A stretch of 64,000 bases of DNA. Source: a virus. The stretch spans positions 1 to 64,000 of the IMG/VR virus record IMGVR_UViG_3300042554_002381; one strand, written 5' to 3'. This document shows, one piece after another, positions 1 through 64,000 of this stretch (position 1 is its first letter; every line of letters begins with the position of its first letter). The position numbers and the translations under genes are program-made. The notes under the pieces were generated by a model. It saw nothing but the letters and a program-made list of their open reading frames with translations. It did not search any database and had not been told where the DNA came from.

Positions 1-165
1 GACATTCACGCAGTAGTCTCTGAAGTAAGCAATGGCTTCCCTCAGAGTCTTAGCAATGATGTCGTGTCCTGCAATGTTCCATGTGTGGTACATAGCGTAA
101 AGGATTTGACCTGCATACACAGGGGGGTTGAGGGTTGTTGTGTTTGGTGGGGGGATGGTTGTCAT
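1..165 (-). CDS. Partial leftward hypothetical phage protein (5' end only)
   Basis: Reading leftward from the ATG at 165-163 there is an uninterrupted frame of 55 codons that runs off the left edge. The peptide starts MTTIPPPNTTTLNPPVY and continues AGQILYAMYHTWNIAG. The Pro/Thr-rich start followed by an amphipathic helical segment looks like a genuine protein start, and the frame is in the same direction as the seven genes upstream of it. The start is preceded by a CCCT sequence similar to the leaders of other genes here. I do not recognise the family. The other two frames on this strand are closed by stops. Confidence 0.6.
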   Translation of the reverse strand, partial: MTTIPPPNTTTLNPPVYAGQILYAMYHTWNIAGHDIIAKTLREAIAYFRDYCVNV

Positions 166-191
166 AGGGACTCCCACCACTCTCATCCACA

Positions 192-257
192 TCACATTTT
201 TACACCCATCAGTTCACACCTCATGTCAGTGCATGAGTTAGTGTGTTCTTGTGTCAT
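192..257 (-). CDS. Possible 21-codon leader ORF
   Basis: A short leftward frame (MTQEHTNSCTDM...) begins at 257 and stops at 192. It is preceded by an AAGGAGAGAG stretch, which is a purine-rich ribosome-binding-like sequence that is otherwise rare in this window. It lies in the untranslated region upstream of the partial gene at 1-165, so it could be a leader peptide. It is too short to support by composition and may be chance. Confidence 0.2.
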   Translation of the reverse strand: MTQEHTNSCTDMRCELMGVKM

Positions 258-342
258 CTCTCTCCTTAGTGTTTGCTCTCTCTCTTTATAGGAGAAGCAT
301 GAGAGCGCCCGGTTTTTGTACAGTGCGCCCCAAAATGACAAA

Positions 343-356
343 ACCCCCAGGGGGGT
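343..356 (-). terminator. Possible intrinsic terminator after the leftward block
   Basis: On the minus strand an ACCCC/GGGGT hairpin with a very small loop is followed by TTTTG and, a few bases on, ATTTT. It lies 36 bases downstream of the stop of the 392-604 gene. The tiny loop and weak T-tract make this a tentative call. Confidence 0.35.
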
Positions 357-391
357 ACCTGAGGGTTGCTTAGAGGGAGGGGGTGTCTTTG

Positions 392-604
392 TTAATTGGT
401 AGTTGTCATCATGACGTCTTTCTCTGCTGAGATTTCTACCTCATAGTGCCAGGTCTCATCTGTTTCCTGGCAGAGTCTATACATGATGGGTGCTGTGCTG
501 TCACCAGCCAGTTGCATGGCGTTGACAAGTCTTGGGAGTTGCATGGTGTCAGACTTTAGGTAGACGATCTGGCCAAAATCAAAGTTGTTGTGCAAGCGTA
601 TCAT
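392..604 (-). CDS. Small conserved-type phage protein, unknown function (70 aa)
   Basis: A 70-residue protein beginning MIRLHNNFDFGQIVYLK. The FDFGQIVYLKSD start followed by QLPRLVNAMQL resembles small SH3/KOW-like phage proteins in which a 'FGDIVYLKTD' strand begins a beta barrel; this is a pattern resemblance only. It lies 18 bases downstream of the PhoH-like gene on the same strand and its start is preceded by AACCCAAATAAACTGACACT, the same AACCC leader seen before many genes here. It is probably cotranscribed with PhoH. Function unknown. Confidence 0.75.
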   Translation of the reverse strand: MIRLHNNFDFGQIVYLKSDTMQLPRLVNAMQLAGDSTAPIMYRLCQETDETWHYEVEISAEKDVMMTTTN

Positions 605-622
605 AGTGTCAGTTTATTTGGG

Positions 623-1270
623 TTAGTTGTACTCAAAGTCAAGGATCTTTCCTACCAGGTCAGAGCGGTGGTTCTCTTTAAGCTTGATCCACTTGATTTC
701 AGGGATCTTCTTGCTCAGTTCTATGGCATAGGACAATCCGTTGTAATCGTCTCTGATGTCTTTTTGCTCATTGTCACCATTGACAATGATCTTGCCTGTT
801 TTGCCCAGGCGTGTCAGAATGGCCAGCATCTGCGCCTTGCTCAGGTTCTGTGCTTCTTCTACTACTAAGACATCATCAATAGTCTTTCCTCTAATGAACT
901 GCACAGGATAGGCCACGATCTGTTTGCTTTTGACCATCTCCTGAATCTTGGCTTTTTCATAGCACTTTTCCAAGTTCTCTACAAAAGCCTCCAAGTAAGG
1001 GTTAAACTTTTCATCTAGTGATCCTGGTAACAAGCCCATGGTGGCACCCACCTCAATGGTAGCGCGCGTCACATAGATATTATCGCATTCTTTTTTGAAT
1101 AAGAAGTCTAGGGCTGTTTGTGCAGAGACTAATGACTTGCCTGAACCTGCGCGCCCTGTGACAATCACTATCTGGTTTTCTCTTATTAAACGCTTGGCAT
1201 CTCTTTGCTCTTCGTTAAGCTCTACTAAATACTTGATTTCTGTCTTGCGTGATCTATTGGCGTCTCTCAT
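623..1270 (-). CDS. PhoH-like P-loop ATPase
   Basis: A 215-residue PhoH-family ATPase. Visible motifs are Walker A GRAGSGKS at residues 39-46, the PhoH-typical YVTRA segment near 66-70 followed by G-x-x-P-G (GLLPGSLDEK), Walker B VLVVEEAQN at 134-142 and a late NGDNEQKD sensor-like segment followed by NHR near the C-terminus. The length matches the ATPase core alone, without the extra RNA-binding or nuclease domains found in cellular PhoH2 proteins. PhoH-like genes are common in phage early regions; the true role (phosphate stress, RNA helicase-like or other) is not settled. It lies in the leftward early-type operon. The start is preceded by GAACCCCCACT. Confidence 0.92.
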   Translation of the reverse strand: MRDANRSRKTEIKYLVELNEEQRDAKRLIRENQIVIVTGRAGSGKSLVSAQTALDFLFKKECDNIYVTRATIEVGATMGLLPGSLDEKFNPYLEAFVENLEKCYEKAKIQEMVKSKQIVAYPVQFIRGKTIDDVLVVEEAQNLSKAQMLAILTRLGKTGKIIVNGDNEQKDIRDDYNGLSYAIELSKKIPEIKWIKLKENHRSDLVGKILDFEYN

Positions 1271-1282
1271 AGTGGGGGTTCA

Positions 1283-1546
1283 CTATAAGTTAATAATAAA
1301 ATCTGTAAGTATATCACTTGTGAATAACCCAAGCAGACTACCTGCGGTAGCGCCTAAAGAGTACAACACCCTATCAGTTATGGTGCCAAAGACAATCTTC
1401 TTGATGTTGTAAGACCAGACCATAGAGATCATAAAGGCTGCAAAGAAAACCCCTACATAGAGCTCTTTGCTTAAAAAGACTGTGTTAATGGCCACAAAGT
1501 AGACCTGCACCACGCCGGTCATAAACAGTTTCATCCAGGTTTTCAT
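1283..1546 (-). CDS. Small integral membrane protein (three predicted TM helices)
   Basis: An 87-residue hydrophobic protein with three likely membrane spans at about residues 7-25, 29-48 and 60-80, with short polar loops. Its start overlaps the stop of the upstream gene by 4 bases (ATGA), which indicates translational coupling. Size and topology would suit a holin-like or membrane-remodelling phage protein, but no specific family is recognised and its early-type location argues against a lysis role. Function unknown. Confidence 0.75.
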   Translation of the reverse strand: MKTWMKLFMTGVVQVYFVAINTVFLSKELYVGVFFAAFMISMVWSYNIKKIVFGTITDRVLYSLGATAGSLLGLFTSDILTDFIINL

Positions 1547-2007
1547 TTTCTTCTTGGCAGCCAGACCACGTCAAGCTCTTGTTTAGGGATATTAAACTCA
1601 ATGCGTTTTTCAGCACAGCTTTTACAGCAGGTTACAATCCAGCCTTTGGTCCAGGTGCCTACATTATCTGTTGACCCACAGGTCTCACAGGTGTTTTCAG
1701 ACTCATCTTCTGCAGCTTCTATCGCATCCCAGTTCTTGTTTAGTGTTCCACCCAAAGGATAGAATCTCAAGCTGCCATACTTTTCTTTGATGTCAGAAAC
1801 CTTTGTCACCACTTTGGTTCCATTTTCAAGGTTGTACTGGTCGTCGTTTTCCTTTATGGTAGTGACCAGGCGCTTTATGATGGGGTACCAACCCAGGTCT
1901 ACACCTAAACCTGCTGACCAGGGGGTGTAGTTGGGATCTGTGCCCTGGAACATTTCAGGGTAAATCTTAATGATCTCAGCTGTTAGTCGCTTGGTTTCTG
2001 TTTCCAT
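1543..2007 (-). CDS. Zinc-ribbon phage protein with GSLRFY motif (154 aa)
   Basis: A 154-residue protein. The middle holds VSDIKEKYGSLRFY, then an acidic helix with A-x-x-E-S-x-x-T and a zinc ribbon C-x2-C (CETCG, about residue 109) paired with CCKSC (about residue 130). This 'K.KyG.LRfY....AE..S..tCe.CG' layout is a recurring small phage protein of unknown function, often with an N-terminal GW-x-PII segment as here (GWYPIIKRL). It overlaps both neighbours and is surely cotranscribed with them. A nucleic-acid or protein-binding role is plausible but not shown. Confidence 0.8.
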   Translation of the reverse strand: METETKRLTAEIIKIYPEMFQGTDPNYTPWSAGLGVDLGWYPIIKRLVTTIKENDDQYNLENGTKVVTKVSDIKEKYGSLRFYPLGGTLNKNWDAIEAAEDESENTCETCGSTDNVGTWTKGWIVTCCKSCAEKRIEFNIPKQELDVVWLPRRK

Positions 2008-2429
2008 TGCAGCAGGTAGTTAGAGTTTTTGGTAGAGAATTTTATTGAGTTGGGGTTCTGTTCAGTGATTTTGACAATTTGGGTGGTCATCCAGGTGAAG
2101 AACCTACCGTATTGAGGGTCCAGAATCAAAGATCTCCCTTCAGCTGCCTGGTCATGACCTTTTTCAAAGGTGCCGTCCTCGTTCCACTCAATAAACTTGA
2201 TCTCTTTTGCAGTCAGTGTCAGGCCATCTTCTGCGCGAACCAACATGTAGTCAGGTACTTCTATACTAGGTTTGCACTCTTCACAGTATTGTGGTCCTAT
2301 GGCACCTTCCCCTTGGGATGCTGCCAGTTCATCTAAAGTGAACTCATGACCTTTTTTGACAACCTTTCTGCACTTGGAGCACAGCAGCGCCATGTTGCCA
2401 CTATTGAACTTAAAGATGGCTTTTTTCAT
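1983..2429 (-). CDS. Cysteine-containing small phage protein, unknown function (148 aa)
   Basis: A 148-residue protein. Near the N-terminus it carries CSKC (about residues 17-20) and a later YCEEC pair, which together would make a zinc-binding knuckle. The rest is polar with no recognised motif. It overlaps the downstream gene by 25 bases and shares an ATGA overlap with the gene upstream of it (start at 2429 inside the end of 2426-2911). The tight packing supports it as a real member of the leftward operon. Confidence 0.75.
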   Translation of the reverse strand: MKKAIFKFNSGNMALLCSKCRKVVKKGHEFTLDELAASQGEGAIGPQYCEECKPSIEVPDYMLVRAEDGLTLTAKEIKFIEWNEDGTFEKGHDQAAEGRSLILDPQYGRFFTWMTTQIVKITEQNPNSIKFSTKNSNYLLQWKQKPSD

Positions 2430-2911
2430 TTCCAGTGATTGTTGTCTCTTTCAAAGTAAAACTCTAATGGTTCAACGTTGTGGTCATAGTAAAAACCTAC
2501 CACATCGCTTTGAAACTTGCTGTGTACGTTCTCAAACAAAGCTGCTGTGACTACTTTGAAGCCCATGTCAATAAGGTGGTTGGCAAAAAAGTTATAGTTA
2601 CCACCGGTGATTACCCCTGCTTCTACCAGGACTACTGTCTCAAAAGGAAAAAACTCAAAGCAGGTGCGGTTGGCAAACTGCTTGCGGTAAGGTTCAGGAT
2701 CCTCGTCAGGATAAGGCACCTCCACACACACTATGTCCAACATTTCTCCTCCCTGACTCAAATGGTGCGCTATGTGCATGGCTGCTGTAGCGCTGTAGTC
2801 TGGACTGACCATGGCTACTGCTGCTTTGCCTGGCACCAGACCTTCTTTGTTTTGAAGCATCTGGCAGACTTTGACCAGGGCATCCCACTCTTTCTCTCTG
2901 GTGACGTACAT
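2426..2911 (-). CDS. PRTase-fold-like protein, function uncertain (161 aa)
   Basis: A 161-residue alpha/beta protein. The segment VVLVEAGVITGGNYNF near residues 92-107 resembles the PRPP-binding loop of phosphoribosyltransferases (hydrophobic strand, two acidic residues, then TGG). Here one of the usual two acidic residues is lost (VEAG rather than VDDV). An upstream strand IVCVEVPYPDEDPEP would fit the preceding beta-alpha-beta unit. It may be a degenerate PRTase-like nucleotide-binding protein. It starts just inside the leftward block and couples by ATGA to the next gene. Confidence 0.6.
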   Translation of the reverse strand: MYVTREKEWDALVKVCQMLQNKEGLVPGKAAVAMVSPDYSATAAMHIAHHLSQGGEMLDIVCVEVPYPDEDPEPYRKQFANRTCFEFFPFETVVLVEAGVITGGNYNFFANHLIDMGFKVVTAALFENVHSKFQSDVVGFYYDHNVEPLEFYFERDNNHWK

Positions 2912-2920
2912 AAATCAAGT

Positions 2921-3295
2921 TTATTTAAGGTGGTTTTTTTGCAGGTACTGGTACAAGGAGCGCACAGAATAACAGATAGGTTTTCCTTTACTGTCATGCG
3001 CTCCATAACCATCGTGTTCTTCAGAAACAACCAGGTTTCCTTCATTGTCCCGATGGTACAAAGGCCCCTTCCACTTTTTCTTGCCCCACTCGTTCTCATA
3101 GATAAACCAGCTGATCCACTCTAAACCTTCCTCTGTGTAGTAGCAGCCCATGGAACGCATTAGCATCTCTTCAAGGACGCTGCTCAGCTCATAAGGACTT
3201 TCTATAAGATTCATGCCTATTTTATCCAAAGCCCTAATGTTCTCAGTGCCCTTTTTATAGATGTGCAAAATGCTCTTAAAGTCTTGATACTGCAT
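2921..3295 (-). CDS. First gene of leftward operon, unknown function (124 aa)
   Basis: A 124-residue protein, rich in aromatic and charged residues (WISWFIYENEWGKKKW around residues 60-75), ending in a YSVRSLYQYLQKNHLK helix. It is a plausible small phage early protein; I do not recognise a fold. It is the promoter-proximal gene of the leftward block: the candidate minus-strand promoter -7 element lies 20 bases upstream of its start. Confidence 0.75.
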   Translation of the reverse strand: MQYQDFKSILHIYKKGTENIRALDKIGMNLIESPYELSSVLEEMLMRSMGCYYTEEGLEWISWFIYENEWGKKKWKGPLYHRDNEGNLVVSEEHDGYGAHDSKGKPICYSVRSLYQYLQKNHLK

Positions 3296-3315
3296 GATGT
3301 GGAATAACTTCTCTA

Positions 3316-3346
3316 CAAATATACAGACAAATTTGTAGAAGTTAAA
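3316..3346 (-). promoter_or_regulatory. Leftward Bacteroidota-type promoter
   Basis: On the minus strand TTTA (3346-3343) lies 19 bases upstream of TATATTTG (3323-3316), matching the Bacteroidota primary-sigma pattern TTTG-N19/20-TAnnTTTG with one mismatch in the -33 box. It sits directly in front of the gene starting at 3295 and would drive the leftward block. Confidence 0.65.
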
Positions 3347-3363
3347 CTTTTGAAGTATATTTG
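3332..3363 (+). promoter_or_regulatory. Rightward Bacteroidota-type promoter
   Basis: TTTG at 3332-3335, a 20-base spacer and TATATTTG at 3356-3363 match the Bacteroidota promoter consensus exactly. It lies 38 bases upstream of the gene at 3402 and is the first rightward promoter of the window. Confidence 0.75.
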
Positions 3364-3401
3364 TAGTGTAGAAACTCTATAAAATGTAAACCCCAACTCC
3401 T

Positions 3402-3623
3402 ATGTCACAAAACCAAGAAGACAGAGAACCCACCAAAGAAGAGGTAATTGCCTGGTACAAAGAGCAAATTGAGCTGGCAGAGCTGCGCCACAAGCTTGCA
3501 GAGCTTCAGAGCAAAGCTGTACAGGAAGAGGCCAAGCGCCTGCAGGCTATGGCAATCATTGCTCAATTCAAGACTCCTCTAAACAGCAACGAGGATGATG
3601 CAGAGTCTGAAAACGCACACTGA
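3402..3623 (+). CDS. Small coiled-coil protein (73 aa)
   Basis: A 73-residue, highly charged protein. Residues about 12-55 form a continuous heptad-like helix (EQIELAELRHKLAELQSKAV), and the C-terminal tail is acidic. It is the first gene after the rightward promoter, and its start is preceded by AAACCCCAACTCCT. No family is recognised; the composition suggests a small oligomeric helical protein. Confidence 0.75.
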   Translation: MSQNQEDREPTKEEVIAWYKEQIELAELRHKLAELQSKAVQEEAKRLQAMAIIAQFKTPLNSNEDDAESENAH

Positions 3624-3636
3624 AAAACCAAATAGC

Positions 3637-3666
3637 AGAAGTTTAACCCCCTTAGATTAAACTTCT
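3637..3666 (+). other. 10-bp hairpin upstream of tRNA-Thr
   Basis: AGAAGTTTAA at 3637-3646 and TTAAACTTCT at 3657-3666 are perfect reverse complements around a 10-base loop (CCCCCTTAGA). No run of T follows (CAGATTTCC), so this is not a classic terminator. It could be a processing signal in front of the tRNA or an operator-like site, since related AAGTT/AACTT arms recur at 3339 and 38044. Confidence 0.55.
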
Positions 3667-3693
3667 CAGATTTCCATGTTCCTTGAAAACCTA

Positions 3694-3766
3694 GCCACTT
3701 TAGCTCAGCTGGTAGAGCGACTGATTTGTAATCAGTAGGTCGTGGGTTCAATTCCTACAAGTGGCT
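3694..3766 (+). tRNA. tRNA-Thr (anticodon UGU)
   Basis: A 73-base complete cloverleaf. The acceptor stem GCCACTT pairs with AAGTGGC. The D-arm is TAGCTCAGCTGGTAGAGC, the anticodon stem ACTGA/TCAGT encloses the loop TTTGTAA with anticodon TGT (reads ACA), and the T-arm has GTTCAATTC. The discriminator base is U and the CCA end is not encoded. It is transcribed with the small genes on either side. Confidence 0.95.
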
Positions 3767-3795
3767 CTAATTTCTCTTAAACCAACTCCAACCCT

Positions 3796-4086
3796 ATGTC
3801 AAAACCCTTTAAAACACTACTTGGAACCAGGATCTTGTTAAACAAACCTGACAAACCAGAGTCTGTCATTCAGCTTTCACCGGAAGCAGAAGCTGAACTA
3901 GAACGTGAAATGATGCAAAAGTGGACTATGCTGGAAGTTTTTGCTACAGGTGATGAAGTCACGCATGTAGTTCCTGGCGACAAAGTCTATGTTCCTACCC
4001 AATACTTGCAGCATGCAGATGTAGTCCAGTTAGATGACAGCATCAAACTCATGATTGCAGAGCGCGACATTGCCATTGTATGGTAA
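3796..4086 (+). CDS. GroES-like co-chaperonin
   Basis: A 96-residue protein with the outline of a Cpn10/GroES barrel. It has an N-terminal strand KPFKTLLGTRILLNKP (compare the GroES start 'KPLGDRVLV'), a mobile-loop-length polar insert with many Glu, then LEVFATGDEVTHVVPGDKVYV (compare 'VVAVG....VKVGDRVLF') and a closing AERDIAIVW (compare 'ESDILAIV'). Length is typical of GroES (about 95 aa). Phage co-chaperonins such as T4 gp31 work with host GroEL to fold the capsid protein; the same role is inferred here. It sits between two tRNA genes upstream of the head module, with an AACCAACTCCAACCCT leader. Confidence 0.75.
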   Translation: MSKPFKTLLGTRILLNKPDKPESVIQLSPEAEAELEREMMQKWTMLEVFATGDEVTHVVPGDKVYVPTQYLQHADVVQLDDSIKLMIAERDIAIVW

Positions 4087-4120
4087 TTTTTCTGTTTAAC
4101 CCTCAACCCTCCAAAAACCA

Positions 4121-4378
4121 ATGCTTACATTTTTAATCAACCTGTTCAAAGGCAGTTCCACTTTGGCCACCCTTGAACGCAAAAAACTTGACATCCTGAG
4201 CACTTTTTATAAGATGTCCACAGAGCTGAGTGCACTGCATGATGAGCAGATCACCGCCATTAAGAACCTGGAAGTAAGACTTGCAGAGCTGGAAAGTGAA
4301 AAACGTGAAGTAGAACAGATGGCCCTCAGCACAGAAAAAACTGTTGCTCAGATCTCAAAGATCATAGAGCAATCTTGA
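4121..4378 (+). CDS. Small coiled-coil protein with hydrophobic N-terminus (85 aa)
   Basis: An 85-residue protein with a short hydrophobic start (MLTFLINLF) and then an almost uninterrupted amphipathic helix (NLEVRLAELESEKREVEQM) to the end. It could be membrane-anchored or a small spanin-like or structural helper; nothing identifies it specifically. It lies between the GroES-like gene and tRNA-Met. Confidence 0.7.
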   Translation: MLTFLINLFKGSSTLATLERKKLDILSTFYKMSTELSALHDEQITAIKNLEVRLAELESEKREVEQMALSTEKTVAQISKIIEQS

Positions 4379-4384
4379 CAACCA

Positions 4385-4459
4385 TGCGGGCAGCCCTGGT
4401 GGCAGTCGTGGCTCATAACCACAGATGTGTGGCAGGTTCGACCCCTGCGCCCGCTACCA
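4385..4459 (+). tRNA. tRNA-Met-type tRNA (anticodon CAU), CCA encoded
   Basis: A 75-base tRNA-like gene with encoded CCA. GCGGGC at 4386-4391 pairs with GCCCGC at 4449-4454. The anticodon arm is GTGG-CTCATAA-CCAC (anticodon CAT), and the T-arm is GCAGG-TTCGACC-CCTGC. The first base pair would be T-T, an unpaired end reminiscent of initiator tRNAs, and the loop CTCATAA is the one found in bacterial fMet tRNA. The D-arm (CCCTGGTGGCAGTC) is short and poorly paired. An elongator Met, initiator Met or Ile2 (lysidine) identity cannot be settled by eye. A terminator follows 2 bases later. Confidence 0.75.
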
Positions 4460-4461
4460 AT

Positions 4462-4494
4462 GTCCAGTTTTTAGTTCAAAAAACTGGACTTTTT
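4462..4494 (+). terminator. Intrinsic terminator after tRNA-Met
   Basis: GTCCAGTTTTT at 4462-4472 pairs perfectly with AAAAACTGGAC at 4479-4489 around a 6-base loop, followed by TTTTT. It is a textbook Rho-independent terminator that ends the tRNA/GroES cassette. Confidence 0.85.
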
Positions 4495-4503
4495 ACAACG
4501 CAA

Positions 4504-4662
4504 ATGCCTGTACCTCACACTGATGTAAGCGTAGAAAAGCATGTCCTGGCAGTATGGTGGAACTGCAGCCCACACTCTCGCAAGGGTGTGTGTAACGCGG
4601 GGGAATGTTCAGGTGAAACTCCTGAGTGTATGGTATCTAATCTTGAAAAACCATGGAAGTAA
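4504..4662 (+). CDS. Possible 52-aa Cys-rich ORF (competes with structured RNA)
   Basis: An open frame from ATG 4504 to TAA 4662 would encode MPVPHTDVSVEKHVLAVWWN followed by four cysteines (CSPH, VCNAGECSGETPEC). It overlaps the start of the next gene by 10 bases. The same DNA folds into three consecutive hairpins, which is unusual for coding sequence, so the RNA reading at 4549-4625 competes with this one. Confidence 0.25.
   Translation: MPVPHTDVSVEKHVLAVWWNCSPHSRKGVCNAGECSGETPECMVSNLEKPWK
4549..4625 (+). ncRNA. Candidate structured RNA: three consecutive hairpins
   Basis: Directly downstream of the tRNA-Met terminator three hairpins follow one another. GCAGT (4549-4553) pairs with ACTGC (4562-4566) over an 8-base loop. 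CACACTCTC (4571-4579) pairs with GGGTGTGTG (4584-4592), with one T-T mismatch, around a GCAA tetraloop of the stable GNRA class. TCAGG (4609-4613) pairs with CCTGA (4621-4625) around a 7-base loop TGAAACT. The third has T-arm-like dimensions, but no closing acceptor stem was found, so it is not a plain tRNA. No known ribozyme consensus was matched. It ends 27 bases before the next start codon, so it could equally be a 5' leader element. Confidence 0.45.
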
Positions 4663-5048
4663 ACAAAGTTCAAAAAAAAATCAGGGTCACACCTTATGAC
4701 CTTGTCAAATACCAGATAATTACCAATTTTATCTTCTTTAAGAAAGAACACCTGATTCCTTCAGACATAGAGATTCTTACAATGCTTGCTCTTTGGGGGC
4801 CTGTTGAGCTGAGTAAATTTTGCAATGCTGCTGCAAGAAGACTTTATGGATCTGTAGAACTTGAAGAGTTTTCTGTGAGAGCGCAAAACGTGCGCAATCG
4901 CATTTCTAAGCTTGAAAAGCGCAAGATTGTGGTAAAGAGCAAGGATAATAAGAAGCTGATACAAATCACACCCAGCATTGATATCTACCGTAAAGGAAAC
5001 ATTTTACTAGATTATAACCTATTGTCCATTGAATCCAACAAAGCGTAA
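4653..5048 (+). CDS. Winged-helix-like conserved crAss-type protein (131 aa)
   Basis: A 131-residue basic protein. Residues about 38-110 (SDIEILTMLALWG, then FCNAAARRLYG, then VRNRISKLEKRKIVVKS) read as a helix-turn-helix followed by a recognition helix and a beta wing. The layout suits a small DNA-binding protein. It overlaps the IHF-like gene by 20 bases, so the two are translationally coupled and probably work on the same DNA transaction. I do not know a named function for it. Confidence 0.75.
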   Translation: MEVNKVQKKIRVTPYDLVKYQIITNFIFFKKEHLIPSDIEILTMLALWGPVELSKFCNAAARRLYGSVELEEFSVRAQNVRNRISKLEKRKIVVKSKDNKKLIQITPSIDIYRKGNILLDYNLLSIESNKA

Positions 5049-5427
5049 AGAGTTGTCTTTGCTTACAGCAAAGAAACTTGACAGAAATTTTCAAGAGGTT
5101 GATGACATTGTTGCTTTCTTCTATCGCTATGTGCAAAAACGTCTCAGCAGCGTGGAAAGCATTGCTGTAAATGTTCCCAATTTGGGAACTTTTGTGCTTA
5201 AAAAAAGGAGGGTTCAAAAAAAGATTGAGCGCCACAAAAACTTTATAGACAGTCTTGATGAGACTGCTTCTATAAAAGCTTTTGAGATTAAGCAGGATGT
5301 TAAAAAAGACATTGAAAAATATGAAGCCATCTTAGATATGATGGATCAGGAAGAAGAAAGAAAACTTAAAGTGCAAACCTTAAAAGAAAAACACCATGCT
5401 AATCAAGTTGTGGAAGGATCGCAATAA
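5029..5427 (+). CDS. IHF/HU-like DNA-bending protein
   Basis: A 132-residue protein. Residues about 26-70 (FYRYVQKRLSSVESIAVNVP, then NLGTFVLKKRRVQKKIERH) match the HU/IHF pattern: two N-terminal helices, then the GxF beta segment that starts the DNA-embracing arms. The C-terminal 60 residues are a charged helix not found in minimal HU. IHF-like subunits are a conserved feature of crAss-like phages, near the packaging genes. It probably dimerises, perhaps with another copy outside the window. The start overlaps the previous gene; the stop overlaps the following one. Confidence 0.75.
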   Translation: MNPTKRKELSLLTAKKLDRNFQEVDDIVAFFYRYVQKRLSSVESIAVNVPNLGTFVLKKRRVQKKIERHKNFIDSLDETASIKAFEIKQDVKKDIEKYEAILDMMDQEEERKLKVQTLKEKHHANQVVEGSQ

Positions 5428-5713
5428 GATTTTAGAAGGAGTCGCCAACAGCGTTTTTAAGACAGAACATGTTGAGGAGATTCATGATCACCGCATGGCC
5501 ATATGCCAGAGTTGTCCATTTTTGCAATCAAAAGGCCAAAAGAACTGCGTTGCACCTGGCACTCATCCATGCTGCCCTCAGTGTGGGTGTTCTTTGAAAT
5601 TTAAGTTGCGTTCTCTCACATCTTCATGCCCTGAGGGCTATTGGGATGCTGTCCTCACGCAGGATGAAGAGGATGATGTAAAGAAAAGCATTGATAACCA
5701 AAACCCCCTATGA
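5396..5713 (+). CDS. Zinc-ribbon protein (105 aa)
   Basis: A 105-residue protein with CQSCPF near residue 37, an NC about 12 residues later, CCPQCGC near 59-65 and SCPEGYW near 77. This spacing makes one or two zinc sites. The motif order (C-x2-C-P-F ... C-C-P-x-C-G-C ... S-x-S-C-P-x-G-x-W) is a recurring small protein of Bacteroidota phages. It overlaps the IHF-like gene by 32 bases and the nuclease gene by 4 (ATGA). Likely a nucleic-acid or protein-binding accessory factor. Confidence 0.75.
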   Translation: MLIKLWKDRNKILEGVANSVFKTEHVEEIHDHRMAICQSCPFLQSKGQKNCVAPGTHPCCPQCGCSLKFKLRSLTSSCPEGYWDAVLTQDEEDDVKKSIDNQNPL

Positions 5714-6558
5714 GCATACTCTTTGAACCCTCTACACACAGTTACACATCTTTAGACCCTCAGGATACTACTCAATGGGTCAGTGTTACCACCCTTTTGG
5801 GCGCACTCAAGCAACCTTTTGATGGTAAGAATGTCGCCACTAAGAGCGCCACTAACAAGCGCTCCAAGTGGTTTGGCATGACACCAGAGCAGATTCAGCA
5901 GATCTGGAAAAAGGAAGCTGATCGTGCTTGTAATTTAGGCAACTGGTACCATGACCAGCGCGAGCGTGACATTCTGGGCTGCCAGACCATTGTGCGTTAT
6001 GACAATGAGTTGCCAGTGATTCGTCCTATGCAGGATGAGACAGGTAAAAAAATAGCACCTTCTCAGAAACTTATTGACGGTATTTATCCTGAACACATGG
6101 TTTACCTGCGCTCTGCAGGCATCTGTGGACAAAGCGATCTGGTGGAAGTGGCTAATGGCCAGGTGTTTATAACAGACTACAAGACCAATAAAGAGATCAA
6201 GACAGAAAGCTTTAAGAACTGGGAGGGTGTTTCTCAAAAGATGCACATGCCGGTGTCTCACCTAGATGACTGCAACCTGAACCACTACACGCTGCAGCTC
6301 TCTATTTACATGTACATGATTCTTAAGCATAATCCTACACTAAAACCAGGCAAGCTTACCATTCATCACATTCTTTTTGAAGAAGAAGACCACAAGGATG
6401 AGTATGGATATCCTTTGCTAAAGACCAATACTGATGGTGATTTTATCATTCGCGACATCGTGCCTTATGAACTGCCCTACCTTAAAGATGAGGTGCTGGC
6501 GATCATGACATGGTATAAAGACAATCAGAATAAGGTGCTTAAAAACAAAAAATCATGA
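5710..6558 (+). CDS. PD-(D/E)XK nuclease (RecB/Cas4-like)
   Basis: A 282-residue nuclease. Motifs in order are GNWYHDQRERD with His81, GQSDLVEV with Asp143, VFITDYKTN with Asp156 and Lys158 (the D-x-K catalytic pair), and HYTLQLSIYMYM with Gln196 (the Q-x3-Y helix motif of RecB-like nucleases). All catalytic positions are present, so activity is expected. The usual Cas4/AddB iron-sulfur cysteines are not seen. Its place between the IHF-like/zinc-ribbon genes and the terminase suggests a role in genome processing or recombination. ATGA overlaps link it to both neighbours. Confidence 0.9.
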   Translation: MSILFEPSTHSYTSLDPQDTTQWVSVTTLLGALKQPFDGKNVATKSATNKRSKWFGMTPEQIQQIWKKEADRACNLGNWYHDQRERDILGCQTIVRYDNELPVIRPMQDETGKKIAPSQKLIDGIYPEHMVYLRSAGICGQSDLVEVANGQVFITDYKTNKEIKTESFKNWEGVSQKMHMPVSHLDDCNLNHYTLQLSIYMYMILKHNPTLKPGKLTIHHILFEEEDHKDEYGYPLLKTNTDGDFIIRDIVPYELPYLKDEVLAIMTWYKDNQNKVLKNKKS

Positions 6559-7070
6559 TCAAGCTATTTGACATAGAAAACGGCAGGATTGTTCCCTCTG
6601 AACACTGCTTTACGCTCACACTGCTCAAACAGATCATGAAGGACTATCCTGAAGATTACATGGACGTGTATGCGTATCTGTTCTACATGAGCTGTCCCAA
6701 CCCTGACCTGAACCCTTTCTTTGACGTTCCTGAAAACGAAAAAGAAGAGCTGATCCTCTCACAGCTTAATGTCACTTTCTCTGTAGAAGACGAGCTAATC
6801 TTGCAGGCACTTACTTTTTGCAAGAAGCTGTATGAAACACCCACCTATCGTGCATTTATGGGCATCAAGCACATGCTGGACCGTCTTGCACGCTACATGG
6901 AGACTACCACTATTGAACATGGTCGCGATGGCAACATTAACTCCTTAGTCAATGCAGCTGCTAAGTTTGAGCAGATCCGCCTGTCTTTCAAAGGTGCCTA
7001 CAAAGACCTTATGGAAGAGCAGAAGTCTCAGGTTAGAGGTGGACAGCATATTGCATACGACCAGGGTTAA
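6555..7070 (+). CDS. Conserved-type helical protein upstream of terminase (171 aa)
   Basis: A 171-residue, mostly helical acidic protein (KQIMKDYPEDYMDVYAYLFY near the start, RAFMGIKHMLDRLARYME near residue 105). It is coupled to the nuclease gene by an ATGA overlap and lies two genes before TerL. The position is that of a small terminase subunit or other packaging partner, but no HTH is obvious, so this is only a possibility. Function not recognised. Confidence 0.75.
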   Translation: MIKLFDIENGRIVPSEHCFTLTLLKQIMKDYPEDYMDVYAYLFYMSCPNPDLNPFFDVPENEKEELILSQLNVTFSVEDELILQALTFCKKLYETPTYRAFMGIKHMLDRLARYMETTTIEHGRDGNINSLVNAAAKFEQIRLSFKGAYKDLMEEQKSQVRGGQHIAYDQG

Positions 7071-7088
7071 ACCAAAAACCAAACTATC

Positions 7089-7304
7089 ATGACCGCAGAA
7101 ATTCTTTACGACTGGGTGTTTCACTACAACCACTTTGCCAACCAATGGGCAGCCTACCACCGCGATGACCACAAGGCTTACTTCAATGCAGAAACTTCAG
7201 TGCATCCCATCTTCAAACACAAGGACATAAAAGTTCTTGTAAAGCACCTTGTCAAAAGCAATGGTGACCCTGCGCTGCTTATGAGTTTTTCCCCTAAAAA
7301 ATAA
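7089..7304 (+). CDS. Small protein upstream of TerL (71 aa)
   Basis: A 71-residue protein beginning MTAEILYDWVFHYNHFANQW. It is aromatic-rich and includes a VHPIFKHKDIKVLVKHLVK helix. Its TAA stop shares a base with the TerL start (TAATG), so TerL translation is probably coupled to it. It could be a packaging accessory; no family is recognised. Confidence 0.75.
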   Translation: MTAEILYDWVFHYNHFANQWAAYHRDDHKAYFNAETSVHPIFKHKDIKVLVKHLVKSNGDPALLMSFSPKK

Positions 7305-9502
7305 TGTACATCAAGGTTCCCACATACACTGCTGCTACAGACACATGGTCGCACACTGAGTTTGCGTCCAGGGATGCGTTTGTGGAGTTTTTGTGGAGTA
7401 TGTTCAAAGAACCAGGTCAGTACAACTTTGACCAGACCTGTGAGATGTTCAATGAGCAGGCTAGGCTTTTCAACAAGTATAAAGTTTACTGTACAGCGCC
7501 CAGTCGCAGCAAAGACTTTGTTTACTACTGGGACACCCAGAAAGAACGCTGCCGCAACGGGGTGATCATACATGGTCCTAAGAACACCTGGTATCTGACC
7601 AGAGATTACTACATGTGGCTGAACTTTCTGCCTATCTACAACAAAGAGGTGGGCAAGTTTACCTTTGCTGACGTGCGTGATGCGCAGTACCACATGGCCC
7701 TTTATGAAGACATTGCCAAGCATAGCTACAAACATTGCGCGATTCTAAAGAAGCGACAGATTGCCTCTTCTTACTACCACGCTGCCAAGATTATCAATCT
7801 GTACTGGTTTGAAGAAGGTGCTGTCAACAAAATGGCTGGTTCTCTAAAAGACTACATCAACGAGAAAGGCACCTGGAGGTTTTTGGAAGAGTACCGCAAC
7901 TTCTTGAACAGCCACACTGGCTGGTATCGTCCCTCTAACCCTGACAAAGTACTCAACTGGGAACAGAAAATTGAGGTGAACCAAGGTGGCAAGAAGCGTG
8001 ACGTGGGCTTAAAGTCTGTTGTCTTTGGTCTTGCCCTGGAGAAAGACCCTACCAATGGTGTCGGTGGTCCCTGTACTTTTTTCTTTCATGAGGAAGCAGG
8101 TATTGCCCCACGCATGAATGAGACCATAGAGTACCTGCTACCTGCCATGAAATCAGGCATGATCTACACAGGGATGTTTGTGGCTGCAGGTTCTGTGGGT
8201 GACCTGGAGCAGTGTGAACCACTGAAGGAACTGATCTTAAACCCAGACTCTAAAGACGTACTGGCGGTAGAGACCAACCTGGTTAATGAAGCCGGTGAGA
8301 TCGCCAAGTGTGGGTTGTTTATCCCTGAGCAGTGGAGTATGCAGCCCTGCATTGATGAGTATGGAAACTCCCAGGTAGAAAAAGCCCTGGAGATGATTCT
8401 TGCAGAAAGACTTGAGTGGAAAAAGAAACTTAAGCCTGATGACTATCAGCTCAGGATCTCTCAGAAACCTATTAATATTGAAGAAGCGTTTGCTTACCGC
8501 AAAGTCTCCAAGTTTCCGCTAGCACTGGTCAGTCGCCAGGTACGCAGGATTGAGGATGGCGAATATCATAGGGAATTTGTAGAACTGTACAGAGATGATG
8601 CTGGCAAGGTTACAGCACGTGACTCACGCAAGCTGCCTATCTCAGAGTTTCCAGTATCTCCTAAAACCCAGGACAAAGAAGGTGTGGTGGTCTTGTATGA
8701 GCGTCCTGTAAAGGATCCTCAGTTTGGTATGTACTACGCGTCTATTGACCCTGTCAGCGAAGGAAAGACTACGACTTCTGAGTCGCTCTGCTCCATATTT
8801 GTCTACAAGACCGCGCAGGAGATTACTAAGCACAAGATGGACGGCTCTATTGAGCAGCACATTGAGCGCGACGGCATTGTAGCGTCATGGTGCGGCAGGT
8901 TTGATGACCTTACCAAGACCCATGAGCGCCTGGAAATGCTTATTGAATACTACAACGCATGGACCATTGTGGAAAACAACGTTAGCTTGTTTATCCAGTA
9001 CATGATCTCCAGGCGTAAACAACGCTATCTGGTTCCTAAAAATCAGATCCTATTTTTAAAAGAACTGCAAAGCAACACCAACGTCTTCCAGGAGTATGGC
9101 TGGCGCAACGTAGGAACAATCTTTAAAACCAACCTGATCTCCTACGCAATCCAGTTCCTGGAAGAGCAGTTGGATGTGGAGACCAAGCCCAATGGAGAGA
9201 TTGTCAAGACAACCTATGGTATTGAGCGCATCCCTGACATTATGCTGCTAAAAGAGATGGCAGCGTATCGCGATGGACTAAACGTGGACAGACTGGTGGC
9301 TTTCTGTGCGCTGGTGGCTTTTGCAAAGGTACAGGAATCTAACAGAGGATACTCTAAGCGTGTAGAACGTGAGGATTCTAATTTGGATAACTCTAAAAAA
9401 CATGCTAAATTAAGAGTGACCCCTTTCCGTCATATGGGAAACGTTCACAACTCCTCTACTATGGTTAAGGTTCCCAGAAGCCCTTTTAAAAACATGAGGT
9501 GA
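7304..9502 (+). CDS. Terminase large subunit (TerL)
   Basis: The DNA-packaging motor, 732 residues. The N-terminal ATPase shows a degenerate Walker A region near residues 149-156 (KKRQIASS) and a Walker B CTFFFHEEAG at 257-266 with the catalytic Glu pair. The C-terminal RNase H-like nuclease shows YYASIDPVSEGK (about residue 480, first Asp), IVENNVSL (about 554, Glu) and VDRLVAF (about 661, Asp). Length and domain order fit crAss-like TerL. It docks on the portal encoded immediately downstream (20-base gap). Start is set by the TAATG overlap with the preceding gene. Confidence 0.93.
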   Translation: MYIKVPTYTAATDTWSHTEFASRDAFVEFLWSMFKEPGQYNFDQTCEMFNEQARLFNKYKVYCTAPSRSKDFVYYWDTQKERCRNGVIIHGPKNTWYLTRDYYMWLNFLPIYNKEVGKFTFADVRDAQYHMALYEDIAKHSYKHCAILKKRQIASSYYHAAKIINLYWFEEGAVNKMAGSLKDYINEKGTWRFLEEYRNFLNSHTGWYRPSNPDKVLNWEQKIEVNQGGKKRDVGLKSVVFGLALEKDPTNGVGGPCTFFFHEEAGIAPRMNETIEYLLPAMKSGMIYTGMFVAAGSVGDLEQCEPLKELILNPDSKDVLAVETNLVNEAGEIAKCGLFIPEQWSMQPCIDEYGNSQVEKALEMILAERLEWKKKLKPDDYQLRISQKPINIEEAFAYRKVSKFPLALVSRQVRRIEDGEYHREFVELYRDDAGKVTARDSRKLPISEFPVSPKTQDKEGVVVLYERPVKDPQFGMYYASIDPVSEGKTTTSESLCSIFVYKTAQEITKHKMDGSIEQHIERDGIVASWCGRFDDLTKTHERLEMLIEYYNAWTIVENNVSLFIQYMISRRKQRYLVPKNQILFLKELQSNTNVFQEYGWRNVGTIFKTNLISYAIQFLEEQLDVETKPNGEIVKTTYGIERIPDIMLLKEMAAYRDGLNVDRLVAFCALVAFAKVQESNRGYSKRVEREDSNLDNSKKHAKLRVTPFRHMGNVHNSSTMVKVPRSPFKNMR

Positions 9503-9522
9503 GGACTTAACTGAAAATAATT

Positions 9523-12252
9523 ATGCCTAAAGTATACAACGCACTACAGCTCAAGAATGGAGCTAAGGTAGACCATAACAGAATGGGCACCTTGACCCAA
9601 CCTGTGCAGTTTTTGAACAGAAAAGACAAAGACGAAGCATGGGGCGCGTGGAACATGGACTGGTTGGAAATGCAAGGTCTTAAGCAGATTCGCAGAAACG
9701 CCCGCAGGTTGTTAAAAAACTACAAGCTGGCTAATGGTATCATTGACAAGACAGACTACATTGTAGAAGAAGACAATGAAGTAGCAGATTTGATTGACGT
9801 GTTGACCAAACAAGATGAGTCAGCTTTTGAACTAAAGTTTTTTCCCATTATTCCCAACGTTATCAACGTAATGTGTGGGGAGTTTGCTAAGCGCAATGAC
9901 AAGATTACCTATAGAGCAGTAGATGATCTGTCTTATAATGAAATGATGGAAGCTAAGCGAATGATGGTGGAGGAAGTTCTGGTGCGCCAGGCGGAGGTCA
10001 AGATGCAACAGACCATTGAGGCTATGGGTCTGAACATGGAAGATGAAGAGCAGGCTGCTCAGGCACAGCAAATGATGTCGCCAGAAAGCCTCAAGTCTCT
10101 GCCAGAAATTGAGGAGTTCTTCAAGAAAGATTACCGTTCCATGGTAGAAGAATGGGCTACACACCAACATGAGGTGGACGAAGAGCGTTTTACCATGAAA
10201 GAATTAGAGAACCTCGCTTTTAAAGACATGCTCATTGCTGATCGCGAGTTCTGGCATTTCAAGATGAATGAAGATGATTACGAGGTAGAGCTTTGGAACC
10301 CAGTGCTTACTTTTTACCATAAGTCTCCTGAGGCTAGGTACATATCACAGTCAAACTGGGTAGGCCGTGTAGATTTAATGACTATTGCTGATGTCATTGA
10401 CAAGTATGGTTACATGATGACAGACGAGGAGCTTGCCTCTTTAGAGGCGATCTACCCAGTGCATTCAGCAGGTTACCTTATCCCAGGACTGCAAAATGAT
10501 GGTTCTTTTTATGATGCTACGCGTTCTCATGAGTGGAATACACAAGGTCCATCTTTAGGAATGCGGCAGTTTTTAAGTGCGCGTGATGCATTTATGAACA
10601 CTGGCGATGATATCATCATGAAAATTGTAAATGAGTCTGAAAGTGTTCAAGATTTTCAAGACATCAGTCTTCTGAGAGTTACGACTTGCTACTGGAAAAG
10701 CCAGCGTATGGTGGGTCATCTTTCTAAAGTAGACGAGAATGGTGAGCTTACTGATATGATTGTTAATGAGAACTACAAGATTACCACTAAACCCCTGTAT
10801 GACACTTCAGTACTTAAGAAAAAAAGTCGTGAGAACCTTGTTTTTGGTGAACATATTGATTGGATATGGATCAATGAAGTTTGGGGAGGTGTTAAGGTTG
10901 GTCCCAACAGACCTGCATTCTTTGGCAATAATGACACTTTTGGATTTCAGCCACTGTATCTAAACGTAAAACCCTTGCGCTTTCAGTTTAAGGGTGACTT
11001 TACATTGTATGGCTGCAAGCTGCCGGTGGAAGGTGCTGTGTTTACAGAACGCAACACCAAGTCTATGTCATTGGTAGATAAGATGAAACCCTACCAGATT
11101 GGATACAACCTGGTTAATAACCAGATTGCTGACATTCTGATTGACGAGCTTGGCACAGTAATTATGCTGGATCAGAACGCTCTGCCACGTCACTCCATGG
11201 GAGAGGATTGGGGCAAAAACAACTACGCTAAGGCGTATGTGGCCATGAAGAACTTTCAGATGTTGCCGCTAGACACATCTATCACCAACACAGAAAACGC
11301 ACTGAACTTTCAGCACTACCAGGTTCTTAACCTTGAGCAGACGCAGCGCCTTATGTCAAGGGTACAACTGGCCAGCTACTTTAAGAACCAGTGCTTTGAG
11401 TCTATAGGTATTTCACAGCAGCGTCTGGGTGCAGTAAACGCACAGGAAACTGCCCAGGGTATTGAGCAGGCTATCAACATGAGTTACTCACAGACAGAGG
11501 TGTATTTTACGCAGCACTCTGAATACCTGATGCCGCGCGTACATCAGATGCGCACAGATCTTTCACAGTACTATCACTCTAATCGTCCTTCACTGCGTTT
11601 GCAGTATGTGACATCTATGGATGAAAAGGTAAACTTTCAGATGAATGGCACAGAATTACTGGCCCGCGAGCTGAATATCTTTATCTCTACCAAGGTCAAC
11701 CAGCGCCAGGTTATCGAACAGATCAGAAGTCTTGCCATCAACAACAACACTTCTGGCGCTTCTATCTATGATTTGGGTAACATTGTCAAGGCTGACTCCA
11801 TGGCTGAGATTACTCATGTCATGAAAGGTATTGAAGAGAAAACTACCAGGGCCAAGATGCAGGAAACAGAAGCCTTGCAGCAAACAGAACAGATGCGTCA
11901 ACAAGCTGAAACAGAGCGTCTTGAAGCTAAGTTACGTTTTGAAGCTGAGCAAAACGCCCTGGATCGTGAGACTCAAGAGCGCGTTGCAGAAATCAGAGCT
12001 GCAGGTTACACTGCCATGAACGATCGCGACATGAACCAGCAGAACGACTACATTGACACTTTGGAATATCTTGACAAGAAAAACGCAAAAGAAACTGATC
12101 AGGCCATTGCCAGAGATCGCGAGTTAAATCGCACTGTTACAGAACAGAAAAAACTAGAGCTTAAGCGTCAAGAATTACTCTCTAAAGAGCGCATTGCTGA
12201 GAAAGAATTGCAAGTTGCGCGTACTAATAAAAACAAATATGACAAAAAGTAA
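9523..12252 (+). CDS. Portal protein
   Basis: A 909-residue protein directly after TerL, the usual portal slot. It is acidic, with long helices throughout, a 'stem/wing'-sized body and a C-terminal tail of about 150 residues made almost wholly of Glu/Gln/Arg-rich coiled coil (KMQETEALQQTEQMRQQAET from about residue 785), which would form the long portal barrel seen in P22- and crAss-type portals. The identification rests on position, size and fold-like features rather than a short motif. It forms the 12-fold DNA gate of the head. Confidence 0.85.
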   Translation: MPKVYNALQLKNGAKVDHNRMGTLTQPVQFLNRKDKDEAWGAWNMDWLEMQGLKQIRRNARRLLKNYKLANGIIDKTDYIVEEDNEVADLIDVLTKQDESAFELKFFPIIPNVINVMCGEFAKRNDKITYRAVDDLSYNEMMEAKRMMVEEVLVRQAEVKMQQTIEAMGLNMEDEEQAAQAQQMMSPESLKSLPEIEEFFKKDYRSMVEEWATHQHEVDEERFTMKELENLAFKDMLIADREFWHFKMNEDDYEVELWNPVLTFYHKSPEARYISQSNWVGRVDLMTIADVIDKYGYMMTDEELASLEAIYPVHSAGYLIPGLQNDGSFYDATRSHEWNTQGPSLGMRQFLSARDAFMNTGDDIIMKIVNESESVQDFQDISLLRVTTCYWKSQRMVGHLSKVDENGELTDMIVNENYKITTKPLYDTSVLKKKSRENLVFGEHIDWIWINEVWGGVKVGPNRPAFFGNNDTFGFQPLYLNVKPLRFQFKGDFTLYGCKLPVEGAVFTERNTKSMSLVDKMKPYQIGYNLVNNQIADILIDELGTVIMLDQNALPRHSMGEDWGKNNYAKAYVAMKNFQMLPLDTSITNTENALNFQHYQVLNLEQTQRLMSRVQLASYFKNQCFESIGISQQRLGAVNAQETAQGIEQAINMSYSQTEVYFTQHSEYLMPRVHQMRTDLSQYYHSNRPSLRLQYVTSMDEKVNFQMNGTELLARELNIFISTKVNQRQVIEQIRSLAINNNTSGASIYDLGNIVKADSMAEITHVMKGIEEKTTRAKMQETEALQQTEQMRQQAETERLEAKLRFEAEQNALDRETQERVAEIRAAGYTAMNDRDMNQQNDYIDTLEYLDKKNAKETDQAIARDRELNRTVTEQKKLELKRQELLSKERIAEKELQVARTNKNKYDKK

Positions 12253-12371
12253 AAGTACTATAGCGATATAGTGCAAAATATTTTATGTCATACATCTGCC
12301 AGATGTAAATCTTAGAGGTTTATTTGGTAGATTATATATGAAGAAGAAAAACAACCAACTTAAACCTACTT
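12253..12371. promoter_or_regulatory. Portal-scaffold intergenic region with inverted repeats
   Basis: This 119-base gap contains a 6-bp hairpin (ACTATA/TATAGT around GCGA, 12257-12272), a perfect 17-base palindrome TACATCTGCCAGATGTA at 12291-12307, and, overlapping its right arm, GTAAATCTTAGAGG (12305-12318), which resembles the GTAAATT promoter motif found before other genes. A poor TTTATTTG -7-like box follows at 12319-12326. The combination suggests a regulated promoter or an mRNA-processing site between portal and scaffold. Confidence 0.45.
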
Positions 12372-13622
12372 ATGGATAGTAACAACCAACAAACATCTGT
12401 ATCCAGCGTAAGTCTTGACAGTATTGATGATTTTTTACCAATGCCAGGAGCTGAAAGCGTTGTAACCGCAGATGATGATCAAAGCTCAAAACCAGGATTC
12501 TTTTCTAAGGAAGGTTCTCCAGATCTAGGGTTTCTTGATGAAAACCAAAATGATGGCGATGATCCTGATGGCAAAGAAAAAACTCCAAATGCTGCAACAA
12601 CTCAGGCAGCTATTGCTGAGTTAGACGCAGATTTAGAAGATGATGACGAGGATTCTGCCTCAAAACAGAAACCTGGTCGCAAGAAGATTGACAAAAGTGG
12701 ACTGGTAGAAACATTCTCCAAACTTTTTGAAGAAGGCATACTAGTTCCTTTTGAAGATGAAAAACCACTGGAGGAATACTCAGTAAAGGATTGGAAAGAG
12801 TTGATCTCTGCCAACCTGGAAGAAAGAGAGAGATCTCTGAGAGAACAAACTCCAAAAGAGTTCTTTGAATCGTTACCTCAAGAGTTGCAGTATGCTGCAG
12901 AATATGTAGCAAAGGGCGGCACTGACATCAAGGGGTTATTTAGGGCACTTGCTCAGACTGAGGAAGTGCGTGAACTTAACCCTGCGACACCTGAGCACCA
13001 GGAGGTTATTGTAAGACAGTACTTACAAGCCACTGGATTTGGCAATGGTGACGCGGAATTGATGGAAGAACAAGTCCAAGAGTGGTTGGAATCAGGGATC
13101 ATTGCAAAAAAAGCACAGCAGTTCAAGCCAAAACTTGATGCCATGCAAGAAGAAGTGATCCAATCCAAGCTTCAGCAACAAGAGCAGTTCCGTCAGGAGC
13201 AGCAGCGTAAAAAGGAAGAGTACATGGAAAACATCTACAACACCTTAAAACCTGCTGAAGTTAACGGTATCAAGCTGGACGCCAAGCGTCAGAAGTTCCT
13301 CTGGGAGGAGCTGACAACAGCCAAGTACCAAAGCATGACTGGACGCCCTACAAACCTGTTGGGCAAGCTCTTAGAAGACCACCAATTTGGAAAAACCCCC
13401 CGCTATGACCTTATTGCTGAAACTCTTTGGTTGCTATCTGATCCTGATGATTACAAGGAAAATATCAGAAAGCAAGCTAAAAACGAGGTGACACAGGACA
13501 CTGTCAGAAAACTAAAAACTGAAGAAGCACGCAAAATCGCGTCCAACGTCAGAGAAGAGGAAGAAGACAAAGCACCTGTGAGAAAGATTCCACGACCTGC
13601 TGCAAACATTTTTAAACGATAA
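12372..13622 (+). CDS. Scaffold-like head assembly protein
   Basis: A 416-residue very acidic protein between portal and capsid protein, the position of scaffolds. Residues 1-110 are Asp/Ser-rich and probably disordered (DADLEDDDEDSASKQK). Residues about 240-300 are Gln/Glu-rich coiled coil (QSKLQQQEQFRQEQQRKKEE), and the C-terminus is basic (VRKIPRPAANIFKR), as expected for a capsid-binding tail. No protease motif is seen. The scaffold role is inferred from position and composition. Confidence 0.7.
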   Translation: MDSNNQQTSVSSVSLDSIDDFLPMPGAESVVTADDDQSSKPGFFSKEGSPDLGFLDENQNDGDDPDGKEKTPNAATTQAAIAELDADLEDDDEDSASKQKPGRKKIDKSGLVETFSKLFEEGILVPFEDEKPLEEYSVKDWKELISANLEERERSLREQTPKEFFESLPQELQYAAEYVAKGGTDIKGLFRALAQTEEVRELNPATPEHQEVIVRQYLQATGFGNGDAELMEEQVQEWLESGIIAKKAQQFKPKLDAMQEEVIQSKLQQQEQFRQEQQRKKEEYMENIYNTLKPAEVNGIKLDAKRQKFLWEELTTAKYQSMTGRPTNLLGKLLEDHQFGKTPRYDLIAETLWLLSDPDDYKENIRKQAKNEVTQDTVRKLKTEEARKIASNVREEEEDKAPVRKIPRPAANIFKR

Positions 13623-13669
13623 CCCGCATACACTAACCCTTTAAATTCACTTTTTAACAACAAAATCCT

Positions 13670-15313
13670 ATGAGCACACCAGTTTTAAACAACGGTCTCT
13701 TCCTGCGCGACACTAACTACAAGGTTAGTTCGCACGTGGACAGCTACCACTTGGTGAACATGCTAAAGAGCGCAGAACCCATGGACTTGGGTCCTGTTGA
13801 TCTTTGGGCTATGACCCAAAAGGTAGAAATGCCTCTTTACCAGATGGCATCTTTCGGTGGCAAGAACACCATCACTGTAGACAACCCTCGTGGTGAATAC
13901 AAGTGGCAAACCCCAATTGTTCAGGACCTTCCCTACATTGTAGAGGACGTAGAGCCTAGCTTAACATCTCTTGGTCAAGATGGTACAACCTTCAAGATCA
14001 AATTGAATAAGCGCAGCTTTGGTCATGGTGACATCATCACCTATGACAAGTACAAAGGTGCTGAACTTTACATTACAGCTGAGGACATTCTTCCTTCTGG
14101 CGATGGCTTCGTATACACTGTTCAGTTGGTGAACAACGACAATCAGAAGACTTTGAGCAAAGTGTACCTTAAGCCTGGCACCAAATTCTTCCGCAAAGGT
14201 TCTGCCCGCGGGGAGTATGGTGAGCGTTTCTCTGACATCGGAGAACTGAGTGCTGGCTTCCGCGAGTTCTACAACTTTGTAGGTGGTGCAGAAGCTCACG
14301 TTCACTACTCTGTTTCTAGCCGTGCAGAGCTTATGATGAAAGGTGGCATGAACGCTGATGGTACTGTACCTGTTACAGAGATCTGGCGCTCATTTGACGC
14401 CAACATTGCCAAAGATCCTTCTTTGACCAACATTGACGCCATGGTGTCTAAGATGGGCAAAGAATACATCAAAAAGGCTTACGACTCTGGAACTTTGACT
14501 CGTTCTTTTGTCACCAAGATGGAGGCTGCTCACTTGACCAAGATTGCTAATGACATTGAAACCTACCTCATGTGGGGACAAGGTGGACGCATTAAGCAAG
14601 ATGGTCCAGACGACATTCGCCTGTCTGTAGGTTTGTGGAGCCAGCTTGACAACTCTTTCAAGCGTATCTACAACAAGAGCTCTTTCAACCTTGAGTTGTT
14701 CCGCTCTGAGATCTTCAACTTCTACAATGGTAAAGTTGAGTTCAAAGGCCCAGATCCTCAGCGTCAGATCATTGTTCAAACTGGTATGGCCGGTATGAAG
14801 ATGGTCAATGAAGCTATCAAGAAAGAAGCCTTCAACACTGTAGGTGCTGGTCTGGTTGCCAACATTGACAAGTCTGGTTTGAACGCTATCAGCGGTAGCA
14901 ACGCCATGGACCTGAACTTTGGTTTTGCTTTCACCAGCTATACTATTCCTTTCTTGGCAAACGTAAAGTTCGTGTTGAACCCAGCGTTTGACAACGTACA
15001 TACCAACGACATTGAGAACCCCATCATTGATGGCTTCCCATTGTCTTCTTACAACTTCATCGTGTTTGACATCACTGACAACACCAACGACAACATCTTC
15101 TTGCTGAAGTTGAAGTGGGACAGTGAGCTCAAATGGTTCTATCAAAACGGTACCATGGATTACATGGGTCGTACTCAAGGGTTCGCTTCTTCTGGAAACT
15201 TTAATGGATACCGCGTATTCATGACCCAGACTATGCCTTCCATCTGGGTGAAAGACCCTACTAAGGTTCTTAAGATTGTGATGAGGAACCCCATCACTGG
15301 CGGCTCGTTCTAA
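13670..15313 (+). CDS. Major capsid protein
   Basis: A 547-residue protein directly downstream of the scaffold-like gene. It is rich in Gly, Asn and aromatic residues, and has the mixed alpha/beta rhythm expected of an HK97-fold capsid protein. An internal E-loop-like segment (RGEYGERFSDIGELSAGFRE) and a long helix (KMEAAHLTKIANDIETYLMW, about residue 284) can be seen. Codon usage is cleaner and more C-ending than neighbouring genes, which is typical of highly expressed capsid genes. Its size is a little above the roughly 500 residues usual for crAss-like capsid proteins. The leader is A/C-rich (AACCCTTTAAATTC). Confidence 0.85.
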   Translation: MSTPVLNNGLFLRDTNYKVSSHVDSYHLVNMLKSAEPMDLGPVDLWAMTQKVEMPLYQMASFGGKNTITVDNPRGEYKWQTPIVQDLPYIVEDVEPSLTSLGQDGTTFKIKLNKRSFGHGDIITYDKYKGAELYITAEDILPSGDGFVYTVQLVNNDNQKTLSKVYLKPGTKFFRKGSARGEYGERFSDIGELSAGFREFYNFVGGAEAHVHYSVSSRAELMMKGGMNADGTVPVTEIWRSFDANIAKDPSLTNIDAMVSKMGKEYIKKAYDSGTLTRSFVTKMEAAHLTKIANDIETYLMWGQGGRIKQDGPDDIRLSVGLWSQLDNSFKRIYNKSSFNLELFRSEIFNFYNGKVEFKGPDPQRQIIVQTGMAGMKMVNEAIKKEAFNTVGAGLVANIDKSGLNAISGSNAMDLNFGFAFTSYTIPFLANVKFVLNPAFDNVHTNDIENPIIDGFPLSSYNFIVFDITDNTNDNIFLLKLKWDSELKWFYQNGTMDYMGRTQGFASSGNFNGYRVFMTQTMPSIWVKDPTKVLKIVMRNPITGGSF

Positions 15314-15541
15314 AACGACTGCTGAAGGCGCTGTGCAAACCAGGGGGTGAGATTCCCCCTGGTCACTGCATAAAATAGATGCACATTCCACCTCCCTTGT
15401 GCCCCTCTGTAGGTAGCACCTGCAGACCCACCTGGTGTAAAAGCCAGGTGTCCTCCTGAGAGCTGACAACCTTGACGTGGTTCAGGAGCTTTTAACCAAT
15501 AGCCAGCAGAACAGAAACCAAAAACCAACCTTTAAAAACCT
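15314..15541 (+). ncRNA. Structured intergenic region after capsid gene (candidate RNA element)
   Basis: A 228-base gap without an ORF but dense in stems. ACCAGGGGG (15339-15347) pairs with CCCCCTGGT (15355-15363); TGCAT (15367-15371) with ATGCA (15379-15383); CACCTGG (15429-15435) with CCAGGTG (15444-15450); and CTCCTGA (15453-15459) with TCAGGAG (15482-15488). All four are perfect. None is followed by a proper T-run, so this is not a simple terminator. It could be a 3'-UTR stabiliser of the capsid mRNA, a partial attenuator, or a separate small RNA. The last 40 bases are the A/C-rich leader of the next gene. Confidence 0.5.
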
Positions 15542-16558
15542 ATGGAAGTATCAATGATTGAAAAGCATCAAGCTTTTAAAACCAACAGTACGATTGCTGT
15601 TAGACCGTTTGTTGACAATGCAAACGCCAACATGGGCCTTGAAAAGTATCAAATGGTGCTTTTTGAAGGTGTGTTCCACGAGGAACAATTAGCATGTTTG
15701 GAGTACAATGGCATCAAACGCTATGTCACAGGACTTAATGAGTTTGCTCCTGAAATAAAGCAGATGAATGAAGACGAGCGTGAAGCTGCCATCAAGCAGA
15801 TTCGTATGACAGTATCACAGCTTGAAAAAGAACTTGCAGCAAACATCATTGACCCTGACGACAAGGATTTTTGGAACAAAGTAAGATTGCTACGTCCAGA
15901 CAATGATGAGTTTTGGGGTAAGATTGTGATGCGTTTTGGCAATGAGCCAATCTTTTTAGACGCTTCTTCAGATCCTTATGACTTGATTAAACTCAGAGCA
16001 ATTGAAGCAGGAGGTTTCTCTATTGTTGCAAAAAGTCTTGAAGAAGCGCGTTCTTCTGCCATTCCTTTCAAGTTTTATCTTGATCGTTATGAAGAGACAG
16101 CTTCTATTCGTACAGAAGTTAAAAAGATGCGTAACAAGGCTTTGGCAGAACTTCAAAAGCTATTTGACAAAAACGCTAACAAGTTGCTTTATGTATGCAA
16201 GGTTGTGGATCCTAATTCCACACAATACAAAAAGTCTACTCCACTTGATATTCTCTATGACAACATGGATAAATATATCAACGGAGAAACAGTTGACAAA
16301 GACAAGCGTAAAACAGCACAGCGCTTTTTAGAAGTTGTTTCTTTGGATATGGAAACGCTCAAACTGCGTTCTATGGTGAAAGACGCAAATTTCTATAAGA
16401 TCATTGCTACGCGTGGTGATGGCTTCATATACCACATGAAGAGCGGTTCTATGCTAGGCAAAAACGCTTCTGATGTGGTTGAATATCTGAAAAATCCTCT
16501 AAATGAGGAAATTCTTACAGATATCACCAAAAATGTTGAAAAACTCTGGAACGCTTAA
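15542..16558 (+). CDS. Probable virion or head-module protein, unknown function (338 aa)
   Basis: A 338-residue protein, mostly helical and charged, in the slot directly after the capsid gene where crAss-like phages carry conserved head-associated proteins. Visible segments are QLEKELAANIIDPDDKDFWN (about residue 92), FGNEPIFLDASSDPYDLIKL (about 130) and a C-terminal RGDGFIYHMKSGSMLGKN. No enzymatic motif. Possibly an auxiliary capsid or head-completion protein. Confidence 0.75.
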   Translation: MEVSMIEKHQAFKTNSTIAVRPFVDNANANMGLEKYQMVLFEGVFHEEQLACLEYNGIKRYVTGLNEFAPEIKQMNEDEREAAIKQIRMTVSQLEKELAANIIDPDDKDFWNKVRLLRPDNDEFWGKIVMRFGNEPIFLDASSDPYDLIKLRAIEAGGFSIVAKSLEEARSSAIPFKFYLDRYEETASIRTEVKKMRNKALAELQKLFDKNANKLLYVCKVVDPNSTQYKKSTPLDILYDNMDKYINGETVDKDKRKTAQRFLEVVSLDMETLKLRSMVKDANFYKIIATRGDGFIYHMKSGSMLGKNASDVVEYLKNPLNEEILTDITKNVEKLWNA

Positions 16559-16576
16559 TTAGTGCCCTACTGAGAA

Positions 16577-17275
16577 ATGAACAACAATCTATTACAGATA
16601 AAGATCAAGCAGCGGCTTAACAAGCTTGCTTCTCTGGACTATGACAACATTGAGTGTTGGCAGATTGCTGAAGCGTTTAACAAGGCTCAGATAGAGTGGG
16701 TGCGACGTCAGTTGCAAGGTAACAACCTCAGAAAACAAGGTGATGAGTCTACCATCATGCTGATAGATGACTTGCAAACACTTCTGACAGAAGTTCCTAT
16801 GACTGGTACAAATCAGGATTTGCATTTTGAAACAACTACTCTTCCGTCTAATTACTTGCATTTCAAGTCATTAGTAATTGATAGTAGAACAGAGTGTTGT
16901 CCTGATGCGATGATGAGTTGCTATTTGGTAGCGGTTGCAGATGTTAGTTCTTTGCTTTCAGATCCATTTAGAAAACCCAGTGCAGATTGGGGTGAAACTT
17001 TTGTAACGATGCAGGGTAATCGTTTGAGAATCTATCATAATGATGAGTTTCAAGTGATTAACCCACGTCTTACATTCTACAGGTTTCCTACTCCTGTAAG
17101 TTTTCTGAATTGTGTAAATCCTGCTACGGGTGCTGTTACTGCAAATGTAGAGTCAGAACTCAAAGATGATATTGTTGAGATGATCATTGACGAAGCAGCT
17201 TCTATCTTGGCCGGTGACACAGAACTATTTAACCAGTATCAACGCGCTAAGACAAACGCACAAACAAATAACTAA
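16577..17275 (+). CDS. Ring/adaptor-type head-tail connector protein (232 aa)
   Basis: A 232-residue protein. It opens with a helical segment (IAEAFNKAQIEWVRRQL), has the 'LPSNYLHFKSL' sentence that recurs in phage connector/adaptor proteins (LP-x-(D/N)-Y/F-x-H/R), a beta-rich middle with NRLRIYHNDEFQVINPRLTF and a C-terminal helix EMIIDEAASILAGDTELFNQ. The same layout occurs in the ring-type proteins at 25670 and 26354. It would sit below the portal. It ends in a TAATG overlap with the next gene. Confidence 0.65.
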   Translation: MNNNLLQIKIKQRLNKLASLDYDNIECWQIAEAFNKAQIEWVRRQLQGNNLRKQGDESTIMLIDDLQTLLTEVPMTGTNQDLHFETTTLPSNYLHFKSLVIDSRTECCPDAMMSCYLVAVADVSSLLSDPFRKPSADWGETFVTMQGNRLRIYHNDEFQVINPRLTFYRFPTPVSFLNCVNPATGAVTANVESELKDDIVEMIIDEAASILAGDTELFNQYQRAKTNAQTNN

Positions 17276-17718
17276 TGGAAACATCTTTAGCTACTTATAG
17301 ACTTAAGCGTCCCATGGCAACGCCTGTTGCTGATAGTTTGGAGGGCAAAACAGCAGCTCTTGTATCAGAATTGATGAACGCTTCTGTATCTACCCACAAA
17401 CTTCATCTGAAGATAACAGGGCCTGGTTCATATGCTGCCCATACTGCACTGGCTTCTTTTTATGAAGGACTTCCAGGTATGGTTGACAGTATTGCTGAAG
17501 GTTTTCAGGGCGCACGTGAAATGCTTCTTGATTGTTCTTCAGAAAAATCACCAAGGTCTTTGTATTCTGTAGAAGATTGTGTAAATTATATGAGAGAGCT
17601 CTATACAATGGTCAATGAGTTACAGACAGTAATGCCTTACTCAGAGATTGTAAATGATCTTGATCTAATCAAGAGTCTGGTCAATTCAACCAAGTATAAA
17701 CTCTTGTTCTTACAATAA
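17275..17718 (+). CDS. Dps/ferritin-like protein
   Basis: A 147-residue four-helix-type protein. Residues 44-75 (HLKITGPGSYAAH, then TALASFYEGL, then VDSIAE) match the Dps core motif H-x5-G-x6-H ... D-x3-E. His44, His56, Asp71 and Glu75 have the spacings 12, 15 and 4 found between E. coli Dps His51, His63, Asp78 and Glu82, the ferroxidase ligands; the Asp67 equivalent is Ala60 here. The protein is shorter than cellular Dps at the N-terminus. Similar small proteins are known in Bacteroidota phages. Its position inside the head operon, coupled to the preceding gene by TAATG, suggests it is a virion or assembly component that kept the Dps fold; iron oxidation is possible but unproven. Confidence 0.75.
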   Translation: METSLATYRLKRPMATPVADSLEGKTAALVSELMNASVSTHKLHLKITGPGSYAAHTALASFYEGLPGMVDSIAEGFQGAREMLLDCSSEKSPRSLYSVEDCVNYMRELYTMVNELQTVMPYSEIVNDLDLIKSLVNSTKYKLLFLQ

Positions 17719-17767
17719 ACAACCCTTTAACCCTTTTTTTTCTTTTAACCCCTAATCTTTTAACAAA

Positions 17768-19123
17768 ATGGCTTATTTTCCCCACGCATTTCAAAAAATG
17801 CTTGTTGGAACCGCTGGTTTCAACACTACTCCTGGCAGCACTCTTACGTTGACTGCTGGCCAAATTGGCGTTGTCAAAGCTTCTGACCACCAAATTCAAA
17901 ACCTTGGAAGCACTCCTACTTATGGAAACACGCCTCTCATCTATCTTGCTCAGGGTAGTTTTCACACTACCGACAAGATTGGTCCTTTCCATGGTGGATA
18001 CAAAGAGACTGTAAAGTCAAAAGGCATCAACCCAAAGTATGTCAGTGCTTTTTACGTTACTGAGCCTGCTGCCCCTGTAAATGAGGTTGTTGGCGTATCT
18101 GTACTTAACTGTACAAAGATTGCATGCGACACTACTTATCGTTTGCGTCTTGATGTAAAAGGTTCGCCAGCACTGCGTTTTCTGACTCATAACTTGTATC
18201 AGACGCTTGATGCAAAAACTCCTTGCTGTGATTCAAGCAACAACAATGCAGATCCTGTAGGTGTATTGCTTCAGTGGAAAGATCAGATCAACGAGTCTCC
18301 TATCGTGAAGGACTTTATCAGCGCAAAAGTTTTCAACTTTAAAGTTGGAGGTTTTGCTGGCGCTGCTACTACTAATAGCACTACATTGACCATTGACGAC
18401 ACGTCTGGCGCAGGTGGGTCTGCTCCTGCAGGGCTTGCTGTCGGTCAAATGATCACTGGTGCTGGTATTCCACAAAACACCTTTATTACTGCTGTTTCCG
18501 GTGGTACACTAACCTTGAGCAAAGCTGCTACAGTTGCTGGTGCTACTGTTGCTTTGAAAGTATACGAGGAAGTTTTGACTTCTAGTTATACTCTTGAAAC
18601 AGGTGCTTCTGCTCCTGATACCAATGACGCAATGTTGGTTTTGACTGGTGCCTATGTTGACACTACATTTGGCAACTGCTCTTTCTCTCCAATGGACCAC
18701 TATGAGCTGGAGCCTATTCACATCTACGCATCTGTTGTAGATACAGAAGGCAATCCTTGCGAAACTTCTTGTTTTGAAGTGGCTGAATTACAAGGTGGTT
18801 ATCAAGGCAAAGGCTTTGGTGAAACATTGATTCGCGAACTCATTCTTTCTAAGCGTTATGCCCAGGAGCCATTCCAAACTGATCCCCGCATGCGCGAAGT
18901 ATTGGATGACACTACATTGTCTGATTTGAGCCGCAGTACTCGTTACTTTGCTTATCACATTCTGCACAGTGTACCCCGCACAAGCAACCCATCTGGAATG
19001 ATGGATGCTGACCAGTATTTGGTAAAAGTTGTTGTGTCTGCTCGGAGCACTCCTTTTGAGACCTACATGAACGCTTTGCTAACCAGTGCCGGCAATCACG
19101 TACAACTTGCAGTACAGCTTTAA
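17768..19123 (+). CDS. Major structural protein with inserted beta domain (451 aa)
   Basis: A 451-residue structural protein. The N-terminus (MAYFPHAFQKMLVGTAGF) and a Thr/Gly-rich beta body suit an abundant virion component. Residues about 200-270 form an inserted beta domain (TTLTIDDTSGAGGS, VGQMITGAGIP, GGTLTLSKAAT) of the kind used as surface decoration. The C-terminal half has the HYELEPIHIYASVVDTEGNP and RYAQEPFQTDPRMREV segments. Its 49-base leader has no G at all, and it is followed by a strong terminator, both consistent with high independent expression. Function within the virion is unknown; auxiliary capsid or collar are the best guesses. Confidence 0.75.
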   Translation: MAYFPHAFQKMLVGTAGFNTTPGSTLTLTAGQIGVVKASDHQIQNLGSTPTYGNTPLIYLAQGSFHTTDKIGPFHGGYKETVKSKGINPKYVSAFYVTEPAAPVNEVVGVSVLNCTKIACDTTYRLRLDVKGSPALRFLTHNLYQTLDAKTPCCDSSNNNADPVGVLLQWKDQINESPIVKDFISAKVFNFKVGGFAGAATTNSTTLTIDDTSGAGGSAPAGLAVGQMITGAGIPQNTFITAVSGGTLTLSKAATVAGATVALKVYEEVLTSSYTLETGASAPDTNDAMLVLTGAYVDTTFGNCSFSPMDHYELEPIHIYASVVDTEGNPCETSCFEVAELQGGYQGKGFGETLIRELILSKRYAQEPFQTDPRMREVLDDTTLSDLSRSTRYFAYHILHSVPRTSNPSGMMDADQYLVKVVVSARSTPFETYMNALLTSAGNHVQLAVQL

Positions 19124-19146
19124 GGCTTACAAACAATTGTAATTGC

Positions 19147-19186
19147 AAAAAGGAGGCGAAGGGTCAATTCTCTTCCCTCCTTTTTT
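19147..19186 (+). terminator. Strong intrinsic terminator closing the head module
   Basis: AAAAAGGAGG (19147-19156) pairs with CCTCCTTTTT, extended by GAAG/CTTC after a single bulged C, around a 10-base loop, and ends in six T. It separates the head module from the fibre module. The T-run overlaps the -33 box of the next promoter. Confidence 0.9.
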
Positions 19187-19215
19187 GCTTTTACCCTAAA
19201 AATTTTGTAAATTCT
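19184..19215 (+). promoter_or_regulatory. Promoter of the fibre module
   Basis: TTTG at 19184-19187, a 20-base spacer and TAAATTCT at 19208-19215 fit the Bacteroidota promoter layout (TTTG-N20-TAnnTTnn). The -7 region is part of GTAAATTCTAATGTAGAGG, which recurs with small changes before the genes at 25083 and 38068. The start codon of the next gene is 18 bases downstream. Confidence 0.65.
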
Positions 19216-19232
19216 AATGTAGAGGTTTTATC

Positions 19233-19799
19233 ATGGCAACTATTAGACACACACTTGCACTAGACATTCCTGACACAGCATGTGACACCATTCTTCGCGT
19301 TTGGGATGCGTCTGTGTATGGCCAGGGTCTTGATGTAGACTGCCCACGACTAGATATATGGCTACCAGGTTTTTTAGTGCCAAAGTACTACACTGAATTG
19401 CAGCCTGATTTTGTCAAAAACCTTAATGCTAAAGATCTTGGATTGCAGCATCCTTTAGCTGAAACACCACTTAGTCTTCCTGATGGCTTGTATAAAATTC
19501 GTTATAGTGTGTCTCCAAATGACAAAGTGTTTGTAGAGTATCATCACTTGAGGACTACCAATATCATGAACATGTACTATCAGGAAATATGCAAGGTTCA
19601 GCTTGAGCCTTGTGAGCCTGGTCCAGAACAACATCAAAAGCTTCATGATCTGCGTTACATCAAAATGTACATAGACGCTGCTAAGGCAAAAACAGAGTAT
19701 TGTCATGCTCCTAAGCAGGGTGTAGACATGCTGGCGTATGCTGAAAAACTTTTAAGGTCTTATATGACAGGTGCTTGCTTGTCATGTCATAACCAGTAA
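19233..19799 (+). CDS. Structural protein of the fibre module (188 aa)
   Basis: A 188-residue protein. It starts MATIRHTLALDIPDTACDTILRV-type: 'LDIPDTACDTILRVWDASVY' and then 'CPRLDIWLPGF', a beta-rich N-domain. It ends with a helix and CLSCHNQ. Two Cys near the end could bind metal. It is the first gene after the 19184 promoter and is likely a tail or fibre adaptor; not recognised beyond this. Confidence 0.75.
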   Translation: MATIRHTLALDIPDTACDTILRVWDASVYGQGLDVDCPRLDIWLPGFLVPKYYTELQPDFVKNLNAKDLGLQHPLAETPLSLPDGLYKIRYSVSPNDKVFVEYHHLRTTNIMNMYYQEICKVQLEPCEPGPEQHQKLHDLRYIKMYIDAAKAKTEYCHAPKQGVDMLAYAEKLLRSYMTGACLSCHNQ

Positions 19800-19824
19800 T
19801 CAATAACCAACAACCAACAAAAAT

Positions 19825-20001
19825 ATGTGCCCAAATTGTCACACAAAACTTTCTTGCAGTTGTCAGTTGAAAACTGCATCAAACGGAACTCAAGTTTGCT
19901 CAAATTGCATTACTGCTTATGAGCAAAGTTTAAAGCAAATTGAGAATAAGAGTTCTTCAGACAGCTTGCAAAGTATTTATCCTCTTAAGACAACATCCTA
20001 A
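19825..20001 (+). CDS. Small Cys-rich zinc-binding protein (58 aa)
   Basis: A 58-residue protein beginning MCPNCHTKLSCSCQLKTASN and continuing GTQVCSNCI, with C-x2-C, C-x-C and C-x2-C pairs enough for one or two zinc sites, then a charged helix. It is preceded by AACCAACAACCAACAAAAAT, the common leader type, and its stop overlaps the next start (TAATG). Its place between structural genes and its coupling support it as real. Likely a small virion or assembly factor. Confidence 0.75.
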   Translation: MCPNCHTKLSCSCQLKTASNGTQVCSNCITAYEQSLKQIENKSSSDSLQSIYPLKTTS

Positions 20002-20222
20002 TGAACCTGGCATCTGTTAGCATTAATAGACTATTTGCTGATGCCGTTTATGCTGCATACAGGAAGAAGCGTTACGGCATTAAAAAATGCAGGGTAACGT
20101 ATAGCGCTGACATGTTGAGTGATCTCAAAGAGATTCATAAAAGAGCGTTAGAGATGAAATCTTGTGACAGGAACTTTTGTTGTGGGCTTTCTACCATTGA
20201 AGAAAAAATTAAGACTTTGTAA
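20001..20222 (+). CDS. Small basic protein (73 aa)
   Basis: A 73-residue Lys/Arg-rich protein (AAYRKKRYGIKKCRVTYS) with a Cys pair in FCCGL near the C-terminus. It is linked by TAATG overlaps to both neighbours, so its translation is coupled to the fibre genes. Function not recognised. Confidence 0.7.
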   Translation: MNLASVSINRLFADAVYAAYRKKRYGIKKCRVTYSADMLSDLKEIHKRALEMKSCDRNFCCGLSTIEEKIKTL

Positions 20223-21811
20223 TGATACCTGTCAATACTAATACTTCTGTAAAGGCAAAGGACGCATGCATGCCTGTGTCATCTACATGTGTTATCTGGA
20301 ATGGTCCAGACATACCTTGCATTAATCTTTGCCAAGGAGATTCTATTGACATTGTGTTGCATCAACTTGCTGAACTACTTTGTGAGAGCACAACAGGTGT
20401 TATTGATGTGACGTCTCTTGACTTTGCATGTCTTGTTGAACAAAATCAGCAAAATCCTGATACGTTACTTGAAGTATTGCAGGCTTTGATAAACAAAATC
20501 TGCGATATTGAAGATAATTGCTGTGGTGGTGAAGTAGGACCTGCACCGGTTACACCAATACCACTGCCGTCATGTCTTTATTTCACCCAAAATGGAGATC
20601 AGGTAACCCAGTTACTTCCAAACGCGTACAGCGCATATCTTGCTGACAGGATATGCACAATACTTACTACCATTGCGAGTGTACAGTCAGCGCTTACATC
20701 TCTTACCACAAGAGTTACAGCTATTGAAAATACGTTGGAGGGAATAGGAGGGGGGACTCCTGCGAGTATAACAGTTACTACACAGTGTGCAAGTGGCAAC
20801 TCGCCAGGGTTGGTACTTCCTATTGCACAAGCTTTTTCTAATTTTGAGCAAAAATTTTGCCAGCTGCATTCTGTGCTAGGCAGTCTTTCATCATTAAACG
20901 CTGCCATCAACCTGGAATGTCCAGATCTTGACCAAGCTAATCAGCTCTGCGACACAGAGCAGACAATGTCTCAGTTGCCTGGTTGGGTGTCAAATCCAAC
21001 CACTATTGCTAGCACAATTGTCAACATGTGGTTAACTATCTGTGACATGCGTTGCGCAATGCAAAATTTGATTGGTGGAGGCGGTACAGAATGTGTGCCA
21101 CTTCCTCCTACTAACGTGCAAATTGCTGAACTCTATGCAAATGGTTGCAAGGTTACATGGAATCACCCACAAACAGGTTCTTTTGAAGATCCTGTTGCTT
21201 ATGAAGTCACAATAACAGAGTGGAATGGAACAACTACTGTTGGCGCTCCAATTGCTTCTGCTCAGTTAAGTCATCCTGCAACAGAGTTTATATTTCAAAA
21301 CTTAAACGCGGATCCTGTCAAAAATTACATTGTTGAGGTTTATGCGGCTTACAGTTGCGGTGATTCTTCAAAAGCATTTGTTGTGGGTAAGGTAAAACTA
21401 AGCTCAATTCAGTACATATTGAATGTTGCTGATCAAGCAACTACTGCACAAATTACATACCCTTGCGATAATCATCAGAATTTGCCTGCAATACAGCGAG
21501 CTACAACAATTACATTGTACAATCCTGCAAATAATCAAGTAGCTATAAACAACGGAGTATCAATTACAGCAGTGTTGAGATTTGCTGTTACTGGTGATTG
21601 TCCCAACTCTGCTACAGAAGATGTTTCAGTAAACATTCTTACTGGACAGTCTTCAGCAACATACACTTACATTGGAGAGCGTATGGTAAAATGTGGTCAA
21701 GATCCCTGCACGCCAGAGATCAAAGCATTCCTTTGTGTTGTTTCGCTCAGTTCTACGGCTGTAGCATTACATCCTTCAGTTCCTTTATGTCAGCCACCTG
21801 CAAACGAATAA
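20222..21811 (+). CDS. Fibre-type protein with FN3 domain (529 aa)
   Basis: A 529-residue Cys-rich beta protein. Residues about 15-60 carry the CVIWNGPDIPCINLCQGDSI module that also opens the protein at 21816. Residues 120-290 alternate helical (TSLTTRVTAIENTLEG) and Cys-containing loops. Residues about 297-395 form an intact FN3 domain (PLPPTNVQIAEL, then GCKVTWNHP, then VAYEVTITEW, then NYIVEVYAAYSC). The C-terminal 130 residues form another beta domain. The make-up suits a head or tail fibre involved in host or mucin attachment. It is the only intact A-to-B FN3 junction of this cluster. Confidence 0.75.
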   Translation: MIPVNTNTSVKAKDACMPVSSTCVIWNGPDIPCINLCQGDSIDIVLHQLAELLCESTTGVIDVTSLDFACLVEQNQQNPDTLLEVLQALINKICDIEDNCCGGEVGPAPVTPIPLPSCLYFTQNGDQVTQLLPNAYSAYLADRICTILTTIASVQSALTSLTTRVTAIENTLEGIGGGTPASITVTTQCASGNSPGLVLPIAQAFSNFEQKFCQLHSVLGSLSSLNAAINLECPDLDQANQLCDTEQTMSQLPGWVSNPTTIASTIVNMWLTICDMRCAMQNLIGGGGTECVPLPPTNVQIAELYANGCKVTWNHPQTGSFEDPVAYEVTITEWNGTTTVGAPIASAQLSHPATEFIFQNLNADPVKNYIVEVYAAYSCGDSSKAFVVGKVKLSSIQYILNVADQATTAQITYPCDNHQNLPAIQRATTITLYNPANNQVAINNGVSITAVLRFAVTGDCPNSATEDVSVNILTGQSSATYTYIGERMVKCGQDPCTPEIKAFLCVVSLSSTAVALHPSVPLCQPPANE

Positions 21812-21815
21812 TAAA

Positions 21816-22100
21816 ATGTATCCTAATCAAAATTGTCAGCCTTGTCAGCCTGAGTGTCCTCCAGTAGAGGTTCCATTGCCACCTGCTTGTACGGGAGAAC
21901 CATGCGAGGAGGTAGTTACAGGTCTTTGCGTAAAGTACACAGGGCCAAATATACCATGTGTAGGTATTACAACTAATATGACATTTAATCAGGTAGTGCA
22001 GCTTCTTGCAGCAAAAATCTGTGAATGTTGTGAGGGCGATCCTCCGCCACCACCTTCTTGTCCTGCTCCAGTGTCTCTTACAGCTTCTGCTGTACAGTAA
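21816..22100 (+). CDS. Short fibre-type protein ending in an FN3 A-strand (94 aa)
   Basis: A 94-residue protein made of a Pro/Cys-rich start (QNCQPCQPECPPVEVPLPP), the module LCVKYTGPNIPCVGITTNMT shared with the 20222 protein, a Pro-rich linker (GDPPPPPSCPAP) and the final VSLTASAVQ. The last 13 residues (CPAPVSLTASAVQ) look like the A-strand that begins an FN3 domain, yet the frame stops there. The rest of such a domain begins the next ORF, in another frame 34 bases later. Confidence 0.75.
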   Translation: MYPNQNCQPCQPECPPVEVPLPPACTGEPCEEVVTGLCVKYTGPNIPCVGITTNMTFNQVVQLLAAKICECCEGDPPPPPSCPAPVSLTASAVQ

Positions 22101-22134
22101 TATTATTTCAAAAAATTTAAAATCATAAACACTT

Positions 22135-22701
22135 ATGTCAAACATCTCAATTAGTTGGACTCCAGGTGGAGGCTCCAATATTACTGGTCAGCAGGTTCAA
22201 CGTAAGACACCTTCTACCAGCTTTACAACAATAGCAACTGTTGGACCAACTGTAAACAGCTATACTGACACTACAGTTCTTGACAATGTAGTTTACATTT
22301 ACAGAGTTTTGTCAATTTGCACAACTGGAGGCCCTACTGCTGGAAATGAAGACTGTTCAGGAGGACTGGTTTGCCCCGCAGGAATTACTGCAACTCCCTC
22401 TGGAAATGTTGTTACATTTTCTCTTCCTGCGCTTGGAGACGGTGTGCAATATGATGTAGTAAGAATTTATCAAGGTCCAAATACATCAAGTCCGTTGGTT
22501 CATACACAAACATTGAACATAAATGGTCCAACAACATTTAATGTAACACTTTTATATTCAACATCTTACTTCTATCAGGTTGTCTTAGAAGCACCTTCAT
22601 GTCCTGAAATGTTCACTCTCATCTGTGGTGGAAACTGCACAACTGGCCCTCAACCCACATGTCCTGCTCCAACAAATTTGACAGCTGTTCTTACAGACTA
22701 A
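22135..22701 (+). CDS. FN3-type protein lacking its first strand (188 aa)
   Basis: A 188-residue beta protein. It opens directly with an FN3 B-strand (MSNISISWTPGGGSNITGQQ), followed by the C, E and F strand pattern (TVNSYTDTTVLDNVVYIYRV). A second beta domain follows (GITATPSGNVVTFSLP). The C-terminus CPAPTNLTAVLTD is again an isolated A-strand. The A-strand that would complete the first domain sits at the C-terminus of the preceding ORF. An in-frame TAA lies two codons before the ATG, so this start is real and there is no overlap for frameshifting. Confidence 0.75.
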   Translation: MSNISISWTPGGGSNITGQQVQRKTPSTSFTTIATVGPTVNSYTDTTVLDNVVYIYRVLSICTTGGPTAGNEDCSGGLVCPAGITATPSGNVVTFSLPALGDGVQYDVVRIYQGPNTSSPLVHTQTLNINGPTTFNVTLLYSTSYFYQVVLEAPSCPEMFTLICGGNCTTGPQPTCPAPTNLTAVLTD

Positions 22702-22718
22702 TGTACAATATTTGAACT

Positions 22719-23513
22719 ATGCCAACGCCACAACTTAATATCAATTTTACACCTGTTGCTGGTGCGACAGGGTATACAGTGTGTCATAGACCACAGATAA
22801 CACCTTTGCCAACATATGAATGCACTTCTGTAAACGCAGTTGGTCTTACTCTACCTATTGTTGTTACATCATACAACAATAATAGTCTTCAGTATAGTAC
22901 CAATTATGATGTAACGGTGCAGGCTATTTGTAATAATGGTTTGTCAAGTTCTGTTGTGTCAGCAATGGCGTTAAAAATAGAACCTCAACCTCCAACAGGT
23001 TTTTGCTATGATGTTAATCTTTTTCAAGAAATAACTCAAGTGTACCCTGGATCTCAGATTCGATACACTCCTCCTGGAGGATCTTTGACAAACGTAGACA
23101 TTTCTGTCTTGCCCTATAACATGAATGGGTTTTATCAGATTAATCTTTGCAGTGAAACACCTGTCATAACTGTTGATAACCAAGGAAACCCTGTTACATA
23201 CACAACAAACGGGTCAGGAATAACAGGAGGCTCTGTGGTTTGTACTCAATCAACTGATTGTGGACAGCTTCTGTACAATGTGCATACTAACGTAGGTCTT
23301 GGAAATGGTAGTGAAGCATGCAGTAACCAAAATCAAACTGTCTACTCTAACTGTCCTATGTTTGGAATTTCACATGTGGGCTGCTGCCTTTATTACGATA
23401 ACGCTGGGCAAGTGCCTGTTACAGGAATGACAAAGTTCTGGATTAATGGGGTGCTATATGATTTAGACCCTACTCAAGGATGCATCATAGGACCTGCTGC
23501 AGTTCAGTGTTAA
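22719..23513 (+). CDS. FN3-type fibre protein, end of cluster (264 aa)
   Basis: A 264-residue beta protein. It begins with a B-strand (MPTPQLNINFTPVAGATGYT), followed by SYNNNSLQYSTNYDVTVQAI, an FN3 domain lacking its own A-strand. The C-terminal half is a Cys-rich domain (GCCLYYDNAGQVPVTGMTKF, ending IGPAAVQC). It is followed by a terminator. It is most likely the distal, receptor-facing member of the fibre cluster, an inference from gene order. Confidence 0.75.
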   Translation: MPTPQLNINFTPVAGATGYTVCHRPQITPLPTYECTSVNAVGLTLPIVVTSYNNNSLQYSTNYDVTVQAICNNGLSSSVVSAMALKIEPQPPTGFCYDVNLFQEITQVYPGSQIRYTPPGGSLTNVDISVLPYNMNGFYQINLCSETPVITVDNQGNPVTYTTNGSGITGGSVVCTQSTDCGQLLYNVHTNVGLGNGSEACSNQNQTVYSNCPMFGISHVGCCLYYDNAGQVPVTGMTKFWINGVLYDLDPTQGCIIGPAAVQC

Positions 23514-23571
23514 CACGAAAAAAAATATCATTGCACTGGTTTGTTGGTTTTCCAGTAATATGATGAGGGAG

Positions 23572-23603
23572 CCCCTGGTCAAAAGCCAGGGGTCTTCTTT
23601 TTT
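23572..23603 (+). terminator. Intrinsic terminator closing the fibre module
   Basis: CCCCTGG (23572-23578) pairs with CCAGGGG (23586-23592) around TCAAAAG, followed by TCTTCTTTTTT. A weaker 5-bp hairpin (ACTGG/CCAGT) lies upstream at about 23535-23556. Confidence 0.88.
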
Positions 23604-23633
23604 ATTGACAGAAACAACTTCTACAAAACATTT

Positions 23634-23649
23634 GTAAATTTGTAGACCT
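23634..23649 (+). promoter_or_regulatory. Promoter-like site before metallophosphoesterase
   Basis: TAAATTTG at 23635-23642 is an exact TAnnTTTG -7 box, inside GTAAATTTGTAGACC. No TTTG is seen at the proper -33 distance. The 12-mer AATTTGTAGACC is repeated at 25018-25029 in front of the next promoter region. Confidence 0.5.
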
Positions 23650-23675
23650 TGCTAACTTAACCCTACCCTTATCCT

Positions 23676-25019
23676 ATGAACATCATTGAAGCAGTTTATC
23701 ATAGCCTGAAGCGCAAAAAATCAGCTGATATTGAAGCTGAACGTTTGGGTATTCCTTTGAGCCAGTATCAAAAAGTAAGAAATGAGATCATCACAGTGGT
23801 CAACAAAGTAGGCCAACAGATGGATGATATCATCTTAAAACTGGTACAAAACAATCTTTCTGGCGCTAAATCAGAGCTTTCTGCAGAAGAACAGCTTTTT
23901 GAAATGGAACAGCAGCTGGGCATTACAGGTGATATTCGCTATCACGTATCTAAACCTACTTCTGTGGTGGAAGTACATGAGGACCTGGAAAGCGGTACCT
24001 CCAAGATCACCGGTATCTCTGCTACAGAGCCGCGCAGTGCAGAAGAGATCATCAAGATTCTTAAGATAGATACTACCAAATGGAAACTGTCGCAGTACTG
24101 GAACAAAGAAAAAGGCACTAAGTGGCTGGTATCAGCCCTGGTGACTAGGATCCCACAGGCAGAGCAGGTACAGAACAACTTTTTAGAACTGCTCTCAGAA
24201 TACAAACTTCCTCAGTTTCAGCCCATTGACCCCGCAGCTTTTTGGATCAACGCCATGTCGCCAGAAAGAGTTTGCGGGGTTCTTTCTTTGCAGGATCTGC
24301 ATTTTGGCAAAGTGGGCAATGAAGACATGGGTGAGATCCTAAAAAACTCCATTGAGTACCTGGTGGCCAAAGGTTATAAGAACTACATGATGGAAAAAGT
24401 GATCATGATCATTGGTCCTGACACGCTCAACATGGATACGTTTTCTGGAACTACTACCAAGGGTACACCGGTAGAGAACTCAGAAATGGCCACAGAGGCG
24501 TATTTAAAAGCCTTTGAAGCGCTGGCATGGACGATTGCTCATGTCAGACAGTTTTGTGAGAACCTTGAGGTGGTCTTTATTTCAGGGAACCACGACAGAC
24601 TGTCTTCTTTTCACCTGTTGCACGCGCTGTCACAGACATTCAAAGAATGGCCCAATACAGTGTTCAATATTGACTACGCAGAACGAAAAGTGATCACCTA
24701 CGGGGACAACATGCTTTGTTTTGAACACGGGGACGTCACTGCCAAGAACAACCCTTTGGTCTATGCTGTAGAGTATCCCCAGCAATGGGGTGCTTCCAGG
24801 CACCGCATGCTCTATATAGGACACTATCATGGACGCAAAACCAAAGAGTTTATCACAGAAAACGAAGAACATGGATTTGTTTCCAGGATCATACCTGCAT
24901 TGACCAACTCAGACTATTATCATTATCACAACAAGTTTGTAGGCAACAAGCGTTCAGCACTATTGCACCTGCATGAAGCTGAGAAGGGTCTGATATCAGA
25001 GTTTGTGTACACTGTGTAA
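23676..25019 (+). CDS. Calcineurin-like metallophosphoesterase
   Basis: A 447-residue protein. The first 130 residues include an HTH-like segment (AERLGIPLSQYQKVRNEI). The C-terminal 250 residues carry the metal-ligand series of calcineurin-like phosphoesterases: DLH (Asp207, His209), IIGPDTLN near 247, SGNHD (Asn305, His306, Asp307), EHGD (His351) and GHYH (His383, His385). All five blocks are present apart from GPD replacing GGD/GD in the second. Likely a DNA or nucleotide phosphodiesterase; the HTH-like part suggests DNA. It is a stand-alone transcription unit between two structural modules. Confidence 0.88.
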   Translation: MNIIEAVYHSLKRKKSADIEAERLGIPLSQYQKVRNEIITVVNKVGQQMDDIILKLVQNNLSGAKSELSAEEQLFEMEQQLGITGDIRYHVSKPTSVVEVHEDLESGTSKITGISATEPRSAEEIIKILKIDTTKWKLSQYWNKEKGTKWLVSALVTRIPQAEQVQNNFLELLSEYKLPQFQPIDPAAFWINAMSPERVCGVLSLQDLHFGKVGNEDMGEILKNSIEYLVAKGYKNYMMEKVIMIIGPDTLNMDTFSGTTTKGTPVENSEMATEAYLKAFEALAWTIAHVRQFCENLEVVFISGNHDRLSSFHLLHALSQTFKEWPNTVFNIDYAERKVITYGDNMLCFEHGDVTAKNNPLVYAVEYPQQWGASRHRMLYIGHYHGRKTKEFITENEEHGFVSRIIPALTNSDYYHYHNKFVGNKRSALLHLHEAEKGLISEFVYTV

Positions 25020-25058
25020 TTTGTAGACCAAACATGCACAAAATGTCCATTTTTTTAC

Positions 25059-25077
25059 GTAAATTCTTATTGTAAGG
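25059..25077 (+). promoter_or_regulatory. Promoter-like GTAAATTCT motif
   Basis: GTAAATTCTTATTGTAAGG at 25059-25077 is closely similar to the motifs at 19207 and 38010. It ends 5 bases before the next gene's start, and its -33 region lacks a clear TTTG. It would start transcription of the ring/muzzle operon. Confidence 0.5.
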
Positions 25078-25082
25078 CGACT

Positions 25083-25664
25083 ATGAAAGACGCAAAAAAG
25101 CTTGATCTCCACGCGCCTCGTTTCAGAAGAATTGCTGAAGGAACCCTTAATAGAGAGTTTATCAGCATTATTAGAGAAAGTATACCTGCTGCTAAGAATC
25201 TGACAGCTGCTGAAATTAAAGAAATTATCAGCACTTTCAATGGGGTGATGTGGCAAATGGTAGTGGACAAGCGTGATGGGGTAGAAATCCCAGAGCAAAT
25301 TGGGCATCTTTTTATAGGAACTTGTCCTCCTAAGAAGCACAAGAATGTGGACTACAAAACCACACTTGAGTACATGAAGGTCATTCAGCACCGCAACTGG
25401 GAAAGTGACCAACATCTTGCCAAGATATTCTTTACTACTTATGGGACTAAGTATCGCTTTAAGAACAACGAGCTCTATGGTTTTGTGCCTACCAGAGATT
25501 TTAAACGTACTGTAGGAAAGACCTATCCTGAAAGATGGAAACAGTATGTGCAGGTAGACCCTAACATGAAAATGGCAGGGCTTTATCGTTCATTGCAATA
25601 TCACATGGATAGACAAGAATCAGCAAAAGCGCAGGTTGATACATACAATGAGTTTGAACTTTAA
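25083..25664 (+). CDS. Conserved-type structural-operon protein (193 aa)
   Basis: A 193-residue basic protein. Segments are RIAEGTLNREFISIIRESIP, then VMWQMVVDKRDGVEIPEQIG, then a region HLFIGTCPPKKHKNVDYKTT. Helix-rich with a conserved-looking GTC. It is the first gene of the 25-28 kb operon and 5 bases upstream of a ring-type protein, so a head-tail joining role is likely. No family recognised. Confidence 0.7.
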   Translation: MKDAKKLDLHAPRFRRIAEGTLNREFISIIRESIPAAKNLTAAEIKEIISTFNGVMWQMVVDKRDGVEIPEQIGHLFIGTCPPKKHKNVDYKTTLEYMKVIQHRNWESDQHLAKIFFTTYGTKYRFKNNELYGFVPTRDFKRTVGKTYPERWKQYVQVDPNMKMAGLYRSLQYHMDRQESAKAQVDTYNEFEL

Positions 25665-25669
25665 GAAAA

Positions 25670-26341
25670 ATGATTACTATATCAGAAGCTGTATCTAGAG
25701 TACGTAACCTCATAAAAGCTGTAAAGCAAGATGCTTTTGTGACTGACAGGTTTTTGTATTCGCTGATCATGAAGCATGCAAAACTTTTAATGCGTCGTCA
25801 GGATAATCTGAACCGCATTATGAAGTTTAACTCTGTTTTTCAAGTGCTTGACTTTGTTGAACTTATAGAAGTTGACCGGGCTCAAGCTGATTGTCACTGC
25901 ATTACTTCAGACTGTTACATTAAACGCACCAAAGAAAAGCTTCCAGCAATGATAGAAGGTTATTATGGACCTCTAATTAGGTCTGTAACCTCTATTGATT
26001 TTTCTGAGGAACTCACTCCTACTTTTCCTACTACTTATGAGCAGATGAGTCGCCAAAAAACCTTTAAGTACAACAAAAAGAAGTACTACTGGTTTCTTAA
26101 TGGTTATCTCTACTTTCCAAATCTTGAGTGGGATGCAATACGTATAGAAGGTGTATTTGAAGGTGACATTAGCCAATATAATTGCACAACTTCTGACAAT
26201 TGTGTTTCTGTTCAGAATAAGACTATCAATGTTCCTGAATTTTTGTTTTCAGAAATTGAACAACTTGTCTTGAGAGATCTTGGAGTAATGCTTCAAATAC
26301 CTCAGGATACTCAGCAAGATAACAGACACGTGGCACGATAA
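25670..26341 (+). CDS. Ring/adaptor-type protein (223 aa)
   Basis: A 223-residue protein. An N-terminal helical half (ITISEAVSRVRNLIKAVKQD, FLYSLIMKHAKLLMRRQDNL) is followed by a beta half (SVTSIDFSEELTPTFP, YWFLNGYLYFPNLEWDAIRI) and a final helix. The plan, helices then the 'NGYLYFPN...IRIEGVF' hairpin, is that of phage head-tail adaptors and crAss ring proteins. Most likely one of the rings between portal and muzzle. Confidence 0.7.
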   Translation: MITISEAVSRVRNLIKAVKQDAFVTDRFLYSLIMKHAKLLMRRQDNLNRIMKFNSVFQVLDFVELIEVDRAQADCHCITSDCYIKRTKEKLPAMIEGYYGPLIRSVTSIDFSEELTPTFPTTYEQMSRQKTFKYNKKKYYWFLNGYLYFPNLEWDAIRIEGVFEGDISQYNCTTSDNCVSVQNKTINVPEFLFSEIEQLVLRDLGVMLQIPQDTQQDNRHVAR

Positions 26342-26353
26342 ACAAGTTAAGCA

Positions 26354-27448
26354 ATGATGACTGAAGTACAATATAGAAACTTTGACGATGTTCTTGACAG
26401 TGTCAGGATTGATCTAAGAGGCTTTGATCTTGAGGGTATGATTGATGCTCAACAGCTTATCAAGGTTGCTATAAGAGTGAATTATGAGCTTGGCCTTAGG
26501 GTTAATCCTTCGCGTTCAAAAGCTATAGAGATACACAAAGGCAAGGGTAAATTGCCTAACGACTTTTACGTACTCAACTTTGCGATGCTTTGCGAAGGAC
26601 ATAACGTGCATGACATAGAGCATCCTGACAAAACAAAAACTTATACAGAAGGATTGCTGGAAGGTGCTGCTATGGGTCAACAGTCTGCGTTTTATGCACT
26701 TGGAAACGTGGTACAGCAACAGACAGTTATTCAAACGCTTGCGCCTGGTGTCAACAACATTAGTCATGGTTTAAACTCTCAGAACCTTATAGTGCAAGCT
26801 ATAGGGCCTGATGATACTATTCTTTCATTCAACATACTTACACCAACTACGTCGCTGCTTCAAATTATTTCTGATGCTCCTGTCAGTATCTCTAATGCTA
26901 AGATTATCATCATGGCATCAAGACCTGTTTTTACAGGAGTAAATTCAGCTGTCATTGAGCAGGATCATGATGGAAAGCACATTATGGCATATAACACGCC
27001 AGGAAGACGACATACTTACAATGTGCTTACACCTATGCGCATTGAAAAATCCAAAAGTGTATCACCAGACTGCATCAATATTAACAGTAATGACTGGCAT
27101 ACAGCTGTTATAAAGAATGGTTTTTTGGTGACCAACTTTGATGAGGGTGTTGTGTACATAAACTATCAGTCTTTAATGGAGGATGACGATGGAAACCTTA
27201 TGGTGATGGATCATCCTTTAGTGAACGAGTTCTATGAATATGCAATCAAACAGCGCATTTATGAGAACCTGTACATTAGTGGTGAAAATGTGGCAAATTT
27301 CATGCAACTAGTAGAGCAAAGACTCAGGGCGGCCAGAAATAATGCACTATCCTTTGTTAATACACCAGATTTCAGAGAACTTAAGCAGGTGTGGGAAATG
27401 AACCGCAAGGCTCAATACCACAAGTACTACAACATGTTTAAGAGATAG
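26354..27448 (+). CDS. Ring/adaptor-type protein (364 aa)
   Basis: A 364-residue protein with an N-terminal helical domain (LDSVRIDLRGFDLEGMIDAQ, QLIKVAIRVNYELGLRVNPS), then a KLPNDFYVLNFAML beta segment, an inserted beta module (LAPGVNNISHGLNSQNLIVQ) and a return to the adaptor plan (GFLVTNFDEGVVYINYQSLM) with a helical C-terminus. It resembles the 16577 and 25670 proteins in outline and is probably another ring. The start could also be the second ATG, one codon on. Confidence 0.7.
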   Translation: MMTEVQYRNFDDVLDSVRIDLRGFDLEGMIDAQQLIKVAIRVNYELGLRVNPSRSKAIEIHKGKGKLPNDFYVLNFAMLCEGHNVHDIEHPDKTKTYTEGLLEGAAMGQQSAFYALGNVVQQQTVIQTLAPGVNNISHGLNSQNLIVQAIGPDDTILSFNILTPTTSLLQIISDAPVSISNAKIIIMASRPVFTGVNSAVIEQDHDGKHIMAYNTPGRRHTYNVLTPMRIEKSKSVSPDCININSNDWHTAVIKNGFLVTNFDEGVVYINYQSLMEDDDGNLMVMDHPLVNEFYEYAIKQRIYENLYISGENVANFMQLVEQRLRAARNNALSFVNTPDFRELKQVWEMNRKAQYHKYYNMFKR

Positions 27449-27452
27449 CGCA

Positions 27453-27827
27453 ATGGCCAGTAAGATATTTAAGCGCAAAATACCTGTTTCAATTTACAGC
27501 AGGTACGCAAATCTTTGTGTTGTAAAGAACATGGAAGATATGCAGGCTCAACTTGACAAGAAGTGCAACGGAATGATAGACGTGATGGACGCAGACGGTG
27601 TTGTTTTTGAGTTGTTTAGTTCTAAAGGGCATGAATATTACATAGTTCTGGTTGAAGAACAGCTTTCTCACAATCTCATTGCGCACGAGGTTTTTCACCT
27701 TGCTGTAAAGATGACTTCTGACATTGAAATAAAAGATGAAGAGTCTACAGCATGGCTTATAGGATATCTTACAGAAGAAGTATACAAGGTGTTGAAATCT
27801 AAAAACTACAACATCAAAGAACAATGA
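27453..27827 (+). CDS. Small zincin-type metallopeptidase-like protein
   Basis: A 124-residue protein with HEVFH at residues 78-82 (HExxH; His78, Glu79, His82) and a downstream DEESTAW with Glu96/97 as likely third zinc ligand, the gluzincin arrangement. The fold is minimal (about 125 residues, like SprT-type or phage zincins). The stop codon overlaps the muzzle gene start by 4 bases (ATGA). It may process a tail or internal protein during assembly, or be a structural relic; all three ligands are present, so activity is possible. Confidence 0.8.
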   Translation: MASKIFKRKIPVSIYSRYANLCVVKNMEDMQAQLDKKCNGMIDVMDADGVVFELFSSKGHEYYIVLVEEQLSHNLIAHEVFHLAVKMTSDIEIKDEESTAWLIGYLTEEVYKVLKSKNYNIKEQ

Positions 27828-30800
27828 GCGAGAACTTTAGCAAAAGCAGTGTAACTGAGACGAACAGTTTTCACAAAGGTATGGTCAAAGACTATACTGA
27901 CATTTATATGTCAGAGGGGCTTTGGCTTAACGCTGTGAATGCTATCAACAACTCTCATTATGGAGAGTCAGGCTCTATTGGAAACGAACCTTCTAATGAG
28001 TTTTGTGCTACTGTTCCTTACAGCATTATAGGTTTTGCCAATATTTCTCAGACCCGCTGGGTGATATTTTCTACCAATGACAGTTCTTCAGAGATAGGAA
28101 TTTTTGATGAAAGTGACTGCAGTTACTCGTTAGTTGTTAACGCAGCATGTCTTAATTTCAAAAAAACACACATGATTAGTGCAGTAGTCAAAGGTAACTA
28201 TGACTGTACTACTTCTGTATATTTTGCAGACAACCTGAATCCTGATCGTGTTCTGAATCTTGATCGTGTGCCATACAAGGTAATAGGAGATGCAAATCCT
28301 GATCCTAATTGCTATGAACCACTTTATTCAGAAGAGCTGGACTGTGACGCGTTAAGACTTCATCCTTTGGTTACACAACCTTGTGTGAATGTTAGCAAGG
28401 CTCAAGGTGCCGGTCAGCTGAACAATGGTAGTTATATAGCATGTGTAGCTTATTCTGAAAATGGAGTGCGTCTTACAGACTATTCTATTCCAAGCAATCC
28501 CCAAGCTATTTGGGATCACTCAGGTATTGGTGGTTCTATTGACATTACTGTTACAAATCTTGACCAGAATTTTGAGGAATATGAATTGGTAGTAATAGCT
28601 GTTGTCAACCAACAGACTATAGCCAAAAAGATTGGATATTACTCTATACGACAAAGCAAAGTTACGCTTGATCTGTTTTTGCAAAGTCTGCCAACAGTTG
28701 ACATTGGTCAGATACCACTTAAATCTGTGGTATATGAGAAGAGTGAAAAAATGTTTGAGGTAAACGACTATCTCATCAGAACTGGTGTTACTACACAACC
28801 ATATTTTAACTATCAGCCTTTAGCAAATCAGATTAGAGCTTCATGGGTAGCCGCTGAGTATCCTGCTGACTATTACTGGGGTGGAGGAAATACTGTTGGT
28901 TACATGCGAGATGAAGTGTACCCATTTTTTATACGTTGGGTATACAGAACTGGTGCGCGTTCAGCATCTTATCATATACCAGGACGTGCAGCTAATTCAC
29001 TTGACACAACTACTGTTTCTGGTCCAGACTTACTGACACCTTCTCAAAACAAGGTGTGGCAGGTGTATGATACTTCTACAAGGTACAACGCCGGTGGAAC
29101 AACAGCTGATGGCGGCGTTATTATTGCTAAGGGTGACATGGCATACTGGGAGTCTACAGAGCGTTATCCTGATGACAAAGAACCTGTTTGGGACACATTA
29201 TGTGGCAAACCTATTAGGCACCACAAAATGCCTTCTAATGAAACAATTCACATTCACAATCAAGGAGGTACAAAAATTATCGTTCTTGGTGTTGAGTTTT
29301 ACAATATTGCGCACCCTGTAGATGAAAACAATCAGCCAATAACAGACATTATTGGTTATGAGATTCTGAGAGGTTCGCGTGAAGGCAACCGTACTATTGT
29401 TGCAAAAGGCTTGTTTAACAACATGCTGGAGTATAATCTTGCAGGTAACAACTCAAGAAAAGGCCTTATTCAGAACTATCCTTATAATGATCTGCGTCCA
29501 GATAACTTTCTGACAGATGATTATTCTGTTTTAGATAGTGGCAGTGCTAACTCAGGCACAATTGAATCAGCATCAAAGCTCTCTAACTACAAAAGAGATA
29601 TTTTTTCTTTTCACTCTCCTGAGACAAATTTTGTAAAACCTTACCTGGGTGGAAACTACGTAAAGCTTTACACAGAAGAGAGAGGCACTGTAACAGGCCG
29701 CTATGAATTTCCAGACAAACACCCCAAACATGTATTGCTTTCAGACGGAGCTTTTGCTATTGCAGCAGTTGTTGGAGCTGGTATAGCGCTACTAAATGCT
29801 CTTGGTAAAACAACTTATTCAGGTACAGTTGAAGCAGGAGTTGTAGTTGCAGGTGTTTCTACAGGATCTTCAACAGAGTCTGGACCTGCTACTATTATAC
29901 CTGCGCTTATCGCAGGAGCAGTTCAAAATCCTGTAGGCGCTGGTGTTAATATTATTGGTGTTGGACTATTGGCAGCAAGCAGTCTTTACTATTTTGGTCA
30001 AGGAATAGACCAGGTTTTAGAAGTTTTGAGAAACTTGTCTAAAGATCGCCAGTACATGCTGCAGTACAATTCTCATGGATTTTACTCTAGTTTTTCTAAT
30101 GTGAGTAATAGTTCTGTGCCAGGAGGATTACAGAAGTCTATTAGACGTCGAATTGTACCATCATCTGCCAAGTATGTAGGATCAGGCTTGCACGATTTTG
30201 ATGCAACATATAGGATTAACAATCTTAATCGCAACAAGTATGTAGCATTAAAACTTTTATCAACTGTGTCAGACCCTGTGAGTGGACAAGATAATACAAA
30301 GCATAGAGTAAAAGATGGTGGTGTTACTCACCGTGAACCTTTGAAAAATGAAATCACCACAACTACTGTTGCTTATTACGGTGCTGTAAAGGTAGATTTT
30401 CAAAACCAATATGGTCAGTTAAGTTTAGTTGTACAGCTTCCTACAGGATCATGTGTGTTTTTAACCTCAAGTGAAACAGAGCAAAAATTTATATCAGGTC
30501 CAATTTTTGGCGGAGATGTGTACATAAATCGTTACACAGAAAAGAATCCTTACATGTTCTTTAACACCTGGATGTATGACATGCCAAATAGGACTGAGTA
30601 TGATTATCGCAACTATGTTAATGGTCCTGCACCACGCTATTGGGTTAATTTTGAGAAGTATGACGCACAGGACTTTAACATAAGCGTTTTTCCAAATGGT
30701 ATTTTTACATTACCTATAATTGATGTTAACACACCAAGTGACTTTCATCGCTTAGATCGTCCAAGTTCTATAACAGGGGTTTTGACAGTAAGAAATAGTT

Positions 30801-32491
30801 ATGCGTATTTGTTTCACAATGGCGTGAGAGATTTCTTTACAGAGAGTGAGCTAAACATGGCGTACCGCGACTATGGTCAGGAACCTTATGAGAAATTCTA
30901 TGATGTTTATGGAAACTCCTTTAATGATTTGAGCACAATGTTCAGATCTGATCTTATTACAAAACCAATCTTTTTTAAGTATGACTTATCTCTCAGCGCA
31001 TCAAAACTTTTCAACAACTTTGCATCCTGGGCTTCTATACTCCCCCGTGACTACGACCCTAGGCTATACACCACATGCTTTGAATATTACCCTGATAGAG
31101 GAATATACTCCCTCCAACAGCAGTCTGGACTTAGACGAGATAATTGGAGAAATTATCTTGCGCTTAACTACAAAGACTTCTCAGGAAAAATAAGTACAAT
31201 TAAGAATCTTAATGCTACAGGCGCTATGATTCTTTTTGAGGATGCTGAACCTGTAATGTTTGTAGGTGTAGATCAGCTTCAGACAACAGGGGGTGTCAAA
31301 CTGACCATTGGTGATGGAGGTCTGTTTCAAGGAAACATGCAAGCCATTGTTAATGCTGATGACACCATTGGATATGCAAGTAGCATATCATCTAGAGCAG
31401 CGGTTAACACACCTCACGGTTTATTTTTTGTTTCACAGCAGTCTGGTAAAATCATGCAGTATGCTGGAGGAATAACAGAAATTTCACGCAATGGCATGAA
31501 ATTTTGGTTTAATGAAAATCTTCCTAGCAAGTTTTTAAAAGCATATCCTGAGTACCCATATTATGACAACCCTGTTGTAGGTATTGGTGTACAAGCTGTA
31601 TATGATCCACAATATGAACTTGTGTATTTTACAAAGCGTGACTATGTGCCGTTGAGAAACGACCTGCTGTTTGATGATCCTTCAGGTGTGCCTTACTTTG
31701 TGACTGTGTCTGGTTCTGGAAACAATCCTGTAATCACCAAAACTTTTTGCACTTTTGACAATCCTGCTGTATTCAAGCCTTGTCACTGGACAGTGAGTTA
31801 TGATCCTAAAAATAAGCAGTGGATAAGTTTTCATGATTGGAAACCAACTCTGTTAATACCTTCCTTTAGACATTTTCTTTCAGTCAAAGACAACGCTATT
31901 TGGAGGCACAACAACCGCTGGGATAGCTATTGCAATTACTATGGCACAAACTACGCATGGGAAATTGAGTATCCTGTAGTTACGCCAAACGCTGTAACCA
32001 CGCTTAGAAGTGTAGAATACACCTTGGATGTTTACAAGTTTTACAATGACGGGAAAGATTTTCATCATGTTATTGATGAGAATTTTGACAGGGCTGTGCT
32101 TTACAATTCTGAGCAGATTTCAGGACTTCTTAAATTAAGAATTAAAGGCAAGAATGCTCCTTTAGACTTGGTCAACTACCCACAAATTTCTACCAGTGGT
32201 ATAGAGATTCTGTTTTCAAAAGAAGAAAACAAGTATAGGTTTAATCAGTTTTGGGATGTTACAAAAGATCGCGGTGAGTTTAGCACTTCGCGCACTTCTA
32301 TGTGGAACACAGAGTGCGCTGGTGTTCAGAAGATTATCAACCCTGACTACATTGATTACTTTAAGTCACCACTTGAACACAAGAAGTTTCGTCACTATGG
32401 TAACAACATTATCTTGCGCAAAAATGTCAGCGGTGACAAAAAGATGGTATTAAAACTCACAAATAGCAAGCACATCAACAGCTCAAGGTGA
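27824..32491 (+). CDS. Muzzle/tail nozzle protein
   Basis: A 1555-residue protein. The opening ([40 protein letters not shown]) and repeated beta-strand blocks are typical of the crAss muzzle/P22 gp10-like nozzle proteins that form a beta-propeller around the tail exit. Residues about 640-725 are unusual: a long Ala/Gly/Val-rich hydrophobic stretch ([18 protein letters not shown], then [19 protein letters not shown]) that looks like one or two membrane helices. The later part is Tyr/Asn-rich beta. It is coupled to the zincin gene by ATGA. It forms the tail end and probably touches the outer membrane. Confidence 0.8.
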
Positions 32492-35400
32492 TGAAAAATA
32501 GCAAGGATATACTCATGAAGTTTATATCCACTCAAGGGTATAAGCGCAATAGTCCTGATGTTAACAGGCCACTAAATGTTATTCCTTCTGGTAGAATAAC
32601 CATGCAGGATGTTGACTTTCCTGTGAGAGGTGTTGATAACTTAGGTAATGAAATGTTCATGGTACCTGGAGGAGAGTATTTCTTTCCAGGCGATTATGTT
32701 GTAGAAACACCTATGATGCAACGTGGTGGGCAAACCAACAACGACCGTGAAATGGTAGAGGGTATTGCTGATATCCTTACCATGGTAAAAGATCCTGTAA
32801 ACCGTCGCCAGATTGCAGCAGAAATGGTGCGTGACTTCAAACGCGAAGGTGTAAAGTATGACCTTCAGGAGTTTCAGAAGATGGCTCAGGTGCGCATGCA
32901 AGGTGGCGGCCAGCTTACCATGGAAGATCTTAGACAAAGGGCTTTGGCACAATCTGCGCCAAGAGTAGACAACACCAGGATTGTTTCTCAAAAACGTATT
33001 GTAAAACAAGAAGCAGAAAATCCTCTTGACATATTTCCTTTTGTTAAAAACGTTGGTATAGATACAGGTATTGATCAGATACCATACGCAAGTGTTATGA
33101 TGGGTGCCAAAGCGCTGAATCAAGGAAGACCTTGGACAGCACTAAGTGAGTTTGCAAAAGTTCCTTTGGGATGGATTGGAGATGCTGGTATAAATGCACT
33201 TCAGGAAAATCCTACAAAATACAGTATTAATGCATTAGAAGATAGTGTGATACCTTTTGCAAGACTGGTTAAAGGTGCAAATTTTGGAACAGGTGAGTCT
33301 ATTGTCACTCGTGTAGGCAAACAAATTATGTCAAGTGGTGAAAAACCTGATTCAAAATGGTATGCACGCAGCTTTAACTTGCCAGGACTTTATGAAGCTG
33401 CGAAAACTTATGGTGTAGACAACAACACTTTTACAAAATTTGTTGAAGACAACTGGGAAAATGCAGGTGGTGACTACAAGCAAATACTTGAGTTAGCAAA
33501 AACAAATTTACTTAAAAAACAAAAAGGTGGTCAGCACGGTGGACTGGATCGTTGGTTTGCTGAAAAGTGGGTAGACATCAAAACAGGCAAAGAGTGTGGA
33601 AGACAAGAAGGTGAAAAGCGCGCGGGTTATCCTGCGTGCAGACCCTCAAAACGCGTCTCAGAAGACACACCCAAGACAACTTCTGAACTAAGCAGTTCAG
33701 AAAAAGAAAAGTTCAAGCGTTCTAAAACTTCAAGTGAAAGAATCTCCTACCAGCATAAGCGTAAGCAGGATGGTGGAGAGTGGCTTGACAAGTATGAGAA
33801 TACAAAGGGAAACAGACAGAAGGTTGACCAACTTTTTGGTCCACCTGCTGCCGGCAACGTAGACTATGTTCCTGCAGTAGAATCTGTAGTGGGAGGTTTT
33901 TCAGCAGGTCTTGCAAAAAGTGCATTAGCGCCTGTTGTAAAGTCAAACTTACAAAGTCTGCAAAAGTACATGGAGATGCAAGATAGTCCTTTTGCAAAAA
34001 TTGATCTTCCTGTTTTTAATGAGGCAAAGAACTGGTTAAACAAATATGACGAAGGTGGCGCTATTTATACTGTAAAAAAAGGTGATACTTTGAGCAAAAT
34101 TGCAGCTGAAAATAAAACCACTGTTAACAAAATTGTTCAGGCCAACAACATTAAGAATCCAAACATTATAGGCATTGACCAAAAACTTGTTATTCCTCAA
34201 GGTTCATCTGTAAACAATGCGCAAACAGGTAGTACTCAATATGTAGATTGGAGTGAAAAAAAGAAAAATCTTGACAGACTTAACAATTTACCTGATGAGC
34301 AACTGATAACAGGATTTTATAGCGACAAACCTGAACAAACATATCTTGTTGTAGACAAGAAAAACGCACAAATGAAAGTCTATAAAGGAGATAAGGTTGT
34401 AAAAACCTATGAAGTGGGTGTAGGCGCAAATCCTGGAGATGCTCAAACTGTAACAAAAATAGTTAATGGTAAAGCTGATTGGAGTGCTGGCAACAAATCA
34501 ACAGGAGCTGGTGCATACACTATCTCAAACATTGATCCCGCAAGTAAGGCATATTATGGCCTTCCATCTTTTAATTTGAAAAATGACAGAGGCATAGAAG
34601 TTGCAACTACTATTCACGGAACACCTGCAGGAAGAAGGTCAAGATTTGACAATAATAATGTGGAAGACAACAGAATGAGCTATGGTTGCATTAATGGAAA
34701 ATGTTTTGATCTGAAAGATTTACAACAGCATGTAGATATTGAGACACCTGTTTATGTATTACCTGAAGATGAAGGAAATCGTTTTCAAATTGTAGATGGA
34801 AAACCTGTTCTCAAGGTATCTGCTCAAAATCGCGCCAAATACAATAGTTACGTTGATGCTACAGGAAAAGTACAAAAAGGGCAAGGAGCAAATCAAAGTG
34901 TTAATACACTTTCATACAGTCCTATAAAAGCTGTTTTTGATGAAAACAAATTTAAAGAGAAAGTATTTTCTTGGAATGATTTAAATGATGAAAAAGAATA
35001 TGTGCAAACAACAAAACCTTTTTACAATGCTTTAGTGAAGTACAAACAAAGCATTATGAAAAATGCAAAAATTCCTTCAGATGTGTATAATGAACTTGCG
35101 CGAATGGCATTTGGCATTTATGGTACAGAATCTAATTTTGGAGACACTCACAGTACTGTTGGAAATTTTGCAAGAGCTAGTGCTAAATTCATAGATTCTA
35201 AAAACTCAAGTTCGCCAGACTACAAGTCAAAAGCTACTACTTATGGTGCAAACGAAGATTCAAGAAGTGTTGGTTTGACACAAATACGATGGAACTATTT
35301 GAATAAAGATGAAAAACAGGTTCTAAATTCTTTAGGTATTACATCAAACATGGATTTTATGGATCCTGAAAAAGCAGCAATAGGTACTGTTGCATTGTTA

Positions 35401-35595
35401 GGTGTAAGATATAATCAGCAGTTAACAGATGATCAAAAACGCGATATTTGGTCACACTTACCAAGTAAATGGAACAGGCGTGGAAATTACAGTGATCGTG
35501 TAAAACAAAATGCAAGCTATCTTAATTTTAAAGAAGCAACCAATAAACGTCAAACAGGTGGTCAGACAAATTGGTTGGACAACTATACCGACTAA
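32491..35595 (+). CDS. Virion peptidoglycan-processing protein: LysM + L,D-transpeptidase + transglycosylase
   Basis: A protein of about 1034 residues (residues below are numbered from a GTG at 32488, one codon upstream; the ATG at 32491 overlaps the previous TGA and is the likelier start). Residues 354-425 hold a [12 protein letters not shown]...[10 protein letters not shown]...TPKT module (DUF5872-type, also seen in giant viruses). A LysM domain follows at 524-571 ([20 protein letters not shown]). A YkuD/L,D-transpeptidase domain at about 617-760 has His710 (HGTP) and SYGCIN with Cys734. The C-terminal lysozyme/SLT-like domain has Glu881 (GTESNFG) and SVGLTQIRW near 929. GG motifs ([20 protein letters not shown]) recur. 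It is a cell-wall-opening virion protein. Confidence 0.85.
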
Positions 35596-35651
35596 GTACC
35601 GACTAAGTACCGACTAAGTACCGACTAAGTAACAATTAAGTACCGACTAAG
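35586..35651 (+). repeat. Six tandem 11-bp units at a gene junction
   Basis: TACCGACTAAG is repeated at 35586, 35597, 35608, 35619 and 35641, with one diverged unit TAACAATTAAG at 35630. The first unit contains the stop codon of the previous gene, and the last ends exactly one base before the ATG at 35652. The array thus consists of copies of the original gene junction. Confidence 0.95.
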
Positions 35652-37961
35652 ATGAAAGCACAATTTTTAAAAATAGCTGGTGTAAACTCTGAAAAAGAGT
35701 TTTACCAAAAGTATCCTACGGAAGAGTCATTCTTTGCTGCACATCCTGAAGCAAACATGATGAAAAATGGTGGCAATGTGCCCACCAATCCTGAACTGTG
35801 GAGCAGGGCAAAAGCTGCTGCCAAAGCAAAGTACGACGTGTACCCTTCAGCTTACGCAAATGGTTTTGCTGCCAAGTGGTATAAAGAACGTGGTGGTGGA
35901 TGGCGCAAAGCAGAAATGGGTGGTTGCATGGAATGCGGTGGACAGATGTCTCAAGGTGGTCCTATTGCAGAATACAGTGTAAACCCAATGGAGATGTTTT
36001 ACCAGGAGGGTGGTCAAAATGACCAAATGTATCAGAGTGGTCAGGAACAACCTGACTTGAGTGCTACAATTGGTGAGATTTCAAAGATGATCATGCAGGG
36101 CGATGACCCCAACGAGATCTATGGCATGCTTATAGAAAACGGTGTGGAAGAAGACTATGCTCTAGACATCTTAGAAGAAGCCATGGAAGGTCTTGAAGAG
36201 ACAGACATGGAAGAAGAAGATGTTCCTATGAACAATGATGAAATGCAGGAGTTTGAAGACCAAGAAGAGCAAATGATGCAGGAGCAAGTTGCAGAAGATG
36301 ATGAAGAACTTTATTCTATAGATTCTGCAGAAAAAATGCGTGATGGTGGTTCTATCAAAATTAATCCTGCTAAAAAAGGTACTTTCAAAGCACAGGCCAC
36401 CAAAATGGGCATGAGCGTACAGGAAGCTGCAGACTACATTTTGCGTCACAAAGAAAAGTACTCACCTGCTATGGTAAAGAAAGCAAACTTTGCTAAAAAC
36501 TTTGCTAGAGAACTTGGTGGTGAAATTTATGATTTGACCCAGTATAAAGACGGCGGTGGCATTCCTCAGCGCTACCGTACTATGGGTTTCACAAAAGTAG
36601 GTGCTAAAAGAAAGTCAACGCGTCCTGGTAAAAAGTGGATGGTGCTTGCAAAGAAAGGTGACCAGTACAAGGTGGTGCATGGTGGTTGGAAGGGCATGAA
36701 AGATTTTACACAACATCGCAATCCTAAACGCAAAGAGCGTTTTTGGGATCGCATGGGTGGTAGAGATTCTTCAAAAGCAAAGGATCCTTTTTCTCCGCTG
36801 TATTGGCACAAGCGTTTTGGCACCTGGGCAGAAGGTGGTGAACCTCAGAATGCAGGTTTTCAGGCACTACCAGAAGCAGTTCAAAATAAGATTTTGAGAA
36901 ACATGGCTCAGCAGGGTGGTGCAATGACTACAAGTTATGAGAACACTCTTGCAAATCTCACTCCAAATGCTTTGAATAAAAATCTTGTGACTGCAAACAC
37001 CTTGGCTGATCCTCGCAATATGATATGGGCATTACCAAATAGAGGATTTTTAGGAACACTTAAAGGTATTGCAGGAGCTGCTGCAGGTCTTTCTGGAGCA
37101 GCATTAGGTTACAGTAAACTGCTTGGTGTAAACAATAATCCTTATAGTCAAACTGTAAAATTTCAAGCAGGTGGTCAAAAAGCTAAAACATTTCAAGAAT
37201 GGGCTGCAGAAAATCCTGTATTTAGACGTAATGATATTGCAGGTTATCAGAACTACTTAAACTCTTTTATAGGTTCTTTGAACATTAGTGCTCCTGAAGG
37301 ACAATCGCCAAGAACAAGTTCTGTAACACCTATGACACCTTTGTCTGTTTCACAAGTATCTGCGCCTGAATTATCTAATTCAGGAATTGCAATGCCTCAG
37401 ATTGCTCCTCCAAACATGTTTCAGCAGCTTCAGAGAACTCCTTCAATTGTCACTAGTCCTTTGGCAAATGTTCCTGTAACACCGCAAGTGTCAAAGATAC
37501 CAATGCGTCAAATTACACAGATTCCGGTACCTGAACCACAGATCAAGACTCAAAATCCTTACGTACAATTACCACAAACGCAGCAAGTAACTTATGGTGA
37601 TCCATTTGGACAGATTGCTGCCAATAATGCTCTTGCGGGTTTTGGCATGCTGAATGATGTTCTTAGTGAACGTAATTATGCCAAAGAATATGAAGAGATG
37701 TTGCGCAGAACAGGAAATACTGACAATCGCTATAATGCATCAAATTCTGTTAATCCTTTTGGAAATTATACACTAAACGCAGGTCCTGCTAGTAATTTTG
37801 CTTTGGTTGCTAACACTCCTATTCAAGACTTTGGTACAAGCATGGCATCAGCAAAATATGGAGGAACAAGTTCTTACAAAGAAGGTGGTGAGTATTACAT
37901 GTCAGAAGATGAAATTGAAGCTATTTTAGCCAATGGTGGAGAAGTAGAATACATTGACTAA
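35652..37961 (+). CDS. Cargo-type internal virion protein with GG motifs (769 aa)
   Basis: A 769-residue protein with modules recurrent in crAss-like and giant-virus proteins: PELWSRAKAAAKAKYDVYPS...YKERGGGWRK at about 46-85, NPAKKGTFKAQATKMGMSVQ...ANFAKNF at about 235-280, and YRTMGFTKVGAK...KVVHGGWKGM...RNPKRKERFWDRMGG at about 305-370. Between them are an acidic Met-rich helix region and many GG motifs (KNGGN, QEGGQ, KDGGG, AEGGE, KEGGE, ANGGE). No enzyme motif. Inferred to be packaged inside the head near the portal. Its start codon follows the 11-bp array. Confidence 0.75.
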   Translation: MKAQFLKIAGVNSEKEFYQKYPTEESFFAAHPEANMMKNGGNVPTNPELWSRAKAAAKAKYDVYPSAYANGFAAKWYKERGGGWRKAEMGGCMECGGQMSQGGPIAEYSVNPMEMFYQEGGQNDQMYQSGQEQPDLSATIGEISKMIMQGDDPNEIYGMLIENGVEEDYALDILEEAMEGLEETDMEEEDVPMNNDEMQEFEDQEEQMMQEQVAEDDEELYSIDSAEKMRDGGSIKINPAKKGTFKAQATKMGMSVQEAADYILRHKEKYSPAMVKKANFAKNFARELGGEIYDLTQYKDGGGIPQRYRTMGFTKVGAKRKSTRPGKKWMVLAKKGDQYKVVHGGWKGMKDFTQHRNPKRKERFWDRMGGRDSSKAKDPFSPLYWHKRFGTWAEGGEPQNAGFQALPEAVQNKILRNMAQQGGAMTTSYENTLANLTPNALNKNLVTANTLADPRNMIWALPNRGFLGTLKGIAGAAAGLSGAALGYSKLLGVNNNPYSQTVKFQAGGQKAKTFQEWAAENPVFRRNDIAGYQNYLNSFIGSLNISAPEGQSPRTSSVTPMTPLSVSQVSAPELSNSGIAMPQIAPPNMFQQLQRTPSIVTSPLANVPVTPQVSKIPMRQITQIPVPEPQIKTQNPYVQLPQTQQVTYGDPFGQIAANNALAGFGMLNDVLSERNYAKEYEEMLRRTGNTDNRYNASNSVNPFGNYTLNAGPASNFALVANTPIQDFGTSMASAKYGGTSSYKEGGEYYMSEDEIEAILANGGEVEYID

Positions 37962-38009
37962 TCACTGCATTTTTAAGTCCTCTATGTTAGGAAAAACAGA
38001 ATTAAATTC

Positions 38010-38030
38010 GTAAATTCTAAATGTAGGAGG
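38010..38030 (+). promoter_or_regulatory. Promoter-like GTAAATTCT motif before cargo gene
   Basis: GTAAATTCTAAATGTAGGAGG at 38010-38030. The -7-like TAAATTCT is at 38011-38018 with TTAG (3 of 4 to TTTG) 20 bases upstream. It lies 38 bases before the next gene's start and matches the motif at 19207. Confidence 0.5.
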
Positions 38031-38043
38031 TTTAAGGTCACAC

Positions 38044-38055
38044 AAGTTTAAACTT
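38044..38055. promoter_or_regulatory. AAGTTTAAACTT palindrome
   Basis: A perfect 12-bp palindrome between the promoter-like motif and the start codon at 38068. Related arms occur at 3339-3349 and, split by a 10-base loop, at 3637-3666. It could be an operator or an RNA hairpin. Confidence 0.45.
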
Positions 38056-38067
38056 CAAAAGTTTATC

Positions 38068-41000
38068 ATGAGAAAAATAAGGATAACAAAGTCACCCAAA
38101 ACTGGAGATCAGAGAGATTACTCGCTGGTACACAGGCAAGTTCACTACATTGGTGAAGGTGACGCCAACACTCCTGTAAAGAACACCATGGGTGCAGTTC
38201 CTCTAAGCGATGCTAATATTGAAGTAGAGGGCGGAGAGACTGTAGTAGGTGATGTCAACCGCGATGGTTTTCTAGAGCATATGACTTTTGTAGGCAAACG
38301 TCACTCAGAGGGCGGCATGCCGGTAAATATCCCTGAGGGATCATTCATCTTCTCAGACACCAAGAAACTTAAGATCAAAGACAAAGAGATTCTCAAACAG
38401 GTCTTTGGGCTCAATCACAAAGCAGGAGGATACACACCTGCAGAAATTGCCAAGCGTTATCAGATCAACCAGTACATCCAGGATCTGAAAAGCCCTGACA
38501 GTGATGCGATTACCAAGCGTTCTGCCACCCAGATGCTTGCCAACAACATGGAAAAACTGGGCATGCTGGCTCTTGTACAAGAGTCCATGAAGGGTTTCCC
38601 TGATGGTGTTCCAGCAATTGCTGAATCAGTAATGGCAGGACTGCAACCCGAAGGTCAAGCTCAGATGCCAGATGCAAAGTATGGTGGCATTACCAAGTAC
38701 CAGAAAGCTGGTGAGGTTGGGCACTCTTTCTACATCAATGGTAAATCAAACAAAATCTCTAATCGTTACAAAGGTTTTTTTGGCGATGAATGGGTGGTGT
38801 TTGAAAAGCCTGTAAATGTTTTGGATGAAGATGGCAACTCTGATCAGATGACTGAAATGAAACTGAGCGATTGGAACAAGCTGTCATCTAAAGGAATGCT
38901 TCAAGTAGGCTACCAGGACAACGCTATTGCACCTAATGCTTACACTTCTATTGACAACCTTACAGCATGGAACCAGGACCGCTCTGTTACAGACATTGGT
39001 CGTGGTGTAAAATATAATACGCTGGCTTACTCTGCCACACAACCTACAATTTCTAAACTAAAAAGCAACCCTCAGTATCAGCCTGGCTACCAGTACAAAG
39101 TAGGAAACAGAACCTATGAAGTAGTAGATGCGCAAGTTTATAGTCCTTATGGTACAGAAGGCGGTAACCGCAGAGCAGTGCGTGTAAAGCAGATCAATGA
39201 CCCTGACCAAAACATTGGTTCTTTTGTTGACACTAAGTTTGGTGAGACGCTTGTTCCTCTTAAAGAGTTCAACAGGCTGACAGGTATAACGTCTTCTGCA
39301 AACGCGGCTTCTCAAAATCAGGCGCCTGGTGCTGACGTTCCTGGAGGAGTTTCACCTATTGCACAACCTGCACCAACATCTGCTCCTGCTACTACTACTA
39401 CTACTAATACAAATGCTGTTCCTTCTGCAGCACCTGCAAGAACTACAGCTCCTGCATCTTCTGCACCTGCTGCAACACCCAGACCTGCTGGTAAACCCAA
39501 GACTGCACAGGAAGCGCTAAACTACTTTATGCATGGTGGTCAGTTGGGTAACTACCAAGGTGGGGGTACTGCACAGAACCCGCCTGCTGAAAAGGCTAAT
39601 CAGCGTGTGGACCCTAACCAGGAGATCTTTGTGGGTAATATTGAGCTGGCAGACGGTAGCGTCGTACAGGCTTACTACAAGGGAAGTGAAAAATATGTCA
39701 AAGACAGCTCAGGAAACATTCTTGCCCGCGGCACACGGACAGACACTCAGTTCTCACAATACGGTTCAACAAACATCAATCAGTTGCTGGCTAAAACGCC
39801 CAATGTACGTTACACTGAAACGAACTTTGGTTCTTTTGGCAACCAGCCTAGAATGGGCAACACAGGGATCTACATGTCTTCTGGCAACGCTGCTGCGCGC
39901 AAGAGCGGTGATCTTTCTGAAAAAGAGTGGCAGGACTTCAAAGACCGCCATGGCGACTGGTTGGACAAAGAATACACTGGTGGTTTTGAGCAATACAAAA
40001 AAGATTTGCTTGCTGGTCAAGAAACCGGTGACAAGGCTGCTGGTTGGTTCCAGGACAAGATCAATGAGAAAAGCATACAGAAGTTTGGGGTTCCTTACTT
40101 TGCTGACGCAAATGATCCTAGCAGATCTCCTTACAAGCGTGACAGCAAGTTTGGTCAAGTGACCTATTCTGTCCCACGCTTTTTTGATCCACCCAAAGAG
40201 CAGCCTAAAGCAGAAACTCCTGCAGAACCTAAAAAACCAACTGAGATTACTGTAGGAGAACCAGCACCTCCACAGCCACGCAAACAAGGACCATGGTGGT
40301 TACAAGACATTGTAAACTTCACAGGCACACTTACTGACAGGGTAAACCGCTATGAACCTACCCAAGGAAGAGTAGACCTTCAGACACCTGGTTACACACT
40401 TCTTGATCCCACGCGCCAGCTTGCTGCTAATCAAGAGCAAATGGCTCGTTTGCAGGACCAGGCAATGAACACTACCGATGGTAATGTAGCGATGGCCTCT
40501 ATGCTGGGCGCATCAGGTCAGGGTTTTGCTAATGCTGCCAATGTGCTTGCAGATACAGAAAATCGCAATGTAGGCATTGTCAACCAGGCTTACATGACCA
40601 ACGCCCAGATCAACAACCAGGAAGCTGTTGCCAATGAAACCGGTCGTCAGAAGTATGTGGAAGACATGGCCACGTTGAACCAGCAGATGGACAACGCAGA
40701 ACAGCAAAAAAAGTGGCGCCAGATTGCAGCCTTCAACAATGGCACTACCAATTGGTTCCGCAAGAAACAAATGGAGCAGGTGTTATTCCCTCAAGTGTAC
40801 ATTGACCCTATCATGGGTGATGCAGAGTTTTCTGGCCAGGGTCGTGACCTTTTTGGTCCTGACACATACTCACCAGCGTATGCAGACATGTCACGTCAGG
40901 TAGCCATGAACCCAATAGCAAACGTTGATCAGTGGAACCAAATTTTTCAGGAAGCTAGAGGAACCATGGGAGATCAAGAAGCCAGGCGCTATGCTACCAA

Positions 41001-41157
41001 CGCTGTCAATCAAATAATGGCAGCTCAACAAAGACAAGTCACGGGAATGACTCCTCGTCAACAATACAATCAAATGGCTGCACAAGGACTGACCTTACCT
41101 GTTCCAGCACGCGAATATGGTGGTGAGATGTATCTGCCCTGGGTGGAACTTGACTAA
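38068..41157 (+). CDS. Cargo-type internal virion protein (1029 aa)
   Basis: A 1029-residue protein. The N-terminal 200 residues carry the conserved 'NIEVEGGETVVGDVNRDGFL, EHMTFVGKRHSEGGMPVNIP, EGSFIFSDTKKLKIKD' block typical of crAss-like cargo proteins. Residues about 434-475 are a Pro/Ala/Thr linker. GG motifs (KYGGITKYQKAGE, MHGGQLGNYQGGG, REYGGEMYLP near the end) occur throughout. The C-terminal third is a long Gln-rich helical region (NQEQMARLQDQAMNTTDGNV). Likely packaged with the polymerase and ejected with DNA. Confidence 0.75.
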   Translation: MRKIRITKSPKTGDQRDYSLVHRQVHYIGEGDANTPVKNTMGAVPLSDANIEVEGGETVVGDVNRDGFLEHMTFVGKRHSEGGMPVNIPEGSFIFSDTKKLKIKDKEILKQVFGLNHKAGGYTPAEIAKRYQINQYIQDLKSPDSDAITKRSATQMLANNMEKLGMLALVQESMKGFPDGVPAIAESVMAGLQPEGQAQMPDAKYGGITKYQKAGEVGHSFYINGKSNKISNRYKGFFGDEWVVFEKPVNVLDEDGNSDQMTEMKLSDWNKLSSKGMLQVGYQDNAIAPNAYTSIDNLTAWNQDRSVTDIGRGVKYNTLAYSATQPTISKLKSNPQYQPGYQYKVGNRTYEVVDAQVYSPYGTEGGNRRAVRVKQINDPDQNIGSFVDTKFGETLVPLKEFNRLTGITSSANAASQNQAPGADVPGGVSPIAQPAPTSAPATTTTTNTNAVPSAAPARTTAPASSAPAATPRPAGKPKTAQEALNYFMHGGQLGNYQGGGTAQNPPAEKANQRVDPNQEIFVGNIELADGSVVQAYYKGSEKYVKDSSGNILARGTRTDTQFSQYGSTNINQLLAKTPNVRYTETNFGSFGNQPRMGNTGIYMSSGNAAARKSGDLSEKEWQDFKDRHGDWLDKEYTGGFEQYKKDLLAGQETGDKAAGWFQDKINEKSIQKFGVPYFADANDPSRSPYKRDSKFGQVTYSVPRFFDPPKEQPKAETPAEPKKPTEITVGEPAPPQPRKQGPWWLQDIVNFTGTLTDRVNRYEPTQGRVDLQTPGYTLLDPTRQLAANQEQMARLQDQAMNTTDGNVAMASMLGASGQGFANAANVLADTENRNVGIVNQAYMTNAQINNQEAVANETGRQKYVEDMATLNQQMDNAEQQKKWRQIAAFNNGTTNWFRKKQMEQVLFPQVYIDPIMGDAEFSGQGRDLFGPDTYSPAYADMSRQVAMNPIANVDQWNQIFQEARGTMGDQEARRYATNAVNQIMAAQQRQVTGMTPRQQYNQMAAQGLTLPVPAREYGGEMYLPWVELD

Positions 41158-41178
41158 AACTTAAAGCACAGATTTTAC

Positions 41179-43824
41179 ATGGCAACTTTTATAAAAGGCG
41201 TAACAGATCAATTTGGTCCGCTGCAGCTGTACAGGCCTGACTATCAGTTTTTGACTCAGGTTTATGGCACTAGGCAGGCGCAGTATGATCGTGGGTTCAA
41301 CATGGTCAAGTCACTGTACAATTCTGTATTGAACAACAGTGTTACCAACCAGGAGAACGAAAACTTCAGACAGGAGGCGTTTAAGAAACTGCAGGGATCT
41401 TTAAAGAGCATGTCCAATGTGGACTTGTCTAATCCTGCCAACGTGATGCGCGCACAAACACTGATAGATCCTATCAGTAAGGACGAAGAACTTGCCTATG
41501 ATATGAGCGTGACAAGGTTTCATCAAAAGCAAAAGCAGCTGATGGAAACCTATCGCAACTCTACTGACCCCAAGATGCGGGCTATGTACAGTGATATTTC
41601 ACGCATGGACATTCAGTTTGCAGAAGAAGATCTTGCTAGTGCCAAGCGTGGTGATGGAAGCATACGCCAGGTACAGCCCAGAGAGTTTACACCGTTCGAA
41701 GATGTGCAGGAGTTCTTAAGAACAGAAGCTAAAAAGCAAGGACTTGAAATTGTACAAAGTGGTCCTGATGGAAAAGGATACATGCTCACCCGCAAAAATG
41801 GTGTAGGTGCTGTTCCTATTTTTAACAGTTGGGCAACTACTGCAATGGGTCCACGATTTGACCGGCAGTTTGCGGTCATGGGAAGAGTGAATGCAGAGAG
41901 CGCTATACGCACTACCATGCAGACCACGGGTGTGTCCAGAGACGAAGCTGTCAGAACCCTGGCAAACAAACTGGTACCACAGATCAACGTGCAAGAATCT
42001 ACCAAAGGCATTGTTACAGACAAAGAGCTCACAAAGCTGGAAAATGAGATCAAGTTTTATGAAAAAGAGTATCCCAACGGTTTTCCTCCTGCAAAACCTG
42101 AGATTGCAGAAGATTATCAAAAGCTGGTGGAAGCGCGGGATCAGTACAAGACAGAACTTGACAACTCACGCAGTGAAGTAAGCAGACTCCAAACAGAGGG
42201 TCCAGAGTATGTTGCTTCTAATTTGTACAGCATTTTTTCAAGAGCTGCCAAAGAGCAGACTGCGCTTTCTTTTGCGCAGAGTTATGCTACTGCCAAGCAG
42301 TCTATTGAAATGCGTCCTGATACTACATGGGCAACCAAGGCAAACATTGCTTCACGTGAACGTGTTGCTGGTGCTAATCTTGCAATGCAAGAAAAAAAGC
42401 TGCAGTGGGACATGCAAAAAACAGGGATGGCCAATGAGATAAAAATGCTTGAGCTCAAAGCTGATGGTAAACTACCTGGTGAAACTTTTGTAGGAAGCGC
42501 TGTGGCTGACAGACCGCTCTATGCGTCTGATCAACTGAGCCAGTCTACTGCGCAAAATCGCGAGCAGGCATACCTTGCAGCGTTTAACTCAGAGAACGGT
42601 CTGATGAGACTTGTGGTAGACGACGCTGGTGAGTACAGCAGGCTTTATTCCAGCATTGCCAAGATCAAAAACATGGGTGCAGGACAAAACGTAAAGCTCA
42701 CATCACAGGATGTAGCCAACCTGCAGGAGTATGGCAAGATGGTAGGCGTAACGATTGGTGTTCCCAACAGCGCGCGTACAGCTAACGCGCTCATTGAAAG
42801 TCTGGCTGGTCTTACTTACAATGCAGCTACAGAACAACTGGGCAAGTACGACCGTGCGCACAAGATTTCTAAGCTTAATCCTTACATCGAGTCTTTTCGC
42901 AACAGTATGCGCGCGTTTCAGGCTATTAACATTCAAAACGAAAAACTTGAAGAGGACATCAAGAGCGTTGCTAAAGAAATACGTAACCCTGATGGTACTA
43001 TCAAAAGCATGTACAAAGGTGCTGTAATACGCAGTGGCGCTGGTGGTCAGATCAAAGACATTGATCTCAGTGCTGTAAGTGAAGCAGGCAAAGCTAATCT
43101 TACAAAGATCATCTCAGGATTCAAAGACCGTGAGAACCCTGTTTTGAACCGTTACAACTACACCAAACTTTCTGCTTCAGAAGTAGATTTGCTTTTGAGA
43201 AATCCTTATGGTGCTTCCAGTGTGACAGCCTCTGATGGCAGCACTATCAATCCTGAGCTATTTAAGAACATGAACACTGCAGATCTGGCAAAACTTTTTG
43301 GTGACCAGGCAGATGTAATGTTTGATCCTGTTAACAACCAGGTAAAAGTTCAGTTAAATGTCAGTCAACAAGGCGACCTTGCCAAAAGACTGGGTGTAAG
43401 TAAAGGCACTCAAAGTCTGACAGTGGCAATTCCTTATGAGACCATTCAGTCTTCCAGAGGTGCGTATGGTCGTTTTGAAAAGTATGTCAAGACCAACACA
43501 GCCAACACTGCATCTTTGGGTGTGCTAATACCGTTTCTTACCAATCCTTCTGCTACAGTGCTGGCGCCTCTTTCTTCCAGCAACAGAGGTTTTGACTGGA
43601 CTGCGCAAGGTGTCGTTGGTAAAAACGGACAGCCTGAGATCATGATCAACTTTAAGTATAAGAACCCAAAGACCAACATGATAGATCAAATGACAGAGCG
43701 CATGCCTTATCAACCTGGCAACGTAGAGTCTATTGACGCTGTGCTGAAGCTTATTGCTGACAGAGATGCCAATCACTTCATGAGCATAACTGCTTATGAA
43801 AACTACATTAACCAACAACGCTAA
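41179..43824 (+). CDS. Internal virion protein, helical (881 aa)
   Basis: An 881-residue mostly helical protein. It opens MATFIKGVTDQFGPLQLYRP and then DYQFLTQVYGTRQAQYDRGF, which resembles other crAss-like internal proteins of this slot. No enzymatic motif. It is located between the cargo gene and the two giant ORFs, 22 and 6 bases from its neighbours, so it is surely cotranscribed. Inferred to be an internal or tail-channel protein. Confidence 0.75.
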   Translation: MATFIKGVTDQFGPLQLYRPDYQFLTQVYGTRQAQYDRGFNMVKSLYNSVLNNSVTNQENENFRQEAFKKLQGSLKSMSNVDLSNPANVMRAQTLIDPISKDEELAYDMSVTRFHQKQKQLMETYRNSTDPKMRAMYSDISRMDIQFAEEDLASAKRGDGSIRQVQPREFTPFEDVQEFLRTEAKKQGLEIVQSGPDGKGYMLTRKNGVGAVPIFNSWATTAMGPRFDRQFAVMGRVNAESAIRTTMQTTGVSRDEAVRTLANKLVPQINVQESTKGIVTDKELTKLENEIKFYEKEYPNGFPPAKPEIAEDYQKLVEARDQYKTELDNSRSEVSRLQTEGPEYVASNLYSIFSRAAKEQTALSFAQSYATAKQSIEMRPDTTWATKANIASRERVAGANLAMQEKKLQWDMQKTGMANEIKMLELKADGKLPGETFVGSAVADRPLYASDQLSQSTAQNREQAYLAAFNSENGLMRLVVDDAGEYSRLYSSIAKIKNMGAGQNVKLTSQDVANLQEYGKMVGVTIGVPNSARTANALIESLAGLTYNAATEQLGKYDRAHKISKLNPYIESFRNSMRAFQAINIQNEKLEEDIKSVAKEIRNPDGTIKSMYKGAVIRSGAGGQIKDIDLSAVSEAGKANLTKIISGFKDRENPVLNRYNYTKLSASEVDLLLRNPYGASSVTASDGSTINPELFKNMNTADLAKLFGDQADVMFDPVNNQVKVQLNVSQQGDLAKRLGVSKGTQSLTVAIPYETIQSSRGAYGRFEKYVKTNTANTASLGVLIPFLTNPSATVLAPLSSSNRGFDWTAQGVVGKNGQPEIMINFKYKNPKTNMIDQMTERMPYQPGNVESIDAVLKLIADRDANHFMSITAYENYINQQR

Positions 43825-43830
43825 AGGATA

Positions 43831-46800
43831 ATGGCTGACAATGTTTTTAACTTTCTGGATGATAACACGCTTGGCGTTGAAGAAAACAATCCTACAGGCA
43901 AGGCACCTCAGACTGATGAGTTTTCTGTAGCGTTTCAGAAACTTAACCAGCAAAGTGACTTTGAAAGACAGCAGGCATCACGCCCACAGTCTCTCACAGA
44001 GCGTTTCAATGCGCCTGTTGGTCCATCTACTTTTACATACACCCCAGAACAGACAGTAGATCCTTATCGCTACCAGAAAGGTTTCCAGGGAGAGTTCTTT
44101 AACCCTCTGGACAGCACCAACTACCAAAAGTTTGCTGACCGCGAAACGTTTGGTTCAGCCCTGAGTAAAGGCCTTGACAGTTTTGCTTACAAGTTTGGAA
44201 ACACCTTTGTAGACTACTGGAAAGGATATGGACGTATGGCAGATGCACTGGTTCACATGGACTGGGACCGCATGAAGCCTGATGAAGAAACCCTTGCCAC
44301 GCAGTACTATAAAGATCAGCTTGACATGAATCGCAACTTTGTGTTTGAGCAACCTGAAAACGAAGACAGCATTTTTTCTAAGCGCACTATGAGTGAGTTT
44401 ATAGGCAATGCTGGTTTTGCTTTGGGAACCTTTGCAGGTCTTGGTATTGAAATTGCAGCAGATATTGCCATTACAGCTGCAACTGGAGGCGCAGGTGCTG
44501 TAAGTTTTGGCGCAACAGCTGCAAGGCTGGGCGCAAAACAAGCTGCTGCACAGACAGCAAAATCAGGATTTAGATTTGCAGATGCACTGACAGACGTAGG
44601 CAAAGGATTTTCTTATGGCAACAAGAGTGTAGATGAAATATCTGCAGCTGCAAAGGTTGCAGGAAAGATTGATGAAACAGCAGCCCTTGGTAACATGAGC
44701 CGCAGCGCATTGCGTGACTCAATGTCTGAGACGTTCACTGTGTACTCTAATAATTTTTTCAACATTGCAAAGTCAAAGAACTTGGGAGAAGTTGCCACCA
44801 ACCTGCTGAAAGGAACACCGCTGGTGGGTACTGGTGTACGCTATGGTGAAAAAATTGCCGCGGCCTCTAAAGCAGGAGCCTCTACAGGCCAAATGATTGG
44901 CATGGGACTGCAAGGACTGCGTCGTGTGGCGCAGGAACTTAACATGGCAGGTACAGAGGCAAGTTTTGAAGCAGTGACCTCTTATGGTGATACGCTGGAT
45001 AAAATGGTTAAGCAGTATCAGGTAGACAACGAGGGAGCTGTACCTACAGCCGAAGAGTTTGAAGAGATGAGAAGTCTTGCAATGCAGGCAAGTACCGCTA
45101 ACTATAACACCAACCTGGGACTGCTTCTTGCTACCAACAAACTTCAGTTTGGAAACTTGTTTAACAGGTTTATTCCTGCCAACAAGTTTATGACAGAAGC
45201 TGCAGAAAACGTAATGGTTATCAACTCTAAAGCTGGCCAAGCGCTAATTAACAAATCAGGTTTTTTTGGCAGCTATGGTGTACTTGGAAAGGTTGCCAGA
45301 GAGTTTGGTAAAAAAGAAGCTGCCTGGCAGTTCTCTAAAGCTTTTACTAAGGACTTTTTGAAGTTTGAAGTCTCAGAAGGTCTGCAAGAGAATCTTCAAG
45401 AAACATCTGCTACTGCATGGCGTGACTACTACGCCGGTCAATTCAATGGTTTAGAAACCTCACTGTCTGACGCTTTTGGAAAAGGTGTCAGTGAGCAGTT
45501 TACTAAGCAAGGTCTGAAAACGTTTCTGATGGGCGCGTTTACAGGATCACTGATTCGCGTGCCAACAGCGCTTGCTTCCAGTTCATTTGAAGCTGCTAAT
45601 CGCGCACTTATTAACCGCGAGTATGCAAAGACTCCTGAACTTAACCCCTACAAGCGTGCAGAAGAACAGTTCAAAAAAGACCTTGAGATACAGAACGCAC
45701 TTTTCAAGCAGGCCAAAGAAGGCAGCTTTAAAGAAAAGATCGTAAACTTTGTGGCACAGACTGATGCTGCTCAACAGCAGGCAGAAGCTGCAGCCAAAGG
45801 ATTGCGCTATGAGTTTGAAAACGGTCGCGACAACGCACTACTTGCAGCAGTAGCGTCTGCTCAAAGAACGAACTCAATAGGCATGTTGCAACGCGCTATC
45901 AAAGACATGGGTAAGGACATGACGGCAGAAGAATTTGAAAAGTCTTTTGGTGTCAAGTTAGAAGACACTAAATACAAATCTGCAAGCGAGTTCTCAGAAT
46001 CTGTTGCTAGAGATGTTAAGAAATACTCAGACGTTATTGAGGGCCTTCGCACTAAGTTCAAAAGCACCATGGCCAATCCTGCACAGTATGACAAAGGCAG
46101 CAGAGGCCAGTACGTTGCAACATTGATGCGCGGTGCGCAGGAAGAAGCCATACAGGTTCTTGCCCTTAACGCTATTAAGGGTGACATGTCAGCTAACAGA
46201 GCCAAACAGATTGCTGAAGAACTGATGTCTTCACCTGGGATTGGAACCAGTGCAGATTACGCATTGCGAGCACTCACTAGTGCTACATCACTGCAAGGTG
46301 AACTTAAATCTTTGTATGCAGAAATCAGGATTTTAGAAGAGCAGCTTAAAGCTGAAGGTCTTGATGCTGACACAAAAAACAGCATCAAAGAGCAACTTGA
46401 CAGTAAGATTAAAGAAGAAAAACTGCTGTCAAAGTGGGCCAGTTACTGGGAGGTCAGAGACAGCATTATAGGATACGACAAGGAGAACAAACCTGTTAAA
46501 AGCAAGCAGATTGTAGATGTCTTTGTAGGAAAATCTATTGACAAAACACAGACTGTCACAGATGAAAACGGCAATGAGGTTGAAACAGTAGACAGGACAT
46601 TTGATCCTACTGACCCAGAGGTTGTAGAAACGTTTCGCCAGTTAATGAACATCAAAAACAAACAGGCAGGAAACAGCACTGATATTTCTGAAGAGGTCAT
46701 GCGTGACAGCTTTCAGAAGATCTATGACTACATCCGCCTGGACCGCGACACCAAAGACTACATGCGCAGTGTTGATGTGCTCATGAACCCTGATAACTTC

Positions 46801-48159
46801 CGCCAAATGCAGGAGCGTATGGTAGATGGCAAGTTTAAGTTCAACCTGATTCTCTATGTTGACAAACTAGACGATGATTTATACAACAGGACTTTGGAGA
46901 TTCTTAATGATCTGGCGCCTGGTGAACAAGATGCAGTAAACATAATTGAAGACTTAAGAAGCGCACTTGTTGACTCTGAGAACTATAAGAATTTGTTGGT
47001 AGTAATTACTAACCCTGATATAAGCATTGAGCAGGAAGACTATGCGTTTAAATTGTATGAAGATATTGTTCAGGACTTGCTTAAAAAAGAAGCAGAGATC
47101 AGAGTCAAGTATGCACCTAAAGAATACACAGATGATATCTCACAAGAGGACTATGACGAGATCATTGCTACTAAAGAGTTGGATCCTGTAATTAAGTATC
47201 TTATTGCAAACAAACTTTCACAAGGTATAGCGTTGTCTGAGCGTGAAGAAAAGGTTTACAATATTTATAAAGACGCAATAGACAAAGAAGTAGCACCTTC
47301 TGAAACACCTGTTACGTCTGGCACTACTGTAGATCCTGCAGAACAAACTCCTGCCCAGGAGTTACCACCTGTAATTACAGTTGGACCTGATGGTGAGGAG
47401 GTTATTGAGGAAACTCCCGCAATAGCAGCAACACCTTCGCAAACTTCTGAAACTTTTACAGACTCAGTGGACGATGCAAATCTTGCGTTTTTTGGAATGA
47501 GTCCACAGACTGCTGTCACAGAACAAGAGACAGCTTTAGAGCAAGAAACACCTTTTGCTGCCACCGGCACAGAAGAGCAGGGATACGACGTAGTAGATCG
47601 CAACAACAATGCAGTTAATCCTGAAAAAATCTCTAGTGCTGAACAAGCTGTAGAGCTTGCAGAGAGCATGAACACTACCAGGGCTGACCTGGATTTTGTG
47701 CAGAAGCTTATGGGCACTACAGACACAGCAATGGTCACCAAAGCACTTGAGATATTTCAAAAGTCCATGGAGCAGTACAACAAGCGCAAGAAGACCGGTT
47801 TTACTACACTGGAAGAGTATTACAAAACTCCTGATGGTAAACGTTTGATAGATGCAAACAAAGAAGCATTGATCACAGGTAAACCTGTAAACTACAAGCA
47901 AAAGCCTGTGGCTGTGGCAGTTAGCCCTGTCACAAGCCAGGTCACATTGTTTGACTCACCAGCCACCGGAAACGTTGCAAGTTTAACTCTTTCAAGTTTA
48001 GAAAGTCTTCACGCTAAAGTCAAAGAATTTAGAGAGCAAGCTCTACAAGATCCAACTAAATTTAGTAAATTTGTAGAGACAGGAAATGTGCCATCTGCTC
48101 CCATCACAGAAGCTTCTATTCTTAACAAGCTTCAAGACATTACTCGTTGCTTTTCATAA
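43831..48159 (+). CDS. Giant internal virion protein (1442 aa)
   Basis: A 1442-residue protein. Residues about 188-240 contain hydrophobic/amphipathic segments (GNAGFALGTFAGLGIEIAAD, ITAATGGAGAVSFGATAARL) that could insert into a membrane. The middle is helical and charged. The region about 1150-1250 is Thr/Pro/Glu-rich and probably flexible (SETPVTSGTTVDPAEQTPAQ). No catalytic motif is seen. It is directly upstream of the polymerase gene and could help form an ejection channel, as internal core proteins do in other podoviruses; this is inference. Confidence 0.75.
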   Translation: MADNVFNFLDDNTLGVEENNPTGKAPQTDEFSVAFQKLNQQSDFERQQASRPQSLTERFNAPVGPSTFTYTPEQTVDPYRYQKGFQGEFFNPLDSTNYQKFADRETFGSALSKGLDSFAYKFGNTFVDYWKGYGRMADALVHMDWDRMKPDEETLATQYYKDQLDMNRNFVFEQPENEDSIFSKRTMSEFIGNAGFALGTFAGLGIEIAADIAITAATGGAGAVSFGATAARLGAKQAAAQTAKSGFRFADALTDVGKGFSYGNKSVDEISAAAKVAGKIDETAALGNMSRSALRDSMSETFTVYSNNFFNIAKSKNLGEVATNLLKGTPLVGTGVRYGEKIAAASKAGASTGQMIGMGLQGLRRVAQELNMAGTEASFEAVTSYGDTLDKMVKQYQVDNEGAVPTAEEFEEMRSLAMQASTANYNTNLGLLLATNKLQFGNLFNRFIPANKFMTEAAENVMVINSKAGQALINKSGFFGSYGVLGKVAREFGKKEAAWQFSKAFTKDFLKFEVSEGLQENLQETSATAWRDYYAGQFNGLETSLSDAFGKGVSEQFTKQGLKTFLMGAFTGSLIRVPTALASSSFEAANRALINREYAKTPELNPYKRAEEQFKKDLEIQNALFKQAKEGSFKEKIVNFVAQTDAAQQQAEAAAKGLRYEFENGRDNALLAAVASAQRTNSIGMLQRAIKDMGKDMTAEEFEKSFGVKLEDTKYKSASEFSESVARDVKKYSDVIEGLRTKFKSTMANPAQYDKGSRGQYVATLMRGAQEEAIQVLALNAIKGDMSANRAKQIAEELMSSPGIGTSADYALRALTSATSLQGELKSLYAEIRILEEQLKAEGLDADTKNSIKEQLDSKIKEEKLLSKWASYWEVRDSIIGYDKENKPVKSKQIVDVFVGKSIDKTQTVTDENGNEVETVDRTFDPTDPEVVETFRQLMNIKNKQAGNSTDISEEVMRDSFQKIYDYIRLDRDTKDYMRSVDVLMNPDNFRQMQERMVDGKFKFNLILYVDKLDDDLYNRTLEILNDLAPGEQDAVNIIEDLRSALVDSENYKNLLVVITNPDISIEQEDYAFKLYEDIVQDLLKKEAEIRVKYAPKEYTDDISQEDYDEIIATKELDPVIKYLIANKLSQGIALSEREEKVYNIYKDAIDKEVAPSETPVTSGTTVDPAEQTPAQELPPVITVGPDGEEVIEETPAIAATPSQTSETFTDSVDDANLAFFGMSPQTAVTEQETALEQETPFAATGTEEQGYDVVDRNNNAVNPEKISSAEQAVELAESMNTTRADLDFVQKLMGTTDTAMVTKALEIFQKSMEQYNKRKKTGFTTLEEYYKTPDGKRLIDANKEALITGKPVNYKQKPVAVAVSPVTSQVTLFDSPATGNVASLTLSSLESLHAKVKEFREQALQDPTKFSKFVETGNVPSAPITEASILNKLQDITRCFS

Positions 48160-48186
48160 GCACATTTCTTCTTTAACCCAACTATA

Positions 48187-51100
48187 ATGGCGTGTCAAAT
48201 ACAAACTGACAAGTACACTGGCATTGTTCTGGATCTGATAAGACTGGAGCCTACTGTATATAATAACTTTGACAATGCTGCTTCTTTTATTCTGAGAAGC
48301 GGGCTGACTCCAGAGCAGAAGATGCTCTCTGTGCATAACCTGGCGCACATCTACGCAGGTCTTGCTGACTTGGACTCTTCCTACTATGAGAAAGGCAAGG
48401 CTGATCAGGTCAGCAGCATGATCGCTGCTACAGAAAACCCTGAGGGATATGTAAAGATACTTTCAGAACTTTATGGTATATCCAAGCCTGCAGAACTCAA
48501 GCTGGACAGCATCACTAAAAAAATTGAGGCACTTGGTGGCAAAACAGTCATCAACCGCGCAGACTTGGTAGGCACCAATGGCATAGTAACCCTGATCAAA
48601 AACTACTTTGCTACCCACAGCTTTGCCAATCTGGAAGAAAGAACCCAGTTACTGGAGCAACTTTCAGCGGCACTGCGTCAGCAAATCATAGACAGTCAGA
48701 TGCCTCAGGACAACAAAGATGGCCTTGAGTCTTTGATAGGTGACATGTTTGCCAGTCTGGACAAGCGTTCAGACTTTATTCCTATTACTGAAATTGCGCA
48801 AGAAGCACAGCTTAGAAACATGCTGGTAACTCTTGCCAATGGAGAAATGGTAGAAGCTATCTCAGAAAACGAGGTGCTCTATATGATCAGTAACGACGGT
48901 TCACTTGAAGCTCTTTCTGAAGACCAGATTGTAAACTTCAAGCAGTCGCGTCCCACAGACACTTTCCAGGGAAACTCCAGTGAGCATATTTTTTATGAGG
49001 ACACCATTTTAAGCAGTCTGCGTGTAAAGCCTGTTAATCCTGAGGATACAGCAGAAATATTTAAAGCACTCAATCATCCACAGCCTCTTACAATGGTGCG
49101 TATTCATGCTGTTAAAGTCAGCAGCGTGGGTGATCAGCGTGTGGAGCGTATCCAGAATTTGGCGCAGTCTGATCCAGCAATGGCAAAGCTCGCCAACAGG
49201 CAGCATGAAACTTTTGAAAACAAAGCGCAAACAGAATATCTACTTTCTGAAAGCACTGGTAAAGTAGTGACCTTGTCACGTCCAAAAGCATCAGAGCAAA
49301 GCTTTGTGCTTGTAGGAAATATTATCGGCACAGACAAGAAGTTTTACCTGTACAGTAATGACAATCTTACATTTGTATCTTCTGACAACACTACTGAGCG
49401 GGTTGATTTCAACAACCCAGGGCACCTTGCAGAGTTAAAGCGCCTTAGTGTCAAAACAACCGGCGCAGAAAGAGTGGAGTTGACAGACCAGGATATTGAA
49501 ACACTGCAGGATAGTGCCAAACACTACCAAGAGTTTGTGGCTTCTGTACAGGATGATTTGATGTCAGAATTTGCTGGCGGAAGAACCTCTGTGGACATTA
49601 CAGAGCAGTTTGCTCAAGCGTATCAGATGCAGTCCACACGGCCTTTTAAGACTCTCACACCTCTTGGTAAAAAACTTGAGTCCGACCCTTCACTGTACAA
49701 GCTGCTTACTATTGTCAACACAAAAACTGGGGCTAAAGAAGAGCGCCAGATACCGTTTTTGTACAATCGTGTTCAGGGGGTTCTAGCAAATTTTCAGCTG
49801 GTAGATGTCCTTGATAAAGATGAAAGAATAGAGCATACGCCACAGCCAGGTGCTGAACCAGTGCTTATGAACATGGATGATTATGCAAAAGAGGTGCTTG
49901 GTCTTAACTCTAACAGTGTTGAAAAGCTTTTAAAATCTACAGACCAGCGTCAAATGAACGTGGTCATTAAGTTTAGAGAGGGTGCTGTTCCTACCTACAA
50001 CATTGCAGAAAATGTGGCTACAATGTCACCGGTGGAAGAGTTTGCCAACTTTATTTTTGAGCTTGGCAGTGTATTGACCAACAGTACCAACAGAGGTACA
50101 GACGTGAAAAACTTTGATGTTTTTCAGTATGCTTTTAAACCTGCTACTAGTAAAGCAGTAGGCGACAAACCACTTTATGTTGCGTTTTCAACCACTATAA
50201 AAGGACAGCTGCAGTTTTGGATTAAGCCAGCCAAAAGAGATGGTCGTTATGGTTTTATGGAAGAAAACAAAAAACCTTACAACTTTTTGTTTGATGAGAA
50301 AATTATTACTACTACTGCAAAAGCACTTAGTGAAGGAAAGCTTGTAAAACAAATTCAGGAAAAGTTTCCTGAGCTTGCAAAGTTTGATCTTAGTAAACCT
50401 GAAGATCTTTACGAGTTTTACAGAACAATTACTGTCATGAGCCGCAGAGGTTCTGTGGATGCACTAATTATAGATCTTGCCAATGCTGTCAAAGAAGCGC
50501 AAGAAAGGTTTTCTCAGCAAATCCGTGATCAGGTGCTAAACAAACTTGAGTCACAGACCAGTGAAGATACCAGATTCATGCAGAATCTTAGAGAGGATTT
50601 TACTTACAATGGTGTATTTAAGCCAGAGTTTTTGTTTTTTCGTGAAGAAAAAGATGGTAATGTTGTACCCAACATTTCTTTTTCACCAAGATACACTCCT
50701 AAAAATGGCATTAATGCACGCACGCGTTTTGCTTCTAATCTGAACAACTACATGCATGTGGATTCAGGTGCAAGACGCTTTGTCATTACTCCTAAAAATG
50801 ATGTCAGCAACCTGAGTAGCATTCCTGCTCCTGCGCCAGCACCTGTAACAGTAGAATCCCCTGCGCAGATACATGTACAAAATCCTGTGCAACAACCTGT
50901 AGCACCCAGTACTATTGATATACCACGCATGCCCATGTTTAGCATGATGGCAGGCAATGTAGAAACAGAAACAGATGCTGAACGTCTTAGCGCTGTTGCC
51001 TGGTTAAAGAAAACATACCCTCAGTTTCAGCTTTCAGAGTTTGACCTTTCTACACTGATTGAACTTTCCAGTCTGGATGGAACTGTACTGGGGATGTTCA

Positions 51101-54100
51101 AAGACCGTGTGATCTATCTCAACAACCAGATCAAAGGTAAAGGTACTGTTTACCATGAGGCCTTTCACGGTGTGTTCAGGTACCTGATGACAGATCCATA
51201 TCGCGCAGGTCTTGTAGACTTAGTATCTGGAATGAAAGTCCATGCTTCTAAGTTTACAGAAGAGTCACTCAAAGAGTTTGCACGCAAGCGTAACTATGTC
51301 TATGACAAGACGCGCATGAAACAACTTCAGGCAGAAGAAATTCTTGCAGATGGTTTTCAAAAATATATGACAGACAACAAGAAACCTAAAGGTGTTCTTG
51401 GTGACCTGATGCAGTTGCTCAAGCGCTTGATTGAAATGTTTACAGGCAAGAGCAATGAGATTGACAGACTGTACTCTCGCGTAAGCAGTGGTTACTACAC
51501 AGGCTCTGTCATGGCTTCTGAAATATATGATGGTCAGGCAGCGTATGAGATCATTGAAGGTCTGGTTGAAATTGAAAATTTGCCTGGTGGTGTAGGAATT
51601 ACAGACAGGATTGGCAGTCTTAATTCTGCAGAACAGCAAAATGAGCTGGTCAATATGGTGACTTATTACATGCTCAAAGGATACAATGACAAGCAGACGT
51701 TTGAGCAAAACTTTGACAGAATGGCTAAAGTTATTCTGGATAAAGAGTACAACCTTGACAGGCTTATTGCAAACCATCCTGAGAAACGTGATCAGATTCT
51801 TGAAGTTCTAGGTAATACCTGGAAGAACTACCGTTTCATGTTGGGTGCACGCATGCTGGGTGAAGTACTGCCTGACTTAAACAACACAGGCAATCCTGAC
51901 TATGATAATCTGGTACGCCCTAACTCAGTAAAGCGCAATGACGGTGCAGGAGATAGCTTTGTAGACAACGCCAATGGTCAAGAGTCTAAAAAGACCCTGA
52001 TGAAGCTTGTCAAAGCAAACTTTGAAAAGATTAATGCGCTTGTAGAAGGCAAGCCAGAACAAGAAGACACGCTTACAGCAGATAGAATTGACGAGCTCAT
52101 TACAGATGAAAATCCTGCTGTTTACAATGAAGATGATGAAACCGGTTCTAATGACCAAGAAACTGACTCTGCAGATTTTGACAGTGGATTGAATCAGTAC
52201 AACAAACTTGAAGGAGTCAACAAAGAGATCAGAAGGTTTTTGGCACTGGTAAAGTATGACCGTGTAGATGAAAGACTGGGCATTACGCTGCCACGTCTTG
52301 TCAACGGCAATCAGATGTTTGGTGTACTTATGAGTGTTACATCAGACATAGAGGTAGATAACATTATTGACCACATTAAGGTTGTAGCAAAAACTGCACG
52401 CTATGATGGAAACAATTTGCTGGCCGATGATCTTGACAACATTTACAGTAAGCTGCAAAAGCTTACAAACATTGACAGCAATGGTAGGCCTCAAAGCAAT
52501 CAGCAGCTTTACAACATGATGATTGATGCGTTGGATACTACTGAGCTTGACTTTATAACTACTACAGTCTATACCAATAAAAAAACTGACCCATACTCTG
52601 GAGAGGACATGGGTACAAGCACAGGAAATTACACAATCAAAGACCAGGTTTTGTTTCAGGACACCAATCTGCGCAAAACAAATATCATTACCTCCATTAA
52701 GACTAAGCATGCTTCTTCTGCAAAAGATGAAGCATATCTTAAGGCTGCTAGAGATCTGTATGATCTGGCAAAGAACAAGATTTATGCTGGCAACTATATT
52801 TTAGACAGTGCTGGTTCTAACCAGGGTCAAAAGCTTGAAGAAATTTCTACTCAGTTGCACACTCTCATGGGAGAAGTTGGCATCAATGTACCCAAGTCTT
52901 TGATACGTCTGTCACTACTTGCTATAGATAAAATACAGAACAATGTGGTGCACGACAATGCACAGTTTAGCCAGGATGTTTTGGATCACTACAACAATCA
53001 TGAACAGATGATTGCTGAAGGGATCTATTTTGAAAAGGACTTCTTCTTAAGCATATCACAGATTCTTGAAGAGGCTGTAAAAAATACAAACAATCATGAT
53101 GCTTTTGCAAGGTATATAACTAAAGACAAAAATGCAGAGTTACCAGTAGATCGTTTTAATGTAATTCTGCGCAGAGCAGCTGCCTACATTGTCAAGTATG
53201 ACCCACAAGGTATACAGAGTACAGTTAAAGACTCAGAAAACAAGTCGCGTTACCGGTTTGTGAGTTACACGCCGGCGCTACGTCTGGCGCAAACTTTGAG
53301 AAGAAAAGGACTGGAGGAGACACTGAAAGAAGACCCTTACTTTGAACAGTACATAAACGACTGGTTCAAAGACAATCCAGCAATGGGGGTTCTACTTGAT
53401 CCAAAAGGCAGTGCTACTGACAAAGCAAAGCAAGAACTGTTCTTGCGCAACTTCCGCGTTGCCATGTTTGGTGGTGTTAACCAGGTGTTTGACGGCAAGT
53501 TCAAACCTGGTAAGAGTTTTAAAAACATTGACAGCAAGTCAATGTATATCACACACCTTCTTTCTTTTCTGAACAGAACCTCTCACAAACAAGTTGTTAA
53601 AGATGCTGAAGGAAAAGACACACTTGTTGAGATACAAACTTACCTGCGCAGTTTTTCACAGCTTGAGTCATCGCAGACTAACTTTTTGATTTCTGCAATG
53701 TACGAGCAGTATGCTGACAACACCGGCATGCTGGAAACAAAAGATGGACACCTCAAGATTACAGACATACTTACAAATGCTGTGCGTCAGGAATACAATC
53801 GTATTCAGCGTGAGTACAACAAAAGACTTGAAAGAAAACAGGTCTTTGACGCAGGAGAAAAGCACAGTCTGATTTTGAAGTTTAACGCTACACATCAAAA
53901 AGACGATGTGACAAAGGCAGAAGTTAACAGCACAGACTTGCGTGCATACAACTTTATTGGCAAGATACCAGATTTTTTTCAGGCAAACGCAGAACTGGTC
54001 ACTAATGACACCAACACTGGTTTGCGCGATCTGGCTTTTGCAGGTACAAAGTTTGAAGAACTGCCTGAAGATGTAATGGTTACACTTCGTAACCAGTTGA

Positions 54101-57100
54101 ACACCTATGCACAACAAGCGCTTCAAAAACATCTTGACAGGCTTGTTGAACTTGAAGTGCTAAAAAAAGATTCACAGCCTACAAGAACTGCTGCAGGCGC
54201 AGCCTTTGTTCAGAAAGGAACTGATGGAACCATTACAAAGTATACATCAAATCTTATTGCGCCTACACTTATTGTAGATGGAAAAAAAGAAGGAAACGTT
54301 CTTGAAAACAAGTATTACAAAACACCCAAGAACTATGGTGAAAAGTTAAAAAACACAGAGATACCATCTGATGAAATTCCAGCACCTGTTGAAATTCCAG
54401 CACAAGAAAACATGGAAGGTTTTGTGGCAGATGCGTTCTTTAACTTCTGGGCTAACTCACTTACAGTAAATGACTTGCTGGATGGTGACAGTGCCATGAA
54501 CGTAAAAGATCCTTCTGATTATTTCAAGCGTCAGAAAAAACAACTTGCTGCAGGATCTACGCCTAAACGCGGCGATCACAAAGTTGCGTATATCAATACG
54601 ATCAAAGCTTTTATACATGAGACCTACCCAATGTACGGGCCTTATTACAACGCAGATGAGATCCTGGGTGATGAAAGGCTTTCTGAAAACCTGCGTGACA
54701 TCTTAATTGCTGACTTTGCTAAAGCACAGAGCGGCGTAAAAGAAAGAATTACTGACCCAAGCACAGGTATTGAAAGAACCATTAAGTATGGTGACATGAT
54801 GCGTGAGGTTTTTGATGGTCAGAGTTTTTCTACACTAATGCACCAGATGGATATGCACGATGCCATGGGTCGTCTGAGTGCAGAGGCTGCAGAACTAATG
54901 ATAGCAAAGCACTATCGCAAGCTTACTGCAGATGAAATATCATTGCTTGAGAGAAACAACATTGTAAACAACTCTAAAAAGACAGTGACTTCAACGCGCA
55001 ATGCGTATCATAAACAGTCTGAGGTTCACATTGACCGTAACGATGTGTCTGTGTTTGTTATCCCTGAAGAAGTTCTTGTGTCTCCTGAAAGAAAAAGGGA
55101 ATACATCAAAAAAGCACAGGACACTATTCACATGCTTTACGCAGAAGTCTATTCTTTAAGGGATGCTGCAAAAGAGGCGAAAATTGCTGGTCTGGATCCT
55201 GCACCATTTATGACACAGATAAAGGTTAACATGCAGGAGATACATAAGTACTATAAGCCTATTCCTTCTCGCAAAATACTGCATGATCTGTTGAACGCCA
55301 TGGAGTTCCACCAGATAGATCACTTGATGGACACCACTGCGTCTAAAAACGCCACACTGCTACCGGTTGATATCTTTACTGAAAGTCAAAAGCTTACAGA
55401 AGGAAGTTACATTAACCTTGAAATGTCTTCTATGGCTGTTGACAACCGCTATAAGTTTCTGCAGGTAGAAACATCAGGTGTCAAAGACACAGCTAAGTTT
55501 TCTGTACAAGCCAAAGCGCTGATAGCTGCAGACCTTTTAAATATTGCTGAAATCATGCGCGCCTCTGGAAGAGACATTGCAGAGAGTGAGCAAAAATCTA
55601 TGGAAAAAGTTGCCACTATTCTGAGAACTTATCAGCGTACACTTAAAGACGTCGGTGAGTCAAACTTAGTTAACTTGAAAACAATCTTGCGTAAGGACGG
55701 CGACTTTGAAGTGGGTAAAATCTTCACCCTTATCAGAACTTCTTTGGAGTCTCAGGGAGCACCAGTAAACACGCTTAAGCTGTTTGATCTGAATGTTGAT
55801 GGTACACCGGTGCACTCGCCCAACCTGCCAGGAATACGTAACATGCTGGAGTATTATTTCTTCTCACAGTACTCTAAGCATATCACTGATGAAAAGCGTT
55901 CTGGCTTTAAAAGTATTCACATGTCTTCTTTTGGGTATGACCTAATGACAGACATGGATGGCAACATCATTCGCAGTGAAGACTACCGCAGGAACTCTGC
56001 CAGGTATCCTAATGTCAAAACGCGTCCTTTGGGGGTGTCTGTAGAGACAAATCCGGATGGCACCAAGACCTATTTTGTAGAAGTGATTGTACCCAAACCT
56101 CAGTTCAGAAATAAAGAACATGAGGAGTTTTACATGAAGCAGCTGACCAAGATGTTTGCCACACGTATTCCTACAGAGGATAAGCGATCTATGATCGTAC
56201 TTAAGGTTGTAGACTTTATTGACAGTGCAAACCTGAACGGTATTATTGTACCGCATTTTGTGCATTTACTGGCAGGTTCTGACTTTGACGTGGACAGCTT
56301 GTATGGACAGACACTTGCGCATTACTTTAATGCTGATGACAAGCCTGTACTCTATGGAGACTACAGCGCTTATAGCTCTGAAGACGCCGGTCGTTACACA
56401 GAGTTTGTGGAGTACATGAGCAAAGACGATGATGTAAGTATGTTGGTTAAGTCAGAACTCTCTAAGATTGAAGCGCTGGGTGAAAACTATACACCTTCTG
56501 ACAATGCTAAGACTTTAGTAGGATACACTGCAGAAAGACTTTCAGAAGACGTTGATACGCTCAAGAACTACGACGCTGTATTAGCTGCATTTGAAAAGCT
56601 GGGTCTACCTGTCACACTAGAGAACTTTCTTGCCAATCCTAAGTACAAAAAAGTAACGCGCCCTGCGTTTCAGAATGCAAACCTGCGTTCAATGATGGAT
56701 ATTCTGTCAAACGAAGCAGTGTTCAATTATCTCTATATCAATGAGCGTTCTTCAGTGCAGGCCTTTGAAGACATTGCTGAAGAATTTGGAAGAGACGTTA
56801 AGCAAATGGGTGGTGGGTACAACCACTTGTCTATTGACGGTGTGGTTACCACCAAGAATATCAGTGGTGTATACAAGTCAGGTATTGGTATTGCAGCTAA
56901 TATCAACAAGTTTGTTGCGCTGGCGTCACAGTTTGGACTTGAGTTAAATTCTCAAAACGTCATTTGGCAGTTTCAAAACGCAGTTGAGAAAGGCAAAACA
57001 GAAACAGGGGAGACTGAGTATGACCTTACTTTGAGGAAATACACCAACTTTGGTACTCTGAGTGAGGAAAACCAGCGCGTTATTGCAAGCATAGGAAACA

Positions 57101-59820
57101 TCCTGGGCATGTTTGCAGATGGTATGAAAAAACCTATACCTTCTGCATTGGGCATGAACGAAGAAAACGTAGGCACCACGCTTGTAATGATAGGACTGGG
57201 TCTTTCGCCTACGTTTGCAGTTGGGTTTAACTTCCTACCAGAAGTAAAAAACGCTGTTGAAGCAGTCCAGGCTACTAAGTACGCCATCAGCAGTTCTGAT
57301 GTCAACAGTTCAAAGTTTTTACATCAAGAAGTCAAAAATCAGATTGCAAAACTGGTAAAAGAAAATCCTGGTGTTCTTGAAGAATTGAAAAACGCTGGTG
57401 TTGTTTCTCCTCTTTCTAAGTCTTATGATATTGCACTGAGAAAAGAAAATATTGCACTTAGCTTTAAGGCTCAAAAACTAGATGCCGCCAAGGTTAATAG
57501 CAATACTCTCACTTCTAAAGAAATTGGGTATGATGTCAAAGCTGTAAACAATGACACCAACACAGTTGAAAATTTAAGCGAAGATGCTCAGCGCATCGTT
57601 CTTCTCAGCTACTATGCAAGTCAGGCGCAACAGCAATTTAATGTTCAGAGAGCAGGAAGCATTCTGAACACGTTTAAGAAACTAAACCCCAGGTTTGTAA
57701 CTTTTGACAAGCTACTTAAAAACATGACTGATCTTGCTGAAGACGGCGAGAACAGCATTTTTACAAGTGAGTCTGTAAGCAAAATCTTTGAAGATGACCA
57801 GGTGTTCAAGTATCTTTTTGAGGCCATGCAAGATTTGAATGAGCAGTCTTCTAAGTTGTTTCTGGAAAGAACAAGCTTTTTTGTACCGGTCAAGCAGCTG
57901 TTTGAGGAGGTCTTTGAAGACAAGAGCACCATTGCAAAGATGATCACCAGCTATATTGCTCTTCGTCAGTACCAGCGTTTGATGCCAGGATCCAGAACAA
58001 CGGGCGTTGAGGCTATAGACAACCTGCTTGCACAGGATGATCAAAACCTGCGTGATACATTTAAAGCAGAATATTTTTTTACTAACAATTTAAAGGACGA
58101 AGTAGAACAGATGCTGCAGAAGTATCCTGACAACAAGTTCTTACAGTTATTGGTCAGTGAAAATGGCGACGCTGCTGCTTTTACAGAAAAAGGCGTAAAG
58201 ATCACAGAAAGAGGTCTTAAACTGGTCACTAAAGCAAACATTTCAGGTAGCTACGCATCTAATGTAACAGACGACGCATACGCGCTTATGATCAAAGAAA
58301 ACCTTTTTGCCAAAAAGCTTTTCTATTACGAGCTTGCCAAAACAGGTCTCATGTACAAGTCAGGTTCGTTCTTGCAACTTCTTCCTACAGAGATGATGCG
58401 ACCTTTCTCTCCTTACATCAATGACTTTGTAAAAGCGCTTGAGAATGCAAAGGGTAATCCTGTAAAACTGATGAGTGCTGTAAAAAGCATCTTAGGTAAT
58501 GAAGCCACAGACGCAGACGTGTACAACTTCTTTGACGAGGTCTTCATGCTCATGGCCAATGCAGCCAGCCAGGAGGCAAACAACAACAAGATCAGGATTG
58601 CAAGACAATTCTCTTTTGCAAAAGACAAAAGCTTCATGCAGTCTTTTAGGTTTTCTGAAACAACCACTGAGAAAACAGAGCGTCTTGCTATTGTAAGCAG
58701 TGCTCTGATGCACTTCATGGGTCAAACATCTAAAGACGCGACAAAAGGTTACACGCCTACAAGTAGAAACGCAGCCAATGAGGTGATAAGTGAAATTACA
58801 CTTGATATGTCAAAGCCTGCGTCAATTCCCGAGGTCAATGAAAACACAATGACTGAAATAGGGAAAAACTTTGGCATAAGACCTGTATTTGGCAAACCTG
58901 GCGTTTACAAGTTTCCTTTGATGTTCAAGATTGACAGCAGACAAGGAAGTGTCACATACTTACTGCAAGGTGTAGGTGAACAGGTAGCGTATCAGAACTT
59001 TGGTGAGAGTATGTTCAGGTCTATTACAGGCACTGGCGCGTCCAGTGTAGAAGGCAACATTGCCAAGTACAAGGCTATCCCAGCAGTTGTATCTACTGGA
59101 CTTATGTCACCTATAGGTATGCCTAAGCAAGAGATTGAGAAGTACGTTGCTTACACAACTAACAAAGCAAAGCTTCCTGCTGTTGCTGCACCGGCACCTG
59201 TCGCAACACCTGCTCAACCCGCACCAACTCCTGCAGCACAAGCCGCGCAGGAAGACATGACTGGTACGCAGGATGCTACAGACATGCTTCTCAGCATGAT
59301 GCCAGCAACACCTGTAGAACAACAGACAGAAGCAGCTATTGAACCAGGTCAATTTGTCAAGTTCAACAACGAGACTTTCATAGTGACTAAGATAAACAGT
59401 AATGGTACCGTGCAGGTTTACAATCCCACTTTAGAGGGCCCTGCTTCTAAAAAGTCAGTGTCTGCTTCTAACCTTACAGCGATTCCTGGCAGTAAAGCAC
59501 TCCTGGTAGACTACAAAGGCTCTCAGTATCTGGTGACACCTAAGAACACGATTATCTCTATGACCACCAACAAAGCCATGCAATGGCAAGAGAACAACGG
59601 CGACCGTGTTGCAGTACTTGAACTAGCTTCTCAGAACAAAAATGTGACTATGGACATGAACAATCTGAACCTCACACAACCGGTTGTTGACTATCTTTAC
59701 AACCAGTCTAGCAAGCGTCTTTCTAAAGACAACTTTAGACAAGCTGCTGCTGCAATGATTGCAAACCTCAGAGCTTCTACCCCAACAGATCAGATCCTGG
59801 AAAAAATCAAGTGCCTATAA
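48187..59820 (+). CDS. Giant virion RNA polymerase polyprotein with zincin domain
   Basis: A 3877-residue protein. Residue Asp2699 starts DFDVDSLYG (Asp2699, Asp2701, Asp2703), the DFDxD metal-binding motif of crAss-like single-subunit RNA polymerases; upstream, TRIPTEDKRSMIVLKVVDF (about 2655-2675) matches the double-psi barrel of cellular beta' ('RAPTLHRLGIQAFEP...NADFDGDQ'). Near 988-995 is YHEAFHGVFRYL (His990, Glu991, His994) with AEEILADGFQKYM about 55 residues later, a zincin peptidase plan. Pro/Ala linkers at about 880-910 and 3667-3690 separate domains; an SH3-like domain ends the protein. The polymerase is ejected with the DNA and transcribes early genes (known for phi14:2 gp66). 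Confidence 0.92.
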   Translation: MACQIQTDKYTGIVLDLIRLEPTVYNNFDNAASFILRSGLTPEQKMLSVHNLAHIYAGLADLDSSYYEKGKADQVSSMIAATENPEGYVKILSELYGISKPAELKLDSITKKIEALGGKTVINRADLVGTNGIVTLIKNYFATHSFANLEERTQLLEQLSAALRQQIIDSQMPQDNKDGLESLIGDMFASLDKRSDFIPITEIAQEAQLRNMLVTLANGEMVEAISENEVLYMISNDGSLEALSEDQIVNFKQSRPTDTFQGNSSEHIFYEDTILSSLRVKPVNPEDTAEIFKALNHPQPLTMVRIHAVKVSSVGDQRVERIQNLAQSDPAMAKLANRQHETFENKAQTEYLLSESTGKVVTLSRPKASEQSFVLVGNIIGTDKKFYLYSNDNLTFVSSDNTTERVDFNNPGHLAELKRLSVKTTGAERVELTDQDIETLQDSAKHYQEFVASVQDDLMSEFAGGRTSVDITEQFAQAYQMQSTRPFKTLTPLGKKLESDPSLYKLLTIVNTKTGAKEERQIPFLYNRVQGVLANFQLVDVLDKDERIEHTPQPGAEPVLMNMDDYAKEVLGLNSNSVEKLLKSTDQRQMNVVIKFREGAVPTYNIAENVATMSPVEEFANFIFELGSVLTNSTNRGTDVKNFDVFQYAFKPATSKAVGDKPLYVAFSTTIKGQLQFWIKPAKRDGRYGFMEENKKPYNFLFDEKIITTTAKALSEGKLVKQIQEKFPELAKFDLSKPEDLYEFYRTITVMSRRGSVDALIIDLANAVKEAQERFSQQIRDQVLNKLESQTSEDTRFMQNLREDFTYNGVFKPEFLFFREEKDGNVVPNISFSPRYTPKNGINARTRFASNLNNYMHVDSGARRFVITPKNDVSNLSSIPAPAPAPVTVESPAQIHVQNPVQQPVAPSTIDIPRMPMFSMMAGNVETETDAERLSAVAWLKKTYPQFQLSEFDLSTLIELSSLDGTVLGMFKDRVIYLNNQIKGKGTVYHEAFHGVFRYLMTDPYRAGLVDLVSGMKVHASKFTEESLKEFARKRNYVYDKTRMKQLQAEEILADGFQKYMTDNKKPKGVLGDLMQLLKRLIEMFTGKSNEIDRLYSRVSSGYYTGSVMASEIYDGQAAYEIIEGLVEIENLPGGVGITDRIGSLNSAEQQNELVNMVTYYMLKGYNDKQTFEQNFDRMAKVILDKEYNLDRLIANHPEKRDQILEVLGNTWKNYRFMLGARMLGEVLPDLNNTGNPDYDNLVRPNSVKRNDGAGDSFVDNANGQESKKTLMKLVKANFEKINALVEGKPEQEDTLTADRIDELITDENPAVYNEDDETGSNDQETDSADFDSGLNQYNKLEGVNKEIRRFLALVKYDRVDERLGITLPRLVNGNQMFGVLMSVTSDIEVDNIIDHIKVVAKTARYDGNNLLADDLDNIYSKLQKLTNIDSNGRPQSNQQLYNMMIDALDTTELDFITTTVYTNKKTDPYSGEDMGTSTGNYTIKDQVLFQDTNLRKTNIITSIKTKHASSAKDEAYLKAARDLYDLAKNKIYAGNYILDSAGSNQGQKLEEISTQLHTLMGEVGINVPKSLIRLSLLAIDKIQNNVVHDNAQFSQDVLDHYNNHEQMIAEGIYFEKDFFLSISQILEEAVKNTNNHDAFARYITKDKNAELPVDRFNVILRRAAAYIVKYDPQGIQSTVKDSENKSRYRFVSYTPALRLAQTLRRKGLEETLKEDPYFEQYINDWFKDNPAMGVLLDPKGSATDKAKQELFLRNFRVAMFGGVNQVFDGKFKPGKSFKNIDSKSMYITHLLSFLNRTSHKQVVKDAEGKDTLVEIQTYLRSFSQLESSQTNFLISAMYEQYADNTGMLETKDGHLKITDILTNAVRQEYNRIQREYNKRLERKQVFDAGEKHSLILKFNATHQKDDVTKAEVNSTDLRAYNFIGKIPDFFQANAELVTNDTNTGLRDLAFAGTKFEELPEDVMVTLRNQLNTYAQQALQKHLDRLVELEVLKKDSQPTRTAAGAAFVQKGTDGTITKYTSNLIAPTLIVDGKKEGNVLENKYYKTPKNYGEKLKNTEIPSDEIPAPVEIPAQENMEGFVADAFFNFWANSLTVNDLLDGDSAMNVKDPSDYFKRQKKQLAAGSTPKRGDHKVAYINTIKAFIHETYPMYGPYYNADEILGDERLSENLRDILIADFAKAQSGVKERITDPSTGIERTIKYGDMMREVFDGQSFSTLMHQMDMHDAMGRLSAEAAELMIAKHYRKLTADEISLLERNNIVNNSKKTVTSTRNAYHKQSEVHIDRNDVSVFVIPEEVLVSPERKREYIKKAQDTIHMLYAEVYSLRDAAKEAKIAGLDPAPFMTQIKVNMQEIHKYYKPIPSRKILHDLLNAMEFHQIDHLMDTTASKNATLLPVDIFTESQKLTEGSYINLEMSSMAVDNRYKFLQVETSGVKDTAKFSVQAKALIAADLLNIAEIMRASGRDIAESEQKSMEKVATILRTYQRTLKDVGESNLVNLKTILRKDGDFEVGKIFTLIRTSLESQGAPVNTLKLFDLNVDGTPVHSPNLPGIRNMLEYYFFSQYSKHITDEKRSGFKSIHMSSFGYDLMTDMDGNIIRSEDYRRNSARYPNVKTRPLGVSVETNPDGTKTYFVEVIVPKPQFRNKEHEEFYMKQLTKMFATRIPTEDKRSMIVLKVVDFIDSANLNGIIVPHFVHLLAGSDFDVDSLYGQTLAHYFNADDKPVLYGDYSAYSSEDAGRYTEFVEYMSKDDDVSMLVKSELSKIEALGENYTPSDNAKTLVGYTAERLSEDVDTLKNYDAVLAAFEKLGLPVTLENFLANPKYKKVTRPAFQNANLRSMMDILSNEAVFNYLYINERSSVQAFEDIAEEFGRDVKQMGGGYNHLSIDGVVTTKNISGVYKSGIGIAANINKFVALASQFGLELNSQNVIWQFQNAVEKGKTETGETEYDLTLRKYTNFGTLSEENQRVIASIGNILGMFADGMKKPIPSALGMNEENVGTTLVMIGLGLSPTFAVGFNFLPEVKNAVEAVQATKYAISSSDVNSSKFLHQEVKNQIAKLVKENPGVLEELKNAGVVSPLSKSYDIALRKENIALSFKAQKLDAAKVNSNTLTSKEIGYDVKAVNNDTNTVENLSEDAQRIVLLSYYASQAQQQFNVQRAGSILNTFKKLNPRFVTFDKLLKNMTDLAEDGENSIFTSESVSKIFEDDQVFKYLFEAMQDLNEQSSKLFLERTSFFVPVKQLFEEVFEDKSTIAKMITSYIALRQYQRLMPGSRTTGVEAIDNLLAQDDQNLRDTFKAEYFFTNNLKDEVEQMLQKYPDNKFLQLLVSENGDAAAFTEKGVKITERGLKLVTKANISGSYASNVTDDAYALMIKENLFAKKLFYYELAKTGLMYKSGSFLQLLPTEMMRPFSPYINDFVKALENAKGNPVKLMSAVKSILGNEATDADVYNFFDEVFMLMANAASQEANNNKIRIARQFSFAKDKSFMQSFRFSETTTEKTERLAIVSSALMHFMGQTSKDATKGYTPTSRNAANEVISEITLDMSKPASIPEVNENTMTEIGKNFGIRPVFGKPGVYKFPLMFKIDSRQGSVTYLLQGVGEQVAYQNFGESMFRSITGTGASSVEGNIAKYKAIPAVVSTGLMSPIGMPKQEIEKYVAYTTNKAKLPAVAAPAPVATPAQPAPTPAAQAAQEDMTGTQDATDMLLSMMPATPVEQQTEAAIEPGQFVKFNNETFIVTKINSNGTVQVYNPTLEGPASKKSVSASNLTAIPGSKALLVDYKGSQYLVTPKNTIISMTTNKAMQWQENNGDRVAVLELASQNKNVTMDMNNLNLTQPVVDYLYNQSSKRLSKDNFRQAAAAMIANLRASTPTDQILEKIKCL

Positions 59821-59823
59821 TCT

Positions 59824-62800
59824 ATGAACACATGTCCTAATCCCAACAGTCCTGAGTGGAAGCGTCTTGTTGATGCTTTAGGTGAAGGTAACGCTATGAC
59901 GGCTTACACCCTGAACAACAATGAGACACCTGATGTTTATGACGCACAAAGGCTTTTGGCTGGTCTGAAAGCTGAAGAAAAAGATGAGCAGATTAGCAAA
60001 AGCTCAGATGAGTTTAAGCTGGAGCGTGCCAAAGCTCAACTGACAATGCTTCAGCGTGCCAGGTTTAATGCGAAACCTTTGCAAAGAGTGACGCTTGACA
60101 AGCTTATGGAAATGAACATGCGGCAACAGGAGTTTTTGCGTGAGAACATTCAACTGGTTAAAAACGGCATGCCTCCCAAAAAGACGGTCAGTGTTTCAAA
60201 CTTTATTGGTGCCTCTGACTTCAAAGGAGATCCTTCTAAGTATGAAGCGTTCAAACTGTTTGGTACGTTTATGCACGAAGCTTTAGAGCTTGCACAGGTA
60301 GAAAGTCTTACATCTGGTGTTGCCATTTATGATGTAATGACACAAGAGTTCTTTGACAACGCGCTAAAGAACTACAAAGAAAAGTATCCTTTCAATATTG
60401 ATAACCTCACTGAACAAGCCATGTTTGAAATGGCGCGGGGTCTTGCTATGCACATTACAGTCTTTAATGACAAAGGCTTTATGATTCTGCCAGAGGTTAC
60501 TATTACAGGTACCACAAAGACAGGCAGCATGGTGGTGGGTCGTCTTGACTTGCTCTTGATTGACTCTCAAGGACGTGTAAACGTGTTTGACTTTAAGACC
60601 AAGAAGGTTAAGCGCCTTATGGAAACAAACCCAGATGGCACAAGGTCTATAAACGTAGACGGTGCACTGGTTCATCTTGCAGAAAAGACCTTTACTGTAG
60701 ACAACAAACCTGGTACAGAGGCAGCATTCAAAGGCACCAACCGGTCAGCCTATGACACCTGGACTTTGCAATTGAAGGTCTATGAAAACATGCTGATACA
60801 AAATGGCCTGGAGGTCAATGATCAAAGCATTGTGGCACTGATGTATGAGACAGACGATGATGGCAAGTTTGAAGGTGCCGCCATACATGTCTTTGATGAG
60901 AAGTACTACTACGACTATGCAAAAGGCGCCAATGTTCCCAACAACAACGGGTATTGGAAAACAGAACCCACTTTTGGCTATCAGAAACTTGATTCTTTCA
61001 GAAAAACTGTAGATCAGCAGATTCCTATTTCTGAAGAAGCTCAGGCAGAATCAAAAAGAAAAGCTCTCATCAGCGATCTTAAAATCACCAAAGAACAGAA
61101 CACTGCCCTGAAGACCAAGATACAGGGTGCCATTACCACAGAGCTTAACGATACACTGATACAGATTGAAAAACTCAAAAGAGAGGGTAATGACACAGTG
61201 TTGCTGGCAGCACTTGAAACCCGTCGCAGTACACTGCGCACCTACCAGGATATTGTAGGTAAAGTGACAGACGACAGTGAGCTATCTTTTGCGTATAATT
61301 TCTCCAATCTTTTGGACACAGTTGAGCGTGACGTTCTCAGGCTAAGCAACCTTGCAGACAACGCAATGAAAAACTTTAAGCTGTCTCCTGACCTGGCGGT
61401 CAGTAAAGAAGGACAGGAAATATTGAGGATCTATCAGATGAGCAACTCTCTTGGTCTGGTCTTTGATCTTTTACAAGACACCATTACTGAAGCGCGTAAA
61501 AATACTGAAAACGCTTTTGTCGTAAGTGAGTTGATTGATGATAGATTCACTGCTATCCATGGAGCACTTAACAATATTGAAGCAGCATTTTCATATACTG
61601 CCTTGCACAATGCTGTGCAGGTTTTGAAAGTTCCAGGAGAAAAGATATTTACCAACGTAAACACAGAACTCAAGGAAGTTCTTGAGCTTGAAATAAAAAA
61701 GCTTGAGGAGCAGCTTAAAAAACTGGAAGAAGGCAAGTCAGCATCAGTTCTGAAAGCTTTTAAACACAACGCGCTGATGTTTATGGACAGCTCTTACAAA
61801 AAGCGTGTGGCTGAGAAACTTTCACAAAATGGTTTAGAACCAGGTGTACTGGTTCAGATGGAAAACTTGCAACGCCAGATCCTGCAGAAAAAAGCACTGC
61901 TGGAGAGCGGATACATGTTCAATGATGAGTTTTTGAAAAAGTACATTGAAGGCATCAGAGATCCTAATGCTCAGAACTATGCAGGCCGTCAGGGTACTTT
62001 CTCTGGCTCAGGGTTTTTCCGTAACACATATATGGACCAGTTTATTTCTTCTGCGTCCAACTCTGAACTGGCGATCAGTGCGTTCACCATTATGCTCAAG
62101 AATGCAGAAGCTGAGGCGCGTCTTGCTATTCAGAACAACTTTGCGTCTATGCAGTTTGACCAGAAGCGTGACGCACTTTTACAACGATACACTGTAGAGG
62201 AGCTTAATGACCTGATGTCTGAGTATCGCGACCACACGTTTTTGAACAGCAACGGTGAGCTAGAAACAGTACGCCGTCTTTACATGAGCGCACCTTATAC
62301 AGAAGCCTATAAAAACACGTTCAAAGAGTACAACCTTAAGTTGCAGATTTTCAGAAAAGAGATGTCCAATCTCAAAGCTGAAAGCCACAAGAAAGCTAAC
62401 ACGCCGGAGGGTCCTGCAGCCAAGCAGGTTTACCTGGACAAGGTTGCGGAGTATGAGCAGTACAAAGACCAGTACTTGCAATGGATGATAGACAACGCAC
62501 AGCTTCCTTATACAGAAGCTTTTTACTCTTTGCAGAAAGCCTTGCCTCAGTCTATCCGCGAGGAGTTGCAGAAACGCTACTTTGAAATGGAGACCATTGT
62601 CTATGACGTAGGTAAAGGCAATGAAATACTTCTGGAAGAGTACGACTTTGAGCGTATTCAAGAACTTGAACAGGAGATCAGAACCCTGCGCCAACAGGCT
62701 AAAGAAATGAGCCCTGAGTACGCGCAGTACATGGACCAGCTCAATGATCTTTATGAGTATGATGTCAATATCAACTTTTATGAGCGCATGCGCGACAGCG

Positions 62801-64000
62801 CCATGGTACGCTACAAAGACTCACACCCTGAGCTTTGGGAAAAGTGGCAAAAGACCAACGAGGTACAGCGTCCAACAAAAAGACCTGAATTGCCTAAAGA
62901 ACTAACGCGCGGCACTAATGTCATGTACCAGGATCAGATCTGGACAGTTGTCACAGAACGCGCAGCAGGATCAGTAGACCTGGTCAATGAGGACGGTGAA
63001 ACTGTGGTAGCTATGCGTGAGGATCTGCAGATGCTTAACTGGCATGAACAACTGGGGCTTCTTTATGAAGCCAAAGCAGCCATTGCAGGCAGTGATCCTG
63101 AGATACAAGAGCTGATGGAAGAACGTCGCGCCATTCTGCGTCAGTACAAAGTGGGAGGACGTCTGCAGCCCAAGTTTATGAGCGAGGATCATGTGACAAG
63201 ACTTGATGAAATTGCAGGTCTGATAGAAGAGATCATGTTGGAAAAGAGAAACACCGGTATGCTGGATATTCAGCAGAAAGCACAACTTGTTCAGATATCC
63301 AATGAAATCAAGAAGATCTCTGAGAAACGTCTTGCACAGGGATACCTAGATACTTTTGATGAAAAACTCAAGATTCTCTACGCCGCACAGCGTGAGATGA
63401 TCACTGCAGAAAATGATCTTGCTACAGCGACTACCAAGGCAGACAAAAAAGAAATTGATGCAGCACAAACTGCTTTAAGCAAAGCAGAGGCTAATTTCAG
63501 TAAAAAGGAAAAAGAGTTTCGCACCTGGTACAATCTGCATCACAATAACAAATACCAGTCTGTCAGCACAGGTTATGATGTAAGGCAAAATGCACTGCCT
63601 AAGTCATACAACTTTGAGAACCTGCCAGTTGAGTCTTTGTATTCCTTGTACATGGAGACAGTGCCGCATCCTAAATACAAAATCAAGCGCATCAAAGAAA
63701 GCGCCAAGAACCCTGACTTTTTACAGAGTCCTGAAGGTATCCCCATGCCTAAGGCGGTGATGCAAAACAGCAATGGTCAGTATGTAATACGTCCAGGCTT
63801 TGAGAGTTCTCCAAACATTTCTGACAAGTACAGAAAGCTTATGGCAGACCCAGAGCTGTTTAGTTTCTACAACGACACCATGACCATGTACTTTGACATT
63901 CAGCAAAAAGTAGAAGGTCGCAAGATGGGTTACCTAGTGCCAGGTTTTACTGCAAGCACCGTTGAGAATATTGCCAGAAAAGGTCTTGTAGGGTCACTGA
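59824..64000 (+). CDS. Giant virion protein with N-terminal PD-(D/E)XK nuclease (partial)
   Basis: The frame opens at ATG 59824, 3 bases after the polymerase stop, and runs off the right edge after 1392 codons. Residues about 130-330 form a RecB-like nuclease: GTFMHEALEL with His151, GRLDLLLID with Asp242, VNVFDFKTKK with Asp256 and Lys258, and YDTWTLQLKVYENM with the Q-x3-Y-type helix near 316. The catalytic set is complete. The rest is long charged helices, with an SH3-like module near residues 1030-1075 (GTNVMYQDQIWTVVTERAAG) similar to the end of the polymerase. It is probably a packaged, ejected protein; the nuclease could attack host DNA or process the phage genome. Confidence 0.85.
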   Translation, partial: MNTCPNPNSPEWKRLVDALGEGNAMTAYTLNNNETPDVYDAQRLLAGLKAEEKDEQISKSSDEFKLERAKAQLTMLQRARFNAKPLQRVTLDKLMEMNMRQQEFLRENIQLVKNGMPPKKTVSVSNFIGASDFKGDPSKYEAFKLFGTFMHEALELAQVESLTSGVAIYDVMTQEFFDNALKNYKEKYPFNIDNLTEQAMFEMARGLAMHITVFNDKGFMILPEVTITGTTKTGSMVVGRLDLLLIDSQGRVNVFDFKTKKVKRLMETNPDGTRSINVDGALVHLAEKTFTVDNKPGTEAAFKGTNRSAYDTWTLQLKVYENMLIQNGLEVNDQSIVALMYETDDDGKFEGAAIHVFDEKYYYDYAKGANVPNNNGYWKTEPTFGYQKLDSFRKTVDQQIPISEEAQAESKRKALISDLKITKEQNTALKTKIQGAITTELNDTLIQIEKLKREGNDTVLLAALETRRSTLRTYQDIVGKVTDDSELSFAYNFSNLLDTVERDVLRLSNLADNAMKNFKLSPDLAVSKEGQEILRIYQMSNSLGLVFDLLQDTITEARKNTENAFVVSELIDDRFTAIHGALNNIEAAFSYTALHNAVQVLKVPGEKIFTNVNTELKEVLELEIKKLEEQLKKLEEGKSASVLKAFKHNALMFMDSSYKKRVAEKLSQNGLEPGVLVQMENLQRQILQKKALLESGYMFNDEFLKKYIEGIRDPNAQNYAGRQGTFSGSGFFRNTYMDQFISSASNSELAISAFTIMLKNAEAEARLAIQNNFASMQFDQKRDALLQRYTVEELNDLMSEYRDHTFLNSNGELETVRRLYMSAPYTEAYKNTFKEYNLKLQIFRKEMSNLKAESHKKANTPEGPAAKQVYLDKVAEYEQYKDQYLQWMIDNAQLPYTEAFYSLQKALPQSIREELQKRYFEMETIVYDVGKGNEILLEEYDFERIQELEQEIRTLRQQAKEMSPEYAQYMDQLNDLYEYDVNINFYERMRDSAMVRYKDSHPELWEKWQKTNEVQRPTKRPELPKELTRGTNVMYQDQIWTVVTERAAGSVDLVNEDGETVVAMREDLQMLNWHEQLGLLYEAKAAIAGSDPEIQELMEERRAILRQYKVGGRLQPKFMSEDHVTRLDEIAGLIEEIMLEKRNTGMLDIQQKAQLVQISNEIKKISEKRLAQGYLDTFDEKLKILYAAQREMITAENDLATATTKADKKEIDAAQTALSKAEANFSKKEKEFRTWYNLHHNNKYQSVSTGYDVRQNALPKSYNFENLPVESLYSLYMETVPHPKYKIKRIKESAKNPDFLQSPEGIPMPKAVMQNSNGQYVIRPGFESSPNISDKYRKLMADPELFSFYNDTMTMYFDIQQKVEGRKMGYLVPGFTASTVENIARKGLVGSL

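Follow-up and report, generated by a model that had tools for sequence, protein, structure and literature searches.

The window, that is, the whole 64,000-nucleotide stretch of DNA analyzed here, is part of a 107-kb virus record. For its terminase, portal, and major head protein, the matching PHROGs (6681, 6547, and 11589) are of crAss type, and the terminase is about 25% identical to those of crAss-like cr55_1 and of the Flavobacterium FpV phages; on these sequence matches we treat the virus as crAss-like, without placing it as a member of that group. The module described in this work has the gene for the major head protein on its 5′ side and, on its 3′ side, a gene (25670–26341) that matches a virion structural family (phrog_9863). 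In phi14:2, a cultured crAss-like phage, the corresponding stretch includes several genes whose annotation as structural comes from MS/MS; these neighbors have no convincing sequence homology to the module, so we infer both its fiber role and the virion location of its products, the latter from synteny only.

The module is encoded on the + strand. Its first gene (the 20222 gene, 20222–21811) encodes a 529-aa protein. An anchor-like region (STCVIWNGPDIPCI) occupies its N-terminus, and its single intact FN3 domain (Pfam fn3 at residues 295–382, profile positions 2–75) provides the comparison for the domains that follow. Two small proteins (19825–20001 and 20001–20222), one of them Cys-rich, precede this gene and recur in most of the relatives that were read. 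The next ORF, X (21816–22100, 94 aa), consists of a Cys/Pro-rich anchor-like region (CVKYTGPNIPCVGI) and a C-terminal ‘donor tail’ that corresponds to an FN3 A strand (CPAPVSLTASAVQ, 22059–22097). After an AT-rich gap of 34 nt between the stop codon of X and the start codon of Y (22101–22134; 39 nt in the orthologue in L003/L004), ORF Y (22135–22701, 188 aa) encodes a ‘headless’ FN3 domain, that is, one with strands B–G, followed by a second FN3-like domain and by its own donor tail, again an FN3 A strand (CPAPTNLTAVLTD, 22660–22698). A gap of 17 nt (22702–22718) separates Y from ORF Z (22719–23513, 264 aa), in which a headless FN3 domain is followed by a C-terminal domain with no donor tail. 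A terminator-like hairpin plus T-run 3′ of Z (23571–23603) is the probable end of the transcript.

The acceptor proteins open directly at FN3 strand B (N-termini MSNISISWTP for Y and MPTPQLNINFTP for Z). X and Z are in the same phase, from which Y is shifted by one; in-frame stop codons shortly 5′ of the acceptor ATGs (TAA at 22126–22128 for Y and TGA at 22713–22715 for Z) leave neither Y nor Z a possible earlier start. Our reading of the sequence and its ORFs agrees with the initial annotation on the positions, termini, and frames of X, Y, and Z, on the in-frame stop before the ATG at 22135, and on the intact junction in the 20222 protein. Its central observation, that FN3 domains are split twice at one A/B strand boundary, is borne out by the profile comparisons and by the relatives described below.

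Tails and heads as complementary parts of the FN3 profile

We searched Pfam with the heads of five acceptors, each alone and with the tail of the neighboring protein prepended. The match to fn3 (PF00041) begins at profile positions 16–17 for the heads alone and at positions 1–8 for the five tail-plus-head fusions. The score increases in each of the four pairs that match both ways (18.7 to 24.8, 20.4 to 25.5, 25.1 to 25.9, and 30.7 to 36.6 bits), and the remaining pair matches only when fused (15.8 bits); three of the five fusions reach the 25-bit cut-off for fn3. The second of these pairs is that of the window: Z alone matches from position 17, and Z with the tail of Y matches positions 2–75. 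The profile of Y likewise begins about 16–20 residues into solved single FN3 domains (e.g., 2fnb and 3teu). The spacing from the Cys in the tail to the Trp/Phe in strand B of the head is 18–20 residues in 44 of the 52 junctions measured; in looser intact FN3 candidates the same spacing peaks at 19–22. As judged from the profile, then, the tail is roughly fn3 positions 1–15, the stretch that is absent from the acceptor heads. Two features of donor strand complementation are found together in these proteins: a strand missing from one subunit (fn3 1–15) and a matching C-terminal strand on another.

We consider it likely that the products of X, Y, and Z are virion fiber proteins that are translated separately and then joined end to end by non-covalent donation of the A strand. 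The C-terminal tail of one subunit would supply FN3 strand A to the headless N-terminal FN3 domain of the next; filling of this slot would produce a continuous rod of tandem FN3 domains, X–Y–Z in this virus and X–Z in phages without Y. Z would end the chain as its cap because it has no donor tail.

To gather relatives of the module (about 240 loci), we scanned with the head protein, the 20222 protein, and the exonuclease-like gene as queries; from related viral contigs we curated 53 adjacent donor–acceptor junctions, which are not 53 independent events because related contigs recur. Comparison of the same loci in related phages, the check proposed in the initial annotation, establishes that the split is conserved and is not specific to the window: it is kept at the identical point in L004 (91–93% identical) and L013, the closest relatives, and it is found in dozens of other phages, including two that were identified through Y alone (L273 and L276). 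The window could have carried a broken copy of an ORF that is continuous in its relatives; this was rejected, since the relatives keep the split and those that are unsplit lack both halves and do not have this junction in an uninterrupted form. In a large group of relatives, the homologue of the 20222 protein has a donor A strand of its own at the C-terminus. A pattern scan of the rest of the genome from which the window is derived identified no further tail/head pair, and tblastn searches with the 20222 protein, Z, the Y of L140, and the X of L246 gave no matches in named phages. No tail/head pair occurs at the gene ends in the relevant stretches of phi14:2 and Fpv3, and neither a tail nor a head was seen in L252, the contig that was read among four MAG contigs from one genome-contig scan.

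Joint occurrence, selection, and predicted structure

A scripted census of 69 distinct phages identified 34 with both tails and acceptors, 31 with neither, three with donors only, and one with acceptors only. When the four discordant phages were read by eye, the census became 38 with both, 31 with neither, and none discordant: the acceptor pattern in the script had missed the heads of L013, L131, and L153, and its threshold had missed the tail of L149. Thus, after inspection, none of the 69 phages keeps tails without acceptors; about 15 of the 31 phages with neither half were read by eye, and the rest were classified by the script. A quick tree built from the 20222 homologue has eight changes in the tail/acceptor state, at least five of which are forced; the tree scores ‘has either half’ and so relies on the corrected labels, and five pairs are too few for a sign test to reach 0.05. 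On this tree, tail and acceptor have been gained or lost together at least five times.

Selection on the tail was estimated from within-family pairs, which are non-independent. In the first nine codons of the tail (the core) pN/pS is 0.33, and in the codons from the core to the stop it is 1.03; that is, the core is under purifying selection and the codons beyond it are neutral. This division was chosen after a first pass over the last 12–17 codons, in which core and post-core codons were mixed; there, several families gave values close to those for the complete gene, and other families gave higher ones (maximum 1.06). The X tail in the family of the window is under weaker constraint (pN/pS 0.58, few sequences).

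These observations bear on an explanation that assigns no function to the tails: they could be remnants of domain shuffling, in which recombination at the repeated CPAPxxLTA stretch leaves a useless A strand. The tails within one genome do resemble each other, and the modules gain and lose Y, as such shuffling would produce. A useless strand is, however, difficult to reconcile with a constrained core followed immediately by neutral codons, with a census in which tails never occur without acceptors, and with the persistence in L013/L014 of a Z that is only an 80-aa headless FN3 domain, and we regard this explanation as unlikely.

The strand might instead be donated within one protein or between its copies, so that the tail fills the N-terminal domain of its own chain (in cis) or of an identical chain (a homopolymer). 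Y has a tail as well as a headless head, the tails are alike, and TasA monomers are known to self-complement their donor site (PMC9674648). However, X and many homologues of the 20222 protein have a tail without a headless head, Z has a head without a tail, and phages that lack Y (L016 and L019) retain both the tail of X and the head of Z; donation of this type is, in our judgment, improbable.

Structure predictions were obtained with AlphaFold for fused chains in which the stop codons were read through; because the chains are covalently joined, these models favor an A–B hairpin. For the Y–linker–Z fusion of L013 (mean pLDDT 87.8), the tail is modeled as a strand (residues 175–182, block means about 81 and 72) that is followed by strand B (residues 190–196), and Foldseek aligns the model along arrays of three FN3 domains. 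For the X–linker–Y fusion of L004, a strand at residues 88–93 is modeled with low confidence (block mean pLDDT about 40–50, none >70). The headless domains (strands B–G) are modeled at pLDDT >90 without a donor, so AlphaFold provides no proof that they need strand A. This high confidence, together with the several acceptors that have no donor nearby, is what would be expected if the headless domains were already complete and the tails bound something else (e.g., the capsid). We find this reading quite doubtful, since tail and head are exactly complementary in the fn3 profile and are gained or lost jointly.

Separate translation and the arrangement of probable partners

At the 53 curated junctions, the gaps range from −1 to 85 nt, fall in all three phases (23/17/13), and are 83% A+T; the second residue of the acceptor is Ala in 29 of the 53. 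For 50 of the 53 acceptors, an in-frame stop codon occurs no more than 11 codons 5′ of the ATG, and mis-called acceptor starts were rejected on this basis. Orthologous gaps differ by indels; the gaps measure 1, 6, 8, and 13 nt in one family and 34 versus 39 nt in the family of the window. A further copy of the last sense codon that could serve for landing is present at 11 of the 53 junctions (13 expected), that is, without enrichment. The RNA at four junctions was folded and was not unusually stable (z-scores of −1.89, 0.59, −1.09, and 0.60); a structured take-off region of the type in T4 gene 60 was not found in these four. In L004 the last codon of X is changed from CAG to TAG; the L004 version of the 20222 gene (2493–4064) also ends six residues early by a CAG to TAG change. 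The 85-nt gap between donor and acceptor in L219 (7394–7478) contains an inverted repeat (gatagggtg...caccctatc) that resembles a hairpin.

From the gap lengths, phases, indels, landing codons, folds, and upstream stops, we conclude that the sequences argue strongly for translation of each ORF from its own ATG and make bypass or frameshifting very unlikely. Ribosomal bypass (the alternative offered in the initial annotation) or frameshifting that fuses the ORFs into one polypeptide would give back an FN3 domain of normal length and could point to a small hairpin 5′ of the stop codon of X in the window and L004, but it is strongly disfavored, to the point of being very improbable, by gap lengths that vary between orthologues and occur in all three phases, unmatched landing codons, unremarkable folds, the 85-nt gap in L219, and an intervening gene between donor and acceptor in L215, L237, and L146.

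In those three loci, an X-type gene separates the tail-bearing homologue of the 20222 gene from the headless gene; in the L140 group, too, an X-type gene directly follows the tail of Y, with headless genes located further on. The separated partners would fit separate proteins that meet after translation. Acceptors without an adjacent donor also occur (one at 18228 in L020, the Y that comes first in L209/L210, and several members of the L140 group), and where acceptors outnumber donors, the assignment of partners is a guess. In L020, two headless Z genes are in tandem (17687–18995), the first without a donor tail; these are possibly alternative caps.

Thus, donor strand complementation, as suggested in the initial annotation, is supported by completion of the fn3 profile, selection on the tail, co-occurrence, and an AlphaFold model of moderate confidence for one of the junctions; the binding itself, that is, the physical insertion of the strand, we infer, as we do the order of the chain and its place in the virion. 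The accompanying suggestion that the subunits are linked in order is only partly right, since some acceptors lack an adjacent donor. More tentatively, strand donation might build heteromeric phage fibers, with interchangeable FN3 subunits polymerizing in the cytoplasm by C-terminal A-strand donation and with no chaperone or usher; pairing in trans would then let X–(Y)n–Z chains and alternative caps be mixed from a gene cassette. We view this extension as possible rather than probable.

Relation to known systems and other domains at these loci

Strand donation itself is already known from pili and biofilm filaments. In the archaeal thread filament (Saci_0406/0405), donor strand complementation joins the subunits head-to-tail, and a putative cap subunit has only one half of the interface (PMC9715654), as we propose for Z. 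The thread, however, consists of one secreted pilin whose donor strand is N-terminal, and it is neither FN3 nor viral (PMC9715654); in the phage module, the donor is C-terminal, corresponds to FN3 strand A, and would join subunits encoded by different genes in a row. In the TasA fibers of Bacillus subtilis, a donated strand completes the β-sandwich of the next subunit and TapA is suggested to be the first donor; TasA differs in having an N-terminal donor, in forming a homopolymer, and in having a self-complemented monomer (PMC9674648). In chaperone-usher and type V pili, a strand from a neighbor completes an incomplete Ig-like fold (PMC5954841, PMC9715654), but these are secreted pilins that are assembled outside the cytoplasm, whereas the phage subunits are FN3 proteins. 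We noticed no secretion signal, and no periplasmic chaperone or outer-membrane usher among the annotated genes. As far as we have seen, archaeal threads, TasA, and type V and chaperone-usher pili work in the same way as the proposed module but are not homologous to it.

Two phage systems are also relevant. The head fibers of the crAss-like crAss001 virion contain gp21 and gp29, and the C-terminal domain of gp29 is Ig-like; no strand donation is described for these proteins (PMC10172136), and in the annotation table their genes are upstream of the gene for the major head protein, whereas the module in the window is downstream. In T4 gene 60, as at the phage junctions, a stop codon and a short gap interrupt what would be a single domain (PMC5009743); the junctions differ from gene 60 in having no matched take-off and landing codons, in varying in gap length and phase, and in having an ATG for each ORF. 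A full-text literature search, with subscription journals mostly outside its coverage, identified no earlier description of strand donation in phages or in FN3 domains. If our interpretation is correct, the module would represent a new way to link the subunits of a virion fiber and to swap its tips without gene fusion, with the FN3 domain cut and spread over neighboring phage genes; it would also provide a naturally evolved split-FN3 pair.

Other domains were observed in the relatives and elsewhere in the window. In L183, which has no split, the end of X (11596–13356) looks by eye like the C-terminal region of Z from L016, L019, and L020, as in an unsplit counterpart, an observation in favor of the proposed linkage. 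The same protein contains thrombospondin type 1 repeats (PF19028, E 2e-56), as does an X relative in L033 (17927–19609, E 9e-33); the presence of such repeats in several X relatives would suit an exposed adhesive protein. An 862-aa acceptor in L149 (3687–6275) has a headless FN3 domain followed by an Ig_3 domain. Finally, a GTG-started gene in the window (32488–35595) encodes a 1035-aa protein with LysM, DUF5872, and YkuD L,D-transpeptidase domains.
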